A model generated the notes under the pieces. That model ran no database searches and was not told where the DNA came from. It was given only the letters and a program-made list of their open reading frames with translations. 64,000 nucleotides of DNA from Actinomycetes bacterium. GTDB lineage: Bacteria > Actinomycetota > Actinomycetes > Actinomycetales > Microbacteriaceae. Positions 1-64,000 of the stretch are shown in pieces. The stretch covers positions 242,822 to 306,821 of the forward strand of contig JAKPAC010000010.1 in the NCBI GenBank assembly GCA_029779645.1. Reading direction: 5' to 3'. The translations under genes and the position numbers were made by a program. Position 1 is the first letter of the stretch. The number at the start of each line of letters is the position of its first letter.

Positions 1-800
1 CCCTGCAGCTCGCCGTGCTCGATGATGAGCACGCCGCCGGGCCGCAGCAGCCGCAGCGCGACCCCGCTGAGCACCCGCACCACGTCCAGCCCGTCCGGGC
101 CGCCATACAGCGCGGCCGCGGGATCGTGGTCGCGCACCTCGGGATCGCGCGGAACCGCGTCGTCCGGCACGTACGGTGGGTTCGAGATCACCACGTCGAC
201 GGTGCCCGCGAGCTCGGCGAACGCGTCGGCGAGGTCGGCGAAGACCAGCGTCGCGTTCGTCGCGCCGATCTCGTCGAAATTGCGGCGGGTCCACGAGAAC
301 GCCTCGGGCGAGTTCTCGGCGGCGAACACGCGCGCGTTCGGCACCTCGGTGGCCATGGCGAGCGCGATCGCGCCGCTCCCGGTGCCGAGGTCCACGGCGA
401 TCGGGGCCGGGGATGCCTCGGCCCGCAGCGCATCGATGGCGAGCTGCACGACCCCCTCGGTCTCGGGACGGGGCACGAACACGCCGGGCCCGACGCGCAG
501 CGAGAGCTGCCGGAACGCCGCGGTGCCGGTGATGTGCTGCAGCGGCTCGCGTGCCGCGCGTCGCCGCACGAGCGGCGCGAGTGCGGCGAGCTCATCGTCG
601 CCGAGGGTCGTGCCCACGATCGCGGCCGCCTGCACTCCCCCGCGCCCGAGCTCGAGCACGTGGCCGACGAGCCACTCGGCGTCGATCTGCGCGTCGACGA
701 TGCCGACCGCGGCGAGGATGTCGCTCACGCGGCTCAGCACCTCGCCGAGCGCCGCGGGGGCAGGTGGCAGGGTCGCGGGATCAGGCGTGTGTTCAGACAT
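1..800 (-). CDS. prmC: Peptide chain release factor N5-glutamine methyltransferase (partial, runs off window start)
   Basis: Reverse-strand translation from ATG at 800: [31 protein letters not shown]...VFVPRPETE...[15 protein letters not shown]...[13 protein letters not shown] and GTGSG methyltransferase motifs of PrmC/HemK. Confidence 0.93.
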
Positions 801-958
801 GGGCGTGCGACCAGCCTACCCGTGACATCCGCGCAGATCCGGCCCGCAAGGCGCGCCGGAATATCTGCGCCCGACACCTGTTGTCACAAAGGTTACCCAG
901 CATTTGGCCTCACGTAGGCTGTGCCCACCCCACCGCCCCCGGCACTGAAAGGTCGACC

Positions 959-1897
959 ATGGCAGGCATCCACGCTGACATCACGTCCACATTCGGCAAC
1001 ACCCCCCTCGTCAAGCTCAACCGCGTCACCGGCGACGCGCAGGCGACGGTGCTCGCCAAGCTCGAGTACTTCAACCCCGCATCCAGCGTGAAGGACCGCA
1101 TCGGCGTCGCGATCGCGGACGCCGCGGAGGCGGCCGGAGCGCTCGGTCCCGGCGGCACGATCGTCGAGGCCACGAGCGGCAACACCGGCATCGCGCTCGC
1201 CATGGTGGGTGCTGCGCGCGGCTACAAGGTGATGCTCGTGATGCCCGCATCGATGTCGATCGAGCGCCGCCTGCTGCTGCGCGCCTTCGGCGCCGAGCTC
1301 GTGCTGAGCGACCCCGCGCAGGGCATGGCCGGCGCCGTGGCCACCGCCGAGGAGCTGGTCGCGAACACGCCGGGCGCCATCCTGGCCCGCCAGTTCGAGA
1401 ACGCGGCCAACCCCGCCGTCCACCGCCGGACCACCGGCGAAGAGATCCTCCGCGACACCGACGGCAAGGTCGACATCTTCGTGGCCGGCGTCGGCACCGG
1501 CGGCACCATCACGGGCGTCGGTCAGGCCCTCAAGGAGCGCGTGCCGGGCGTCAAGGTCGTCGCCGTCGAGCCGGTCGACTCCCCCGTGCTCAGCGAGGGC
1601 AAGGCCGGCCCGCACAAGATCCAGGGCATCGGCGCGAACTTCGTTCCCGACGTGCTCGATCGCGACGTCATCGACGAGGTCGTCACCGTGACCTTCGAGG
1701 ACTCGCTGCGCACGGCGCGCGCGCTCGCCGCCACCGAGGGCCTGCTCGTGGGCATCTCGAGCGGCGCCGCGGTCAGCGTCGCGGTCGAGCTCGCGGGGCG
1801 ACCCGAGAACGCGGGCAAGAACATCGTCGTGATCGTTCCCGACACCGGCGAGCGCTACCTCTCGACCGCGCTGTTCGAAGACCTGCGCGAGGACTGA
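959..1897 (+). CDS. cysK: Cysteine synthase A (O-acetylserine sulfhydrylase)
   Basis: [24 protein letters not shown]...[11 protein letters not shown]...[12 protein letters not shown]...[11 protein letters not shown] lysine motif SSVKDR. Confidence 0.96.
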
Positions 1898-1901
1898 GAC
1901 A

Positions 1902-1937
1902 CAGGGGCCGTGGCGGCGCATGCCGTCACGGCCCCTG
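1902..1937 (+). terminator. Inverted repeat (11-bp stem) between cysK and cysE, terminator or attenuator-like
   Basis: caggggccgtg ... cacggcccctg directly after the cysK stop; no clear T-tract. Confidence 0.5.
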
Positions 1938-2005
1938 CTCGTGCTCAGTACGCTTGAGCGACCGCCAGTGCCCGGAGCATCCGTGCCTGATCCTGTGGAG
2001 TGGGA

Positions 2006-2575
2006 ATGAACCTGTTTCGCCGAATGCGCGAAGACATCGCCGCGGCGCGGCGCCATGATCCGGCCGCGCGCAACAACCTCGAGGTGGCACTGCTGTACTC
2101 GGGCGTGCACGCCGTGTGGTCGCACCGCATCAACCATTGGCTGTGGCAGCGCCGCGCGTATTTCCTCGCCCGACTCGGCTCGCAGCTGAACCGCTTCTTC
2201 ACGGGCGTCGAGATCCACCCCGGCGCCGTGATCGGGCGCCGCTGCTTCATCGACCACGGGATGGGCATCGTGATCGGCGAGACCGTCATCGTCGGCGATG
2301 ACGTGCTCATCTACCACGGCGTCACCCTCGGCGGCCAGGTGCGCGTCGCCGGACGCCGGCACCCCACCATCCGCGATGGCGTCGCCGTCGGCGCGGGCGC
2401 CAAGGTGCTCGGCAGCATCACGATCGGGGCGAACAGCGCCATCGGCGCGAATGCCGTCGTGACGAAGGATGCGCCGGCAGACTCGGTGCTCACCGGCGTG
2501 CCCGCCACCCTGCGCCGCCGCGCCCACGACGAGGACGTGCGCGCGCTGCTCACGGCGCCCGAGTACTCGATCTAG
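2006..2575 (+). CDS. cysE: Serine O-acetyltransferase
   Basis: [23 protein letters not shown]...[40 protein letters not shown]; left-handed beta-helix hexapeptide repeats. Confidence 0.95.
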
Positions 2576-2642
2576 CACCGCCGAACGCAGGCGGCGCCGC
2601 GCGTGCACACGGCACGAGCGGCGCTGTGCGCTCAGGCGCGCG

Positions 2643-3722
2643 CTACTGCTGCTCGCCCAGCGCAGCCAGGCGCTCTTCCTCGTCGGCCGCGATGCAGGAC
2701 GCGATCACCGGGTCGAGCGCGCCGTCCATCACCTGGTCGAGGTTGTACGCCTTGTATCCGGTGCGGTGATCGGCGATGCGGTTCTCGGGGAAGTTGTACG
2801 TGCGGATGCGCTCGGAGCGGTCCATGCCGCGGATCTGCGATTTGCGGGCCGCGGAGGACGCGGCATCCAGCTCTTCCTGCTGCCGGGCGAGGATGCGGGC
2901 GCGGAGCACGCGCATGCCGGCCTCGCGGTTCTGCAGCTGCGACTTCTCGTTCTGCATCGACACCACGATGCCCGTGGGCAGGTGGGTGATGCGCACGGCC
3001 GAGTCGGTGGTGTTCACCGACTGACCGCCCGGACCCGACGAGCGGTACACGTCGATCTTCAGATCGTTCGGCTGGATGACGACCTCTTCGGGCTCGTCGA
3101 CCTCGGGGAACACGAGCACGCCGGTGGTGGAGGTGTGGATGCGCCCCTGCGACTCGGTGGCCGGCACGCGCTGCACGCGGTGCACGCCGCCCTCGTACTT
3201 CAGGTGCGCCCAGACGCCCTGCGAGGGGTCGCTCGATGCGCCCTTGATCGCGACCTGCACGTCCTTGTAGCCGCCGAGGTCGGATTCGTTGCGCTCGAGC
3301 AGCTCGGTCTTCCACCCCTTCGCGGCGGCGTACTGGAGGTACATGCGCAGCAGGTCTGCCGCGAACAGCGCGCTCTCCGCGCCGCCCTCGCCGCCCTTGA
3401 TCTCGAGGATGACATCGCGCGCGTCGTCCGGGTCGCGGGGAATCAGCAGGCGCCGGAGCTTCTCCTGCGCCGTCGCGACCTCCTCCTCGAGGGCCGGAAC
3501 CTCCTCGGCGAACGCGTCGTCCTCCCGGGCCAGCTCGCGCGCCGCGGCGAGGTCATCCTTCGCCCCGAGCCACACGTCGTTGGCGTGCACGATCTTCGAG
3601 AGCTCGGCGTAGCGACGGTTCACGCGCTTCGCGCGCGCAGCATCAGCATGCACGGCGGGGTCCGAGAGCTCCTCCTGGACCGCCTTGTGCTCCTCGATCA
3701 GCGCCTTGACCGAGTCAAACAT
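2643..3722 (-). CDS. prfA: Peptide chain release factor 1
   Basis: [22 protein letters not shown]...[22 protein letters not shown]...[32 protein letters not shown] motif. An alternative start at 3737 adds MAEAS. Confidence 0.96.
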
Positions 3723-3739
3723 GGACGCCTCGGCCATGA

Positions 3740-5815
3740 TCAGCGGATGTTGCTGTCGGGCCCGTGGCTGTGACCGCCGCCGGGCGTCGGGATCGACTTC
3801 TGCATCTGCACGAGGAACTCGACGTTCGACGAGGTCTCCTTGAGCTTGCCGAGCACGACCTCGAGCGCCTGCTGCGGGTCGAGGCCGGCGAGCGCACGAC
3901 GAAGCTTCCACGTGATCTTGACCTCATCGGCCGAGAGCAGCATCTCCTCGCGACGCGTCGACGATGCGTTCACGTCGACCGCGGGGAAGATCCGCTTGTC
4001 TGCCAGCTGACGCGACAGGCGCAGCTCGCTGTTGCCGGTGCCCTTGAACTCCTCGAAGATGACCTCGTCCATCTTGGAGCCGGTCTCGACGAGCGCGGTC
4101 GCGAGGATGGTGAGCGAGCCGCCGTTCTCGATGTTGCGCGCGGCGCCGAAGAAGCGCTTGGGCGGGTACAGCGCCGAGGCGTCGACGCCGCCCGTGAGCA
4201 CGCGACCCGACGTCGGGGCCGAGATGTTGTAGGCGCGGCCGAGGCGGGTGATCGAGTCGAGCAGCACGACCACGTCGCGACCCAGCTCGACCAGGCGCTT
4301 CGCGCGCTCGATCGCGAGCTCGGCGACGGTGGTGTGGTCCTCTGCGGGGCGGTCGAAGGTCGAGGCGATGACCTCGCCGCGCACGGTGCGCTGCATGTCG
4401 GTGACCTCTTCGGGACGCTCGTCGACCAGCACGACCATGAGGTGCACCTCGGGGTTGTTGATCGCGATGGCGTTCGCGATCTGCTGCAGCACGATGGTCT
4501 TGCCGGCCTTCGGGGGCGCGACGATCAGGCCGCGCTGCCCCTTGCCGATCGGGGCGACCAGGTCGATGATGCGCTGCGTGAGCTTCTCGGGCGCGGTCTC
4601 GAGGCGCAGGCGCTCCTGCGGGTACAGCGGGGTGAGCGAGCCGAACTCGACGCGGCCGGCGGCGTCCTCGACCGAGAGGCCGTTGATCGCGTCGACCTTC
4701 ACCAGCGCGTTGTACTTCTGGCGGCCCGTGGGCTCGCCCTCGCGCGGCTGCTTGATGGCGCCGATGACGGCGTCGCCCTTGCGCAGGTTGTACTTCTTCA
4801 CCTGGCCGAGCGAGACGTAGACGTCGCTCGGACCGGGCAGGTAGCCGGTGGTGCGCACGAAGGCGTAGTTGTCGAGCACGTCGAGGATGCCGGCGACGGG
4901 CACGAGCACGTCGTCATCGGCGATCTCGGACTCGAACTCGTCGCCCGTGTTCTGGCTCCGACGCTTCGCGCCGCGGCCGCGTCCGCGGCCACGGCCCTGC
5001 TCGCCATCGCCCTCGGCCGCGTCGTCGTCGACGCCCTGGCCACCGCCGCGCTGCTGCTGGGCGGGCGCTGCGGACTGCTCGTCCTGACCAGAGCCGCCGT
5101 TCTGCCCGTTGCGATTGCGGTTGCGGCTGCGGCTGCGGCTGCGGCTGCGCGGCTGCGACTCCTCGCCCGACTCGTCCTCGCCGGCGGCTGCGCCGTCGGC
5201 GGGGCTCTCGCCGGCCGCGTCCGCAGCCTCGGCGCCGGGCGCCTGCTGCGACTGCTGACCACGACGGCGACGGCCGGTGGATGCCGGCGCGCCCGCGTCC
5301 GCGCCCTCGGCGGCGTGCTCGCCCGCCGGCGCCTCGGCGGGCGTGATGGCCTCGGCGAGCTGCGCGAGATCGGCGGCGATGGCCGAGGCGGGGTTCGTGC
5401 CCTCGACGACCGGGGCACCTGCGCCGCTGCGGGCCCGGCGCGAGCCGCGCTTGCGCTGCCCGCCCGTCGTCGCCTCGGTCTCGGTCGGTGCCGGCTCGGC
5501 ATCGGGGGCCTCGACGACCGCCGGCTCGGCGACCGCCTCTGCGGCCGCCTCCACGACGGCCGCGTCGGCCGGGGCGTCTGGCTCAGGGCTGTCGCCGACG
5601 GCGATCTCCTCGGCCGTGTCGTCGGCGACGACCTCGTCCGCGGCGGCGGGAGCGGCCTGGATCTCGGTGATCGAGTCCACCAGTTCTCCCTTGCGAAGTT
5701 TGGACGAGCCCGGGATGCCCAGGGCTCGTGCGATGGCCTGCAGCTGCCCGACCGTCAGAGAGGTGAGGTCCTGGGTTGCAGAATTGTCAGTTGCGTCGAT
5801 GTTGACGTGAGTCAC
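3740..5815 (-). CDS. rho: Transcription termination factor Rho with a large N-terminal Arg/Asn/Gly-rich insertion
   Basis: C-terminal half [27 protein letters not shown]...[14 protein letters not shown]...[13 protein letters not shown]-terminal [19 protein letters not shown] low complexity. Confidence 0.96.
5110..5151. repeat. Imperfect hexanucleotide repeat inside rho (TGCGAY/TGCGGY units)
   Basis: tgcgat tgcggt tgcggc x4 tgcgcg; encodes [10 protein letters not shown]. Confidence 0.9.
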
Positions 5816-5842
5816 TCAGTGTTCCTTTTCGGCCGCGCCGAG

Positions 5843-5860
5843 AACGCTCGATCGAGCGTT
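5843..5860. repeat. Perfect 18-bp palindrome in the rho 5' region
   Basis: AACGCTCGATCGAGCGTT equals its own reverse complement; 28 bp upstream of the rho start. Confidence 0.9.
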
Positions 5861-5950
5861 TCCGCTGAGACGGTGATGGTGCAATGAATTCGCAGAGTTG
5901 CGACGGAGGCCAGAGTCACGCGGATAAAACGACCGCATGGAACCCTCCGC

Positions 5951-6865
5951 TTACTCCTTTACTGTAGCACCCTTGACATCGACGGCCAGCATGAGCGCAT
6001 GCCAGGGGCTCGTGGCGTGGCGCGCGACCAGCTCGGCCGCGACCGCGCGGCGGCCCGGGCCGTCCGCCAGCACGAGCACGCTCGGTCCGGCGCCCGAGAC
6101 GACCGCGGCGAAGCCCTCGGCGCGGAGCATCCGCACGAGCGCGTCGGTCTCGGGCATCGCCGACGCCCGGTAGCTCTGGTGCAGCTTGTCTTCAGTGGCG
6201 GCCAGCAGCAGCTCGGGGCTCTGCGTGAGCGCGGCGATCAGCAACGCCGAGCGCGAGACGTTGAAGATCGCGTCCTCGTGCGGCACCGACTGCGGCTGCA
6301 GGCTGCGGGCGAGCTTGGTCGACATCGTGAAGGTGGGCACGAACACGAGCGGCGAGACGCCGCGGTGCACGATCAGCTTCTTGTGCTGCGGGCCGTGCTC
6401 GTCGAGCCAGGCGATCGTGAGGCCGCCGAACAGCGAGGGTGCGACGTTGTCGGGGTGTCCCTCGATCTCGGTGGCGATGCGCAGCAGGTCGCCGTGCGTG
6501 ATCTCGACGACCCCCTCGAGCAGTCCGCGCGCGGCGACGATGCCGGCGACGACTGCGGCGCCGGACGAGCCGAGGCCGCGCCCGTGCGGGATGCCGTTGA
6601 CCGCGTGCAGGCGCAGGCCGGGCAGCGGCTGACCGAACTGCTCGTACACGTACGCGATCGAGCTGACGATCAGGTTCGAGGCATCCCGGGGGATCTCGTC
6701 GGCGCCGACGCCCTCCACGGTCACCTCGAGCCCCTGCTCGGGCAGCGCGGTGACCGTGAGCTCGTCATAGATCGACAGCGCGAGGCCGAGCGTGTCGAAC
6801 CCCGGCCCGAGGTTGGCCGTGGTGGCCGGCACCCGCACCGTGACGGTGCGCGTGGCGTCGGTCAC
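5951..6865 (-). CDS. thrB: Homoserine kinase
   Basis: GTG start overlapping the thrC stop (GTGA): [31 protein letters not shown]...[19 protein letters not shown] kinase. Confidence 0.93.
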
Positions 6866-7950
6866 GCGAGTGGCCCCTCGGGGGCGAGCCCGAGCACCGA
6901 TGCGACCTCGGAGGTGCTGGCGTCGACGACCGTGGGCTGCACCTCGCCGCCGTCGGCGGTGCGAAGCGCCCACTGCGGGTCCTTCAGGCCGTGGCCCGTG
7001 ACCGTCAGCACGACGCGCGAGCCGGCCGGGATCTGCCCCGCCTCGGCGCGCTCGAGCAGACCCGCGACGCTGATCGCCGACGCGGGCTCGACGAAGATGC
7101 CGACCTCGCTCGAGAGCAGACGCTGGGCCGCCAGGATGCGCTCGTCGTCGATCGCGCCGAAGTAGCCGTTCGATGCGTCACGGGCCTCGAGGGCGAGCTC
7201 CCACGAGGCGGGGTTGCCGATGCGGATCGCGGTGGCGATGGTCTCGGGGTTCTTGACGACCTCGCCGCGCACGAGCGGGGCGCTGCCGGCGGCCTGGAAG
7301 CCGAACATGCGGGGCAGTCGCGTCGCGACGCCGCGCTCGATCTCCTCGCGGTAGCCGCGGGTGTACGCGGTGTAGTTGCCCGCGTTGCCGACCGGGATGA
7401 AGTGGAAGTCGGGGGCGTCGCCGAGCACGTCGACGACCTCGTAGGCGGCCGTCTTCTGGCCCTCGATGCGGTCGGGGTTGACCGAGTTGACGAGGTGGAC
7501 CGGGTAGTTCTCGGCCAGCTCGCGCGCGATCTCGAGGCAGTCGTCGAAGTTGCCGCGCACCTGGATGAGCTGCCCGTTGTGTGCGACGGCCTGGCCGAGC
7601 TTACCCATGGCGATCTTGCCCTCGGGCACGAGCACGGCCGCGGTGATGCCGGCGTGCGCCGCGTAGGCGGCGGCCGAGGCCGAGGTGTTCCCGGTGGACG
7701 CGCAGATCACGGCCTTCGCGCCGTGGTCGATCGCGCGCGAGACGGCGACCGTCATGCCGCGGTCCTTGAACGATCCGGTCGGGTTCATGCCCTCGAACTT
7801 GACCCAGACGTCTGCGCCCGTGCGCTTCGAGAGGGCGGCCGCGGGCAGGAGCGGGGTGCCGCCCTCGCCGAGGGTGATCACGGTGGACTCGTCGGTCACG
7901 CCCAGGCGGTCGGCGAATTCGCGGAGGACTCCGCGCCAGAGGTGTGCCAT
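6862..7950 (-). CDS. thrC: Threonine synthase
   Basis: [37 protein letters not shown]...[11 protein letters not shown]...[14 protein letters not shown]. Confidence 0.95.
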
Positions 7951-9263
7951 CAGTTCGATCCTTCTACTCGGAGTACGGAGGCGACCCGCGTGACCACGTC
8001 GCTTGCGGCGAGGCGGTCGACGGTGTCGCTCAGGTCTTGTTCACGTGCGGTGTGCGTGCCGATCACCAGGCGCGCGGTCGGAGTGCCATCCTCGCCGACG
8101 GCGCTCGTCTGCTCAACCGTCGCCACCGAGACGCCGCCCTCGCTGAAGATGCCGGCGATGGTCGCCAGCACCCCGGTCTGATCGGCGACCTCGAGGGTGA
8201 CCTGGTAGCGCGTCGAGACGTGCCCGATGGGCAGCAGCGGCAGGTTGGCGCGGGTGGATTCCGCGACGCCGACGCCGCCGGCGATGTGGCGCCGAGCGGC
8301 CGAGACGAGGTCGCCGAGCACGGCCGAGGCCGTCTGCACCCCGCCGGCGCCGGCGCCGTAGAACATCAGGTCGCCCGCAGCCTCGGCCTGCACGAACACG
8401 GCGTTGTTGGCGCCGTGGACGCTCGCAAGCGGGTGGCTGCGCTCGACGAGCGCCGGGTAGACGCGCACCGAGATGGCCTCCTCGCCGCCCTCGACGAGGC
8501 GCTCGCACACGGCGAGCAGCTTCACGACGTAGCCGGCGCCCCGCGCCGCGTCGATCATCGACTTGTCGATCCCGGTGATGCCCTCGCGGTGCACGGCCTC
8601 GAGCGGCACGGTGGTGTGGAACGCGAGCCCGGCGAGGATCGCGGCCTTCTGCGCCGCGTCATACCCGCCGATGTCGGCGGTCGGGTCGGCCTCGGCGTAG
8701 CCGAGCGCGGTGGCCTCGGCCAGCGCCGCCTCGAGCGTGAGGTGCTCCGTGTCCATCCGGTCGAGGATGAAGTTCGTGGTGCCGTTCACGATGCCCATGA
8801 TCCGCTGCACCCGGTCGCCGGCGAGGCTGTCGCGCAGCGGTCGGATGATCGGGATGGCGCCCGCGACGGACGCCTCGTAGTAGATCTGCGCGCCCACCTG
8901 GTCGGCGGCGGCGAACAGCTCGGGCCCGTGCGTGGCCAGGAGCGCCTTGTTGGCCGTCACGACGTCGGCACCCGAGCCGATGGCCGAGAGGATGTGCCCG
9001 CGGGCCGGCTCGATGCCGCCCATGAGCTCGATCACGATGTCGGCGCCGAGAATCAGCGACTCGGCGTCGGTCGTCAGCAGCTCGCGCGGGAGCTCGACGT
9101 CACGCGGCGCGTCGACGTCGCGCACCGCGACGCCGACCAGCTCGAGAGTCGCTCCCGCGCGCTCGCCGAGCTCGTCGCCGTGCGTCAGCAGCAGCGAGGC
9201 TACCTGGCTGCCCACGGAGCCCGCGCCCAGCAGCGCGACGCGCAGATGGCGTTGATCGATCAT
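7950..9263 (-). CDS. hom: Homoserine dehydrogenase
   Basis: [25 protein letters not shown]...[27 protein letters not shown]...NGTTNFIL; C-terminal ACT domain. Confidence 0.95.
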
Positions 9264-10732
9264 GCTTCTCCTCTATCGGCAGTCGCCGATCGTTCGGTGG
9301 TGTGCCGCTCGCGCTGCGCGCCGAGGTCGATTCCCGGGTCGCGAGCCAGCAGATCCTCCAGGCGCTCCCCGCGCACGATGACGCGGGCGTGCCCGTCCTG
9401 CACGGCCACGACGGGCGGGCGCGGAACGGCGTTGTAGTTGCTCGAGAGCACCGCGCAGTACGCGCCGGTCACGGGCACGGCGAGCAGGTCGCCGGGGGTG
9501 ATGTCGGCGGGGAGGTACTCGTTGTCGACGACGATGTCGCCCGACTCGCAGTGCTTGCCGACCACGCGCACCAGCTCCGCCGGCTCGTGCGAGTCGCGCG
9601 ACGCGATCCGCGCCGAGTACTGGGCGCCATACAGCGCGGGGCGGGCGTTGTCGCTCATGCCGCCGTCGACGCTGACGTAGCGCCGCACGGCGGGTCGCGG
9701 GGTCTCGCCGTCGGCCGCGGCGTCCACCACGACGTCCTTGATGGTGCCGACCTCGTAGATCGTCACGCCGCCCGTGCCGACGATGCTGCGGCCGGGCTCG
9801 AAGGCGAGCTGGGGCATCGGGATGCCTCGAACCGCGCATTCCTCGGCGACCGCAGCCACGATCCCCTCGGCGAGCTCGGCGATCGGGGTGGGCACGTCGG
9901 CCGAGGTGTAGGCGATGCCGAAGCCCCCGCCGAGGTTGAGCACGGGCACGGGCCCGTCTGCCAGGAGCGCCGCGTGCAGCTCCAGCACGCGCGAGGCCGA
10001 CTCGCGAAAGCCGGACACGCCGAAGATCTGCGAGCCGATGTGGCAGTGCAGGCCGCGGAACTCGAGGCCGTCGAGCTCGCGGATGCGCGCGACCGCGGGC
10101 CCGGCGTCTTCCAGCGTCAGGCCGAACTTCTGATCCTCGTGCGCGGTCGCGAGGAAGCTGTGCGTCTCGGCGTGCACGCCGCTGTTCACGCGCACGAACA
10201 CGGGCTGCACGACACCGAGGCGCTCGGTGATCGCCGCGAGACGCTCGAGCTCGATGCGGCTGTCGAGCACGATCGAGCCGACCCCCACCGCGACGGCGCG
10301 CTCGAGCTCGGAGACCGACTTGTTGTTGCCGTGAAAGCCGATGCGGCCCGGGTCGATGCCGGCGGCGAGTGCGATCTCGAGCTCGCCGCGGGTGCAGACG
10401 TCGACGGCGAGGCCCGCGTCGGCGACCCAGCGGACGACCTCGGTGCACAGGAACGCCTTGCCGGCGTAGTAGACGCGGGCCGTGGTGCCGTGCCGCTGCG
10501 CGGCGCCCGTGAACGCGGCGAAGGCCTCGTCGGCGCGGCGGCGCACCTCCGCCTCGTCGAGCACCATCAGCGGGGTGCCGAACTCCTCGGCGAGCGCGAT
10601 CGCGGACGCGCCGCCCACCGCGAGCACGCCGTCTTCGTCGCGCCGCGCCGAACGCGGCCACACCTCGGGCGCCAGGCCGTTCGCGTCGGCGGGCAGCACG
10701 AGCCATTCAGGGGCGAGGGGGTTCGCAGACAT
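9260..10732 (-). CDS. lysA: Diaminopimelate decarboxylase
   Basis: MSANPLAPEWLVLPADANGLAPEVWPRSARRDEDGVLAVGG...YYAGKAFLCTEVVRW...GFHGNNKS...HCHIGSQI. Confidence 0.95.
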   Translation of the reverse strand: MSANPLAPEWLVLPADANGLAPEVWPRSARRDEDGVLAVGGASAIALAEEFGTPLMVLDEAEVRRRADEAFAAFTGAAQRHGTTARVYYAGKAFLCTEVVRWVADAGLAVDVCTRGELEIALAAGIDPGRIGFHGNNKSVSELERAVAVGVGSIVLDSRIELERLAAITERLGVVQPVFVRVNSGVHAETHSFLATAHEDQKFGLTLEDAGPAVARIRELDGLEFRGLHCHIGSQIFGVSGFRESASRVLELHAALLADGPVPVLNLGGGFGIAYTSADVPTPIAELAEGIVAAVAEECAVRGIPMPQLAFEPGRSIVGTGGVTIYEVGTIKDVVVDAAADGETPRPAVRRYVSVDGGMSDNARPALYGAQYSARIASRDSHEPAELVRVVGKHCESGDIVVDNEYLPADITPGDLLAVPVTGAYCAVLSSNYNAVPRPPVVAVQDGHARVIVRGERLEDLLARDPGIDLGAQRERHTTERSATADRGEA

Positions 10733-10881
10733 TGCGGGAGGATGCACCAATCGTGAAACGGGATGCCGCGGCGAGCGGGGTCCTCACGCCGCCACGGTGG
10801 CTCAAGTCTAGGGCACCGTCCGCGCCCGCCTGGCCGCGATCGCGATTCGTGACGGCGACGCGACGCGCGGGGTGTGCCGCC

Positions 10882-11688
10882 TCAGCAGCTGCCGCGCTCC
10901 AGCAGCGCCGGATCGATGAGGATCGCGCCGTCGATCGCCCCCGTGAGCACGAGCGAGCCGGCCGCCCCCGAGCCGAGCACCGTCACGCCGGTGAGGGTGA
11001 CGCCCCGCGGGATCCGCTCGGCGACGCAGACGCTGAACGAGCGCAGGACGGCGTCGGCGACCGGGCCGAGCGAGGCGCGCACCTGCTCCGCGGTGAGCAC
11101 GGCCTCGCCGATGCTCGCCGAGTTCGGCGTGAGCACCAGGTCGCCGCGCTGCTCGCCCTCGCCCGCCGACGGCACGAGGCCGATGCCGAGCTCGAGCGGC
11201 GCGCCGCCGAGCGGAATCGAGGTGAGCAGCACGAGCTCGGGGTCGTTCAGGCGCACGATGCCGCGGGGCACGCCGGCCGTCTCGGCGAGCACCTGCTGCA
11301 CGGCGGCCTCGTCGAGGGCGATCGACGCGACCGCGGCCTCCATCGGCGCGCGCTCGTCGCGGATCGGCACGCCCCTCGCGGCGAGCATCACGTCGCCCGA
11401 GACGTCACCCAGCGGCACGTCGTCGACGGCGATGCGCACCTGCTCGAGGCGGCCGCCGATGAGCTGGGCGAGCACGGAGCCGTCCAGCCCGACGTCGACC
11501 GGGTGCCCCGCGGGCAGGGCGAGCTGCTCGCTCACCGAATCGCGGATCGCGTCGGCCACCACCGCGCGGGCGATCGCGTCGCCGCCGAACCATGCGCCGA
11601 CGAGCACGGCAGCGCTGCCGAGGAGCGCGACGCCCAGGCGCCAGCGGCGACGGCGCGGCCGCGCGGCGGCATCGGGTGGAATCGACAC
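10882..11688 (-). CDS. DUF2993 / LmeA-like lipid-binding secreted or membrane-anchored protein
   Basis: VSIPPDAAARPRRRRWRLGVALLGSAAVLVGAWFGGDAIARAVVADAIRDSVSEQLALPAGHPVDVGL...; N-terminal TM plus the DUF2993 pattern; same frame as ORF 10882..13446. Confidence 0.7.
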   Translation of the reverse strand: MSIPPDAAARPRRRRWRLGVALLGSAAVLVGAWFGGDAIARAVVADAIRDSVSEQLALPAGHPVDVGLDGSVLAQLIGGRLEQVRIAVDDVPLGDVSGDVMLAARGVPIRDERAPMEAAVASIALDEAAVQQVLAETAGVPRGIVRLNDPELVLLTSIPLGGAPLELGIGLVPSAGEGEQRGDLVLTPNSASIGEAVLTAEQVRASLGPVADAVLRSFSVCVAERIPRGVTLTGVTVLGSGAAGSLVLTGAIDGAILIDPALLERGSC

Positions 11689-11696
11689 GGCGCCGG

Positions 11697-13361
11697 CTAC
11701 ATGCGCTCGGGCGCCGAGACGCCGAGCAGGCCGAGGCCGTTGCGCAGCACCTGGCCGGTGGCGTCGTTCAGCCACAGGCGGGTGCGATGCAGGGCGGTGA
11801 CCGGCTCGTCGCCAGGCGGGGTCACGCGGCAGCTGTCGTACCAGCGGTGGTACAGCCCCGCGAGCTCCTCGAGGTAGCGGGCCACGCGGTGCGGCTCGCG
11901 GCTGTCGGCGGCGAAGGCCACGACGCGCGGAAACTCCTGCAGCGCGCCCAGCAGCGCCGACTCGGTGGCGTGGTCGAGCAGCTCGGGGGCGAACTCGCTG
12001 CGGTCGACGCCCGCCTGGGCGGCGTTGACGCCCACGTTGTGCGTGCGCGCGTGCGCGTACTGCACGTAGAACACGGGGTTGTCGTTGGTGCGCTTCTGCA
12101 GCACGTCGAGGTCGATGTCGAGGTTGGAGTCGGCCGAGCTTCGGGTGAGCGAATAGCGCGCAGCATCCACGCCCACGATCTCGACGAGGTCTTCGAGGGT
12201 GACGACCGTGCCGGCGCGCTTCGACATGCGCATCGGCTGCCCGTCGCGCACCAGGTTGACCATCTGGCCGATCAGCACCTGCAGGTTGACCCGCGGCTCG
12301 TCGCCGAACGCGGCGCACATCGCCATGAGGCGCTGGACGTAGCCGTGGTGGTCGGCGCCGAGCATGATGATGCAGCGGTTGAAGCCGCGCTCGCGCTTGT
12401 CGAGGTAGTAGGCGAGGTCGCCCGAGATGTAGGCCGGCTGCCCGTCCGACTTGATGACGACGCGATCCTTGTCGTCGCCGAAGTCGGTGGTGCGCAGCCA
12501 CTGCGCCCCGTCGGCCTCGTACATGTGCCCAAGCTCGGTGAGGCGCGCGATCGCGCGCCCGACGGCACCCGATTCGTGGAGGTCGTTCTCGTGGAAGTAG
12601 ACGTCGAAGTCGACGCCGAACTCGTGCAGGCTCGCCTTGATCTCGTCGAACATGAAGTTCACGCCGTACGAGCGGAAGGCCTCCTGCATCGCCTCCGGCG
12701 CGAGCGCGTCGAGGTCGCCGTCGTAGGCGAGCGCGACGCGGCGGGCGATGTCGGTGATGTAGCCGCCGCCGTAGCCGTCCTCGGGCGTGGGCAGCCCGAG
12801 GTGCGCGGCGACGAGGCTGCGGGCGAAGCGATCGATCTGGCCGCCGTGGTCGTTGAAGTAGTACTCGCGCGTGACCTGGGCGCCCTGCGAGGTGAGGATG
12901 CGGGCGAGCGAGTCGCCGACGGCGGCCCAGCGGGTGCCGCCGAGGTGGATGGGGCCGGTCGGGTTCGCCGAGACGAACTCGAGGTTGATCACCTCGTCGC
13001 GCCGGGAGTCGTTGGTGCCGAAGGCCGTGCCCTGGTCGACGATCGTCTTCGCGAGCGCGCCGGCAGCCGCGGCATCCAGCCGCACGTTGATGAAGCCGGG
13101 GCCGGCGACGTCGACGCTCGCCACGCCCTCCACCTGCCCGAGGGCGGCGGCGATCTCGGCGGCGAGCTCGCGCGGGTTCGTGCCGACGCCCTTGGCCAGC
13201 TTCATCGCGATATTGGAGGCCCAGTCGCCGTGCTCGCGGTTCTTGGGGCGCTCGAGCACCACGTCGGCGACCGTCAGCTCGGCCGAGCTGCCGGCTCGTC
13301 GAGCCTCGATGATCGGGGCGACGATGGACAGGAGCTGGGCGGCGAGAACGTCTGGAGTCAT
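11697..13361 (-). CDS. argS: Arginyl-tRNA synthetase
   Basis: [22 protein letters not shown]...[29 protein letters not shown]...[11 protein letters not shown]. Confidence 0.96.
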
Positions 13362-13470
13362 GGCGGCACCATTCTACGTGGATGCCGCCCGCGCGAATGG
13401 CGCCGCGGGGGCCGTCACCGCGGACGCCGCGCGGGCGCACCCGCATTCACTCGTGGCCTGAGCCACACTG

Positions 13471-13543
13471 TGCCCCCGGCAGGATTCGAACCTGCGACTT
13501 TTGGTACCGGAAACCAACGCTCTATCCCCTGAGCTACGGAGGC
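13471..13543 (-). tRNA. tRNA-Arg (anticodon CCG)
   Basis: Reverse complement GCCTCCGTAGCTCAGGGGATAGAGCGTTGGTTTCCGGTACCAAAAGTCGCAGGTTCGAATCCTGCCGGGGGCA folds as a cloverleaf; anticodon loop TTCCGGT. Confidence 0.95.
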
Positions 13544-13559
13544 GCACCGATCGAGAGTA

Positions 13560-14576
13560 TCACCGCTTCGGCGTCGCCCCCGACCCGTCGCCGTCGGGCG
13601 CGCCGAGCTGCCCCAGCACCGTGATCTCCTCGAGCCGGCTGAGCCCCGCCCGCCGCGGCCGGTCGAGCCCCCGCGCGCGCTCGTCGTCGAGCACGTCGGC
13701 GATCGTCTCGGCGAGCGGGCGCAGCATCCCGCCGCTCGCGCGGAACGCGTCGTTTCGGTGCCGATTGAATCCGCGCATCTCGACGGGGATCCACAGCGGC
13801 AGCGATCGGGGTCCGGCCCAGTACGCGACACCGGCCTCGATGAGGGCCGCATCGGATGCCGCCACCCGCTCCCCCTCGAAGCCCGCCGCGAGCGCGGCCA
13901 GATCGAGCACGTCGGCGAGCGCGCGCACCTGGCCGACCGCGTTCACGACGCCGGTCGCCCCGGCCGCGCCGGCCCGCACGATCCACGCGGCGAGGTCGCG
14001 CACGTCGATCACCTGCGCGGCGCGGCCGTGCACCTCGGGCACGAGCACCGGGTGGCCGTCCTCGCTCGCCAGGGCGAAGCGCCCCGGCCAGTAGCCGAAG
14101 CGATCGGACGGGTCGCCGGGCCCGACGATGAGCCCGGGCCGGGCGATGAGCAGGGCCGGGCCCGGCGCATCCGCCGTCGCGCGCTCGCTCGCGACCTTCG
14201 CGTGCGCGTAGGTGTCGAGGTCGACGGGCTCGACCACGGCCGCGCGCTCGTCGTCGCCTGGGGTCGTCTCGTCGGCGTAGACCGACACGGTCGACACCAG
14301 GGTCCAGTGCTCGGCGCGACCGGCGAGCGCGTCGAGCGCCGGCCGCACCAGGTCGAGGTCGTACGAGAGCTCGATGACGTCGTCCCAGACCCGATCCTGC
14401 ACCGCCGCGTACGCCGTAGGCTGCCTGCGATCCGCGCGCACGAGCCGCGCTCCGCGGGGCGCCTCGCCCGCGCTGCCGCGCGCGAGGCACGTCACCTCGG
14501 CGCCGTGTTCGAGGGCGGCGCGGGCGATCTCACGCCCGAGCCACGCGGTGCCGCCGAGAACCAGGACCTGTCGCAT
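13560..14576 (-). CDS. NAD-dependent epimerase/dehydratase family protein
   Basis: MRQVLVLGGTAWLGREIARAALEHGAEVTCLARGSA...; Rossmann GGTAWLG motif. Confidence 0.8.
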   Translation of the reverse strand: MRQVLVLGGTAWLGREIARAALEHGAEVTCLARGSAGEAPRGARLVRADRRQPTAYAAVQDRVWDDVIELSYDLDLVRPALDALAGRAEHWTLVSTVSVYADETTPGDDERAAVVEPVDLDTYAHAKVASERATADAPGPALLIARPGLIVGPGDPSDRFGYWPGRFALASEDGHPVLVPEVHGRAAQVIDVRDLAAWIVRAGAAGATGVVNAVGQVRALADVLDLAALAAGFEGERVAASDAALIEAGVAYWAGPRSLPLWIPVEMRGFNRHRNDAFRASGGMLRPLAETIADVLDDERARGLDRPRRAGLSRLEEITVLGQLGAPDGDGSGATPKR

Positions 14577-14608
14577 GCGCCCAGTCTCGTCGGCGAGCGC
14601 CGGGGGCG

Positions 14609-14947
14609 CTACTGCTTGACGCTGGGCGTCTCGCCGCCGATCAGCTTGAGCCCCACGATGCACCCGACGAGGCCCATGATCAGCAGGATGCGCACGAGCG
14701 AGACCGGCTCGTCGCCGGTGATCATCGCGTACACGACCGTGAGCGCCGCGCCGATGCCGACCCACACCGCGTACGCGGTGGCGGTCGAGATGTCGCGCAT
14801 CGCCCACGCGAGCCCGCCCATGCTGAGGATGATCGCGACCCCGAAGATCACGCTCGGCCAGAGCTTCGTGAAGCCCTCCGACTTGCCGAGCGCGGTGGCC
14901 CAGACGGCCTCGAGCAGGCCCGAGATGATGAGCACGATCCACGCCAT
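14609..14947 (-). CDS. sugE: SMR-family transporter, SugE/Gdx (guanidinium exporter type)
   Basis: MAWIVLIISGLLEAVWATALGKSEGFTKLWPSVIFGVAIILSMGGLAWAMRDISTATAYAVWVGIGAALTVVYAMITGDEPVS; four TM segments, SugE-type signatures. Confidence 0.9.
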   Translation of the reverse strand: MAWIVLIISGLLEAVWATALGKSEGFTKLWPSVIFGVAIILSMGGLAWAMRDISTATAYAVWVGIGAALTVVYAMITGDEPVSLVRILLIMGLVGCIVGLKLIGGETPSVKQ

Positions 14948-14960
14948 GATGACGACCTTT

Positions 14961-15004
14961 CGGCCAGTCTTGTCGCGCGCCGGGTACTGGTCTGCCTCGT
15001 CCGG
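14961..15004 (-). promoter_or_regulatory. Guanidine-III (ykkC-III) riboswitch candidate
   Basis: Minus strand CCGGACGAGGCAGACCAGTACCCGGCGCGCGACAAGACTGGCC, 13 nt upstream of the sugE ATG; keeps CCGGACGAGG, GTACCCGG and GACAAGAC blocks of the class, with a CCAGT/ACTGG helix. Confidence 0.88.
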
Positions 15005-15058
15005 GGGCCGTGTCGCGGGCCCGCGGTCAGTCTAGCCGCAGCCCGCTCCCGGCGCCGA

Positions 15059-16018
15059 TCAGACCAGGAAGAACGGGAGCAGCCCTGGGTTGTGCGCGTG
15101 CACCAGCACCGAGAACACGACGGCGTCGAAGAGCAGATGCACCGTGACGACGTATCCCAGCGAGCGGGTGCGCATGAAGATGAAGCCCTGCAGCAGCGCG
15201 AACGGGATCGTCAGCAGCGGTCCCCACGCCTGATAGCCGAGCTCCCAGAGGAACGAGACGAACACGATCGCCTGCAGGATGTTCGCCTGCCACATCGGGA
15301 AGTGCCGGCGCAGCAGGGCGAAGACGGTGCAGATGAAGAACAGCTCGTCCCAGATGCCGACGGCCCCGACGCCGACGAACAGCCGCGCGATCAGCTCCGG
15401 GGTGTCGACCACGGGCCAGTTGGCGTACACGCCGGAGGTGATGAAGTAGAACGGCAGGATCAGCCAGCCGAGCGCCAGCACCCCCACCAGCCAGCCCCAT
15501 TGGAAGGCGGTCCAGCGTCGGCCGCCGCGCCAGGGAAACCCGATGGCCCGGTCGCGGTAGCCGAGGCGCGACACGAGGTACGGCGCCGCCACCGCGCCGC
15601 CGAGCGCGAGCGTGAACCGCACGAACGCGAGGTTGTCGAGCTCGGCGTGCAGCGGGATCAGGCTGACGATGCCCAGGCCGACCGCGATCAGCGAGAGATC
15701 GCGCAGCAGGCTCGGCGGGCGAGCGGCGCGCGCGCCGGCATCGATGGATGCCGCAGCCCGGCGCGCGTGCGCCACGCCGCCGCTCCCCCGCCCGGCGCCC
15801 CGCCCGCACAGCCACGCCCCGATCAGCGCCACGACGAGCAGGGTCCAGCCCAGCCAGCTGCGCTGCAGCACGAAGAACGCGGGCGCGGCCAGGCACGCCA
15901 GCAGCGCCGGCAGCAGCCCCCACGACCAGCGCGGCGGCACCCACCCGACGCCCGCCGCGTGCGCACCCGGCGCGTCCGGCGCACCGGACGGCGCGGGGAC
16001 CCCTCGGGCTGCGTGCAT
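15059..16018 (-). CDS. CPBP-like intramembrane protease homolog (degenerate catalytic motifs)
   Basis: Multi-TM; WDELFFICTVFALLRRHFP at the EExxxR position; HLLFD near the C-terminus. Confidence 0.65.
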   Translation of the reverse strand: MHAARGVPAPSGAPDAPGAHAAGVGWVPPRWSWGLLPALLACLAAPAFFVLQRSWLGWTLLVVALIGAWLCGRGAGRGSGGVAHARRAAASIDAGARAARPPSLLRDLSLIAVGLGIVSLIPLHAELDNLAFVRFTLALGGAVAAPYLVSRLGYRDRAIGFPWRGGRRWTAFQWGWLVGVLALGWLILPFYFITSGVYANWPVVDTPELIARLFVGVGAVGIWDELFFICTVFALLRRHFPMWQANILQAIVFVSFLWELGYQAWGPLLTIPFALLQGFIFMRTRSLGYVVTVHLLFDAVVFSVLVHAHNPGLLPFFLV

Positions 16019-16029
16019 GCGGGCCCCCG

Positions 16030-16848
16030 TCAGCGCCGACGGTAGAGCATGTCGCGGATGCTGTGGCCGCGGCGCACGCCCTTCGCCTCGAACGACGTCA
16101 GGGTGCGCCCCTCGAACCGCGGCGCCCAGGCCGCGGGATCGGCGTCGAACTCGCGCACGAAGTCGGGCGCGGCATCCATCACCCGGCGCTGCTGGCGCGC
16201 GTAGTCCTCCCAATCGGTCGCGAGGCGCAGCAGGCCGCCGGGCCGCAGCGCGCGGGCGGCGAGCGCCGCGAACTCGGCGGTGACGAGGCGGCGCTTGTTG
16301 TGCTTGGACTTGTGCCAGGGGTCGGGGAAGAACACCCAGAGCTCGTCGACGGATGCCTCGGGCAGGAACGTGCGCAGCACCTCGGGGGCGTTCGCCTCCA
16401 TCACGCGCACGTTTCGCAGACCCTCGCGCTCCGCGCCGAGCATCGTCTTGGCGAGGCCGGCGATAAACACCTCCACGGCGAGGAAGTTCGTCTCGGGATG
16501 CGCCTGGGCGGCGTGCAGCACGGCCTCGCCCTGGCCCGAGCCGATCTCGACGATCAGCGGCGCCTCGCGCCCGAAGGCGGCCGCCGCGTCGAAGCGCGCG
16601 TCGGGGTGCACGCTGGTCTCGGCGATCGCGCGCGGGGCGGTGATGAGGAAGCGCTCGCGAAGCTCCGACCAGCCGCGCTCCTGCCCGTCGGTGAGGCGCC
16701 CGCCGCGACGCACGAACGACACCGGCTTCTCGCGGAATCCGGCCTGCACGTGCGCGGGAATCCCGGGGTCGGCCGCACCGGTCTCAGTGTCCGTCGGCGC
16801 ACGCGGCGTCTCGTCGGGCGTCGGTTCGGGATGCGTCTGACTGCTCAC
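16030..16848 (-). CDS. trmB: tRNA (guanine-N7-)-methyltransferase
   Basis: LIVEIGSGQGEAVLHAAQAHPETNFLAVEVFIAGLAKTM...VFFPDPWHKSKHNKRRLV. Confidence 0.94.
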   Translation of the reverse strand: MSSQTHPEPTPDETPRAPTDTETGAADPGIPAHVQAGFREKPVSFVRRGGRLTDGQERGWSELRERFLITAPRAIAETSVHPDARFDAAAAFGREAPLIVEIGSGQGEAVLHAAQAHPETNFLAVEVFIAGLAKTMLGAEREGLRNVRVMEANAPEVLRTFLPEASVDELWVFFPDPWHKSKHNKRRLVTAEFAALAARALRPGGLLRLATDWEDYARQQRRVMDAAPDFVREFDADPAAWAPRFEGRTLTSFEAKGVRRGHSIRDMLYRRR

Positions 16849-16905
16849 CCCTCAAGCCTACGAGGCCCGGTCGCCGCCGCGTCACCGCGCACTGCCGCGC
16901 AAGCG

Positions 16906-17757
16906 TCACTGCGCGGTGACGAAGTCGATGAGCTGCTCCACCCGCCCGAGCAGCGCGGGCTCGAGATCGCGGAACGTGCGCACCCGCGACAGGATCCGCT
17001 GCCAGGCGATGCCGTGGTCTTCGATCGTCTCGGCGGGCCACCCGAACGCGCGGCAGATGCCGGTCTTCCAGTCGGTGCCGCGCGCGATCTCGGGCCATCG
17101 GGCGATCCCCATCGCCGCCGGCGTCACGCACTGCCAGACGTCGACATAGGGGTGGCCCACGATCAGCACGTGCTCGCGATGGGGGCCGGATGCCACGGCC
17201 TGCGCGAAACGCGACTCCTTCGAGCCCGGCACGAGGTGATCGACGAGCACGCCGTAGCGGCGCTGCGCAGACGGCGGATCGGCGCGCAGGATCTCCTCGA
17301 GCAGGTCGATGCCCTGCAGGTATTCGACGACGACCCCCTCGATCCGCAGGTCGGCGCCCCACACCTTCTCGATGAGCTCGGCGTCGTGGCGCCCCTCTAC
17401 GAGGATCCGGCTCGGCAGCGCGACCCGGGCCCGGGCGTCCGGGGCCGCGAACGAGCCCGAGGCGGTCCGCGTCCTCGCCTGCGCCTTCGGGGCCGGGGGG
17501 CGCAGCACCACGGGCGCGCCGTCGATCAGGAAGCCGCCGCCGAGGGGGAACAGCCGGCGCGCGCCGCGCCAGTCCTCGAGCTCGACGAGTGTGCCCTCGA
17601 CGCGGGTGACCGCGCCGCAGAATCCGTCGCCCGCCACCTCGACCACGAGGTCTCGCTCGGCCCGCACCTGCGCCGGCTGCACGCGGCCGGCGTCGCGCCA
17701 GCCCTTGGCGAGCACGTCAGCGCCATACCTGTCATCCACCCGATCAGCCTGCGTCAT
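16906..17757 (-). CDS. DUF3097 family protein
   Basis: MTQADRVDDRYGADVLAKGWRDAGRVQPAQV...RILVEGRHDAELIEKVWGADLRIEGVVVEYLQGIDLL; TOPRIM-like EGRHDAEL. Confidence 0.8.
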   Translation of the reverse strand: MTQADRVDDRYGADVLAKGWRDAGRVQPAQVRAERDLVVEVAGDGFCGAVTRVEGTLVELEDWRGARRLFPLGGGFLIDGAPVVLRPPAPKAQARTRTASGSFAAPDARARVALPSRILVEGRHDAELIEKVWGADLRIEGVVVEYLQGIDLLEEILRADPPSAQRRYGVLVDHLVPGSKESRFAQAVASGPHREHVLIVGHPYVDVWQCVTPAAMGIARWPEIARGTDWKTGICRAFGWPAETIEDHGIAWQRILSRVRTFRDLEPALLGRVEQLIDFVTAQ

Positions 17758-17951
17758 GCCCCGCGGGGCGGCGAACGGACACGCCGCGCACCGGCGTGCG
17801 CGGGCGATCCGCCGCCGCGCCTGAGGACTTCGGGTCCGTGCCGCTCCGCCCGCCCTGGCGCCGGTGGACGCACGCGGCGGCGCACCCATAGACTCAAATC
17901 CAGTCGGTAGAACGGTGCCCTCTCGCGGCACCGAGCAAGGGGGTGGCGCCG

Positions 17952-20009
17952 ATGCGCGCACGTTGGGCGTTCGCGTTGACCACGGCTGCGCTGCTGGCCG
18001 GGCTGGCCGTCGGCGCACCGGCCCAGGCCGACGATTCCATCGCCCGGGCGACGCAGCACACGGTGCCCGCCACCGCCCCCGTCACGCTCGGCGCGGGGTA
18101 CGTGCTCGACGACGCCGACGTGCTCACCGACGCCGAGGAGGACATGGTGCAGGCGCGCCTCGAGCAGCTGCGCGCCGACACCGATCTCGATCTCTGGGTG
18201 GCGTTCGTGCCCGAGTTCTCGAGCCCGGCCAACGCCGAGGAATGGGCGAACGACACCGCGAGCCGCAACGGCCTCGGCCCGACGCAGTACCTGCTGGCGG
18301 TCGCCGTCGACACGCGCCAGTTCTATCTCTCGGGCGACACCTCGGGCCCGCTGAGCGACGCGCAGCTCGCGGCCATCGAGCAGCAGCGCATCCGGCCCGC
18401 GCTGGGCGAGCTCGACTGGGTCGGCGCGGTCGACGCGGCCGCCACGGGCATCACCGATGCCGCGGGCGGCGGCACCGGCGCGCCGGGCGGCTCGGGCGGT
18501 GGCGCGAGCACCGGCGGCGGCGCGTGGATCGTCGTGGTCGTCATCGTCGTGATCGCGATCGGCGTGATCGTCTGGGCCGTCTCGAGCCGGCGCAAGAAGG
18601 CGGCGGTCGGCGGCGGCGGGCGGGGTCCCGTGGCGCAGCTCAGCACCGCCGACCTCGGCCGCCAGGCCGGATCGGCGCTCGTCGCCACCGACGACGCCGT
18701 TCGCACCAGCGAGGAGGAGCTCGGCTTCGCGAGCGCGCAGTTCGGCGATGCCGCCACGGGCGATTTCCGCACCGCCCTCGAGGCCGCCAAGGCGAACCTC
18801 AACCAGGCCTTCACCCTCAAGCAGAAGCTGGACGATCACATCCCCGACTCGGAGGACGACGTCCGGGCCTGGAACACGCAGATCCTGCAGCTGTGCAAGG
18901 AGGCCAACGCCACGCTCGACGCGAAGGCCGCCGACTTCGACGCGCTGCGCAAGCTCGAGGCGAACGCCCCGGAGGCCCTCGCCCACGTGCAGAGCGAGCG
19001 CGCCGCGGTGACGCCCCTGGTCGACGCCGCCAAGGCGTCGCTGGAGCGGCTCGCCGCGCGGTACGAGCCGAGCGCGCTCGCGACGGTCGCCGACAACCCG
19101 GCACAGGCATCCACCCGCCTCGCGTTCGCCGACGAGCAGCTCGACGCGGCCCAGCGCCTGATCGGCGAGGGCAAGGGCGGCGAAGCGGCGGTGAGCATCC
19201 GCGCCGCGGAGGAGGCGGTCGACCAGGCCCGGCTGCTGACCCAGGCCGTCGACAAGCTCGGCGCCGACCTCGCGACGGGCGAGCAGACCATCTCTGCCGC
19301 GATCGCCCACCTCGAGGGCGACGTCGCCCAGGCGAGCCACCTGCCCGACCCGGACGGCCGCGTCGCCGGCGCGGTCGCCCTCGTGAACCAGCAGCTCACG
19401 GTCGCGCGGGCCGCGCTGGCTGGGCCCCGCATCGCGCCGCTGCAGGTGCTGCAGGGGCTCGACGCCGCGAACGCCCAGATCGACGGCGTCGTCGCCGGCG
19501 TCCGCGACGCGGCCGCCGCACAGCAGCGCGCGCAGCAGTCGCTCCAGCAGAGCCTGCTCAGCGCGCAGGCGCAGGTCTCGGCCGCCGAGGACTACATCAC
19601 CGCGCGCCGCGGCGCCGTGGGCGCGGAGGCGCGCACGCGCCTCGCCGAGGCGGGCGCCTCGCTCGTGCACGCGCAGCAGCTGCAGGGCACCGACCCGCAG
19701 CAGGCGCTCGCGTACGCGCAGCGTGGCGGCCAGCTCGCGTCGCAGGCCATCCAGTTCGCGCAGCAGGACGTCGGCTCGTTCGAGCGAAGTCAGGGCGGCG
19801 GGGGCGGCGGGGGCGGCGGGAACGTCGCCGGTGCGGTGCTCGGCGGCATCCTCATCAACTCGCTGCTCGGCGGCGGGGGCGGACGCAGTCGGGGCGGCGG
19901 CGGCTTCGGCGGCGGCTTCAGCGGCGGCGGGCGCTCCAGCGGAGGCCGCTCCTCCGGCAGCTTCGGCGGCGGCGGCACCCGCTCACGCCGGGGCGGCGGG
20001 CGCTTCTAG
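17952..20009 (+). CDS. TPM-domain (YgcG-like) membrane protein with Gly-rich C-terminus
   Basis: MRARWAFALTTAALLAGLAVGAPAQADDS...AGYVLDDADVLTDAEEDMVQARLEQLRADTDLDLWVAFVPEFSS; signal peptide, TPM domain, TM, coiled region, GGGGFGGGFSGGG tail. Confidence 0.85.
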   Translation: MRARWAFALTTAALLAGLAVGAPAQADDSIARATQHTVPATAPVTLGAGYVLDDADVLTDAEEDMVQARLEQLRADTDLDLWVAFVPEFSSPANAEEWANDTASRNGLGPTQYLLAVAVDTRQFYLSGDTSGPLSDAQLAAIEQQRIRPALGELDWVGAVDAAATGITDAAGGGTGAPGGSGGGASTGGGAWIVVVVIVVIAIGVIVWAVSSRRKKAAVGGGGRGPVAQLSTADLGRQAGSALVATDDAVRTSEEELGFASAQFGDAATGDFRTALEAAKANLNQAFTLKQKLDDHIPDSEDDVRAWNTQILQLCKEANATLDAKAADFDALRKLEANAPEALAHVQSERAAVTPLVDAAKASLERLAARYEPSALATVADNPAQASTRLAFADEQLDAAQRLIGEGKGGEAAVSIRAAEEAVDQARLLTQAVDKLGADLATGEQTISAAIAHLEGDVAQASHLPDPDGRVAGAVALVNQQLTVARAALAGPRIAPLQVLQGLDAANAQIDGVVAGVRDAAAAQQRAQQSLQQSLLSAQAQVSAAEDYITARRGAVGAEARTRLAEAGASLVHAQQLQGTDPQQALAYAQRGGQLASQAIQFAQQDVGSFERSQGGGGGGGGGNVAGAVLGGILINSLLGGGGGRSRGGGGFGGGFSGGGRSSGGRSSGSFGGGGTRSRRGGGRF

Positions 20010-20132
20010 GGGCGCCGGCGCCGCACCGCGGCATCCATCAACTTCACATCGCACGCAGCACGACCACAGCAAGCCAGCAGGACCACAACGGGCGAATCTG
20101 CCCCGCACAGACCACGACGGAAGGAAACCTCC

Positions 20133-20870
20133 ATGGCCAAGCAGTCCATCTTCGGGCGCATCTCGACCCTCCTGCGAGCGAACATCAACTCGATGCTCGA
20201 CTCGGCAGAAGACCCGCAGAAGATGCTCGATCAGCTCGTTCGCGACTTCACCAACAACATCGCGGATGCCGAGTCGGCGATCGCCGAGACGATCGGCAAC
20301 CTGCGACTGCTCGAGCGCGACAACCAGGAAGACGTCCAGGCCGCCGCCGACTGGGGCAACAAGGCCATCGCGGCCAGCCGCAAGGGCGACGAGCTGCGCG
20401 CCGCGGGCAACACCGTCGACGCCGACAAGTTCGACAACCTCGCGAAGATCGCCCTGCAGCGCCAGATGGGCTCGGAGAACGAGGCGAAGGCCACCGCGCC
20501 GCAGATCGCCGCGCAGACCGAGGTCGTCGAGAAGCTCAAGGACGGCCTCAACGGCATGAAGCAGAAGCTCGAGGAGCTCAAGGCCAAGCGCGCCCAGCTG
20601 CTCGCCCGCGCCAAGACCGCCGAGGCCCAGAACAAGGTCGCCGACGCCGTCAAGTCGATCGACGTCATGGACCCGACGAGCGACCTCGGCCGCTTCGAAG
20701 ACAAGATCCGCCGCCAGGAGGCGCTCGCCGCCGGCAAGCAGGAGCTGGCCGCTTCGAGCCTCGACGCGCAGTTCAACGCGCTCGACGACATCGGCGAGCT
20801 CACCGAGGTCGAGGCACGCCTGGCCGCACTCAAGTCGGGCAACAGCCCGCAGGGCGCGATCGGCTCGTAG
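20133..20870 (+). CDS. pspA: PspA/IM30 family phage shock protein A
   Basis: MAKQSIFGRISTLLRANINSMLDSAEDPQKMLDQLVRDFTNNIADAESAIAETIGNLRLLERDN. Confidence 0.93.
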   Translation: MAKQSIFGRISTLLRANINSMLDSAEDPQKMLDQLVRDFTNNIADAESAIAETIGNLRLLERDNQEDVQAAADWGNKAIAASRKGDELRAAGNTVDADKFDNLAKIALQRQMGSENEAKATAPQIAAQTEVVEKLKDGLNGMKQKLEELKAKRAQLLARAKTAEAQNKVADAVKSIDVMDPTSDLGRFEDKIRRQEALAAGKQELAASSLDAQFNALDDIGELTEVEARLAALKSGNSPQGAIGS

Positions 20871-20877
20871 GCACCAT

Positions 20878-20929
20878 CCCGCGGCGGTCGGCCGACTGCC
20901 CTCACCGGCACGTCGCCGGCCGCCGCGGG
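20878..20929 (+). terminator. Hairpin downstream of pspA
   Basis: cccgcggcggtcggccgac ... gtcgccggccgccgcggg, near-perfect inverted repeat 8 nt after the stop. Confidence 0.55.
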
Positions 20930-20982
20930 CATGTTCCGGCCCCGCGCAGCGTTATCCCAAGTGAACTTCTGAGAGGTATCCG

Positions 20983-21834
20983 ATGGTCCGTTTCCTCGTT
21001 GTTCCACAGTGGCAGGGTTCGAGCTCCTCGCGGGCGATGCAGCTCGTCGACGGCGCGCACGCCGTGCTCGGCGATCTCCCGCGCACGGGCTCGCGCATGA
21101 TCGAGGTTCCGCTCGAGGCCGGCGACGCGCTCGACAGCGGCATCCTCCGGATGAGCGCGCTCAACCAGACCGCGCGCAACCTCCGGATCGCCCTCGACGA
21201 GCTTCGCGAGCGCGGCCAGGCCGTCATCACGTTCGGCGGCGACGCGGGCGTCGCGACGGTCGCCGCGCTGGACGCCGCAGCCGGCGTGCACGGACACGCG
21301 GCCGATGGCGACATGGCGGTCGTGTGGTTCAGCGCCCGCGGCGCGTTTCACTCCCCCGCCACCTCGCCGACCAAGGCGTACCACGACATGGCCGCCCGGG
21401 CCCTGGTGGACCCGGCCGTCCCGCGCCCGCACCTGAGCGATCCGCCGCCCGTGATCGCCGGCACCCGGCTCACCCTCGTGGGCGTCCGCTCGCTCGACGA
21501 CGCCCAGATCGCGGCGGCGGCCGAGCACGGCGTCGCGCTGCACACCCCCGATCGCCTCGAACCGGCGGCCCTCGCGGCGGCGATCGTCGCCGCCGGGGCG
21601 TCCCGCGTCTTCGTCCACGTCGACCTGAACGTGCTCGACCCGGCCGCGCTCTCGGGCCTCGGCCACGCCGAGCCCTTCGGCCTCGAGCTCGCGCAGCTGC
21701 TCGACACGATCGCCGCGCTGCGCGACCGCCTGCCGCTCGCCGGCGCCGCGGTCACCGAATACGCGCCGGCGACCCCGAGCGCCATCAGCGACGACATGGC
21801 GACCATCCTGCGCATCGTCGGCGCGCTGGTGTGA
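20983..21834 (+). CDS. Arginase/agmatinase/formiminoglutamase family (ureohydrolase) protein
   Basis: MVRFLVVPQWQGSSSSRAMQLVDG...VITFGGDAGVATVAAL...FVHVDLNVLDPAALSGL; ureohydrolase-like VHVDLNVLDP. Confidence 0.8.
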   Translation: MVRFLVVPQWQGSSSSRAMQLVDGAHAVLGDLPRTGSRMIEVPLEAGDALDSGILRMSALNQTARNLRIALDELRERGQAVITFGGDAGVATVAALDAAAGVHGHAADGDMAVVWFSARGAFHSPATSPTKAYHDMAARALVDPAVPRPHLSDPPPVIAGTRLTLVGVRSLDDAQIAAAAEHGVALHTPDRLEPAALAAAIVAAGASRVFVHVDLNVLDPAALSGLGHAEPFGLELAQLLDTIAALRDRLPLAGAAVTEYAPATPSAISDDMATILRIVGALV

Positions 21835-22292
21835 GCGGCTCGCCGCCCCCGGCCGACTGGCAGGCGCAGGCCGAGCGCGCGCTCGAGCGCGGCGCACGCG
21901 TGGATGCCTGGATCCCCGCGATCCTGCTCAACTCGCCCATCAGCCGCCTCGGGTTCGCCTGGGCGACCGCGGTCGGAGCGCTCTGGGGCACGCTGTGGAG
22001 CACGGGACGCGTCGAGCGCGTCGGCGAGGTGCTGGTGTTTCGCGGCATGCCGCGCTGGTCGTACCGCCGCGGCGGCACCTGCGTCGGGCGCTGCTACCTG
22101 ACCGGCGGCAACACCTCGGCCGGGGTGCTGGCGCACGAGGCGGTGCACGTGCGGCAGTGGCGCCGCTACGGCATGCTCATGCCGCTGCTCTACGCGCTCG
22201 CCGGCCGCGACGCCCTGCGCAATCGCTTCGAGATCGAGGCCGGTCTCGTGCAGGGCGGCTACGTGGCGGCGCGGCACGCGCGAACGCGCTGA
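21831..22292 (+). CDS. Small HEXXH-containing protein, translationally coupled to the arginase-like gene
   Basis: GTG start overlaps the upstream TGA (GTGA): VSGSPPPADWQAQAERAL...GGNTSAGVLAHEAVHVRQWRRYGMLMPLLYALAGRDALRNRFEIEA; HEAVH motif. Confidence 0.7.
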   Translation: MSGSPPPADWQAQAERALERGARVDAWIPAILLNSPISRLGFAWATAVGALWGTLWSTGRVERVGEVLVFRGMPRWSYRRGGTCVGRCYLTGGNTSAGVLAHEAVHVRQWRRYGMLMPLLYALAGRDALRNRFEIEAGLVQGGYVAARHARTR

Positions 22293-22346
22293 CGCGGCCG
22301 CCCAGACACGCGGGGCGCCTCGGGTGCGGCGCGCTGTCGCGCGGCG

Positions 22347-22907
22347 TCAGCCGGTGAACGAAGCGACCGACAGCCCGAAGCGGGCCGGCGCGAAGATGCG
22401 TGCGGGATCGACGCCGCGCTGCTCGACCAGGTGGTCGACGATGTCGGCGGTGCCGAGGAATCCGCCCGTCAGGTAGACGCGGGTGTGGTCGTGCGCGGCG
22501 TCGTGCGTCTCGTCGGCCTCCGGGGCGCAGAGCATCTCGCCGGCCCAGCCGGCGACCGCCCGGGTGAGGGCGCGGCCCGGCGCGCAGAGCGCCCCGGTGC
22601 CCGCGGCGCCCGAGCGGGCCGAGCGGTCGAGCCAGGTGACGGTCATGCGCGCGGGGGCGTCGAGCGTGACGATGGATGCCGCATCCGGCACCTCGATGAA
22701 CACGCGACCCGTCGAGCAGATCGGCAGCGTCGCGAGGAGGGTCTGCAGCTCGAGCAGGCTCGACTCGTCGGCCGTGATCAGGTGCTGCATGCGCGTGTGC
22801 CGCGCCGCCTTGCACGCCTTGGGCCCGTGCGCGACGCCCTGAACGATGGAATCGTGCCGCTGGGCATCGGCGTGCTGCGCGCTCAGGTGCTGTGTGCTGG
22901 AGGACAT
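22347..22907 (-). CDS. Stand-alone SIP (siderophore-interacting protein) domain protein
   Basis: MQHLITADESSLLELQTLLATLPICSTGRVFIEVPDAASI...VYLTGGFLGTADIVDHLV; matches the C-terminal half of SIP/ViuB proteins. Confidence 0.7.
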   Translation of the reverse strand: MSSSTQHLSAQHADAQRHDSIVQGVAHGPKACKAARHTRMQHLITADESSLLELQTLLATLPICSTGRVFIEVPDAASIVTLDAPARMTVTWLDRSARSGAAGTGALCAPGRALTRAVAGWAGEMLCAPEADETHDAAHDHTRVYLTGGFLGTADIVDHLVEQRGVDPARIFAPARFGLSVASFTG

Positions 22908-22919
22908 GACCCTTCCAGT

Positions 22920-22938
22920 ATAGGCATGCCTAACCTCA
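22920..22938 (-). promoter_or_regulatory. DtxR/IdeR-like iron box
   Basis: Minus strand TGAGGTTAGGCATGCCTAT; 14/19 identical to TTAGGTTAGGCTAACCTAA; overlaps TATACT (22917-22922), a -10-like hexamer upstream of the SIP gene. Confidence 0.6.
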
Positions 22939-22959
22939 CTCGGTCAAGAGCGAGTGAGG
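22934..22959. repeat. Inverted repeat, 9-bp perfect stem, 8-nt loop
   Basis: CCTCACTCG gtcaagag CGAGTGAGG. Confidence 0.8.
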
Positions 22960-22974
22960 GCACCCTTCCCTGCC

Positions 22975-23028
22975 GCTCCCGCTCCCGCTCCCGCTCCCGC
23001 TCCCGCTCCCGCTCCCGCTCCCGCTCCC
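22975..23028. repeat. Hexanucleotide microsatellite (GCTCCC)x9
   Basis: Nine uninterrupted copies, ending 2 bp before the lpqB stop codon. Confidence 0.97.
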
Positions 23029-23030
23029 GT

Positions 23031-24713
23031 TCAGCGCATCCCCTGCTGGGTCGCGAGCACGAGCACGCCCTCCGCGCCCGGCTGCCAGGTCGAGGCGCGC
23101 TGCATGAACAGCACGCCGTCGCTGGTGTGCAGGCGCAGCCCGCCGATCGTGTTGCCGCCGGCGAGCGACACGGTGCCGAGGGGCGCGTCGTGGCGAGCCC
23201 CCGGACCGCCGATCGGGGTGGTGACGAGCCACGGCAGCCCCTCCCCGACGAAGATCGCGGCGACGCTCGTGCCATCGGTCCAGGCGATGTCGGCGCCCTG
23301 CCCCGCCGCGCGGGCGATGCGCTGCGGCTCGCCGAGCGAGACCGGGACGCCGTCGCCGTCGCGCCGCACGGCGGCGACCTGGATCCAGCTCTGGCCGCCG
23401 ATCGTCGTGAGCGCAGCGAGGCGCGACCCGTCGTGCGAGAGCTGCATGGCGGCGATGTGCGACGCGTCCGGCCATGCGCCGGCCACGGCGATCGCGGCCT
23501 CACCCGCGCCCCGAATCGCGAGCACCTCGGCGGGCGCGCCCTGCGGCACGCTCCACACGAAGCCCCAGGGGTCGACCGTGGGAGCGATGAGCCCGGCTCG
23601 CGCATCCAGCACGAGCGCGTCGCCCTCGCCCGGCACCCGCGTGACCTCGCCCTCCGCGCAGAGCACGGCGGCGAACTCCTGCGATGCGGCGATCTCGATG
23701 CTGCGGCTGTCGCGACGCGCGAGCTGGGCGCTCAGCCCCGGGATCGGCTCGAGCTCGTTGCCGGAGATGAAGCCGAAGCCGCTCGCGGTCTGCACGAGCG
23801 CCCGGCCGTCGACCTTCGTCGACGCGGTCGGGCTCGCCGCCACGTCGATCACGTTCGGGCCGACGAGCATCTCGACCTTCGGCACACCCGCCGAGGCGAG
23901 GCTCGCCTGCAGCTGGGCCTGCATGCGGCCGAGCGTGAGGTCGTCGAGGGCGAGGACGGCCGCGTCGAGCTCGACCTTGGCGACCCCGCCCGAGACCGGG
24001 ACCGTCTTGCTGCGCAGCGACACGTCCTGGAACGCGGTGAACACGGCGCCCTCGAGCCACGGGCTCGGCCTGCCCTCGACGAGCGCGCTCACGATGTTGG
24101 TCGCCGAGTTGGTGCGTGCCGGGAACCACCGCACGTCGGGCACGAGGAACCGCCAGCTCGGGTCGAAGTACATCAGCGAGAACGAGGCGTAGACGACCTT
24201 GAACGTCTCGGCGTCGAGCAGGATCCCGTCGGGTGCGGCCACGACGCGATACTCGCCGTCGGCCTGCTGCGCCACGATGTAGCTGCGATTGGTCGAGCCC
24301 TGCGCCTCGCTCACGTGATAGCTGCCCGATTCGTCGACATCCGCGGTCGGTGTCAGCGAGACCGTGACCGTGTCGCCCTCCACATCCGAGAAGGAGCGGC
24401 TTCCGGGCTGGTCGATGGTGACGCCCGCCGACGGATTCCACACGTCGCGCAGCGAGGGCGCGAGGTACGAGCGGGCGATCTCGAAGCCGCCGGCGGGGCT
24501 GGTCGCGGCATCCACGAAGCCTTCGACGATCTGCCGCGGCGTCGCCCCGGGCGTCGGCCGCTCGGGCAGGAAGTCGACGTCGAGGTGCGCGGTGCCCTCG
24601 CCCATGGGCAGGCCGGCGTTGACCGGACCCGAGGTCGGCAGCCCGGCACACGCGGTCAGCAGCACGAGCAGCACGCTCAGGATGCCGATGCCGGCGCGTC
24701 GCGATGCGCTCAT
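23031..24713 (-). CDS. lpqB: LpqB family beta-propeller lipoprotein
   Basis: MSASRRAGIGILSVLLVLLTACAGLPTSGPVNAGLP; lipobox LTAC; position after mtrB. Confidence 0.93.
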   Translation of the reverse strand: MSASRRAGIGILSVLLVLLTACAGLPTSGPVNAGLPMGEGTAHLDVDFLPERPTPGATPRQIVEGFVDAATSPAGGFEIARSYLAPSLRDVWNPSAGVTIDQPGSRSFSDVEGDTVTVSLTPTADVDESGSYHVSEAQGSTNRSYIVAQQADGEYRVVAAPDGILLDAETFKVVYASFSLMYFDPSWRFLVPDVRWFPARTNSATNIVSALVEGRPSPWLEGAVFTAFQDVSLRSKTVPVSGGVAKVELDAAVLALDDLTLGRMQAQLQASLASAGVPKVEMLVGPNVIDVAASPTASTKVDGRALVQTASGFGFISGNELEPIPGLSAQLARRDSRSIEIAASQEFAAVLCAEGEVTRVPGEGDALVLDARAGLIAPTVDPWGFVWSVPQGAPAEVLAIRGAGEAAIAVAGAWPDASHIAAMQLSHDGSRLAALTTIGGQSWIQVAAVRRDGDGVPVSLGEPQRIARAAGQGADIAWTDGTSVAAIFVGEGLPWLVTTPIGGPGARHDAPLGTVSLAGGNTIGGLRLHTSDGVLFMQRASTWQPGAEGVLVLATQQGMR

Positions 24714-26401
24714 CGCCCCTCCCCCCTCGATTCCGGCTGGTTCAGCTCGACCAGCGTCGACACGTCGATCGGCGCGGTGCTCTCCAGCAGCGCGGCGATG
24801 TCGTCGGCGGATGCGCTCGGCTCGAGCGCAATCGGGGATTCCGGCTCCACGATCCCGCGCCGGCGGGGCAGGGTCAGCACGAAGTGGGTGCCGCGACCGG
24901 GCTCCGACCAGACGCCGAGGGTGCCGCCGTGCAGGTGGGCGTCGCCGAGCGCGATCGACAGCCCGAGCCCGGTGCCGCCGATCGAGCGCTTTCGAGAGGG
25001 ATCGGCGCGCCAGAACCGGTCGAACACGTGCCCGACGTGCTCGGGCCGCATGCCCATGCCGAAGTCGCGCACGCCGACCGCGACGGCCTCGCGATTGCTA
25101 TCGATCGTGACCACGATCGGCCGGCCCTCGCCGTGCTCGATGGCGTTGCCGATCAGGTTTCGCACGATCCGTCGCACCCGGCGCGGATCCATCAGGCTGG
25201 GGGTGTGTCCGCCCGGCGAGAGCACGCGCACGAGCGAGCCGTGCTGCTCGGCCAGCTGGTGCATCGAGGCCACGACGTCCTCCGTGAGCTGGGTCAGGCT
25301 CTTCAGCTCCCACTCCAGCTGCACCGATCCGGCGTCGTAGCGGCTGATCTCGAGCAGATCGGTCAGCAGCAGCTCGAAGCGCTCGACCTGGGCGTGGAGC
25401 AGCTCGGCGGCGCGACCGGTCGCCGGGTCGAAGCCCGCCCGCTGGTCGTTGATCATCTCGGATGCGAGGCGGATCGTCGTCAGCGGGGTGCGCAGCTCGT
25501 GCGAGACGTCCGAGACGAACCGCTGCTGCACGAGCGAGAGCTCCGCGAGCTTGTGAATCTGACCCTGAATGCTGTCGGCCATCGCGTTGAACGAGCGGCC
25601 GAGCGTCGCCAGCTCGTCCTCGCCGCGCACGGGCAGCCGCACCTCGAGCTCGCCCGCCGCAAGGCGCGCGCTGGTGTCGGCCGCCTCGCCGATGGGGATC
25701 GTGATCGAACGCAGCACGAACCACGAGATCGCGCCGATCAGCGCGATCAGCGCGAGCCCCGCAAGCCAGAGCGTGCGCTGCACGAAGCCGAGGGTCTCGT
25801 CTGCCCCCGTGAGGTCGTAGCCGAGGTACAGCTCGTATGCGCCGGCTCCGCTGGGCAGCTGCAGCTGCTGGCCGACCACGATGCCGGGCACCGTCGAGCC
25901 GCCGGCCGCGGGCAGCGCGACCGACTGCCACCACTGCCCGTTCGCCCCCGCCTCGACGGCCTCGCGCAGCTGCGCCGACACGTGCTCGCTCGTGAGCCCG
26001 GTCGTGAACGGCTGCGGCGCCAGCCCGGAGATCGGCTGCCCCGGCACGCGGAAGACCGCCATGAGCTCGGTCGAGGACTGCCGCACGATCGAGCCGCGCA
26101 CCGAGGTGAGCAGCTGCTGCGTCTCGATCCGGTCGGTGACCTCCGCGGCGTCGAGCGAGGCCTGCGCGGCGGTCGTGGCGCGGCGGGCGTCGGCGAGCAC
26201 CTGGTTGAGGCGCGATTGGAACAGATCGCTCTGGATCGCGACCGCCATGACCAGGCAGGCGACGAGGATCGCACCGGCGGTCAGCGTCAGGGTGAGCACC
26301 ATCGTCCGAAAGCGCAGCGAGCGCCGCCACGCGGCGCGGAGCGCCCCCGGCCAGGTGCGAACATCCGACCAGTCGATCGGAACGACGCTGCGCGCGATCA
26401 T
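24710..26401 (-). CDS. mtrB: MtrB sensor histidine kinase
   Basis: HAMP region; FVSDVSHELRTPLTTIRLASEMI; GTGLGLSIALGDAHLHGG. Confidence 0.94.
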   Translation of the reverse strand: MIARSVVPIDWSDVRTWPGALRAAWRRSLRFRTMVLTLTLTAGAILVACLVMAVAIQSDLFQSRLNQVLADARRATTAAQASLDAAEVTDRIETQQLLTSVRGSIVRQSSTELMAVFRVPGQPISGLAPQPFTTGLTSEHVSAQLREAVEAGANGQWWQSVALPAAGGSTVPGIVVGQQLQLPSGAGAYELYLGYDLTGADETLGFVQRTLWLAGLALIALIGAISWFVLRSITIPIGEAADTSARLAAGELEVRLPVRGEDELATLGRSFNAMADSIQGQIHKLAELSLVQQRFVSDVSHELRTPLTTIRLASEMINDQRAGFDPATGRAAELLHAQVERFELLLTDLLEISRYDAGSVQLEWELKSLTQLTEDVVASMHQLAEQHGSLVRVLSPGGHTPSLMDPRRVRRIVRNLIGNAIEHGEGRPIVVTIDSNREAVAVGVRDFGMGMRPEHVGHVFDRFWRADPSRKRSIGGTGLGLSIALGDAHLHGGTLGVWSEPGRGTHFVLTLPRRRGIVEPESPIALEPSASADDIAALLESTAPIDVSTLVELNQPESRGEGR

Positions 26402-26406
26402 CGGCC

Positions 26407-27088
26407 CTAGGTGACGGCGCCGGCGCGATAGCCGACGCCGCGCACCGTGGTGACGATTCTGGGGTTGTCCGGGTCGCGCTCGACCTTGGCGCGCAGGCGC
26501 TGCACGTGCACGTTCACGAGGCGGGTGTCGGCCTTGTAGTGGTAGCCCCACACCTGCTCGAGCAGCTCCTCGCGCGAGAACACCTGCTGCGGCTTCGAGG
26601 CGAGCGCGACGAGCAGCTCGAACTCGAGCGGCGTGAGCGCGATGACCTCGTCGCCACGGCGCACCTCGTGGCCGGCGATGTCGACCACCAGGTCGCCGAT
26701 GCGCTGCACGGTGTGCTCGGGGATGACCGCCGGCCGCATCCGCGTGCGGATGCGCGCGACGAGCTCCTTCGGATTGAACGGCTTGACGATGTAATCGTCG
26801 GCGCCCGACTCGAGGCCGCGCACCACGTCTGCCGTGTCGGTGCGGGCCGTGAGCATGATGATCGGCACCCCGGACTCGGCGCGGATGCGCTTGCAGATCT
26901 CGATCCCATCGAGGCCGGGCAGCATCAGGTCGAGCAGGATCAGGCCGGGGCGCACGGTGCGAAACGCCTCGAGCGCCTCGGCGCCGTCGGCGCAGAACGA
27001 GGGCTCGAACCCTTCCGTGCGCAGAACGATGCCGATCATCTCGGCAAGGGCGGTGTCGTCATCGACTACCAGGATGCGTGCGCTCATC
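26407..27088 (-). CDS. mtrA: MtrA response regulator (OmpR family)
   Basis: MSARILVVDDDTALAEMIGIVLRTEGFEPSFCADGAEALEAF...LTPLEFELLVALASKPQQVFSREELLEQVWGYHYKADTRLVNVHVQRLRAKVE. Confidence 0.96.
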
Positions 27089-27332
27089 GACCGTGCGGTG
27101 TCTTTCTCTGTGGGCTGGTCTGTGGCTGCCTCTGGCGTTCGGGCCGCCTGCCAGACCGGTACCCACACGATAGTCGAACCACCTGCGCGTCCGCCCGAAT
27201 GACCCGGGTGCCGCGGCGCGGGCACCCGCTGTGACACGATAGACACGGCGGCGGGCAGGGCTCGCCCCGCCCCGCGTGCAGCGGAGCATCCCGTGCGAGT
27301 GCGCGCGGGGCGCAGGATTGGATGGAGTGTCA

Positions 27333-28595
27333 GTGAGCGCCAACGCGATGTGGACGCCGGCTTCCCGCCCCGGGATCATCCCCCTGCATCCGCTGGGCTT
27401 CGGCACCGTGCTCGGCCGCTCGTTCGCGGCCCTGCGACACAACCCCGCGGTGCTGCTCGGCTTCGCGCTCGGCGTGCAGTTCGTGGCGTCGTTCATCGTG
27501 CTGCTCGGCACCGGCGCCGTCGGTCTGCTCACCTTCCGACGACTCGAGACGCTGCAGTTCGCGAGCGACGACTGGGTCACGATCTTCCTCGGCTCGACGG
27601 TCGTGACCGCGGCGGTCGGGCTGCTCCTCGGGCTCGTGGCCGGTGCGTTCCAGGTGCTCGTGCAGGGGGTCGTCGTCAGCGAGGTGGCCAGCGCCGCGCT
27701 CGCCGAGAAGCACACCCTGCGCGTGCTGTGGGCGCGGGTGCGTCCGGTCGCGTGGCGGCTGATCGGCTACACGACCATGGTGGTCGTCGCGGTGATCCTG
27801 CTGCTTGCGCTCGTGACCACGCTCCTCGTGCTGCTCGGCACGGCGATCCCGGCGCTCGCCATCGGGCTCGGCATCGTCGTCGTGCTCGGCAGCATCCCGC
27901 TGAGCCTCTGGCTCTCGACCAAGCTGCTGCTCGTCACCTCGGTGCTCGTGATGGAGCACACCACCATCCGCGGCGCGATCGTGCGCTCGTGGCAGCTCAC
28001 CCGCACGCGCTTCTGGCCGATCCTCGGGATCGTCGTGATCATCGCGGTCATCATGGGCACCATCACCCAGCTCGTGAGCATGCCCTTCTCGCTGCTCGGC
28101 AGCGGGCTGGGCGCGATCATCGCGCCGACCGGCGACCCCGACAGCGGGCTCGTGCTGACGCTGCTCGTGACCGGGCTGCTCACCCAGGCCGTCACGCTGC
28201 TCGTGTCGTGCGTCTCGGTCGTCGTCTCGAGCACCGCGGCCGCGATCATCTACATCGACTGCCGCATGCGCCACGAGGGCCTCGACATCGATCTGCTCGG
28301 CTACCTCGAGCGGCGCGACGGCGCCGCCTTCGCCGGCACCTCGGTCGCCCTCGCCGATCCCTACGTCCCGCACCCCGATCGCCCGCACCCGCCCCGCCCC
28401 GCCTCCGTCGAGCCGTGGCTGCTACCGCCGGGCGCCGCACCGTACCCGCTGCTGGGGCAGCCGCTGCCGGGTGCACCCGGGCCGGTGCATCCCCCGCAGA
28501 GCGCTCCCCAGCAGACTCCCCCGCACGGCGCCCCGGCGTTCCCGCCGGCGCCGCCCGCCGACCGCGTCGCCGATCCCGAGTCGCCGTGGGTCTGA
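27333..28595 (+). CDS. Multi-TM membrane protein (glycerophosphoryl diester phosphodiesterase membrane-domain-like)
   Basis: VSANAMWTPASRPGIIPLHPLGFGTVLGRSFAALRHNPAVLLGFALGVQF...; Pro-rich C-terminus. Confidence 0.75.
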   Translation: MSANAMWTPASRPGIIPLHPLGFGTVLGRSFAALRHNPAVLLGFALGVQFVASFIVLLGTGAVGLLTFRRLETLQFASDDWVTIFLGSTVVTAAVGLLLGLVAGAFQVLVQGVVVSEVASAALAEKHTLRVLWARVRPVAWRLIGYTTMVVVAVILLLALVTTLLVLLGTAIPALAIGLGIVVVLGSIPLSLWLSTKLLLVTSVLVMEHTTIRGAIVRSWQLTRTRFWPILGIVVIIAVIMGTITQLVSMPFSLLGSGLGAIIAPTGDPDSGLVLTLLVTGLLTQAVTLLVSCVSVVVSSTAAAIIYIDCRMRHEGLDIDLLGYLERRDGAAFAGTSVALADPYVPHPDRPHPPRPASVEPWLLPPGAAPYPLLGQPLPGAPGPVHPPQSAPQQTPPHGAPAFPPAPPADRVADPESPWV

Positions 28596-29296
28596 CCGAC
28601 GCGGCGACGCGCGTCGTCGCCCTCGCGCGCCACGGCGCGGATGCCCCGGCCCCCGACCGCGACGAGGCCCGCGAGCTGCTCGAGCGCGAGCTCGAGCACG
28701 CCGAGTACCGCGAGGCCGAGCCCGCCTGGTTCGACGTCGCGGGCCAAGCCATCGTCGACTTCTTCGAGCGGCTGCTGAACCCCGAGGGCTCGGGAGGCTT
28801 CGGCGCGGGCGCCCTCATCGTGGTCGCGGTCATCGTGGTCGCGCTCATCGTCATCGCATTGCTCATCTGGGGTCGTCCTCGCGCGGTGACCCGCGGCGCC
28901 CACGCCAGCGCCGAGCTGTTCGGTGACGCCGAGCAGCGCTCGGCCCGCGAGCTCCGCCGCGCCGCCGACGCCGCCGCGCGCGCGCAGCGGTTCGACGAGG
29001 CGATCGTGCTGCGCATCCGCGCCATGGCTCGGGGGCTCGCCGAGCGCGGCATCGTCATGCTGCCCCCGGGTGCGACCGTGCACGCCTTCGCCCGGCGCAC
29101 CGCGCTCATCTTCCCCGCGCACACGGCGACGCTGGATGCCGCCGCCGACGCCTTCGACGAGGTCCGCTATCTGCGCGGCACGGGCAGCCCGGCCGCGTAC
29201 GAGCTGGTGCGCGAGCTCGATGCCGCGCTCGTCGACGCGCATCCCGCCGAGCTTCCCGAGCTCGAGAGCCCGCCGACCGCGGGGGCGCGACGATGA
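28586..29296 (+). CDS. DUF4129 domain-containing protein
   Basis: GTG start overlapping the upstream gene; single TM then AEQRSARELRRAADAAARAQRFDEAIVLRIRAMARGLAERG. Confidence 0.8.
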   Translation: MGLTDAATRVVALARHGADAPAPDRDEARELLERELEHAEYREAEPAWFDVAGQAIVDFFERLLNPEGSGGFGAGALIVVAVIVVALIVIALLIWGRPRAVTRGAHASAELFGDAEQRSARELRRAADAAARAQRFDEAIVLRIRAMARGLAERGIVMLPPGATVHAFARRTALIFPAHTATLDAAADAFDEVRYLRGTGSPAAYELVRELDAALVDAHPAELPELESPPTAGARR

Positions 29297-30567
29297 GGCT
29301 CGAGCCCGCGGGGGCGACGACGACCACCCCGGCGGGCGCGCCTCGGGGCGGCGACACCTCGGCGAGCGGCGCCATGCCGCCCGCCTCGCCGGGCCCGGCA
29401 CGCCGCCGGCGCATCGCCGGCTGGTCGGCCATCGTCGTCGCCCTGCTGCTGCTGGCGTCGATCGGCGTGCTCGTGCAGCAGGCGATGCGCCCGCCCGAGA
29501 CGGGCGTGCTCGACCCGCAGGGCGTCGGCCCGTCGGGCGCGCAGGCGCTCGCGCGCGTGCTCGAGGCCGAAGGCACCCCCATCGTGATCGTGCGCGACCG
29601 CGCCGCCGCGCTGCGCGAGCTGGGCCGGGGCGATGCCACCCTCGTGCTCGGCGACACCGCGTCGCTCAGCGATGCGACGCTCCTCGACGTGGTCGCGGCG
29701 GCGTCCGAGGCGGTGCTGCTCCAGGTGCGCAGCCGGCTGCCCGAGATGCTGATCGATGGCGCCTCCGCCGCCCGGTTCCACGCAGGCGACGCCGTCCCCG
29801 CCCGCTGCGAGCTCCCGGCACCCCGCGCGGCGGGACCGGTGATCCCGGGCCGGATGATCGAGCTTTCTGCGGCGGCCGAGGCCGCCGGCGCGATCGGCTG
29901 CTACCCGAATGAGGGCGCGTTCGGCCTTGTGCGCGCGCGGTCCGTCGTCGACACCCCCGTGACCCTGATCGACGCGGGCGCGCTCTTCAGCAACGCGCAC
30001 ATCGTCGAGGAGGGCAACGCCGCCCTCGCGCTCGGCCTGCTCCGCCCCGCCGCCGGCGCCCCCCCCCTCGTCTGGTACGTGCCCGCGCTCGCCGACGCCG
30101 ACGCCGGGGCCGAGCCCCCGACACTCGGCGAGCTCACCCCGGACTGGGTCACGCCCGCGATCGTGCTGCTGCTGTGCGCGGGCATCGTCGCCGCGATCTG
30201 GCGGGGCCGCCGCTTCGGTCCGCTGGTCGCCGAGCGCCTGCCCGTTACCGTGCGCGCCGCCGAGACCACGGAGGGGCGCGCCCGCCTCTATGCCCGCGGC
30301 CGTGACGCCGTGCACGCCGCCGATCAGCTGCGCATCGGCGCGCTCGAGCGGCTCGCGCGGGCGCTCGGGCTCGGACCCGCCGCGGCGGCACCAGAGATCG
30401 CCGACGCCGCCGCCGCGCAGATCGGGGCCGATCCGCGCGCGATCCGCGCGATCCTGCTCACCGAGCTCCCCGCCTCCGACGCCCAGCTCGTCGCCCTCAG
30501 CGACCGCCTCATCGACCTTGAAACCGCGGTGCGCCGCGCCACCCGACCGGAAGGGACCCAGCCATGA
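29293..30567 (+). CDS. DUF4350 domain-containing protein
   Basis: MRLEPAGATTTTPAGAPRGG...GVLDPQGVGPSGAQALARVLEAEGTPIVIVRD; 4-bp overlap with its neighbours. Confidence 0.8.
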   Translation: MRLEPAGATTTTPAGAPRGGDTSASGAMPPASPGPARRRRIAGWSAIVVALLLLASIGVLVQQAMRPPETGVLDPQGVGPSGAQALARVLEAEGTPIVIVRDRAAALRELGRGDATLVLGDTASLSDATLLDVVAAASEAVLLQVRSRLPEMLIDGASAARFHAGDAVPARCELPAPRAAGPVIPGRMIELSAAAEAAGAIGCYPNEGAFGLVRARSVVDTPVTLIDAGALFSNAHIVEEGNAALALGLLRPAAGAPPLVWYVPALADADAGAEPPTLGELTPDWVTPAIVLLLCAGIVAAIWRGRRFGPLVAERLPVTVRAAETTEGRARLYARGRDAVHAADQLRIGALERLARALGLGPAAAAPEIADAAAAQIGADPRAIRAILLTELPASDAQLVALSDRLIDLETAVRRATRPEGTQP

Positions 30568-31571
30568 CCGCAGCCGACGCGGACGCCATGCCCGCCACCG
30601 CCGCCGCTCCCGAGGCCGCACACGAGCCCGCCGCCCTCCGCGACGCGATGCACCGCGTCCGACAGGAGGTCGGCAAGGCCGTCGTCGGGCAGGACGGCGC
30701 GGTCACCGGGCTGCTCATCGCGCTGCTGGCCGGCGGGCACGTGCTGGTGGAGGGTGTGCCCGGTGTCGCCAAGACGCTGCTCGTGCGCTCGCTCAGCCGG
30801 GCCCTCGGCCTCGACACGAAGCGCATCCAGTTCACCCCCGACCTGATGCCGGGCGACGTCTCGGGCTCGCTGATCTACGACGCCCGCACCGGCGAGTTCG
30901 AGTTTCGCGAGGGCCCCGTGTTCACGAACATCGTGCTGGCCGACGAGATCAACCGCACGCCCCCGAAGACCCAGGCCGCTCTGCTCGAGGCCATGGAGGA
31001 GCACCAGGTCTCGACCGATGGCGTCACCCGACCGCTCCCGGACCCCTTCCTCGTCGCGGCGACCCAGAACCCGATCGAGCACGAGGGCACGTACTCGCTG
31101 CCCGAGGCGCAGCTCGACCGGTTTCTCCTCAAGCTCATCATCGACGTTCCCACCCGCGACGCCGAGCTGGACGTGCTGCGCCGGCACGCCGCCGGCTTCG
31201 ACCCCCGCGCGCTCGCGGGCGTGGAGGCCGTGGTGAGCGCCGACGAGATCCGGGCGGCGCGGCGGGCCGTGGCATCCGTCGCCGTCTCTGACGAGCTGCT
31301 GGCCTACGTCGTCGACCTCGCGCGTGCCACCCGCGAGAGCCCGTCGGTGCTGCTGGGGGTGAGCCCTCGCGCGTCGACCGGACTGCTCGCCGCCGCGAAG
31401 GCCTGGGCGTGGCTCAGCGGCTACTCGGCGATCACCCCGGACCACGTGCAGACCATGGTGGTGCCGGCCTGGCGCCACCGCGTGCGCCTGCGCACCGAGG
31501 CGGAGCTCGAGGGCGTCTCGGTCGACGCCGTGCTCGGCTCGGTGCTGCAGCAGACCCGGGTGCCGCTCTAG
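30564..31571 (+). CDS. MoxR family AAA+ ATPase
   Basis: VGKAVVGQDGAVTGLLIALLAGGHVLVEGVPGVAKTLLVRSLSRALGLDTKRIQFTPDLMPGDVSGSL. Confidence 0.94.
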   Translation: MTAADADAMPATAAAPEAAHEPAALRDAMHRVRQEVGKAVVGQDGAVTGLLIALLAGGHVLVEGVPGVAKTLLVRSLSRALGLDTKRIQFTPDLMPGDVSGSLIYDARTGEFEFREGPVFTNIVLADEINRTPPKTQAALLEAMEEHQVSTDGVTRPLPDPFLVAATQNPIEHEGTYSLPEAQLDRFLLKLIIDVPTRDAELDVLRRHAAGFDPRALAGVEAVVSADEIRAARRAVASVAVSDELLAYVVDLARATRESPSVLLGVSPRASTGLLAAAKAWAWLSGYSAITPDHVQTMVVPAWRHRVRLRTEAELEGVSVDAVLGSVLQQTRVPL

Positions 31572-31573
31572 CC

Positions 31574-32881
31574 ATGTTCGTGACGGGTCGCTCGGCACTC
31601 CTCGTCGGTCTCGGCGTGGTGCCCCTCGTGCTGCTCGCGGGCGCCGGCTGGCCCGCGTGGCCGGTGGCCCTCGGCTGGCTCGCGCTGTGCGCGGCGCTCG
31701 TGGCGGTGGATGCCGCGGCCGCCGCCGATCCCTCGGCCCTCGCCGTGCAGCGCGTGCTGCCGGGCCGCGCTCGACTCGGCGAGCCCGTGGCGGGCGAGCT
31801 GTGGCTGCACAACCGCGGCGGGCGGCGGATGCGCGGGCTGGTGCGCGATGCGTGGCAGCCCACCGCCGGCGCCCCGCTCGCGCGCGCCGCGATCGACGTG
31901 CCCGGCGGCGAGCGGCGTCTCGTGCGGGTGCCGCTGCTGCCGCGCCGTCGCGGCGAGCTGCGAAGCGGCTTCGTGGTCGTGCGCGCGCTCGGACCGCTCG
32001 GCATCGCGGGGCGCCAGCGTCGCATCGACGCGCCGGGCAGCATCCGCGTGCTCCCCCCGTTCGCCTCGCGCAAGCACCTGCCCTCCCGCCTCGCGCGCCT
32101 GCGCGAGCTCGACGGCAACACCAGCATCCAGGTGCGCGGGCAGGGGACCGAGTTCGACTCCCTCCGCGAGTACGTGCGCGGCGACGACGTGCGCGCGATC
32201 GATTGGCGCGCCACGGCCCGTGCGGGCACCACCATGCTGCGCACCTGGCGCCCCGAGCGCGACCGTCACGTGGTCATCCTCATCGACACGGGGCGCACCA
32301 GCGCCGCCCGCGTGGGCGACGGGGTGCGTCTGGACGCCGCGATGGAGGCCGCCCTGCTGCTCGCCGCCCTCGTGACGCGGGCCGGCGACCACGTGCACCT
32401 GCTGATGTTCGACCGCGCCGTGCGCGCGCGGGTGACCGGCGTCGACGGGGCGGCGCTGCTCCCCTCCCTCGTGGACGCGATGGCCCCCGTCGAGCCGCAG
32501 CTGATCGACACCGACTGGGACGCGGCCTTCGCCCAGGTGCGCGCCCTGACCTCGCGGCCGTCGCTGGTGGTGGTGCTCACCGCGCAGGATGCCGCCGAGT
32601 CGGCCCGCGGCCTGCTCGGCTCGCTGCCCGGCATCGCCCGGCGCGCGCACGTGCTGCTGGGCAGCGCCACCGACACCGCCCTGCGCGACATCGCCGCCGA
32701 GCGCGACAGCGCCGACGAGGTGTATCGCGCGGCCGCCGCCGAGCGCGCGCTGCGCGACGCCGCGCGCCTGGCGGCCGCGGTCGGACGCGCCGGCGCCGAG
32801 GCGGTCACTGGCAGCCCTGAGGACCTCCCCCCGCGGATCGCCGACCGCTACCTGGCGCTGAAGGCCGCCGGGCGGCTCTAA
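31574..32881 (+). CDS. DUF58 domain-containing protein (VWA-like)
   Basis: MFVTGRSALLVGLG...GTEFDSLREYVRGDDVRAIDWRATARAGTTMLRTWRPERDRHVVILIDTGRTS. Confidence 0.9.
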   Translation: MFVTGRSALLVGLGVVPLVLLAGAGWPAWPVALGWLALCAALVAVDAAAAADPSALAVQRVLPGRARLGEPVAGELWLHNRGGRRMRGLVRDAWQPTAGAPLARAAIDVPGGERRLVRVPLLPRRRGELRSGFVVVRALGPLGIAGRQRRIDAPGSIRVLPPFASRKHLPSRLARLRELDGNTSIQVRGQGTEFDSLREYVRGDDVRAIDWRATARAGTTMLRTWRPERDRHVVILIDTGRTSAARVGDGVRLDAAMEAALLLAALVTRAGDHVHLLMFDRAVRARVTGVDGAALLPSLVDAMAPVEPQLIDTDWDAAFAQVRALTSRPSLVVVLTAQDAAESARGLLGSLPGIARRAHVLLGSATDTALRDIAAERDSADEVYRAAAAERALRDAARLAAAVGRAGAEAVTGSPEDLPPRIADRYLALKAAGRL

Positions 32882-32977
32882 GCGCGCCGATCAGGCAATT
32901 CTCAGACACACCGGGGCCGCAGCGTTCCGCCGCGTCCCCCTCGGCGCTACGCTCGCGACGACGAAAGGAGTCCGAAG

Positions 32978-33772
32978 ATGTCGGACAACGCACGCAGCAC
33001 TTCCGGGCCCAGCATGGCGCATCGGCTCATCGCAGAGGCCCTGGGAACCTTCCTCCTCGTGTTCGGCTCGCTCAGCGCCGCGCTGTTCGCCGCCGATTTC
33101 GGCACCGGCGCCAACGGCACCTCGCTCGGCATCGGCTTCGTCGGCGTCGCGCTCGCCTTCGGCCTGACGCTGATGGCCGCCATCTACGCGTGGGGCCCGA
33201 TCTCGGGCGGCCACTTCAACCCCGCCGTCACCTTCGGCCTCGCCGCCTCCGGGCGCTTCGCCTGGAAGGACGTCGGCGGCTACATCGTCGCCCAGATCAT
33301 CGGCGGCGCGATCGGCACCACGCTCATCGTGCTCATCGGCCTGTTCGGCCCGGACGGCTGGCTCACGCGGGCCCGCGACGGCGGCTTCGCCAGCAACGGC
33401 TTCGGCGAGCACTCCCCCGGCGGCTTCGGCCTGGGCGCGGCCATCATCGCCGAGATCCTGTTCACCGCGGTCTTCGTGCTCGTCATCCTGGGCGTCACCC
33501 ACGGCAAGCGCGGCGCGGGGGCGTTCGCTGGCCTCGTGATCGGCCTGACGCTGACGTTCATCCACCTCGCCCTGATCCCGATCACCAACGCGTCGGTGAA
33601 CCCGGCCCGCTCCATCGCCGCGGCGATCTACGGCGGCCCGGACGCGCTTGCCCAGCTCTGGGTCTTCCTCGTGTTCCCCCTCATCGGCGGGCTCCTGGGC
33701 GGCTACGTGCACCGCGGCCTCATCGAGCGCATCCCGGCGCCGACCCAGCAGTCAGAGGCGCGCACCCGCTAG
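32978..33772 (+). CDS. MIP family aquaporin/glycerol channel
   Basis: AEALGTFLLVFGSLSAALFAAD...GPISGGHFNPAVTFGLAASGRF...ITNASVNPARSIAAAIYGG; NPA/NPAR motifs. Confidence 0.9.
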   Translation: MSDNARSTSGPSMAHRLIAEALGTFLLVFGSLSAALFAADFGTGANGTSLGIGFVGVALAFGLTLMAAIYAWGPISGGHFNPAVTFGLAASGRFAWKDVGGYIVAQIIGGAIGTTLIVLIGLFGPDGWLTRARDGGFASNGFGEHSPGGFGLGAAIIAEILFTAVFVLVILGVTHGKRGAGAFAGLVIGLTLTFIHLALIPITNASVNPARSIAAAIYGGPDALAQLWVFLVFPLIGGLLGGYVHRGLIERIPAPTQQSEARTR

Positions 33773-33806
33773 GCACACGCACAGCCGCGCACCCGCCGGC
33801 CACACA

Positions 33807-33846
33807 ACAGCAATGGCCCGCCTCATTCGAGGCGGGCCATTGCTGT
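33807..33846. terminator. Bidirectional terminator hairpin between convergent aquaporin and katG
   Basis: acagcaatggcccgcctc attc gaggcgggccattgctgt: 18-bp perfect stem, 4-nt loop. Confidence 0.85.
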
Positions 33847-33854
33847 CACTCAGC

Positions 33855-36125
<2,271 letters not shown>

Positions 36126-36192
36126 GTTTCCCTTCCCTGATGCGAGATGTAGAACTGAAAGAACGTGGATGCCGCGATGGGCGCCGCGCAGG

Positions 36193-36723
36193 TCACCCGA
36201 TCGGCGCCGGTCCCGTCGGCGCGCCTGCCCGGGCATCCGCGCAAGCCGCGCACATGCCCCAGAACGTGACCTCAGCCTCGCGGATCGCGAAGCCGTGGGT
36301 CTCGGCGGGCGCCAGGCATGGGGCCGAGCCGTGGGCGCAGTCGACGTCGACCACCGCACCGCAGCCGGTGCAGACCAGGTGGTGATGATTGTCGCCGACC
36401 CGCAGCTCGAACAGCCCGGGGCGCCCCGCCGGCTCGAAGCGGCGCACGAGCCCGGCGTCGACGAAGTCGCTGAGGGCGTTGTAGACCGACTGCAGGCTCG
36501 TCTGCGGCAGCGATCGGGTGACCCGGCGGTGCAGCTCATCGGCCGGCGCGTGCGGGTGGGCGCCGAGCGCCTCGATCACGGCGCGCCGCGAGCCGGTGAC
36601 GCGAAGCCCCGCGCCGCGCAGCATCCCGGCGGCATCGATCTCGAGGGCCGCGGCGGCGTCTCGCCCGCCTCCGCGCCCGGCGGCACGCGTGCTGCCGGGG
36701 GTGCGGATGCTGGTCGAGGGCAT
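36193..36723 (-). CDS. furA: Fur family transcriptional regulator (FurA type)
   Basis: [35 protein letters not shown]...[26 protein letters not shown]; directly upstream of katG. Confidence 0.9.
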
Positions 36724-36739
36724 GCCCCCATGATAGCGC

Positions 36740-36762
36740 CTATTTTGAGTAATTCAAAATAG
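36740..36762 (-). promoter_or_regulatory. FurA operator candidate (AT-rich perfect dyad)
   Basis: CTATTTTGA gtaat TCAAAATAG, just upstream of TATCAT (36730-36735), N6, furA ATG. Confidence 0.75.
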
Positions 36763-36773
36763 ATTGGTGTGTC

Positions 36774-37769
36774 TCAACCGGCGACGAGCGTGGGCGTGCC
36801 TGCCTCGAACTCGGTGAGGTCGCCTGTCTCGCCTCGCCGCGCCGCGCGCCCGCCGAGCACGAGCATGTACACGAGGAACACCGCCAGGGCCGCGGCGCCG
36901 ATCGCGAGCTTGAGCGGCCATGGCCACGCCTGCGGGGTAACGAAGCCCTCGACCAGCCCCGAGAGCCCCAGCGCGAAGATCAGGCCGATCGCGACGGTGG
37001 CGAGCGCTCGGCCCTCGCTGGCGAGCGCCGCGCCGCGCGCGCGTCGCCCGGGTGCAACCCAGGCCCAGAAGATGTGCAGCCCGGCCGCGGCCGCGACGAA
37101 GATGCAGGTGAGCTCGAGCAGGCCGTGCGGCAGGATGAACTGCAGGAAGATGTCGCCGCGATCAAACGCGAGCATGACGGCCGCGGCCGCGCCCACGCCG
37201 ACGGCGTTCTGCACGAGCACCATGAGGGGCCACACGCCCGTGATCCCGAACAGCACGCACTGCGCCGCGATCCACGCGTTGTTCGTCCACACGGTGCCGG
37301 CGAACACCGCCGCCGGGTTCTCGCGGTAGTAGCCGACGAAGCTCTCGCCGACGTAGCGCTGCAGCTCGGCCTGCGAACCGAGCGTCGCGACGAGCGCGGG
37401 GTCCCCCGACACCCAGAACGCGACGAGGACCGCCACCCCGACGAAGCCGAGCGCGATCACGAGGGCGCTCCAGCGCACCCGGTAGAGCGCGGCCGGCAGC
37501 TGAAGGACGAAGAATCGCGGGATCTGCCGCAGCACGTTCTCGCCACCGCCGGTGAGTCGCAGGCGCGCCCGCGCCAGCAGCGTCGAGACGTGGTCGCCGT
37601 GCGCGGTGCGGCCGGCCGAGGTCTTGATGTCTGCCAGGTCCGCCGATGCGGAGCGATACCTGGTGACCAGCTCATCGACCTGTGCGCCGGTGAGCCGGCG
37701 CTCGCGGCCGAGCTCGTCGAGGCGGGCCCACTCCTGCGCCCGTGCGGCGGTGAGGGCGTCGAGATCCAT
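36774..37769 (-). CDS. SpoIIM-like (stage II sporulation protein M family) membrane protein
   Basis: MDLDALTAARAQEWARLDELGRERRLTGAQVDELVTRYRSASADLADIKTSAGRT...GLLELTCIFVAAAAGLHIFWAWVAPG. Confidence 0.88.
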   Translation of the reverse strand: MDLDALTAARAQEWARLDELGRERRLTGAQVDELVTRYRSASADLADIKTSAGRTAHGDHVSTLLARARLRLTGGGENVLRQIPRFFVLQLPAALYRVRWSALVIALGFVGVAVLVAFWVSGDPALVATLGSQAELQRYVGESFVGYYRENPAAVFAGTVWTNNAWIAAQCVLFGITGVWPLMVLVQNAVGVGAAAAVMLAFDRGDIFLQFILPHGLLELTCIFVAAAAGLHIFWAWVAPGRRARGAALASEGRALATVAIGLIFALGLSGLVEGFVTPQAWPWPLKLAIGAAALAVFLVYMLVLGGRAARRGETGDLTEFEAGTPTLVAG

Positions 37770-37785
37770 TTGGTTAACTGTAGTC
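37770..37785. promoter_or_regulatory. 16-bp divergent intergenic region with two overlapping -10-like elements
   Basis: ttggttaactgtagtc: minus TACAGT-N7-ATG (SpoIIM-like), plus TTAACT-N6-ATG (RDD). Confidence 0.6.
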
Positions 37786-38643
37786 ATGACGACTCCGCTC
37801 GCCGCGCCCGCCCACGGACATCCCGTCGCGGTCCACCAGGACGAGGTGCTCACGGGCGAGGCAGTCGCCCTCGATGTGCAGCCGGTCGGCTTCTTCATGC
37901 GCGCCCTCGGCGCCATCATCGATGCGCTCGTGAGCATCGCGGTGTTCCTGCTGCTGCTGTGGGCGATCGCTGCGGCCGAGTCTGCCGGCGTGGTCGCGCC
38001 TGAGCTGTTTCCGATCCTGACAGTGACGCTGCTCGTGCTCGTCCTCGTGGTGCTGCCGACGGCGGTCGAGACCGCCAGCCGCGGGCGCAGCCTCGGCCGC
38101 CTCGCGGTCGGCGCGCGCATCGTCCGCGCCGACGGCGGCGCCTCGGGCTTTCGCCAGGCCTTCATCCGCGCGCTGCTCGGCGTGCTCGAGATCTGGTTCA
38201 CGTTCGGCGGGCTCGCCGCGCTCGTCGGCGCCTTCACCCCGCGGTCGCAGCGCCTCGGCGACCTCGTCGCCGGCACCTACTCGGAGCGCACCCGCACCCC
38301 CGCGCTTCCCACCGCCGTGCTCGAGCTGCCCGCGGCGCTCGCGGGCTGGGCGACGGTCGCCGACGTGGCGCGCATGCCGGAGCGCCTCGCCCGCCGGGTC
38401 GCGCAGTTCGTGGCGCAGGCCGATCGCATGCAGCCGGCCGCACGGGCGCGGGTCGCGGCATCCCTCGCCGACGAGGTGGCGCCCCACGTCGCGCCGCTGC
38501 CGGGGGTCGCCCCAGAGACGCTGCTGCGCGGCGTCGTCGCGGTGCGGCGCGAGCGCGAGCTGCGCGCGCTGCAGCTCGAGGACGCGCGCGTCGCGGGGCT
38601 CCTCGTCGGCGGCGAGCTGCCGCGGGGCTTCCCGCAGCGCTGA
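37786..38643 (+). CDS. RDD family membrane protein
   Basis: MTTPLAAPAHGHPVAVHQDEVLTGEAVALDVQPVGFFMRALGAIIDALVSI...SLGRLAVGARIVRADGG. Confidence 0.88.
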   Translation: MTTPLAAPAHGHPVAVHQDEVLTGEAVALDVQPVGFFMRALGAIIDALVSIAVFLLLLWAIAAAESAGVVAPELFPILTVTLLVLVLVVLPTAVETASRGRSLGRLAVGARIVRADGGASGFRQAFIRALLGVLEIWFTFGGLAALVGAFTPRSQRLGDLVAGTYSERTRTPALPTAVLELPAALAGWATVADVARMPERLARRVAQFVAQADRMQPAARARVAASLADEVAPHVAPLPGVAPETLLRGVVAVRRERELRALQLEDARVAGLLVGGELPRGFPQR

Positions 38644-38695
38644 TCGCGCCCGCCGCCGGCTGCGAACCCGGCTGCGGCCCCGGCCGCGGCCCCGC

Positions 38696-40159
38696 CTAGT
38701 AGCGGTAGTGCTCCAGCTTGTACGGGCCGTCGACCGGCACGCCGATGTACGCGGCCTGCTCGGGCGAGAGCTCCGAGAGCTCGATGCCGAGCGCCGCGAG
38801 GTGCAGGCGCGCGACCTTCTCGTCGAGCGCCTTGGGCAGCACGTGCACGCCGAGCGGGTAGGCGGCGAGGTTCGTGAACAGCTCGATCTGCGCGAGCACC
38901 TGGTTCGTGAACGAGGCGCTCATCACGAACGACGGGTGGCCCGTGGCGTTGCCGAGGTTCATCAGGCGACCCTCCGAAAGCACCAGGATGCTGCGGCCCG
39001 TCGGCAGCTGCCACTCGTGCACCTGCGGCTTGATCTCGGTGGCGGTGGCGCCCTCGAGCGCCTCGAGGCCGGCCATGTCGATCTCGTTGTCGAAGTGCCC
39101 GACGTTCGCGATCACGGCGAGGTGCTTGAGCGCGAGCATGTGCTCGGTCGTGACGACGTCCTTGTTGCCCGTGCCGGTCACGATGATGTCGACGTCGCCG
39201 ACGACCGACTCGAGCTTGGCGACCTGGAAGCCGTCCATCGCCGCCTGCAGCGCGCAGATCGGGTCGATCTCGGAGACGATCACGCGGGCGCCCTGGCCGC
39301 GGAGGGCCTCGGCCGCGCCCTTGCCGACGTCACCGTAGCCGGCCACGAACGCCACCTTGCCGCCCATGAGCACGTCGGTGGCCCGGTTGAGGCCGTCGGG
39401 CAGCGAGTGCCGGATCCCGTACTTGTTGTCGAACTTCGATTTCGTGACCGAGTCGTTCACGTTGATCGCGGGGAACAGCAGCTCGCCGTTCGCGGCCAGC
39501 TCGTACAGGCGGTGCACGCCGGTGGTGGTCTCCTCCGTGACGCCGATGATGCCGTCGGCGACCTTCGTCCAGCGCCCGGGTGCCTGCGCGATGGATGCGC
39601 GCAGCAGCTCGAGGATCACACCGTACTCGTGCGAGTCGCCCTCGGCTGTGGCCGGCACCGCGCCGGCGGCCTCGAACTCCCGGCCCTTGTGCACGAGCAG
39701 CGTGGCGTCGCCGCCGTCGTCGAGGATCATGTTCGGCCCGGTCCAGTCGGCGCCCGCGGCGGCGGCCTCGGCCGACCAGTCGAAGATGCGCTCGGTGCAC
39801 CACCAGTACTCTTCGAGGCTCTCACCCTTCCACGCGAACACGGGCACGCCTGCGGGCGCATCCACGGTGCCGCCCGGGCCGACGACGGTCGCGGCGGCGG
39901 CCTCGTCCTGCGTCGAGAAGATGTTGCAGCTGGCCCAGCGCACCTGCGCGCCCAGGGCGACGAGCGTCTCGATGAGCACGGCCGTCTGCACGGTCATGTG
40001 CAGCGAGCCGGCGATGCGCGCGCCGCGCAGCGGCTGCGAGGCTGCGAACTCCTCGCGCAGGGCCATCAGGCCGGGCATCTCGTTCTCGGCGAGGCGGAGC
40101 TGGTGGCGGCCGGTCGCCGCGAGCGAAAGATCGGCGACCTTGAAATCAAAAGCAGGCAT
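38696..40159 (-). CDS. ahcY: Adenosylhomocysteinase
   Basis: [38 protein letters not shown]...[40 protein letters not shown]. Confidence 0.97.
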
Positions 40160-40202
40160 CCGACCATTCTGCCACCCGCCGCCGGCGGCCCCGGCCCGGG
40201 CG

Positions 40203-41426
40203 TCAGAACCGGATCGCGTCGATCGGCTTGACGCGCACGGCGATCAGCGCGGGGATGAGCCCGGCGATCGCGCCGACCCCCACCGCCGCGATGAGTCCGG
40301 TCAGCGCGGCCGAGAACGGGAACGGCGGAACATCGGAGATGCCCGGCGCCAGGCCCTGCACGACGAACGGCTGCTGCATGAGCACCACCACGATGATGAT
40401 GCCGATGGCACCGGCGACCAGGGTCGCGACGACGCTCTCGAGCATCACGGCGAGGAAGATGCGCCCGCCCGTCGCACCGAAGCTGCGGCGCACGCCGATC
40501 TCGCGGATGCGCTGGCGCATGGCCACGAGCTGGATGTTGACGAGCCCGAGCCCGCCCAGCAGCAGCACGATGCCGGCGATGGCGCCGGTGATCAGCGTGA
40601 ACACGATCATCGGGTCGCCGCCCATCTGCGCGCCGTAGTCGGAGCGGCGCACCTCGACCGTGAAGTCGTCTGTGAGCCCGGCCCGCAGGTCTTGGGCGAG
40701 CACGGGTGCGATCTCGCCCACCTGCGCGGTCGTCAGCCACACCTCGTGCTGCATGCTGAACCCGGCCGGCAGCGCGTCCATCGGGGCGCGGAAGTCGTCG
40801 AAGCGCATGTCGATGCGCAGCTCCTCGTCCCAGACGCCCTGCTTGGGCGTGACGCCCACCACCTGGTAGACGCCGTCCCAGACGCCGCCGATCCGCACCG
40901 TCGGATGGGTGTCGATCGAGGGCGAGCCGAGGCGTTCCCACAGCGGCGCCGAGATCACGATCGCCGGCGCCAGCAGCTCGGCATCGGCCGGCACGAACCA
41001 GCGGCCCTGTTCGATGCTCACCCGGTGGATGGTGCCGAACGCGGGGTCGACGATCCGCGCCTGCACGGGCGTCATCCCCTCCGGCAGCCCCGCCAACAGC
41101 TCGGTCTGGGCGCTGCGCGTGCTGTGCGAGAAGTCGTAGCGCTCGAACACCCGCTCGACCTGGGTGTTCCAGGCGTCTTGATCGACCTGCTCGCTGCCGT
41201 TCGGGTACTTCGCGATCGTGAGCGTGGCCTCGCGGCCGCCCCAGCGGTCGTTCATCTCGGCCATGAACTGGCGCTGCAGCTCGCCGATCGCGACGACGGC
41301 GGTGAGCGCCGCGACCGCCAGCGCAACGCCGATGAGGCTGAGGAGCACCCGCAGCTTGTGCACCCGCAGCTCATCCCAGGCCTCGCCGATGGCCCCGACG
41401 AACGGCGCGATGCCGGCGCGCGCCAT
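40203..41426 (-). CDS. ABC transporter permease (MacB/FtsX-like)
   Basis: [49 protein letters not shown]...[33 protein letters not shown]. Confidence 0.9.
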
Positions 41427-41427
41427 C

Positions 41428-42216
41428 TCAGCCCTCCCCGTTCGGGGCGGCCGGGGCGTCGGCCACGCTGAGCCCGAGGGCGGCCTCGGCCGAGGCATCC
41501 ACCGTCAGCGTGCTGGCCGCGAAGGCGAGCTCGAGGTCTGCGGGGCGCAGGACGCCCCCGTCGAGGCGGTAGTGCCGGCGCGCGCGGGCGGCGACGTGGA
41601 GGTCGTGCGTGATCGTGATGAGCGCCGCGCCCGACTCGGTCGCGACGTCGTCGAGGAGCGCCATGACCGTGGCGCCCGTGTCGATGTCGAGGGCTCCGGT
41701 GGGCTCGTCGGCGAGGATGAGCCGCGGCTTTCGCACGAGGGCGCGGGCGATCGCGACGCGCTGCTGCTCGCCGCCCGAGAGCTTCTCCGGCTTCGAGTCG
41801 AGGCGTCCGGCGAGGCCCACGCGCTCGAGCATCTCGGCCGCCAGCTCGCGGCGGCGCCAGAACATGGTGCCCTGCGAGTACATCAGGGGCATCACGACCT
41901 GCTCGAGCGCCGTGCGCCCGGGCAGGAGGTTGAACTGCTGGAAGACGAACCCGATGTCTCGACCCCGCGCGAGGTCGCGGGCGCGAGCGCTCAGACCGCG
42001 CACCTCGCGGCCCTCGAACGTCACGGTGCCCGCGGTCGGCTCGTCGAGCATCCCCAGGATGTTGAGCAGCGTCGTCTTGCCCGAGCCGCTGCGGCCGACG
42101 ATCGAGACGTGGTCGCCGACCTCGACCTCGAGGTCGATGTCGGTCAGGATGTCGAGGTTCGCGCCGTCGGGCAGCCGCACGCTGCGCGCCACGCCGGCGA
42201 GCTGGAGCAAGGTCAC
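41428..42216 (-). CDS. ABC transporter ATP-binding protein (LolD/MacB type)
   Basis: VGDHVSIVGRSGSGKTTLLNILGMLDEPTAG...LSGGEQQRVAIARALVRKPRLILADEPTGALD. Confidence 0.95.
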   Translation of the reverse strand: MTLLQLAGVARSVRLPDGANLDILTDIDLEVEVGDHVSIVGRSGSGKTTLLNILGMLDEPTAGTVTFEGREVRGLSARARDLARGRDIGFVFQQFNLLPGRTALEQVVMPLMYSQGTMFWRRRELAAEMLERVGLAGRLDSKPEKLSGGEQQRVAIARALVRKPRLILADEPTGALDIDTGATVMALLDDVATESGAALITITHDLHVAARARRHYRLDGGVLRPADLELAFAASTLTVDASAEAALGLSVADAPAAPNGEG

Positions 42217-43136
42217 CAGCTGACTCCCGACTCACAGACCTCCTCGCCCGGGGCGATCTCGTAGCAGAACTGCTCGACGGGTGCGAGGATGCCCGGCACG
42301 AACTGACGGATCATGTCGCCCTCCGCGAGGCCCTCGACCACCTCGACGCTCACGCCGTCCGAGACGCCGAGGGTGACGGTGCGCTCCTCGGGCTCGCCCG
42401 CGCCGGTGTCGACCCAGACGCGGCCGCTGCCCGCGCCGCCCTGCACCGCGGTGGTGGGCACGATGAGCGCATCCTCGACGGTGCCGACGGTGATGCCGAT
42501 CGTGGCGGGAAGCCCGGCGAACACGGTCTGCTCGGCCGGGATCGCGCAGCGCACGCTCGTGGTCGCGTCGTCGGCGACCTGCACGGTGAGTCCGGTGCAG
42601 GTGAACGGGGCGGGGCCGCCGGCGATCGAGAGGGATGCGTCGGTGGGGGCGTTGATGAGCCGGTAGAGCTGCACGGGCTCGATCGTGCCGAGCACGTGGA
42701 AGGTCAGCGGTGTGAGCTTGGCGTACTCGACGCCGACCGACGCGCGCTGATTCTTCACGAGCGCGACGTCGCTGAGGTCGCCCGCGAACGGCGCGACCAG
42801 GTCGACGGTGCGCACCGGGGAGTCGGTCTTCACGCGAAACAGCACCTGCCCGGCGGCAACGCGCTGCCCATCGGCGACGAGCGCCTCGACGACGACGCCC
42901 TCGACATCCGACTTCAGCGCCACGGGGGCGTCGCGGGCGACGGTCCCCGCGACATCCAGCGCGTTGACGATCGAGCCGCGCTCGACCGGGATGACCGGGT
43001 CGGCGATCTGGCCGGACGGCTGCTCGGCCGACGCCTGGGCGTCGGGGAAGAATGCCACCTTCACGAGGCTCGCGGCGATCGCGCCGAACACGATGAGGGT
43101 CAGGATCGGGAGCACCCATTTGCGCCAGACGGTCAT
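42213..43136 (-). CDS. Efflux transporter adaptor subunit (HlyD/MacA-like)
   Basis: MTVWRKWVLPILTLIVFGAIAASLVKVAFFPDAQ...GTVARDAPVALKSDVEGVVVEALVADGQRVAAGQVLFRV. Confidence 0.88.
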   Translation of the reverse strand: MTVWRKWVLPILTLIVFGAIAASLVKVAFFPDAQASAEQPSGQIADPVIPVERGSIVNALDVAGTVARDAPVALKSDVEGVVVEALVADGQRVAAGQVLFRVKTDSPVRTVDLVAPFAGDLSDVALVKNQRASVGVEYAKLTPLTFHVLGTIEPVQLYRLINAPTDASLSIAGGPAPFTCTGLTVQVADDATTSVRCAIPAEQTVFAGLPATIGITVGTVEDALIVPTTAVQGGAGSGRVWVDTGAGEPEERTVTLGVSDGVSVEVVEGLAEGDMIRQFVPGILAPVEQFCYEIAPGEEVCESGVSW

Positions 43137-43156
43137 GAATTCCCTTTCGAGTCGCC

Positions 43157-43417
43157 CTATCGCGACGTATGGCCTCCCCGCGGCGGCGCTGCCGGTGCGG
43201 GTGACGGCGCCTCGATGCGCATCGTCGCGTGGCGGACGACCTGCCACCCCTTCGGCGCAGAGAGACGGTCGGCGTGAATGGCGCACAGGTCGTGCGCGTG
43301 CGGTTCTCGATGCGCTGCGAGCGGACCCAGCACGGCCATCTGGTCGCCGTAGTCGTAGGTCAGCGTCGCAACCGCCTCACGGGCGCACGCGACTTTGGAG
43401 CAGAGTCGTTGCAGCAT
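43157..43417 (-). CDS. DUF3499 family protein
   Basis: MLQRLCSKVACAREAVATLTYDYGDQMAVLGPLAAHREPHAHDLCAIHADRLSAPKGWQVVRH. Confidence 0.85.
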   Translation of the reverse strand: MLQRLCSKVACAREAVATLTYDYGDQMAVLGPLAAHREPHAHDLCAIHADRLSAPKGWQVVRHATMRIEAPSPAPAAPPRGGHTSR

Positions 43418-43489
43418 CCCGGCCAGCCTATGCGAAGGCGCCTCGGCTCCCGGCACCCGCGCGGCGCGCCCTCACCTAGACTTGGCCGC

Positions 43490-43936
43490 ATGGCAAGACT
43501 GTGGGGCCGGGCCGCTCGCATCCCCGAAACCGCTCCGCGGCGACCCTCACGGCACGACCGCCACGGCCGCGTCGGCCGCAGCTCGGTCGTCCGCCCGCCG
43601 CTGCCGCCGCTGGACACCCGCTTCGATCGCTTCGAGATCGCGGTCGGCGGCGCCGCCGAGTTCCTCCGCTCGGCGTGGCCCGAGCTGATCGACGTGCGCT
43701 ACGAGATCGCGGCGATGCCCGAGCATCCCGACCCGAACGGCCTGCCTCGCTGGTGGACGAGCACGGCGCAGAAGCGGATCGTGCTCTACCGGCTTCCCAT
43801 CGAGCGCCTCACCCGTCTGCACCGCGACGACGAGCTGCACCGCCGGATGGCGATCGAGGCCAGCGTGTTCCGCGCGAGCGCCGAGTACCTGGGCCGCGAC
43901 CCCTGGGATCTCGGCCGCGACCACTTCCACTTCTAG
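43490..43936 (+). CDS. Metallopeptidase family (minimal zincin-like) protein
   Basis: DTRFDRFEIAVGGAAEFLRSAWPELIDVRYEIAAMP...IVLYRLPIERLTRLHRDDELHRRMAIEASVFRASAEYLGRDPWDLGRD; actinobacterial neighbour of DUF3499. Confidence 0.8.
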   Translation: MARLWGRAARIPETAPRRPSRHDRHGRVGRSSVVRPPLPPLDTRFDRFEIAVGGAAEFLRSAWPELIDVRYEIAAMPEHPDPNGLPRWWTSTAQKRIVLYRLPIERLTRLHRDDELHRRMAIEASVFRASAEYLGRDPWDLGRDHFHF

Positions 43937-43960
43937 CTCTACCGCCCGGCGCCCCGCACC

Positions 43961-44170
43961 TCAGCGCGTTCCAGCAGCGCCCTGACGAGACGATCGCCTC
44001 GACCCGATGGGCATCATCGGCACGGCCAAGCCGGCGAACGCGACAAGCGGCCAGACGCTGCCCGACGCGATCGCCAGCACCGTGCCGACGAACGCCAGCA
44101 CGATCGCGATCGACCACACCAGCGCGAGCAGCCAGGCTGGGCGGCCCGCGGCGTTCTTCGTGCTGCACAT
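43961..44170 (-). CDS. Small predicted membrane protein (about 69 aa)
   Basis: MCSTKNAAGRPAWLLALVWSIAIVLAFVGTVLAIASGSVWPLVAFAGLAVPMMPIGSRRSSRQGAAGTR; two hydrophobic segments; TACGCT-N7-ATG upstream. Confidence 0.5.
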   Translation of the reverse strand: MCSTKNAAGRPAWLLALVWSIAIVLAFVGTVLAIASGSVWPLVAFAGLAVPMMPIGSRRSSRQGAAGTR

Positions 44171-44469
44171 GCCCGCCAGCGTAGCCACCGGCGTCATGCG
44201 GCTGACGAGACGCACACGACGTGCTCAGCCGCCACCCGTCGCGCTTGAAGCACTCAGGGCTCCGCTGAACGCAGCGACGCCGTCGGAACGAATCTGACAG
44301 CGGTGTCGTGCCGCGCATGCGCTCGGAACGGAGGCGGGTCGTCGCCGGCGGCACTGCCCTCGGCGAAGGCGTGATTCCAGTGCTCGGCGGGCTTGAGGTC
44401 AACGACGGCGACCGCAACGCACCGCAAGCCGAGCAACGCGGAGCCCGACCCGAGCACGGCGACCAGACC

Positions 44470-45894
44470 CTACGGATACACCCGTACGGCGTCGCCCAGC
44501 GCCTCCGAAGACCACACCGGGTAGGCGGCGTTCAGCCCCTCGGCAACGAGCGACACCGATGCGTGCAGCACGACGCCGCCGGCGTCGATCGCGTAGACGC
44601 CGGTGCCCGGCAGCGCGAGCGTCGCGGTGCCGCCGGCCGTCAGCGCGAGCGCGATGGCCCGGCCGTTCGGGGGCGTCACCGTGACCGTCGCCGGCGCGCC
44701 CGCGCTGGTGACATGCAGCGTCGGCGCGCCGCCGCCCGTCACGGCGAACAGGCTCGGCACCGCGATTGCGGGAGCCGCCGCGTGCCAGGCGTAGTCGCCG
44801 CCAGGGCCCGCCTGCGTGGCCTGGCGCGCCGCCGCCACGACCGGCACGCTGGCCTCGACGGTGATCGAGTACGAGCCCGCCGGGAGCCGAGGAAGCTCCA
44901 GGTCGACGGGCACCCCCGCTTCCATGGGCACGCTGATCGGCGCCAGGGCAGGAGCATCCACGCCCGTCGCCACGGTGACGCGCGCCTCGCCCGCCGACGC
45001 CGGCGCGAGCACGCGCACGACCGTCGTCACGGCGTCGGGAAGCTCGTCGGCGGGGCCCGCCGGCACGACGACGCCCGGAATCACCTGACGCGCCGAGGGC
45101 AGGGCGATCGAGGTCTGCACGTCGACGCCGGAGGGCGTGATGGTGCGGATCCAGCTCGACTGCAGCGTCGCCGTGACGGGCGCGCCCTGCGCGGTCACTC
45201 GCACGACGGGGTTGTCGGCGTGGGGCGCGAGCCCCGCGAGCGGCACCACGCGCTGCGCGCGGGGCGGCACGACGATGACGGTTCCGGCGCCGCCGTCGGC
45301 GGTGGATGCCCCGGCCGCCGTGAACGCGGTCAGCGAGACGGTCGCCGCCACGGCGCTCGGGTTGCCCAGCTGCACGAAGCCCGCACGCCCGGTCGTGCTC
45401 GCGCCGCCCACGAGCCAGGACTCGCTCAGCGGCGGGGTGCATCCGGCGGCAGCGAGCCCGCGGATGTCGTCGGCCTCGACGACGCTGGACGTCGCGGCGG
45501 CGAGCTGCGCGGGCGCGTCGGCCGAGGGCGCCTCGATGTAGCTGAGCGCGCCGAGCTCGCCCTGCACATCGGGGGTGACGAGGGCGGTCACCTCGGGTCC
45601 GGCGCCGCCGGCGGCGATCGCCGGGGCTCCCGCGATCGTCGTCGCCGCAGCGGCGACGTCGATGGCCGAGGCATCCACGCTCGTGCGCCCGCCGACCAGG
45701 ATGCCGCCCGCGCACGCGAGGGTCACATCGGCGGCGGCAGGGCGCTCGTCGAGCGCGAGCGGGGTCGTGACGACCGGCCGCCAGGGCGTGAACACCGCGG
45801 CGCCCACCAGGGCGACGGCGCCCACGGCGACCGAGGCGCCGACGATCAGCCGAGCGCCGAGCGTCGCGGCCGCGAACGCACGCGAGCGGGTCAT
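44470..45894 (-). CDS. DUF5719 family protein
   Basis: MTRSRAFAAATLGARLIVGASVAVGAVALVGAAVFTPW...; follows the giant GT2 as in other actinobacterial whiB-GT loci. Confidence 0.75.
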   Translation of the reverse strand: MTRSRAFAAATLGARLIVGASVAVGAVALVGAAVFTPWRPVVTTPLALDERPAAADVTLACAGGILVGGRTSVDASAIDVAAAATTIAGAPAIAAGGAGPEVTALVTPDVQGELGALSYIEAPSADAPAQLAAATSSVVEADDIRGLAAAGCTPPLSESWLVGGASTTGRAGFVQLGNPSAVAATVSLTAFTAAGASTADGGAGTVIVVPPRAQRVVPLAGLAPHADNPVVRVTAQGAPVTATLQSSWIRTITPSGVDVQTSIALPSARQVIPGVVVPAGPADELPDAVTTVVRVLAPASAGEARVTVATGVDAPALAPISVPMEAGVPVDLELPRLPAGSYSITVEASVPVVAAARQATQAGPGGDYAWHAAAPAIAVPSLFAVTGGGAPTLHVTSAGAPATVTVTPPNGRAIALALTAGGTATLALPGTGVYAIDAGGVVLHASVSLVAEGLNAAYPVWSSEALGDAVRVYP

Positions 45895-48836
45895 GCCTCG
45901 CCTCCCTTCGAGCCGAGGCCCGCATCGGCATCGGCATCGGCCGTAGCACGAGCACCAACCCCAGCCCCATCCCCAGCCCCAGCAGAGCGAACGACATCGC
46001 GGTCGCGCCCGCGCCCGACCCCGACCAGCAGATGCGGCCAGCGGCGCGAGGCGCGACGCGACGCCGCGGTCGGCAGCGCCAGCAGCACGGCGATCGCGAG
46101 CGCCACGAGCTGCAGCGTGATGATGGCGCCCTGCGCGCTGGGCGCCGCGGGCGCGGTGGTCGTCGCGGGCGCTTCGACCCGCCACAGCTCGCCCCGCGCG
46201 GTGTTGCCCACGGCGACGAGGCCGGCGATCTGATCGAGCGATGCCGCGGCCGAGAGGATGCGCATGCGGGCGGGATCGCTCACCCCGGCGGCCTCGGCAT
46301 CGCCCACCAGCAGCACGAACGACAGGCCGGCCGCGTCCAGCAGCTCCGAGACGTCGGCGCCGCTCGGGGCCACGAGGTTCGCGGTCAGCTCGGCGATCTG
46401 CGCATCGCGGGCGGTGGCCGTGCGCGCGGTCGAGTCCGCCGTCGACTGCCCGCCGAGGGTCTCGCTCGCGCCCCAGACGATGCGCGCCGCGACGCCGCCA
46501 TCGGGCTGCGGAGTGAGGACGAGGGTGCGCGTGCTCGGGTCGTCGATGCCGGCGACGGCGACGTACGCCGGCAGCGTGCTGCTCGGGCCATTCGTCAGCC
46601 GCGTCTCGCCGCGCGCCATCGACGCCAGGGCCGGAACCGCCAGCACGATCACGGCAAGCGTGGCGACCAGCGCCGCCGCCCAGGCCCGAGGGCGCGCGGA
46701 GGCGCCGCCCAGCACCTGCACGGCGACGATCGCGGCACCGGTCGCGCCGAGCCAGGCCAGGCTGACGCCGGTTCCAGACCACAGGGCGATGGACGCCTCC
46801 CCCACGGTCTGCACGAAGAGCAGGGTCGCGACGATCGCCGTGCCCACGCCCAGCAGCGCCACGCCGACGAGCACCGCGGCGGCGCCCAGGCGCGGGGTGA
46901 GCAGCGACGCGAGCGCGAGGACCGCGAGTGGGGCGACGAGCGCGAAGGCGACGACCGCGCCACCCGACCAGCCGAGCTGGCCGAACAGCGCGGGCCATCC
47001 GGCGCCGTCGCCGGCGGGGAACCCGGCGGCGACGGATGCGCGACCGGCGGCATCCACGGCGGCACGAGGGCCGGCCCACACGGCGCCCGGGTCGGCGAGC
47101 AGGCCCAGCCAGTTCGCCTCGACGAAGCCGCGCTGCCAGACGAGCGGGGCGAACACGACGATGGTCGGCACCGGCAGCCACAGGAGCCGGGCGATGCCGC
47201 CGCGCCCGAGCACGATGGCCACGACCCAGAGCACCGCGAGCGGCAGGGCGAGGATCGGTGCGCAGGCGAGCACGGCGAGCAGGAGCAGCGACGCGGCACC
47301 GGCCGCGCCCCAGGAGCGGTAGGCGACCGAGCCTGCGGCGAACAGCCACGGGAGGAGCAGGTGCACGAGCACGGCCGCGGGGCGTCCGTCGGCCAGTGCG
47401 GTGAGAAACGTCGGCGCGAGCGTCCAGATGATGGCGGCCGCGATGCGCAGGCCGGCGCGGTCGGTGACGCGGGTGGCGGCGAACCAGCCGCCGAGCAGCG
47501 CGAGCGGCAGCGCGATGATCCAGAGCACGACCATCGCCTGCGAGGGCGCCCACCAGGTCAGCGAGCCGAGCAGCGCGACGACCGCGGCGAACGGGTCGGC
47601 GGCACCGGTCGTGCCGAGGCCCGCGGCACGCACGCCGTAGGCGGCCTCCGACCACAGCCCCGCCACCGTGGTGTTCAGCGGGAGCAGCCCGCCGCCGCCG
47701 AGCGACGACCACGCCAGCAGCGGGGTGAACACGAGCACCGAGAGCACGAGCCCCGCGAGCACCAGCCAGGCGCCGCCGCCGGTGAAGAAGTGCAGCTCGG
47801 TGTGTCCGGCCTCGGTCTCGGCGGGCTCGTCGGAGCGCAGGGCGAGCTCGCGGCGCAGCTCGCCCTCGCTCATCCGCAGGGGCGCGAGGTCCGCCCACGA
47901 CTGCGTCCGGGTGCGCGCGACACGGCGGCGCGAGCGGTGCAGCGCGCCCCAGCGCACGAGCACGGTCAGCGCGGCTCCCCACTCCGGGAACACGCGACCC
48001 GGCATCTTCTGCACGGTCAGGGCGACGCTGCGCACGAGCGCGACGGGGAGGATGGCGAGCCACCACAGGAGCATCGGCACGAGCCGGGCGAAGGTCAGTC
48101 GTCGGTGCAGCAGCGCCGTGCGCATGGCGTACGCGCGGCGGGAGCGGGTGCCGGGGGTGCCGGGCAGCGGCATCCCCGCCACGCCGTCGTCGGCGACCGC
48201 GACGCGGGCGAGGGGCTGCACCGAGACCCGTCCGCCGGCGAGGCGGGCGCGGATGCCGAGATCGAGGCCCTCGTCGGCGCCGGCGAGCGCGTGGTCGAGG
48301 CCCTCGAGGATCGCCCACGCCTCGGCGCGCACGAGCGCGCCCCGCACGTCGACGCCGAGCACGTCGCTCTCGCCGTCGTGCTGCCCCTGGTCGCGCTCGC
48401 CCGCGGCGAGCTCGATGGCGCGGCCGCGAGTGGTGAGGGTGACGCCGAGCGATGCGATTTGCTCGGGAGCGTGCCAGCCCACGAGCTTCGGGCCGGTGAC
48501 CCACACCGAGGGCGCGAGCTCGAGGCCGCCGGCGAGACGCTCGAGCGCCTGGGGCTCGGGTGCGGTGTCTTGCGCGAGCAGCCAGACGTGGCTGCGCTCG
48601 GGCGTGCGGCGCGCGGCGAGGCCCACGGCCTTCGCATACGAGGTGCCATCGGGCGCGGCGATCACCGCGTCGGCGCCGGATGCCGATGCCACGGCGCGCA
48701 CCTGCTCGTCGCGGCCGAGCAGCACGATCGTGAGCATCGCGGGCGGCGTCGTCTGCGCCTTCAGCGCGGCGAGCGTGCGCCGCAGATGCTGGGCGTGATC
48801 ACGCGCCACAAGGATGGCATGAACTCGGGAACGCAT
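45891..48836 (-). CDS. Very large multi-TM glycosyltransferase family 2 protein
   Basis: MRSRVHAILVARDHAQHLRRTLAALKAQTTPPAMLTIVLLGRDEQVRAV...; GT2 N-terminus then many TM segments. Confidence 0.85.
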   Translation of the reverse strand: MRSRVHAILVARDHAQHLRRTLAALKAQTTPPAMLTIVLLGRDEQVRAVASASGADAVIAAPDGTSYAKAVGLAARRTPERSHVWLLAQDTAPEPQALERLAGGLELAPSVWVTGPKLVGWHAPEQIASLGVTLTTRGRAIELAAGERDQGQHDGESDVLGVDVRGALVRAEAWAILEGLDHALAGADEGLDLGIRARLAGGRVSVQPLARVAVADDGVAGMPLPGTPGTRSRRAYAMRTALLHRRLTFARLVPMLLWWLAILPVALVRSVALTVQKMPGRVFPEWGAALTVLVRWGALHRSRRRVARTRTQSWADLAPLRMSEGELRRELALRSDEPAETEAGHTELHFFTGGGAWLVLAGLVLSVLVFTPLLAWSSLGGGGLLPLNTTVAGLWSEAAYGVRAAGLGTTGAADPFAAVVALLGSLTWWAPSQAMVVLWIIALPLALLGGWFAATRVTDRAGLRIAAAIIWTLAPTFLTALADGRPAAVLVHLLLPWLFAAGSVAYRSWGAAGAASLLLLAVLACAPILALPLAVLWVVAIVLGRGGIARLLWLPVPTIVVFAPLVWQRGFVEANWLGLLADPGAVWAGPRAAVDAAGRASVAAGFPAGDGAGWPALFGQLGWSGGAVVAFALVAPLAVLALASLLTPRLGAAAVLVGVALLGVGTAIVATLLFVQTVGEASIALWSGTGVSLAWLGATGAAIVAVQVLGGASARPRAWAAALVATLAVIVLAVPALASMARGETRLTNGPSSTLPAYVAVAGIDDPSTRTLVLTPQPDGGVAARIVWGASETLGGQSTADSTARTATARDAQIAELTANLVAPSGADVSELLDAAGLSFVLLVGDAEAAGVSDPARMRILSAAASLDQIAGLVAVGNTARGELWRVEAPATTTAPAAPSAQGAIITLQLVALAIAVLLALPTAASRRASRRWPHLLVGVGRGRDRDVVRSAGAGDGAGVGARATADADADAGLGSKGGEA

Positions 48837-48966
48837 AGCGAGAAAAGCCTAGGCGCGCCCCGCGTCGGAGACGACGGGGCGCGCCGCACAGCAATCCATC
48901 CATGCCCGGGGGATCGACCAGCGCGCTGCTTCGTCGCAGCGCCCGATCGCGGGCACGAACGCGAAA

Positions 48967-49290
48967 TCAGGCTCGTTGCTTCAGCTTCCGGCGCTCGCGC
49001 TCGCTGAGCCCGCCCCAGATGCCGAATCGTTCATCATTCTTCAGTGCATACTCGAGGCACTCCGTGCGCACCTCGCAGGTGGTGCAGATGCGCTTCGCGT
49101 CGCGCGTCGACCCACCCTTCTCGGGAAAGAATGCCTCAGGGTCCGTCTGCGCGCACAGCGCATCCGTCTGCCAGGCAAGCTGCCCCTCGTCGTCTCCGGT
49201 GACCTCGCGGCGCACGCCAGGCACGCCGAGCTGCACCGGATCGACAAACCAATCTTCGGGAACGCCCGAACGATATCCCACGACTGCCAT
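48967..49290 (-). CDS. WhiB family Fe-S transcriptional regulator
   Basis: WQTDALCAQTDPEAFFPEKGGSTRDAKRICTTCEVRTECLEYALKNDERFGIWGGLSERERRKLKQ; four Cys, GIWGG. Confidence 0.95.
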   Translation of the reverse strand: MAVVGYRSGVPEDWFVDPVQLGVPGVRREVTGDDEGQLAWQTDALCAQTDPEAFFPEKGGSTRDAKRICTTCEVRTECLEYALKNDERFGIWGGLSERERRKLKQRA

Positions 49291-49450
49291 ATCGCCTCTC
49301 TCCCCCCTTATGCGGCACCACGCGGTGCCCACAAGTAATTACACAGGTGTAGTTCGCTCAGGTCAAGCCGCCGGCATTAAACCCTCAACGCCCTCTTGAA
49401 CGTTTGCGACGCGCCGCGCGTGTCGACAAATGCGGCGGGCGGTGGATGCC

Positions 49451-50716
49451 TCAGGCCCCCGACTGCGCCACGAACAGCTCACCGGTGCCGACGACCTCGA
49501 CGCCGGCCTCGCCGCTGAGCAGCAGCGCCTCACCGGCCCGAATCCGGGCCGCCTCGCCGCTCCCCGAGCGCAGCGTGAGCGTTCCCTCCGTCGCGAGGGC
49601 CACCGCGGTGCCCCGCAGCTCCAGCGGCACCGGCGCGTCGACCGCGCGCACCCGCAGCAGCTCGAAGTCGGGGATCCCGGGCGCGAAGACGTCGATCTCG
49701 GGGCGCTCGCCACGGACCGGCTCGATCCTCGGGTGCACGAGCGCGTGGGTATCGAGCACCCGCAGCAGCTCGTCGACGTCGATGTGCTTGGGCGTGAGCC
49801 CGCCGCGGAGCACGTTGTCGCTCGCGGCCATCAGCTCGACGCCGAGGCCCGACATGTAGGCGTGCAGGTTGCCCGCGGGCAGCCAGAGCGCCTCGCCCGC
49901 GCGCAGCACGACGAAGTTCATGAGCAGCGAGACCGCGACCCCCGGGTCGCCCGGGTATACCTCGGCGAGCGCCCGCGCGTTCGCGAGCTCGGGGGCGAAC
50001 TCGGCCGCGGCATCGGCCGCCGGCCCGTCCGCCGTCGTTGCGGCATCCGCCGATGCCACGATCGCTTCCTCGATGCCGCCGACCACCTCTGCGCCCGCCT
50101 CCGAGAGCAGCCAGCGCACGGTGCGCCCGACCGCGGCGGCGTCTGCGTCTGCGTCACCGTCACCGTCACCGTCACCGTCACCGTCAGCGTCAGCGTCAGC
50201 GTCCGGTGCCGCGTCGAGCATCTCCAGCAGCGTCGCGACGGCGCGGGCCGAGGCATCCCCCGGCGTCGCGAGCGCGCGCAGCAGCCGGCGGGTCACGTCG
50301 AGGGGGCGGAAGCCGCACAGCGCGCGGAACTCGTCGCTGAGCGCGACGATCACCTCGGGCTTGTGGCACGGATCGCGATAGTTGCGCTCGGGCGCATCGA
50401 GGGCGAGGCCGAGCGCGTTCTCGCGCGCGAAGCCCGCGGCGCCCTGCTCGGCGGAGGGGTGCACCTGCAGCGAGAGCGGGGCCGCGGCGGCGAGCACCTT
50501 CAGCAGGTACGGCAGCGGCTCGGCGCCCGCGTCGGCGAGCCACACATCGAGCGTGCGGCCGCTGCCGTCGCCGACCGTCGCGGGCGATCGCGAATGGTCG
50601 CCCAGCCAGAGCTCGGCCTCCGGCTCCCCCGAGATGTCGCGGCCCTGCAGCCGGGCGAGCGCCGTCACCGAACCCCACGCGTACGGGCGCGGCGAATTCG
50701 TGAGCGGCAGGAGCAT
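49451..50716 (-). CDS. manA: Mannose-6-phosphate isomerase, class I, with an Asp-Ala/Asp-Gly repeat insertion
   Basis: MLLPLTNSPRPYAWGSVTALARLQGRD...LSLQVHPSAEQ...NYRDPCHKPEVIVAL; insertion DADADADGDGDGDGDGDADADA. Confidence 0.94.
   Translation of the reverse strand: MLLPLTNSPRPYAWGSVTALARLQGRDISGEPEAELWLGDHSRSPATVGDGSGRTLDVWLADAGAEPLPYLLKVLAAAAPLSLQVHPSAEQGAAGFARENALGLALDAPERNYRDPCHKPEVIVALSDEFRALCGFRPLDVTRRLLRALATPGDASARAVATLLEMLDAAPDADADADGDGDGDGDGDADADAAAVGRTVRWLLSEAGAEVVGGIEEAIVASADAATTADGPAADAAAEFAPELANARALAEVYPGDPGVAVSLLMNFVVLRAGEALWLPAGNLHAYMSGLGVELMAASDNVLRGGLTPKHIDVDELLRVLDTHALVHPRIEPVRGERPEIDVFAPGIPDFELLRVRAVDAPVPLELRGTAVALATEGTLTLRSGSGEAARIRAGEALLLSGEAGVEVVGTGELFVAQSGA
50141..50200. 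repeat. Imperfect hexanucleotide repeat inside manA: (GTCTGC)2(GTCACC)5(GTCAGC)3
   Basis: Ten in-frame hexamers read directly from the sequence. Confidence 0.95.
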
Positions 50717-50856
50717 GACTCCAGGCTAACCGCGCTGCCTGGGATCACCCGTCGCGCCACCCCAGCCCGTCGGCGCGCGGCCGCGAACGCGTGCCGCCCG
50801 CCCGGCCCACCCGCGCCCACCGCGCCGTCGCGGCCCCGCGCTACTCTGGGTGCATC

Positions 50857-52335
50857 ATGGCCGCACTCTCGAGTCACCCCGTCGCCCCGGCTCCCACCGC
50901 GCCGGCACGCGCGTCGACTCGGCACCTGCTGCTGCGCGCCTACTGCATCCTCCTGCTGTTCATCGCGCTGGCCACCACGTTCTGGTTCAACCTGCTCGGC
51001 GCGGTCGGTCTCGCGATCCTGCTCGCGGCGACCGCCGTCGCCACCCTGGTCATCTGGATCGCCGGGCGCATTCCGCTCGGCTGGCGTCGACTGCCGTGGT
51101 TCGTGCTCGCCTACGTGGCGTGGGCCGCGGCATCCGTCATCTGGTCGTCATGGCGGGATGCCACGGCCATCACCTGGGCCGTGCTCGCGATCACCACCAT
51201 GCAGGGCCTGTTCGTCGCGGCAGCGCTGTCGTGGCGCGGCCTGGTGCGCGCGATCGCCTCGGCGCTGAAGTGGGTGATGGGGCTCTCGCTGCTGTTCGAG
51301 CTGTGGGTCTCGCTGATCGTGCAGGCGCCGATCCTGCCGAACTTCCTGCTGTGGAGCGGGCAGCACGAGGTCGAGCTGTACTGGTCGCGCAACAATCTGC
51401 TCGACGGCGGGCGCATCCAGGGCATCGTCGGCAACGCGCACCTCCTCGCTGTCGCGGCGCTCGTCGCGATCATTGTGTTCGCCGTGCGCATCGCCTCCGG
51501 GGCGTCGCGGCGCCCCGCGCTGTATGGCTGGATCGTGCTGTCGGCGTTTCTGCTGTGGCGCGCGAACTCGGCCACGGTGTGGGTCGCCGGCGCCGCCGTG
51601 CTGGTCGTGTTCGCGACCATCTGGCTGATGCGGCGGGCGCAGCGCCCCGGCGCGCGCACCCGCCTCTACGCCGGTTTCGCCGCCGTCGCGATCCTGGGCG
51701 CCGGCGCACTGCTCGCGCTGCGCGAGCCCCTGCTTGCGGCGCTCGGCAAGTCGGACGACTTCACCGGCCGAACCGAGATCTGGCGGGCCGTCCTCGCGCG
51801 CGCCGCGGAGCACCCCGTCGTCGGCTCTGGATACTCCACCCCATGGTTCCCCTGGGTGCCGCAGTTCGACGGCTGGATCGTTGTGAACGGGCTGACGGTG
51901 TTCCACGCGCACAGCATGTGGCTCGACGTGCTCATGCAGCTCGGGATCGTCGGCGTGGTGCTGCTGGCGCTCGTGATGCTCTCGCTGCTGTGGCGCTCGT
52001 GGTTCTTCGCGGTCGATCGACCCCGCTTCGACCTGGTCGCCACGCGCCCGTACTCGGCCGTGGCGGTGCTGCCCACGCTGCTCGCGACCGTGCTGCTCGT
52101 GCAGGGGCTCATGGAGTCGCGTCCGCTCATGGAGTGGGGGTGGATGTTCATCGTGATGCTCGTGTTCAAGCTGAAGCAGACGCCGCTGGTCGACGTCGGG
52201 CCGCGCGAGGAGCGCGGCTCGCCCCACAGTCGGCGCGAGCGACAGGCCGAGGCGCGGGCCGCTGCGGCGGCGTCTGGCGCCGGCGCCAGCAGCGGCGTGG
52301 CGGCGACCTCGGGCGCGGCGGCGCGCACGGCATGA
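50857..52335 (+). CDS. O-antigen ligase/polymerase family membrane protein
   Basis: Multi-TM; DDFTGRTEIWRAVLARAAEHPVVGSGYSTPWFPW...FHAHSMWLDVLMQLGIVGVVLLALVM, Wzy_C signature. Confidence 0.85.
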   Translation: MAALSSHPVAPAPTAPARASTRHLLLRAYCILLLFIALATTFWFNLLGAVGLAILLAATAVATLVIWIAGRIPLGWRRLPWFVLAYVAWAAASVIWSSWRDATAITWAVLAITTMQGLFVAAALSWRGLVRAIASALKWVMGLSLLFELWVSLIVQAPILPNFLLWSGQHEVELYWSRNNLLDGGRIQGIVGNAHLLAVAALVAIIVFAVRIASGASRRPALYGWIVLSAFLLWRANSATVWVAGAAVLVVFATIWLMRRAQRPGARTRLYAGFAAVAILGAGALLALREPLLAALGKSDDFTGRTEIWRAVLARAAEHPVVGSGYSTPWFPWVPQFDGWIVVNGLTVFHAHSMWLDVLMQLGIVGVVLLALVMLSLLWRSWFFAVDRPRFDLVATRPYSAVAVLPTLLATVLLVQGLMESRPLMEWGWMFIVMLVFKLKQTPLVDVGPREERGSPHSRRERQAEARAAAAASGAGASSGVAATSGAAARTA

Positions 52336-53651
52336 GCACGCCGCTGTCCTCGCCGCCGTCGGCCCCGCAGGGACGGCTTCGCGCGCTGCTGTTCTCGGCC
52401 GAGATGGCCCGCGCATTCACCCTGACCGCCGTCGGCACGATCTTCTCGATCCCCGCGCTCGCGCGACTGCTCGGCCTCGCGGGCAGCATCTCGGTGGTGG
52501 CCGGCCTCTGCGTGATCGGCGCCGCGATGCTGCTCGTGCGGCGCGAGGAGATCTCGTGGCCCCGACTGCTGCCCTCCACGCTCGTGCTGTTCCTGCTCGT
52601 GACGCTGGCGAGCACCTTGTGGTCGACCGACCCGGGGCGCACCCTGCTCGGCTGGCTGGCGCTCGCCGCGATCGCATTCCTCGCCGTCGTGGTGGCGCAC
52701 GTGCGCGACACGCTCCAGACCGTCCGCTCGATCGGCGATGTGCTGCGAATGCTGCTGGGGCTCTCGCTCGCCCTCGAGATCCTCAGCGGCATCCTGCTCG
52801 ATGTGCCGTTCGCGTTTCTCGGCATCCAGGGCAACATCGCCATGGGCGGGCCGGTGCAGGGTATCTTCGGCACCCGCAACCTGCTCGGGCTCACGGCGGT
52901 GATCGCGCTGATCACGTTCGTCATCGAGTGGCGCACCGCCAGCGTGCGCCGGGGCGTCTCGATCGTCTCGGTGGTGCTCGCCGGCGCGCTCGCGCTGCTG
53001 AGCGCCTCCCCCACCGTGTACGTGCTCGTGCTCGGGGTCGGCATCGCCGCCGGCGTCCTTGCCCTGGTGCGCTCCACACCGCTCGCGCGGCGCGGGCTCG
53101 TGCAGAGCGTGCTCGCCGCGCTGGTGCTCGCCGCGGGGGTCGTCGCCTACATTCTGCGGCACATGATCATCGCGTTCCTCGGCGCCGGCTCCGACTTCTT
53201 CACCCGCGCGGCGCTGTGGGACTCCCTGCTCGATTTCGTCGGGCTGCGCCCCCTGCAGGGCTGGGGCTGGTTCGGGCCCTGGGACCGCAACGAGCTGCCG
53301 TTCTATCTGATCAACGCCGCCGTGGGCGATCGGCACGCGACGGCGCTCAACGCCTACCTCGACGTGCTCCTGCAGGTGGGCTGGGTGGGACTCCTGGTGT
53401 TCGCGGCATTCTGCGGCGTCACCCTCGTGCGCGGCTGGCTCGTCGCGAGCGAGCGCCGCTCGGTGATCTACGCGTGGACGCCCCTGATCACCGTGGCGCT
53501 GCTCATCGAGTCGGTCTTCGAGAGCTTCACCCTGGTGGGGGCCGGCTGGTTCATGCTCGTGCTCTGCGCGGTGCGCGCGGGCCAGTCTCGCTCGTGGCGG
53601 GAGCGTCTGCCCGGCCGGGATGCACCGGGGGCCGGCCCGCAGGCGCACTGA
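52332..53651 (+). CDS. O-antigen ligase/polymerase family membrane protein (second copy)
   Basis: ATGA overlap; FFTRAALWDSLLDFVGLRPLQGWGWFGPW...HATALNAYLDVLLQVGWVGLLVFAAF. Confidence 0.85.
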   Translation: MSTPLSSPPSAPQGRLRALLFSAEMARAFTLTAVGTIFSIPALARLLGLAGSISVVAGLCVIGAAMLLVRREEISWPRLLPSTLVLFLLVTLASTLWSTDPGRTLLGWLALAAIAFLAVVVAHVRDTLQTVRSIGDVLRMLLGLSLALEILSGILLDVPFAFLGIQGNIAMGGPVQGIFGTRNLLGLTAVIALITFVIEWRTASVRRGVSIVSVVLAGALALLSASPTVYVLVLGVGIAAGVLALVRSTPLARRGLVQSVLAALVLAAGVVAYILRHMIIAFLGAGSDFFTRAALWDSLLDFVGLRPLQGWGWFGPWDRNELPFYLINAAVGDRHATALNAYLDVLLQVGWVGLLVFAAFCGVTLVRGWLVASERRSVIYAWTPLITVALLIESVFESFTLVGAGWFMLVLCAVRAGQSRSWRERLPGRDAPGAGPQAH

Positions 53652-53756
53652 GTTGCGGGCGCGCCCCGGGAAGGTCACAGACGCCGGGGCTAGAATGGCT
53701 CGCGACGCAGGGCAACGGCGCCCGCCCCCTTTCCGCCTCGCTCTGGAGTTCCCGTC

Positions 53757-55667
53757 TTGTCATACACCGTTCAGAACGTGGTCTTCCCCGCCGAACGCGA
53801 CCCCGACATCCTGCCGCTGTACGTCGACCCCGAGACCTGGGCCACCGTCGACGACGTGCCCGTGCGGCTCTCCCAGCGCGCGCACATGAGCAATGTCCTG
53901 AGCCGCAGCAGCGCCCGCATCCTCCCGGGGCGCCGCGTCTCGTTCGCCACCTATTTCAACGCCTTCCCCGCCTCGTACTGGCAGCACTGGACCAATGTGC
54001 GCGAGGTCACCCTGCGCATTCGCACGAGCGGCCCGGGCACCGTGCTCGTCTATCGCTCCAACGGGCAGGGCATCTCGCAGCGCGTGGAATCGAGAGAGGT
54101 GACCGGCGACGCGACGACCACGCTGGCCCTCCCGCTGTCGACCTTCGGCGACGGCGGCTGGTACTGGTTCGACATCATGGCCGACGACGAACCGCTGACG
54201 TTCAGCCGCGGCGAGTGGACGGTCGAGGTCGACCCCGTGCGCGCGGGCAAGGCCTCGCTCGGCATCACCACCTTCAACAAGCCCGCCTACTGTGTCGAGA
54301 CCCTGCGCGCCCTCGGCGAGAACCCCGATGTGCTCGCCGAGCTCGATCGCGTGTTCCTGACCGACCAGGGCACCGACCGTGTCGACGCCCAGCCCGACTT
54401 CGACGAGGTCGCGGCATCGCTCGGCGGCCAGCTCGTCGTCCTCACCCAGGCGAATCTCGGCGGCTCCGGCGGATTCTCGCGCGCGATGGCCGAGACCCTG
54501 CAGCGCCCCGAGAGCGACTTCGTGCTGCTCCTCGACGACGACGTCAAGATCGAGCCGGAGAGCGTGCTCCGCGCGATCGCCTTCGGCCGCTACACGAGTC
54601 GGCCCACCCTGGTCGGCGCGCATATGTTCGACCTGCTCGACCGCCCGAAGCTCCACGCGTGGGCCGAGGTGGTCGACAACGACCCGTTCATGTGGCGCGC
54701 GCTCTTCAACGACCAGCTGCCGCACGATTTCAGCGTGAGCAATCTGCGGCAGACGCCGTGGCTGCACCAGCGTCTCGACGCCGACTACAACGGCTGGTGG
54801 ATGTGCCTCATCCCGACCGAGGTCATCCGCCAGATCGGGCTCTCGATCCCCGGGTTCATCAAGTGGGATGACGCCGAGTTCTGCCTCCGCGCCGGCGATG
54901 CCGGCTTCCCCACGGTGTCGATGCCCGGCGTCGCGCTCTGGCACGTCTCGTGGGTCGACAAGGACGACACGATCGACTGGCAGGCGTACTTCCACGCCCG
55001 CAACCGCTTCGTCGCGGCACTCCTCCACTCCCGCGAGCGGGACGGCGGCCGACTCATCGTGCACAGCCGACGCGCCGATCTCAAGCACCTGCTCTCGATG
55101 CAGTACTCCGCGGTCGCGCTGCGCCACCGTGCGCTGCGCGACGTCCTGAGCGGACCCGAGCACATGCATGCTCGGCTCGCCACCGCGCTCCCGGATGCCC
55201 GGCGCGTGACGTCCGAGTTTCCCGAGACGCACGTGTTCCGCGCCGGCGACCCGACACCCGTCTCGCGGCGGGGCCGACAGGTCTTTCCCGTCACCCGCAG
55301 TCGCGAGGAGGGCAGCCCCACGGGGCTCTCGCTGCGCGTCTTCATGGTGAAGGCGCTCGTGCGCGGCTGGCTGCGCGGCGGGGCCCCCGCCGATCGGGCG
55401 CGCCCCGACGTCGAGCTGGCCAAGGCCGATGCGACCTGGTGGCACCTGCCCGCCTACAACAGCGCGCTCGTGTCGACGGCCGACGGCTCGGGCAAGACCG
55501 TGTACGTGCGTGACCGGCGCGCGTTCCGCCGGATGCTGCTCGACAGCGTCCGGCTGCACCGCCAGATCACCAAGGAGTGGCCACGCCTTTCGGCGCAGTA
55601 TCGCTCGGCCGCGCCTGAGTTCACCTCGCCGGCCGCATGGCAGCGCGCGTTCGCGACCGACGCGTAG
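53757..55667 (+). CDS. GlfT2-like galactofuranosyltransferase (GT2)
   Basis: TTG start; MSYTVQNVVFPAERDPDILPLYVD...LGITTFNKPAYCVETLRALGENP...LLLDDDVKIEPESVLRA...FIKWDDAEFCLRAGDAGFPTVSMPGVALWHVSW. Confidence 0.88.
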   Translation: MSYTVQNVVFPAERDPDILPLYVDPETWATVDDVPVRLSQRAHMSNVLSRSSARILPGRRVSFATYFNAFPASYWQHWTNVREVTLRIRTSGPGTVLVYRSNGQGISQRVESREVTGDATTTLALPLSTFGDGGWYWFDIMADDEPLTFSRGEWTVEVDPVRAGKASLGITTFNKPAYCVETLRALGENPDVLAELDRVFLTDQGTDRVDAQPDFDEVAASLGGQLVVLTQANLGGSGGFSRAMAETLQRPESDFVLLLDDDVKIEPESVLRAIAFGRYTSRPTLVGAHMFDLLDRPKLHAWAEVVDNDPFMWRALFNDQLPHDFSVSNLRQTPWLHQRLDADYNGWWMCLIPTEVIRQIGLSIPGFIKWDDAEFCLRAGDAGFPTVSMPGVALWHVSWVDKDDTIDWQAYFHARNRFVAALLHSRERDGGRLIVHSRRADLKHLLSMQYSAVALRHRALRDVLSGPEHMHARLATALPDARRVTSEFPETHVFRAGDPTPVSRRGRQVFPVTRSREEGSPTGLSLRVFMVKALVRGWLRGGAPADRARPDVELAKADATWWHLPAYNSALVSTADGSGKTVYVRDRRAFRRMLLDSVRLHRQITKEWPRLSAQYRSAAPEFTSPAAWQRAFATDA

Positions 55668-55717
55668 CGCCCCGCCCTTTTCCCCGCCCACGCCCTCTCA
55701 CCGAAACGTAGCCACAC

Positions 55718-56677
55718 ATGACCTCTGCAGAAGCGTTCGATCCGGCCTCCGCGACGATCGCGATCGTGACGTACAACCGATCGCACCTGCTGCGCGGACT
55801 CCTCGACTCGATCATCGCGATGGACCCGAAGCCCGGGCACGTCGTCGTGATCGACAACGCGTCCTCCGACGACACGACCGAGGTCGTCGAGTCGTACCGT
55901 GAGCGCCTCGGCACCGAGCTCGTCTACCGCCGCCTCGACACCAACACGGGCGGCTCGGGCGGCTTCAGCGAGGGCATGCGCACCGCCTACGACCTCGGCT
56001 CGACCTGGATCTGGCTCATGGACGACGACGTCGAGGTGCTCCCCGACGGCCTCGCCCGCATGGGCAAGTGGGCGCCGCGCTTCAAGAGCATCCAGGGGCG
56101 CCGCTACGACTACGACGGCAGCGAGTTCTACTGGCAGTACCGCCTCTCGATCCCGCTCGGCATCCCGATTCCCTTCGCGCCCGCGGGCTTCGACGAGTCG
56201 GGCTACCGGGTCATGAACTCGGGATGCTTCGAGGGCATGTTCATCCACCGCGACATCGTCGCGAAGATCGGCCTGCCCGACCCGCGCTTCTTCATCTACT
56301 GGGACGACTCGGTCTACGGCTGGCTCGCCTCGCTGCAGACCACGGCCGTCATCGTCGACGAGTTCGTCCTGCGCCGCACGCGCGAGATCAAGCAGTGGGA
56401 CATGGGCATCCGCCATCTCAACGCCTCGAGCAACGCCTACCGCTACTACATCATGCGAAACCGCGCGTTCATCAAGCACTACTTCAAGGCCAACGGCGCC
56501 TACAAGCCGGTGCGCTTCGCGCTCGGCTCGGCGCTGACCTTCGGCAAGGAGCTCGTGCGGCTGGTGTTCGTCGAGCGCACCGTGCGCGGCACGTCGAACC
56601 TGCGCCGCGGCGTCAAGGACGGCCGCGCGCTGGCTCGGGATGCCTCGTGGCAGCCGATGCCGCCGCTGGGGGCCTAG
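55718..56677 (+). CDS. GlfT1-like glycosyltransferase family 2
   Basis: ATIAIVTYNRSHLLRGLLDSIIAMDPKPGHVVVIDNASSDDTTEVVESY...NTGGSGGFSEGMRTAYDLGSTWIWLMDDDVEVLP. Confidence 0.9.
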   Translation: MTSAEAFDPASATIAIVTYNRSHLLRGLLDSIIAMDPKPGHVVVIDNASSDDTTEVVESYRERLGTELVYRRLDTNTGGSGGFSEGMRTAYDLGSTWIWLMDDDVEVLPDGLARMGKWAPRFKSIQGRRYDYDGSEFYWQYRLSIPLGIPIPFAPAGFDESGYRVMNSGCFEGMFIHRDIVAKIGLPDPRFFIYWDDSVYGWLASLQTTAVIVDEFVLRRTREIKQWDMGIRHLNASSNAYRYYIMRNRAFIKHYFKANGAYKPVRFALGSALTFGKELVRLVFVERTVRGTSNLRRGVKDGRALARDASWQPMPPLGA

Positions 56678-56680
56678 CGC

Positions 56681-58501
56681 TCAGTCCCGCGACGCGTCGG
56701 CCGTGAGCAGCTCCATCGAGAGCAGCAGGCCGCGTGCGACCGCGCCGCGAAGGCCCTCGGGCACCACGGTCGCCGGCGATCGCTCGGCCGCTTCGACGTC
56801 GACCAGCAGCCCCGCCGCTGCCAGGTTGGCGAGCTCGTCCGAGAGGGCACCCGCGCCGTCCGCGCCCGCCAGCTCCTCCCCGGGTGCCGTCCCCGCCTCG
56901 GCGCCGACGATGCGAAGCAGCTGCGAGATCGCGGCGGTGGTGCGAGCCCTGCCGCCGGGGCCGCCGACCACGAGCGGTGCGGCGATGGTCTCGGCGACGA
57001 AGATCGCGACGATCTGCTCGGCCAGCTCAAGGGGCGGCGTCTGCGCGGCGCTCCACTCGACTGCGTGCCGCCCGCGACGGGCGCGCGCGGCCGCCGTCTC
57101 GACGATCCCGGCATAGCTCAGGGCGGTCCACCACGCGCGAACGGGCGACGCGGCGCGCACGGCATCCGCCTCAGCACCGGTCCCGCCGTCTGCAGCGGCG
57201 CCCAGCAGCTCGGCGATCCGAGGGTGGTCCTCGGCGCGGATCTCACCCTGTTCGGTGACCTCCTTGCTTCGGCCGATCCAGTCCAGCATCCCCCCGACGC
57301 CCGTGATGATCCGCAGCTCGGCGAGCGCCGCGCCGCGCGCGCCCGGGTCGACGGCATCCGCAGCGGCGAGCACGCGGCGGAGGGCCGCCGTGCCCGCGCC
57401 GCGGCGGAGCGCGTGCTCCGCGGTCACCCGCGCGCCCTCCCAAGCCTCGGCATCGTCGCCGCGACCGCTCCGAAACCCGGCATAGTCACGCAGCGTCGCG
57501 AGCGCGTTCTGCTCGAGCTCACCCGTGTCGGCCGCCGTTGCCTCGCGCAGCAGCTCGGCGAAGGGCGCGACCGCCCCGGGCTGCCCGAGGTCGATGCCGC
57601 GGAGGCCGCCGAGCTCGCGCATCTTGCCCAGCATCGCAAGCTCATCGCCCACGCTCGGCGCCGCGATCTCGTCCTGCGCGGCGAGCCACGCCTCGAACTC
57701 GGCCGCGAGCGGGTCCTCGACCGGGACCGCAGGTGCGCGCACGGGGCGGGGCCGTGGCGGCGTCTTGCCGCGGACGAAGCTCTGCCCGCCGGCACCAGCC
57801 TGCGCGGCGGCGCGGGCGAGCGCGGCCTCGACATCCGCATCGTCGACGAGAGATGCCGCGAGCACCGCCTCGATCGGCGCGCCTGCGCTGCTCGCCCGGG
57901 CGGCCGCCGCGGCGGCGACGCCAAGGGCCACGCCCTCGAGGATCACGGGCCCGCTGCGGCGGCGCCGCAGCGCCTCCAGCGAGCCGAACGCGCGGCCGCG
58001 CCGGGCCAGCCCGACGAGGTCGCGAGCCACCGAACGGGCGGGCTTGCCGCCCCACCCGGCGATCGGCGCCACGGCGAGCGCGTCGGTCAGCGCGGCATCG
58101 GTGAACCAGTCGTCCAGCACGCTCGCGCCGGTGCCGATCACGTGCGCGATCGCCGGCGCGTCGCCCTTGGGCTCGGCCTCCACCTCGCCCAGCACCCCTC
58201 GGGCAGCCTCCTGGTCTCCCCCGGCGAGCGCCTCGGCGAATCGGCGCAGCGCGACCAGCGCGCCCGTGCGCCGCGCGCCGACCGGGCTGAGCACCGAGAT
58301 CCGGTGCTGCGCCGCCGCCCGCGCGAGCGCCTCGTTCACGCCCGCGATCCCGCCGCCCCCGGCCTCGCTCAGCTCGATCCCCTGCTCCTCGAGCATCGGG
58401 GCGAGACCGGCCACCAGCGACTCCTCGTGCGAGGAGGGTCGCGCGGCCGCCGCAGCTGCCTGCTCGGGAACGGTCTCGGGTGCGTCGGAGAATGTGGTCA
58501 C
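56681..58501 (-). CDS. Uncharacterised Ala-rich 606-aa protein
   Basis: Uninterrupted ORF from GTG; TAGTCT-N7-GTG upstream; ends 3 bp from the convergent GlfT1-like stop. No family recognised. Confidence 0.75.
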   Translation of the reverse strand: MTTFSDAPETVPEQAAAAAARPSSHEESLVAGLAPMLEEQGIELSEAGGGGIAGVNEALARAAAQHRISVLSPVGARRTGALVALRRFAEALAGGDQEAARGVLGEVEAEPKGDAPAIAHVIGTGASVLDDWFTDAALTDALAVAPIAGWGGKPARSVARDLVGLARRGRAFGSLEALRRRRSGPVILEGVALGVAAAAAARASSAGAPIEAVLAASLVDDADVEAALARAAAQAGAGGQSFVRGKTPPRPRPVRAPAVPVEDPLAAEFEAWLAAQDEIAAPSVGDELAMLGKMRELGGLRGIDLGQPGAVAPFAELLREATAADTGELEQNALATLRDYAGFRSGRGDDAEAWEGARVTAEHALRRGAGTAALRRVLAAADAVDPGARGAALAELRIITGVGGMLDWIGRSKEVTEQGEIRAEDHPRIAELLGAAADGGTGAEADAVRAASPVRAWWTALSYAGIVETAAARARRGRHAVEWSAAQTPPLELAEQIVAIFVAETIAAPLVVGGPGGRARTTAAISQLLRIVGAEAGTAPGEELAGADGAGALSDELANLAAAGLLVDVEAAERSPATVVPEGLRGAVARGLLLSMELLTADASRD

Positions 58502-58562
58502 GCCAGCCAGACTATCGAGCGCGGCGCCGGTGTGACCAAGACCGGTCGCGCCCCGTGCCGCG

Positions 58563-59342
58563 CTAGACCTGCGTCGGCTTGATGTCGCGGTTGTACCTGT
58601 CGAGCACGTCGGCGATCGGGCCGTCCATCTTCAGCCGCCCGCGATCGAGGTAGAGCCCGCGGGTGCAGAAGCGGCGCAGGTCACGCTCGTTGTGCGAGAC
58701 GAAGAAGAGCGTGCGCCCCTCGGCGAGCAGCTCGTCGATGCGCCGGTAGCACTTGTCGCGGAACGCCTTGTCGCCGACGGCGAGCACCTCGTCGACGAGC
58801 AGGATCGGCTCGTCGAGCTGCGAGACGACGGAGAAGGCGAGACGCACCTTCATGCCGTTCGAGAGGTGCTTGTAAGGGGTGGCGATGAAGTCGGCGATCT
58901 CGGCGAACTCGATGATCGAGTCGAATCGAGCGGCGATCTGCTCGCGGTTCATGCCGTGCAGGCCCGCCGTCAGCCGGACGTTGTCGCGCACGCTGAGGTC
59001 GCCGACGAAGCCGCCGGTGATCTCGATCAGGGGCGCCACCCCGCCGTGCACGTCGACCCGCCCCTCGTCGGGGAGCAGGACGCCGGTGACGAGCTTCAGC
59101 AGGGTCGACTTGCCCTGCCCGTTGCGCCCCACGACCCCGATCGATTCGCCGGGTCGCACCGTGAACGACACATCGCGAAGCGGCCAGAACTCCCCCGGCT
59201 TCGTACGCCGCGCGCGCCCGGCGAGGAGGTCCTTGAAGGAGCGTCGGCCGCGCCGGTTGCGGCGGAAGCGGATGCCGAGGCCATCGACCTCGATCGCATA
59301 CGTGCCGGTGATGGGGGTGCCGGCGGTTGTGGCATCCACCAT
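58563..59342 (-). CDS. ABC transporter ATP-binding protein, polysaccharide export (Wzt/TagH type)
   Basis: LRDVSFTVRPGESIGVVGRNGQGKSTLLKLVTGVLLPDEGRVDVHGGVAPLIEI...HLSNGMKVRLAFSVVSQLDEPILLVDEVLAVGD. Confidence 0.94.
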   Translation of the reverse strand: MVDATTAGTPITGTYAIEVDGLGIRFRRNRRGRRSFKDLLAGRARRTKPGEFWPLRDVSFTVRPGESIGVVGRNGQGKSTLLKLVTGVLLPDEGRVDVHGGVAPLIEITGGFVGDLSVRDNVRLTAGLHGMNREQIAARFDSIIEFAEIADFIATPYKHLSNGMKVRLAFSVVSQLDEPILLVDEVLAVGDKAFRDKCYRRIDELLAEGRTLFFVSHNERDLRRFCTRGLYLDRGRLKMDGPIADVLDRYNRDIKPTQV

Positions 59343-60127
59343 CACAGCTCCTTCAGGACGGTCGGCTCGAGGCGGCGGAAGACGAACACTCCCAGCACGA
59401 GCGCCGCCACGCTCAGGATGGCGCTGACGATGACGGCGAGCGCATCGAACTGCTCGGGGAAGAACCCGGTGCGGTAGAGCGAGAAGATGCCCGAGAGCGG
59501 GTTGAACGCCGCGATCTGCTGGAACACCGTCCCGGGCAGATCCGAGAGCCCATAGATGACCGGCGAGGCGTAGAACAGCACGCGCAGCACGAGCTTCGTG
59601 GCCCGCTCGAGATCGCGGTAGAGCACGACCAGCGGGGCCACGATGAGCCCGATCCCGATCGTGAGCATCGTCTGCAGCACGATCGCCACGGGGAACCACA
59701 GCAGTCCCCACCCGACCGTCGCCCCGGCGAAGATCGCGAAGAGCGCGAGGATCGGCAGCGAGAGCAGAAACTCGATGCCCTTCGCCAGCACGATCCGGTT
59801 CACCCAGATCGAGCGCGGGATCGCCGTCGAGCGCACGAGGCGAGCGTCTTTGAGGAACGCCCGAGTGAAGTCGCCGACCGCGCCGTTGAACCACACCCAC
59901 GGCAGCAGCGCGGTGAGCAGGAACACGATGTAGGGCTCGGCCCCGACCCCGCGCTGGAACACCTGCGTGAAGATGAACCAGTAGATCAGGCTCATCAGCA
60001 GCGGGTCGAGCACCGACCAGAGGTATCCCAGCACGCTCGTCGAATAGCGCACCCGCAGGTCGCGGGCGCTGAGCAGCCAGAGGGGCTGCCAATAGCGCTG
60101 CGGGCGCGATCGCGAAGTCGTGGCCAC
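59342..60127 (-). CDS. ABC transporter permease, polysaccharide export (Wzm/TagG type)
   Basis: LWLLSARDLRVRYSTSVLGYLWSVLDPLLMSLIYWFIFTQVFQRGVG; GTG start. Confidence 0.93.
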   Translation of the reverse strand: MATTSRSRPQRYWQPLWLLSARDLRVRYSTSVLGYLWSVLDPLLMSLIYWFIFTQVFQRGVGAEPYIVFLLTALLPWVWFNGAVGDFTRAFLKDARLVRSTAIPRSIWVNRIVLAKGIEFLLSLPILALFAIFAGATVGWGLLWFPVAIVLQTMLTIGIGLIVAPLVVLYRDLERATKLVLRVLFYASPVIYGLSDLPGTVFQQIAAFNPLSGIFSLYRTGFFPEQFDALAVIVSAILSVAALVLGVFVFRRLEPTVLKEL

Positions 60128-60137
60128 GAGTCCGAGC

Positions 60138-61352
<1,215 letters not shown>

Positions 61353-61450
61353 CTATCGCCGCACACCTGCCTGCCGGTCGCACACACCGGGCATGCCTGC
61401 GCGCATGCAACTGCAGAAGCATCCCGCCGGTGACGCGCTCCCGGACCAGC

Positions 61451-62125
61451 TCAGCAGAAGTCCCAGTACCGAGTCGGCCGTTCTTGCACGGTGAACTGCT
61501 CCACCGCGCCTTCGAAGAAGAGGAAGGTGAGGTACTGCGTACTGCCCGACGACGCGTTGCCTGACACCACAAAGCGACCGTTGATCTCTTCCATGCTGCC
61601 GCCAGGGAACGCCGACTGCACATCCGCCAGCGTGGAGCCGATGCCGATGCCATCGATCGTTCGCGGCGATCCGGCCCGTTGCTCGACTGAAAGCACGCCG
61701 CCCCCCACTGTGACAACGCCCATCCGATCGGTACCCTCATCGGAGTACAGCACGATCGGCGCAGCGCGGGCGGAAGCAAAGTTGACCGCGGTGCTCTCAC
61801 AGCTTCCCGGAGGCTGGGTCGCATACGCCGCAGCCACCAGTGCATCGCTCGCCTCGGCAATCGACCCGCCGACGCGGATCGGGCCGACGCCGTCCAGGTC
61901 GACGATCCACGTCGCAGGGTCGGAGCCCGGTTCGGCCGGCGGAGCGGCTTCGGACGGCCCCAGCGTCGGCATCGGGCTCGCGGGTGCCGGAGAAGCCTGG
62001 CTCGCTCCGGCACTCGGCTCGGTCGGGGCCTCAGCCGACGGTGCGCAGCCTGCGAGCGCGATCGCCCCCGCAGCGAGAGCGCCCAGTACCCGTACCGCGC
62101 GCGTTGCAACAATGCCCATGTTCAA
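61451..62125 (-). CDS. Predicted lipoprotein, unknown function
   Basis: MNMGIVATRAVRVLGALAAGAIALAGCAPSAEAPTEPSAG; lipobox ALAGC, Pro/Ser/Ala linker. Confidence 0.75.
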   Translation of the reverse strand: MNMGIVATRAVRVLGALAAGAIALAGCAPSAEAPTEPSAGASQASPAPASPMPTLGPSEAAPPAEPGSDPATWIVDLDGVGPIRVGGSIAEASDALVAAAYATQPPGSCESTAVNFASARAAPIVLYSDEGTDRMGVVTVGGGVLSVEQRAGSPRTIDGIGIGSTLADVQSAFPGGSMEEINGRFVVSGNASSGSTQYLTFLFFEGAVEQFTVQERPTRYWDFC

Positions 62126-62207
62126 CCCCCTCGTACGGCGAAGCTAGCAGGTCGCCGCTCCGCGGGCAGTCTGCGCAGGGGGCGACACGCCATAGGGTAA
62201 AGGTGCC

Positions 62208-63098
62208 ATGACCATCGAAATCTTCGTGCCGTTCTGGGGCGAGCCGGCCCTCCTGTACGAGACCGTCGCGTCTGTACGGGCCCAATCGGATCCCGATTGG
62301 CGGCTCGTCGTCATTGACGACTGCTACCCGGATGCAACGGTCGCCGCGCACTTCGCAGGGATCGAGGATGCGCGCATCACCTATACGCGCAACGCCAAGA
62401 ACCTCGGGATCACCGAGAACTATCGTGAGGCGATCCGCCGCGCGACGACCGAGCACATCGTGATCCTCGGCTGCGATGATCTGCTGCATCCGAACTATCT
62501 CGAGGTCGTGCGCCACGCCCTGACCCTCGTTCCCGATGCCGACGTGGTACAGCCCGGCGTGCGGGTGGTCGACGGCCGCGGCACGCCGGTGCTCCCGCTG
62601 GCCGACCGGGTGAAGCAGCGAGTGCTCGCACCGCGCGGGCACGAGGGCGTGGCGGTGCTGCGCGGCGAGCGCATGGCCACGAGCCTGATTCGCGGCGACT
62701 GGCTGTACTGGCCGTCGCTGGCGTTTCGCACCTCGACCCTCAAGCGCATCGACTTCCGGGATGGCCTGCCGATCATCCAGGACCTGGCGCTGCTGATGGA
62801 CATCGCGTTCGACGGCGGCTCGCTGGTCTATGCGCCGACGCTCGCGTTCTCGTATCGTCGGCACCAGGAGAGCGCCTCGCAGCGCACGCTGCTGGATGGC
62901 GAGCGGTTCCGAGACGAGCGCGCCTACTACCGAGACGCAGCGCGGCTCGCGAAGGCCAAGGGCTGGCGCCGCACGCGCCGCACCGCGCGGATTCGACTCA
63001 TGTCGCGGCTGCACGGCGTCGCCGAGCTCCCCGGCGTCCTCCGGCACGGCACCGCCACCGGGCTACAATCGACGCTGGCGCATATCTTCGCGCCCTGA
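62208..63098 (+). CDS. Glycosyltransferase family 2 protein
   Basis: MTIEIFVPFWGEPALLYETVASVRAQSDPDWRLVVIDDCYPDATVAAHF...NLGITENYREAIRRATTEHIVILGCDDLLHPNYL. Confidence 0.9.
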   Translation: MTIEIFVPFWGEPALLYETVASVRAQSDPDWRLVVIDDCYPDATVAAHFAGIEDARITYTRNAKNLGITENYREAIRRATTEHIVILGCDDLLHPNYLEVVRHALTLVPDADVVQPGVRVVDGRGTPVLPLADRVKQRVLAPRGHEGVAVLRGERMATSLIRGDWLYWPSLAFRTSTLKRIDFRDGLPIIQDLALLMDIAFDGGSLVYAPTLAFSYRRHQESASQRTLLDGERFRDERAYYRDAARLAKAKGWRRTRRTARIRLMSRLHGVAELPGVLRHGTATGLQSTLAHIFAP

Positions 63099-63170
63099 CC
63101 GCGCTGAGCACGCTCGGCACCGACGCAGTCACGTTGCAGGGGACGCAACTGACGACGGGAGATGCTACCC

Positions 63171-64000
63171 ATGACCGACCACGTCTTGATCACTGGCGGG
63201 GCAGGCTTCATCGGCACTCGCCTGGCCCGTCGCTTCGTGGATGCGGGCGCGACGGTCACGGTGCTCGACGCGCTCATCTCGCAGGTGCACGGCGACGACC
63301 CGGAGACGACGTCCCCCTTGCTGCGGTCGCTCGATGGCGTCGCGACCGTGCTGCACGGCAGCGTCACGTCGAAGGATGCGCTTCGCGCGGCCCTCGCTGG
63401 CGCGACGATGGTCGTGCACCTCGCCGCCGAGACGGGCACGGGCCAGTCGATGTACGAGATCGATCGCTACGTCGAGACGAATGTCGGCGGCACGTCGAAG
63501 CTGCTCGATCTGCTCGCCAACGAGCCGACCACCGTGCGACGCCTGGTCATCGCATCGTCGCGATCCGTGTACGGCGAAGGCTCGTACCGGACGCCCGAAG
63601 GCGCCATCGTCTATCCGCCGCATCGCGACGACGCGGCGATGGCCGCGGGCGACTTCGACGTGCGACTCCCGGGCCATGGTCCCCTGGTCATGGTGCCCAC
63701 CGATGAGTCGGCGAAGCTGCATCCTTCGTCTGTGTACGGGATCACGAAGCAGATGCAGGAGTCGCTCATCATGACGGTCGCGCCGACGCTCGGCATCGAG
63801 CCCGTGTCGCTGCGGTATCAGAACGTGTACGGCCCCGGGCAGTCGCTCAAGAATCCGTATACGGGCATCCTCTCGATCTTCTCGACCCTGATCCGTCAGG
63901 GCAAAGAGATCAACATCTTCGAGGACGGGCTTGAAAGCCGCGACTTCGTGTACATCGACGACGTCGTCGAGGCGACATTTCTCGCGACCATGGCGCCGAA
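63171..64000 (+). CDS. NAD-dependent epimerase/dehydratase (extended SDR), partial at window end
   Basis: MTDHVLITGGAGFIGTRLARRFVDAGATVTVLDAL...VYGITKQMQESLIMTVAPTLGIEPVSLRYQNVYGPGQSLKNPYTG...DGLESRDFVYIDDVV; still open at 64000. Confidence 0.92.
   Translation, partial: MTDHVLITGGAGFIGTRLARRFVDAGATVTVLDALISQVHGDDPETTSPLLRSLDGVATVLHGSVTSKDALRAALAGATMVVHLAAETGTGQSMYEIDRYVETNVGGTSKLLDLLANEPTTVRRLVIASSRSVYGEGSYRTPEGAIVYPPHRDDAAMAAGDFDVRLPGHGPLVMVPTDESAKLHPSSVYGITKQMQESLIMTVAPTLGIEPVSLRYQNVYGPGQSLKNPYTGILSIFSTLIRQGKEINIFEDGLESRDFVYIDDVVEATFLATMAP

Follow-up and report, generated by a model that had tools for sequence, protein, structure and literature searches.

A guanidine-III riboswitch before a Gdx-type exporter gene in a Microbacteriaceae genome, with a predicted translational expression platform

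The 64,000-nucleotide stretch of DNA analysed here (the window) carries on its minus strand a guanidine-III riboswitch in the ~75-nt 5′ leader of gdx, an SMR family gene, and this leader is very likely a translational ON switch. The RNA is an ordinary example of an already known sensor in front of a Gdx exporter. The aptamer, its helices and the gene that follows them are located as follows:

14959..15025, minus strand: guanidine-III (ykkC-III) riboswitch aptamer, full RF01763 match (model positions 1-67 of 67)
15005..15022, minus strand: 5′ hairpin GGGCC/GGCCC, whose stem pairs 15022..15018 with 15009..15005, from the RF01763 alignment
15001..15004, minus strand: 5′ arm CCGG of pseudoknot P2, partner 14983..14980
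14986..14992, minus strand: 5′ arm GACCAGU of helix P1, with the core CCAGU at 14990..14986 and a mismatch of A14991 opposite C14963
14980..14983, minus strand: 3′ arm CCGG of P2, partner of the 5′ arm at 15001..15004, placed from family pair counts
14962..14968, minus strand: 3′ arm ACUGGCC of P1, common to the aptamer and an alternative hairpin
14609..14947, minus strand: gdx, predicted SMR family guanidinium exporter of 112 aa (PF00893; Gdx residues)

An earlier note on this DNA had named a guanidine-III candidate here and proposed a covariance-model test, which the candidate passed and proved real. Scanning the window with Rfam cmscan against 4227 families gave RF01763 at 43.0 bits (gathering score 36, E 1.3e-5), and a search of the whole genome with that one family gave E 1.1e-7, so that the match lies well beyond chance, at a score among the lowest RF01763 scores of the genus. 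Both the ACGA that is perfectly conserved in the guanidine-III class (PMC2864571) and the conserved GACAAGAC core are present. Guanidine-III RNAs sit in the 5′ UTR of an SMR/emrE or speB-type gene (PMC2864571), and the same location is found in the window, where 11 nt separate the Rfam match from the start of the SMR gene and 14 nt lie between the end of the aptamer core and the ATG of that gene (14947..14945, minus strand). Identification of the RNA as a guanidine-III riboswitch, which is predicted to bind guanidine, is thus well supported by sequence comparison. The minus strand reads exactly CCGGACGAGGCAGACCAGTACCCGGCGCGCGACAAGACTGGCC (43 nt, 15004..14962), in full agreement with the letters quoted earlier; of the interval given for it, 14961-15004, the upper end stands and the lower end was one base too far, the actual position being 14962. 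The 5′ hairpin, which was absent from that listing, is included in the Rfam match and is retained in the closest relative, L248. The 2.34-Mb assembly (99.94% complete) holds one RF01763 copy, which rules out a second guanidine-III copy or a tandem aptamer, and guanidine-I, -II and -IV riboswitches gave no match at cut-off in the Rfam scan of the window. The sole other Rfam match in the window is a tRNA (13471..13543, minus strand) with CCG in the anticodon region, probably tRNA-Arg, slightly upstream of an open reading frame (11697..13361, minus strand) that resembles arginyl-tRNA synthetase.

In the window, P2 is perfect and P1 consists of a core of five uninterrupted pairs plus one A.C mismatch. 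Both helices covary across relatives. Over 200 family loci, counted as related sequences rather than as independent events, P2 takes the forms CCGG/CCGG (150), GCGG/CCGC (43), CCCG/CGGG (4) and CTGG/CCAG (1), pair 3 of P1 is A-U in 175 and C-G in 22, and pair 5 is of several types; judged from these alignments, the variation over the ~200 loci is compensatory. Earlier, the P1 core CCAGU/ACUGG had been described as a compensatory swap for GCCGU/ACGGC, and since both arm types occur among the 200 loci, this description is now confirmed from data. The 12 closest relatives taken alone give no covariation support for P1 or P2, because the two helices barely vary among them.

The gene behind the aptamer encodes a protein with the PF00893 SMR domain (E 1.4e-20, 74 bits against a Pfam cut-off of 23.7). 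Its best match among solved structures is the 6wk5 group, which we take to be Gdx-Clo, at 70 bits compared with 37 for the top EmrE-type entry, and the five Gdx binding-site residues that were checked (E13, W16, S42, Y59 and W62) are all present. These residues are invariant in 145 single-copy riboswitch-linked SMR proteins and in both members of 43 pairs, except for one gap at position 62. The closest named relative of the exporter, 88% identical, comes from an actinobacterial MAG (L248). The name "SugE/Gdx" used in the earlier note holds for its Gdx half; the protein does not reach the NCBIfam SugE equivalog PRK11431 (88.1 bits, cut-off 126), so that "Gdx-type" is the safer name and the strict NCBI "SugE" is not claimed. 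A generic quaternary-ammonium (Qac-type) pump standing behind a decayed or unrelated RNA element could be imagined from the weak, sub-cut-off scores of many NCBIfam Qac models and from the ability of Gdx proteins to carry hydrophobic non-natural substrates (PMC7695847), but W16, which is conserved in Gdx and replaced by Gly or Ala in Qac (PMC7695847), the preference for Gdx-Clo over EmrE-type structures and the intact aptamer core make such a pump extremely improbable. The gene very probably encodes a guanidinium exporter that is controlled by guanidine rather than serving disinfectant resistance. The same preference for guanidinium over generic quaternary-ammonium export had already been expressed, and it is favoured by the Gdx residues and by the fact that RNA and gene occur together almost without exception.

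This co-occurrence was followed in Microbacterium, the inferred genus of the window genome, in the family Microbacteriaceae and in the class. RF01763 matches were found in 64 of 99 Microbacterium genomes, in 178 of 396 genomes of the class and in 148 of 300 genomes of the family, where they are spread over 54 of the 85 genera sampled. In most Microbacterium, guanidine-III stands before a Gdx gene: of the 99 genomes, 63 have both the RNA and Gdx, 1 has only the RNA, 3 have only Gdx, and 32 have neither. Of the 80 nearest named SMR relatives, roughly 70 or more have the motif directly before the gene, the simple pattern count being 73 with at least one spurious hit and two true ones missed. One guanidine-III RNA (L178, genome G077) has no SMR gene behind it, and none was found in that genome; it may be an orphan riboswitch or mark a lost gene.

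Downstream of the aptamer core, the leader can fold in a second way, and upstream of it a promoter element is recognizable:

14951..14969, minus strand: alternative (ligand-free) hairpin GAC.GGCC-GAAA-GGUC-GUC, -8.9 kcal/mol by folding, z -2.4
14956..14960, minus strand: Shine-Dalgarno-like AAAGG, 8 nt before the ATG, from the sequence
15029..15034, minus strand: -10 element TAGACT, beginning 30 nt before P2, with a conserved G at 15036 two bases upstream

Folding of the free leader brings the 3′ arm of P1 into pairing with the Shine-Dalgarno region and places the GG of AAAGG inside the hairpin, the two Gs having an unpaired probability of 0.00 in the free ensemble. With P1 forced, this probability rises to 0.47 and 0.32, and with P1 forced and the P2 arms reserved it is 0.25 and 0.18; the pseudoknot is left out of both models, and the switching energies are rough because ViennaRNA cannot score it. 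The 3′ arm of P1 is thus claimed both by the aptamer and by the Shine-Dalgarno hairpin, which therefore compete for it. This competing pairing is conserved: across 188 loci, the stretch running from GAC to the start codon folds more stably than its shuffled versions do (mean z -1.7), and in 90% of the loci the downstream leader pairs with 4 or more nucleotides of the P1 3′ arm. In eight close relatives the hairpin takes a 5-bp form, GGUCC-NNNN-GGACC, that is 97.5% paired and includes one compensatory pair; a sliding control for this hairpin reaches pairing of at most 60%, and the shuffle control for covariation of the alternative hairpin is modest, with 69 of 500 shuffles reaching it.

Folding and conservation together favour translational control, as the earlier note had proposed: a hairpin that is predicted to sequester AAAGG, its conservation, and the lack of a terminator-like T run. 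In the mechanism that we infer, the extended -10 promoter (G-C-TAGACT) would start the leader just before the aptamer. Without guanidinium, the P1 3′ arm would pair downstream with the Shine-Dalgarno region and lock its GG in the GAAA-capped hairpin; guanidinium would stabilise the P1/P2 pseudoknot, so that the arm is reclaimed and the ribosome-binding site is freed, and Gdx would then be made and would export guanidinium in exchange for protons. This direction (translational ON) agrees with the prediction, reviewed in PMC12186494, that guanidine-III exposes the Shine-Dalgarno sequence upon binding. Control of transcription by termination or antitermination, by which guanidine-I and guanidine-IV riboswitches act (PMC12186494), is highly improbable here, as no T run follows any hairpin between 15022 and 14945 and the core ends so close to the start codon; termination in this leader was rejected for want of the T run. 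It is also unlikely that mRNA stability is the main route, with the guanidinium-bound pseudoknot blocking scanning by RNase E and exposure of the Shine-Dalgarno sequence being secondary. The aptamer does lie where the transcript is predicted to start, a position in which a stable fold could bar entry, and RNase E-linked mRNA stability has been added as a further layer of control (PMC12186494), but a conserved competition between the P1 3′ arm and the Shine-Dalgarno region is needed for translational control and not for control of stability, and the two routes are not mutually exclusive.

The predicted start of the transcript just before the aptamer follows from the promoter, since most relatives have a TANNNT hexamer 30-31 nt ahead of P2, TAGACT is found at the same place in the window, and the G at -2 of the hexamer is kept in 84% of 135 non-redundant representatives. 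When these 135 loci are aligned on the -10 element, information is concentrated in TGCNCAGG at -28..-21 before the hexamer and in TG(C/A)(C/T)CAGG at -17..-10, in addition to the G at -2, and the flanks of both blocks carry essentially none. The two blocks form a direct repeat, TGNNCAGG-N3-TGNNCAGG, of which the window has a degenerate remnant:

15043..15061, minus strand: the remnant, which retains 7 of the 12 fixed bases and lies 57 nt before P2

With at most 2 mismatches in 12, the repeat occurs at 110 of 200 family loci, compared with 1.5 expected; examples upstream of guanidine-III RNAs are L004, L007 and L249, the last being a Microbacterium gallinarum locus in which the repeat is intact. 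The exact pattern of repeat plus -10 element has 16 sites in the 99 genus genomes; guanidine-III promoters account for 15 of these, and the reversed repeat pattern has none in these genomes. Of 26 distinct sites in the 300 family genomes, 21 belong to guanidine-III loci, and the remaining 5 do not exceed what the reversed-pattern control yields. A broad regulon for the repeat is unsupported, its exact genome-wide matches lying almost solely at guanidine-III loci.

The remnant in the window is itself weak, since ~2.5% of positions in the window locus match equally. With the window copy degenerate and the closest relative, L248, lacking a good copy, the repeat is a lead that belongs to the family more than to the window; the 30 class-level loci showed no repeat in that position. 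An 11-bp direct repeat over the -35/spacer region, combined with an extended -10 element, resembles a PHO-box-like class II activator site. The promoter element in the relatives hints at a second regulator, and we tentatively consider it possible, with some doubt, that the guanidine exporter of Microbacteriaceae is under double control by the riboswitch and by a dedicated DNA-binding regulator at TGNNCAGG-N3-TGNNCAGG, of whose site the window would retain a degenerate remnant. If such a regulator sensed guanidine, it would be the first transcription factor of this kind.

Guanidine-III RNAs of the family also precede genes other than a single SMR gene. At ~10 loci (L083, L098, L110, L134, L146, L158, L160, L161, L172 and L173, the first three assigned from first codons and aptamer type only), the RNA lies before a membrane protein of 82-105 aa in place of the SMR gene. 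Two of these proteins pass the NCBIfam CBU_0592 cut-off (38 compared with 25 bits), the class-level locus L220 matches the same type of protein, and Pfam gave zero matches for CBU_0592-type proteins. The core is changed at L146, L158, L160, L161, L172 and L173, where a GACGACGAC-like sequence replaces GACAAGAC. CBU_0592 is named nowhere in the literature searched. At another 43 family loci (for example L139, L144 and L181), the RNA is followed by a pair of neighbouring SMR genes, and P2 is mostly of the GCGG/CCGC form; position 10 of the second gene product is often Ala or Ser instead of Gly, which suggests a heterodimeric exporter. The promoter repeat is also present before the CBU_0592-type locus L146 and before the paired-SMR loci L129, L144, L166 and L169.

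For the window itself, the annotation is settled, with a guanidinium exporter, very probably, in place of a disinfectant-resistance label. The comparative set additionally provides a testable expression platform, in which the P1 3′ arm is common to the aptamer and the hairpin that sequesters the Shine-Dalgarno sequence. Two leads outside the window are rated above the main finding, namely the promoter element that is nearly exclusive to guanidine-III loci and the second, CBU_0592-type family of membrane proteins behind guanidine-III RNAs.

Among known systems, the window RNA is like the guanidine-III aptamer of Thermobifida fusca in its core (CGGACGAGG, GUACCCGG and GACAAGAC), in pseudoknot P2, in helix P1 and in its place before an SMR gene. 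It differs from that aptamer in the pairs of P1, which are swapped by compensatory change and reduced to a 5-bp core with an A.C mismatch, and in its expression platform, a GAAA-capped hairpin with a short Shine-Dalgarno sequence. The window protein is closest in solved structure to Gdx-Clo (6wk5 group), with which it shares E13, W16, S42, Y59 and W62, although it has diverged in sequence and falls under the NCBIfam SugE equivalog cut-off (88 compared with 126 bits). Guanidine-I, -II and -IV riboswitches recognise the same ligand as guanidine-III and often precede the same exporter genes (PMC12186494), whereas their folds are unrelated to that of guanidine-III, and guanidine-I and -IV act on transcription.
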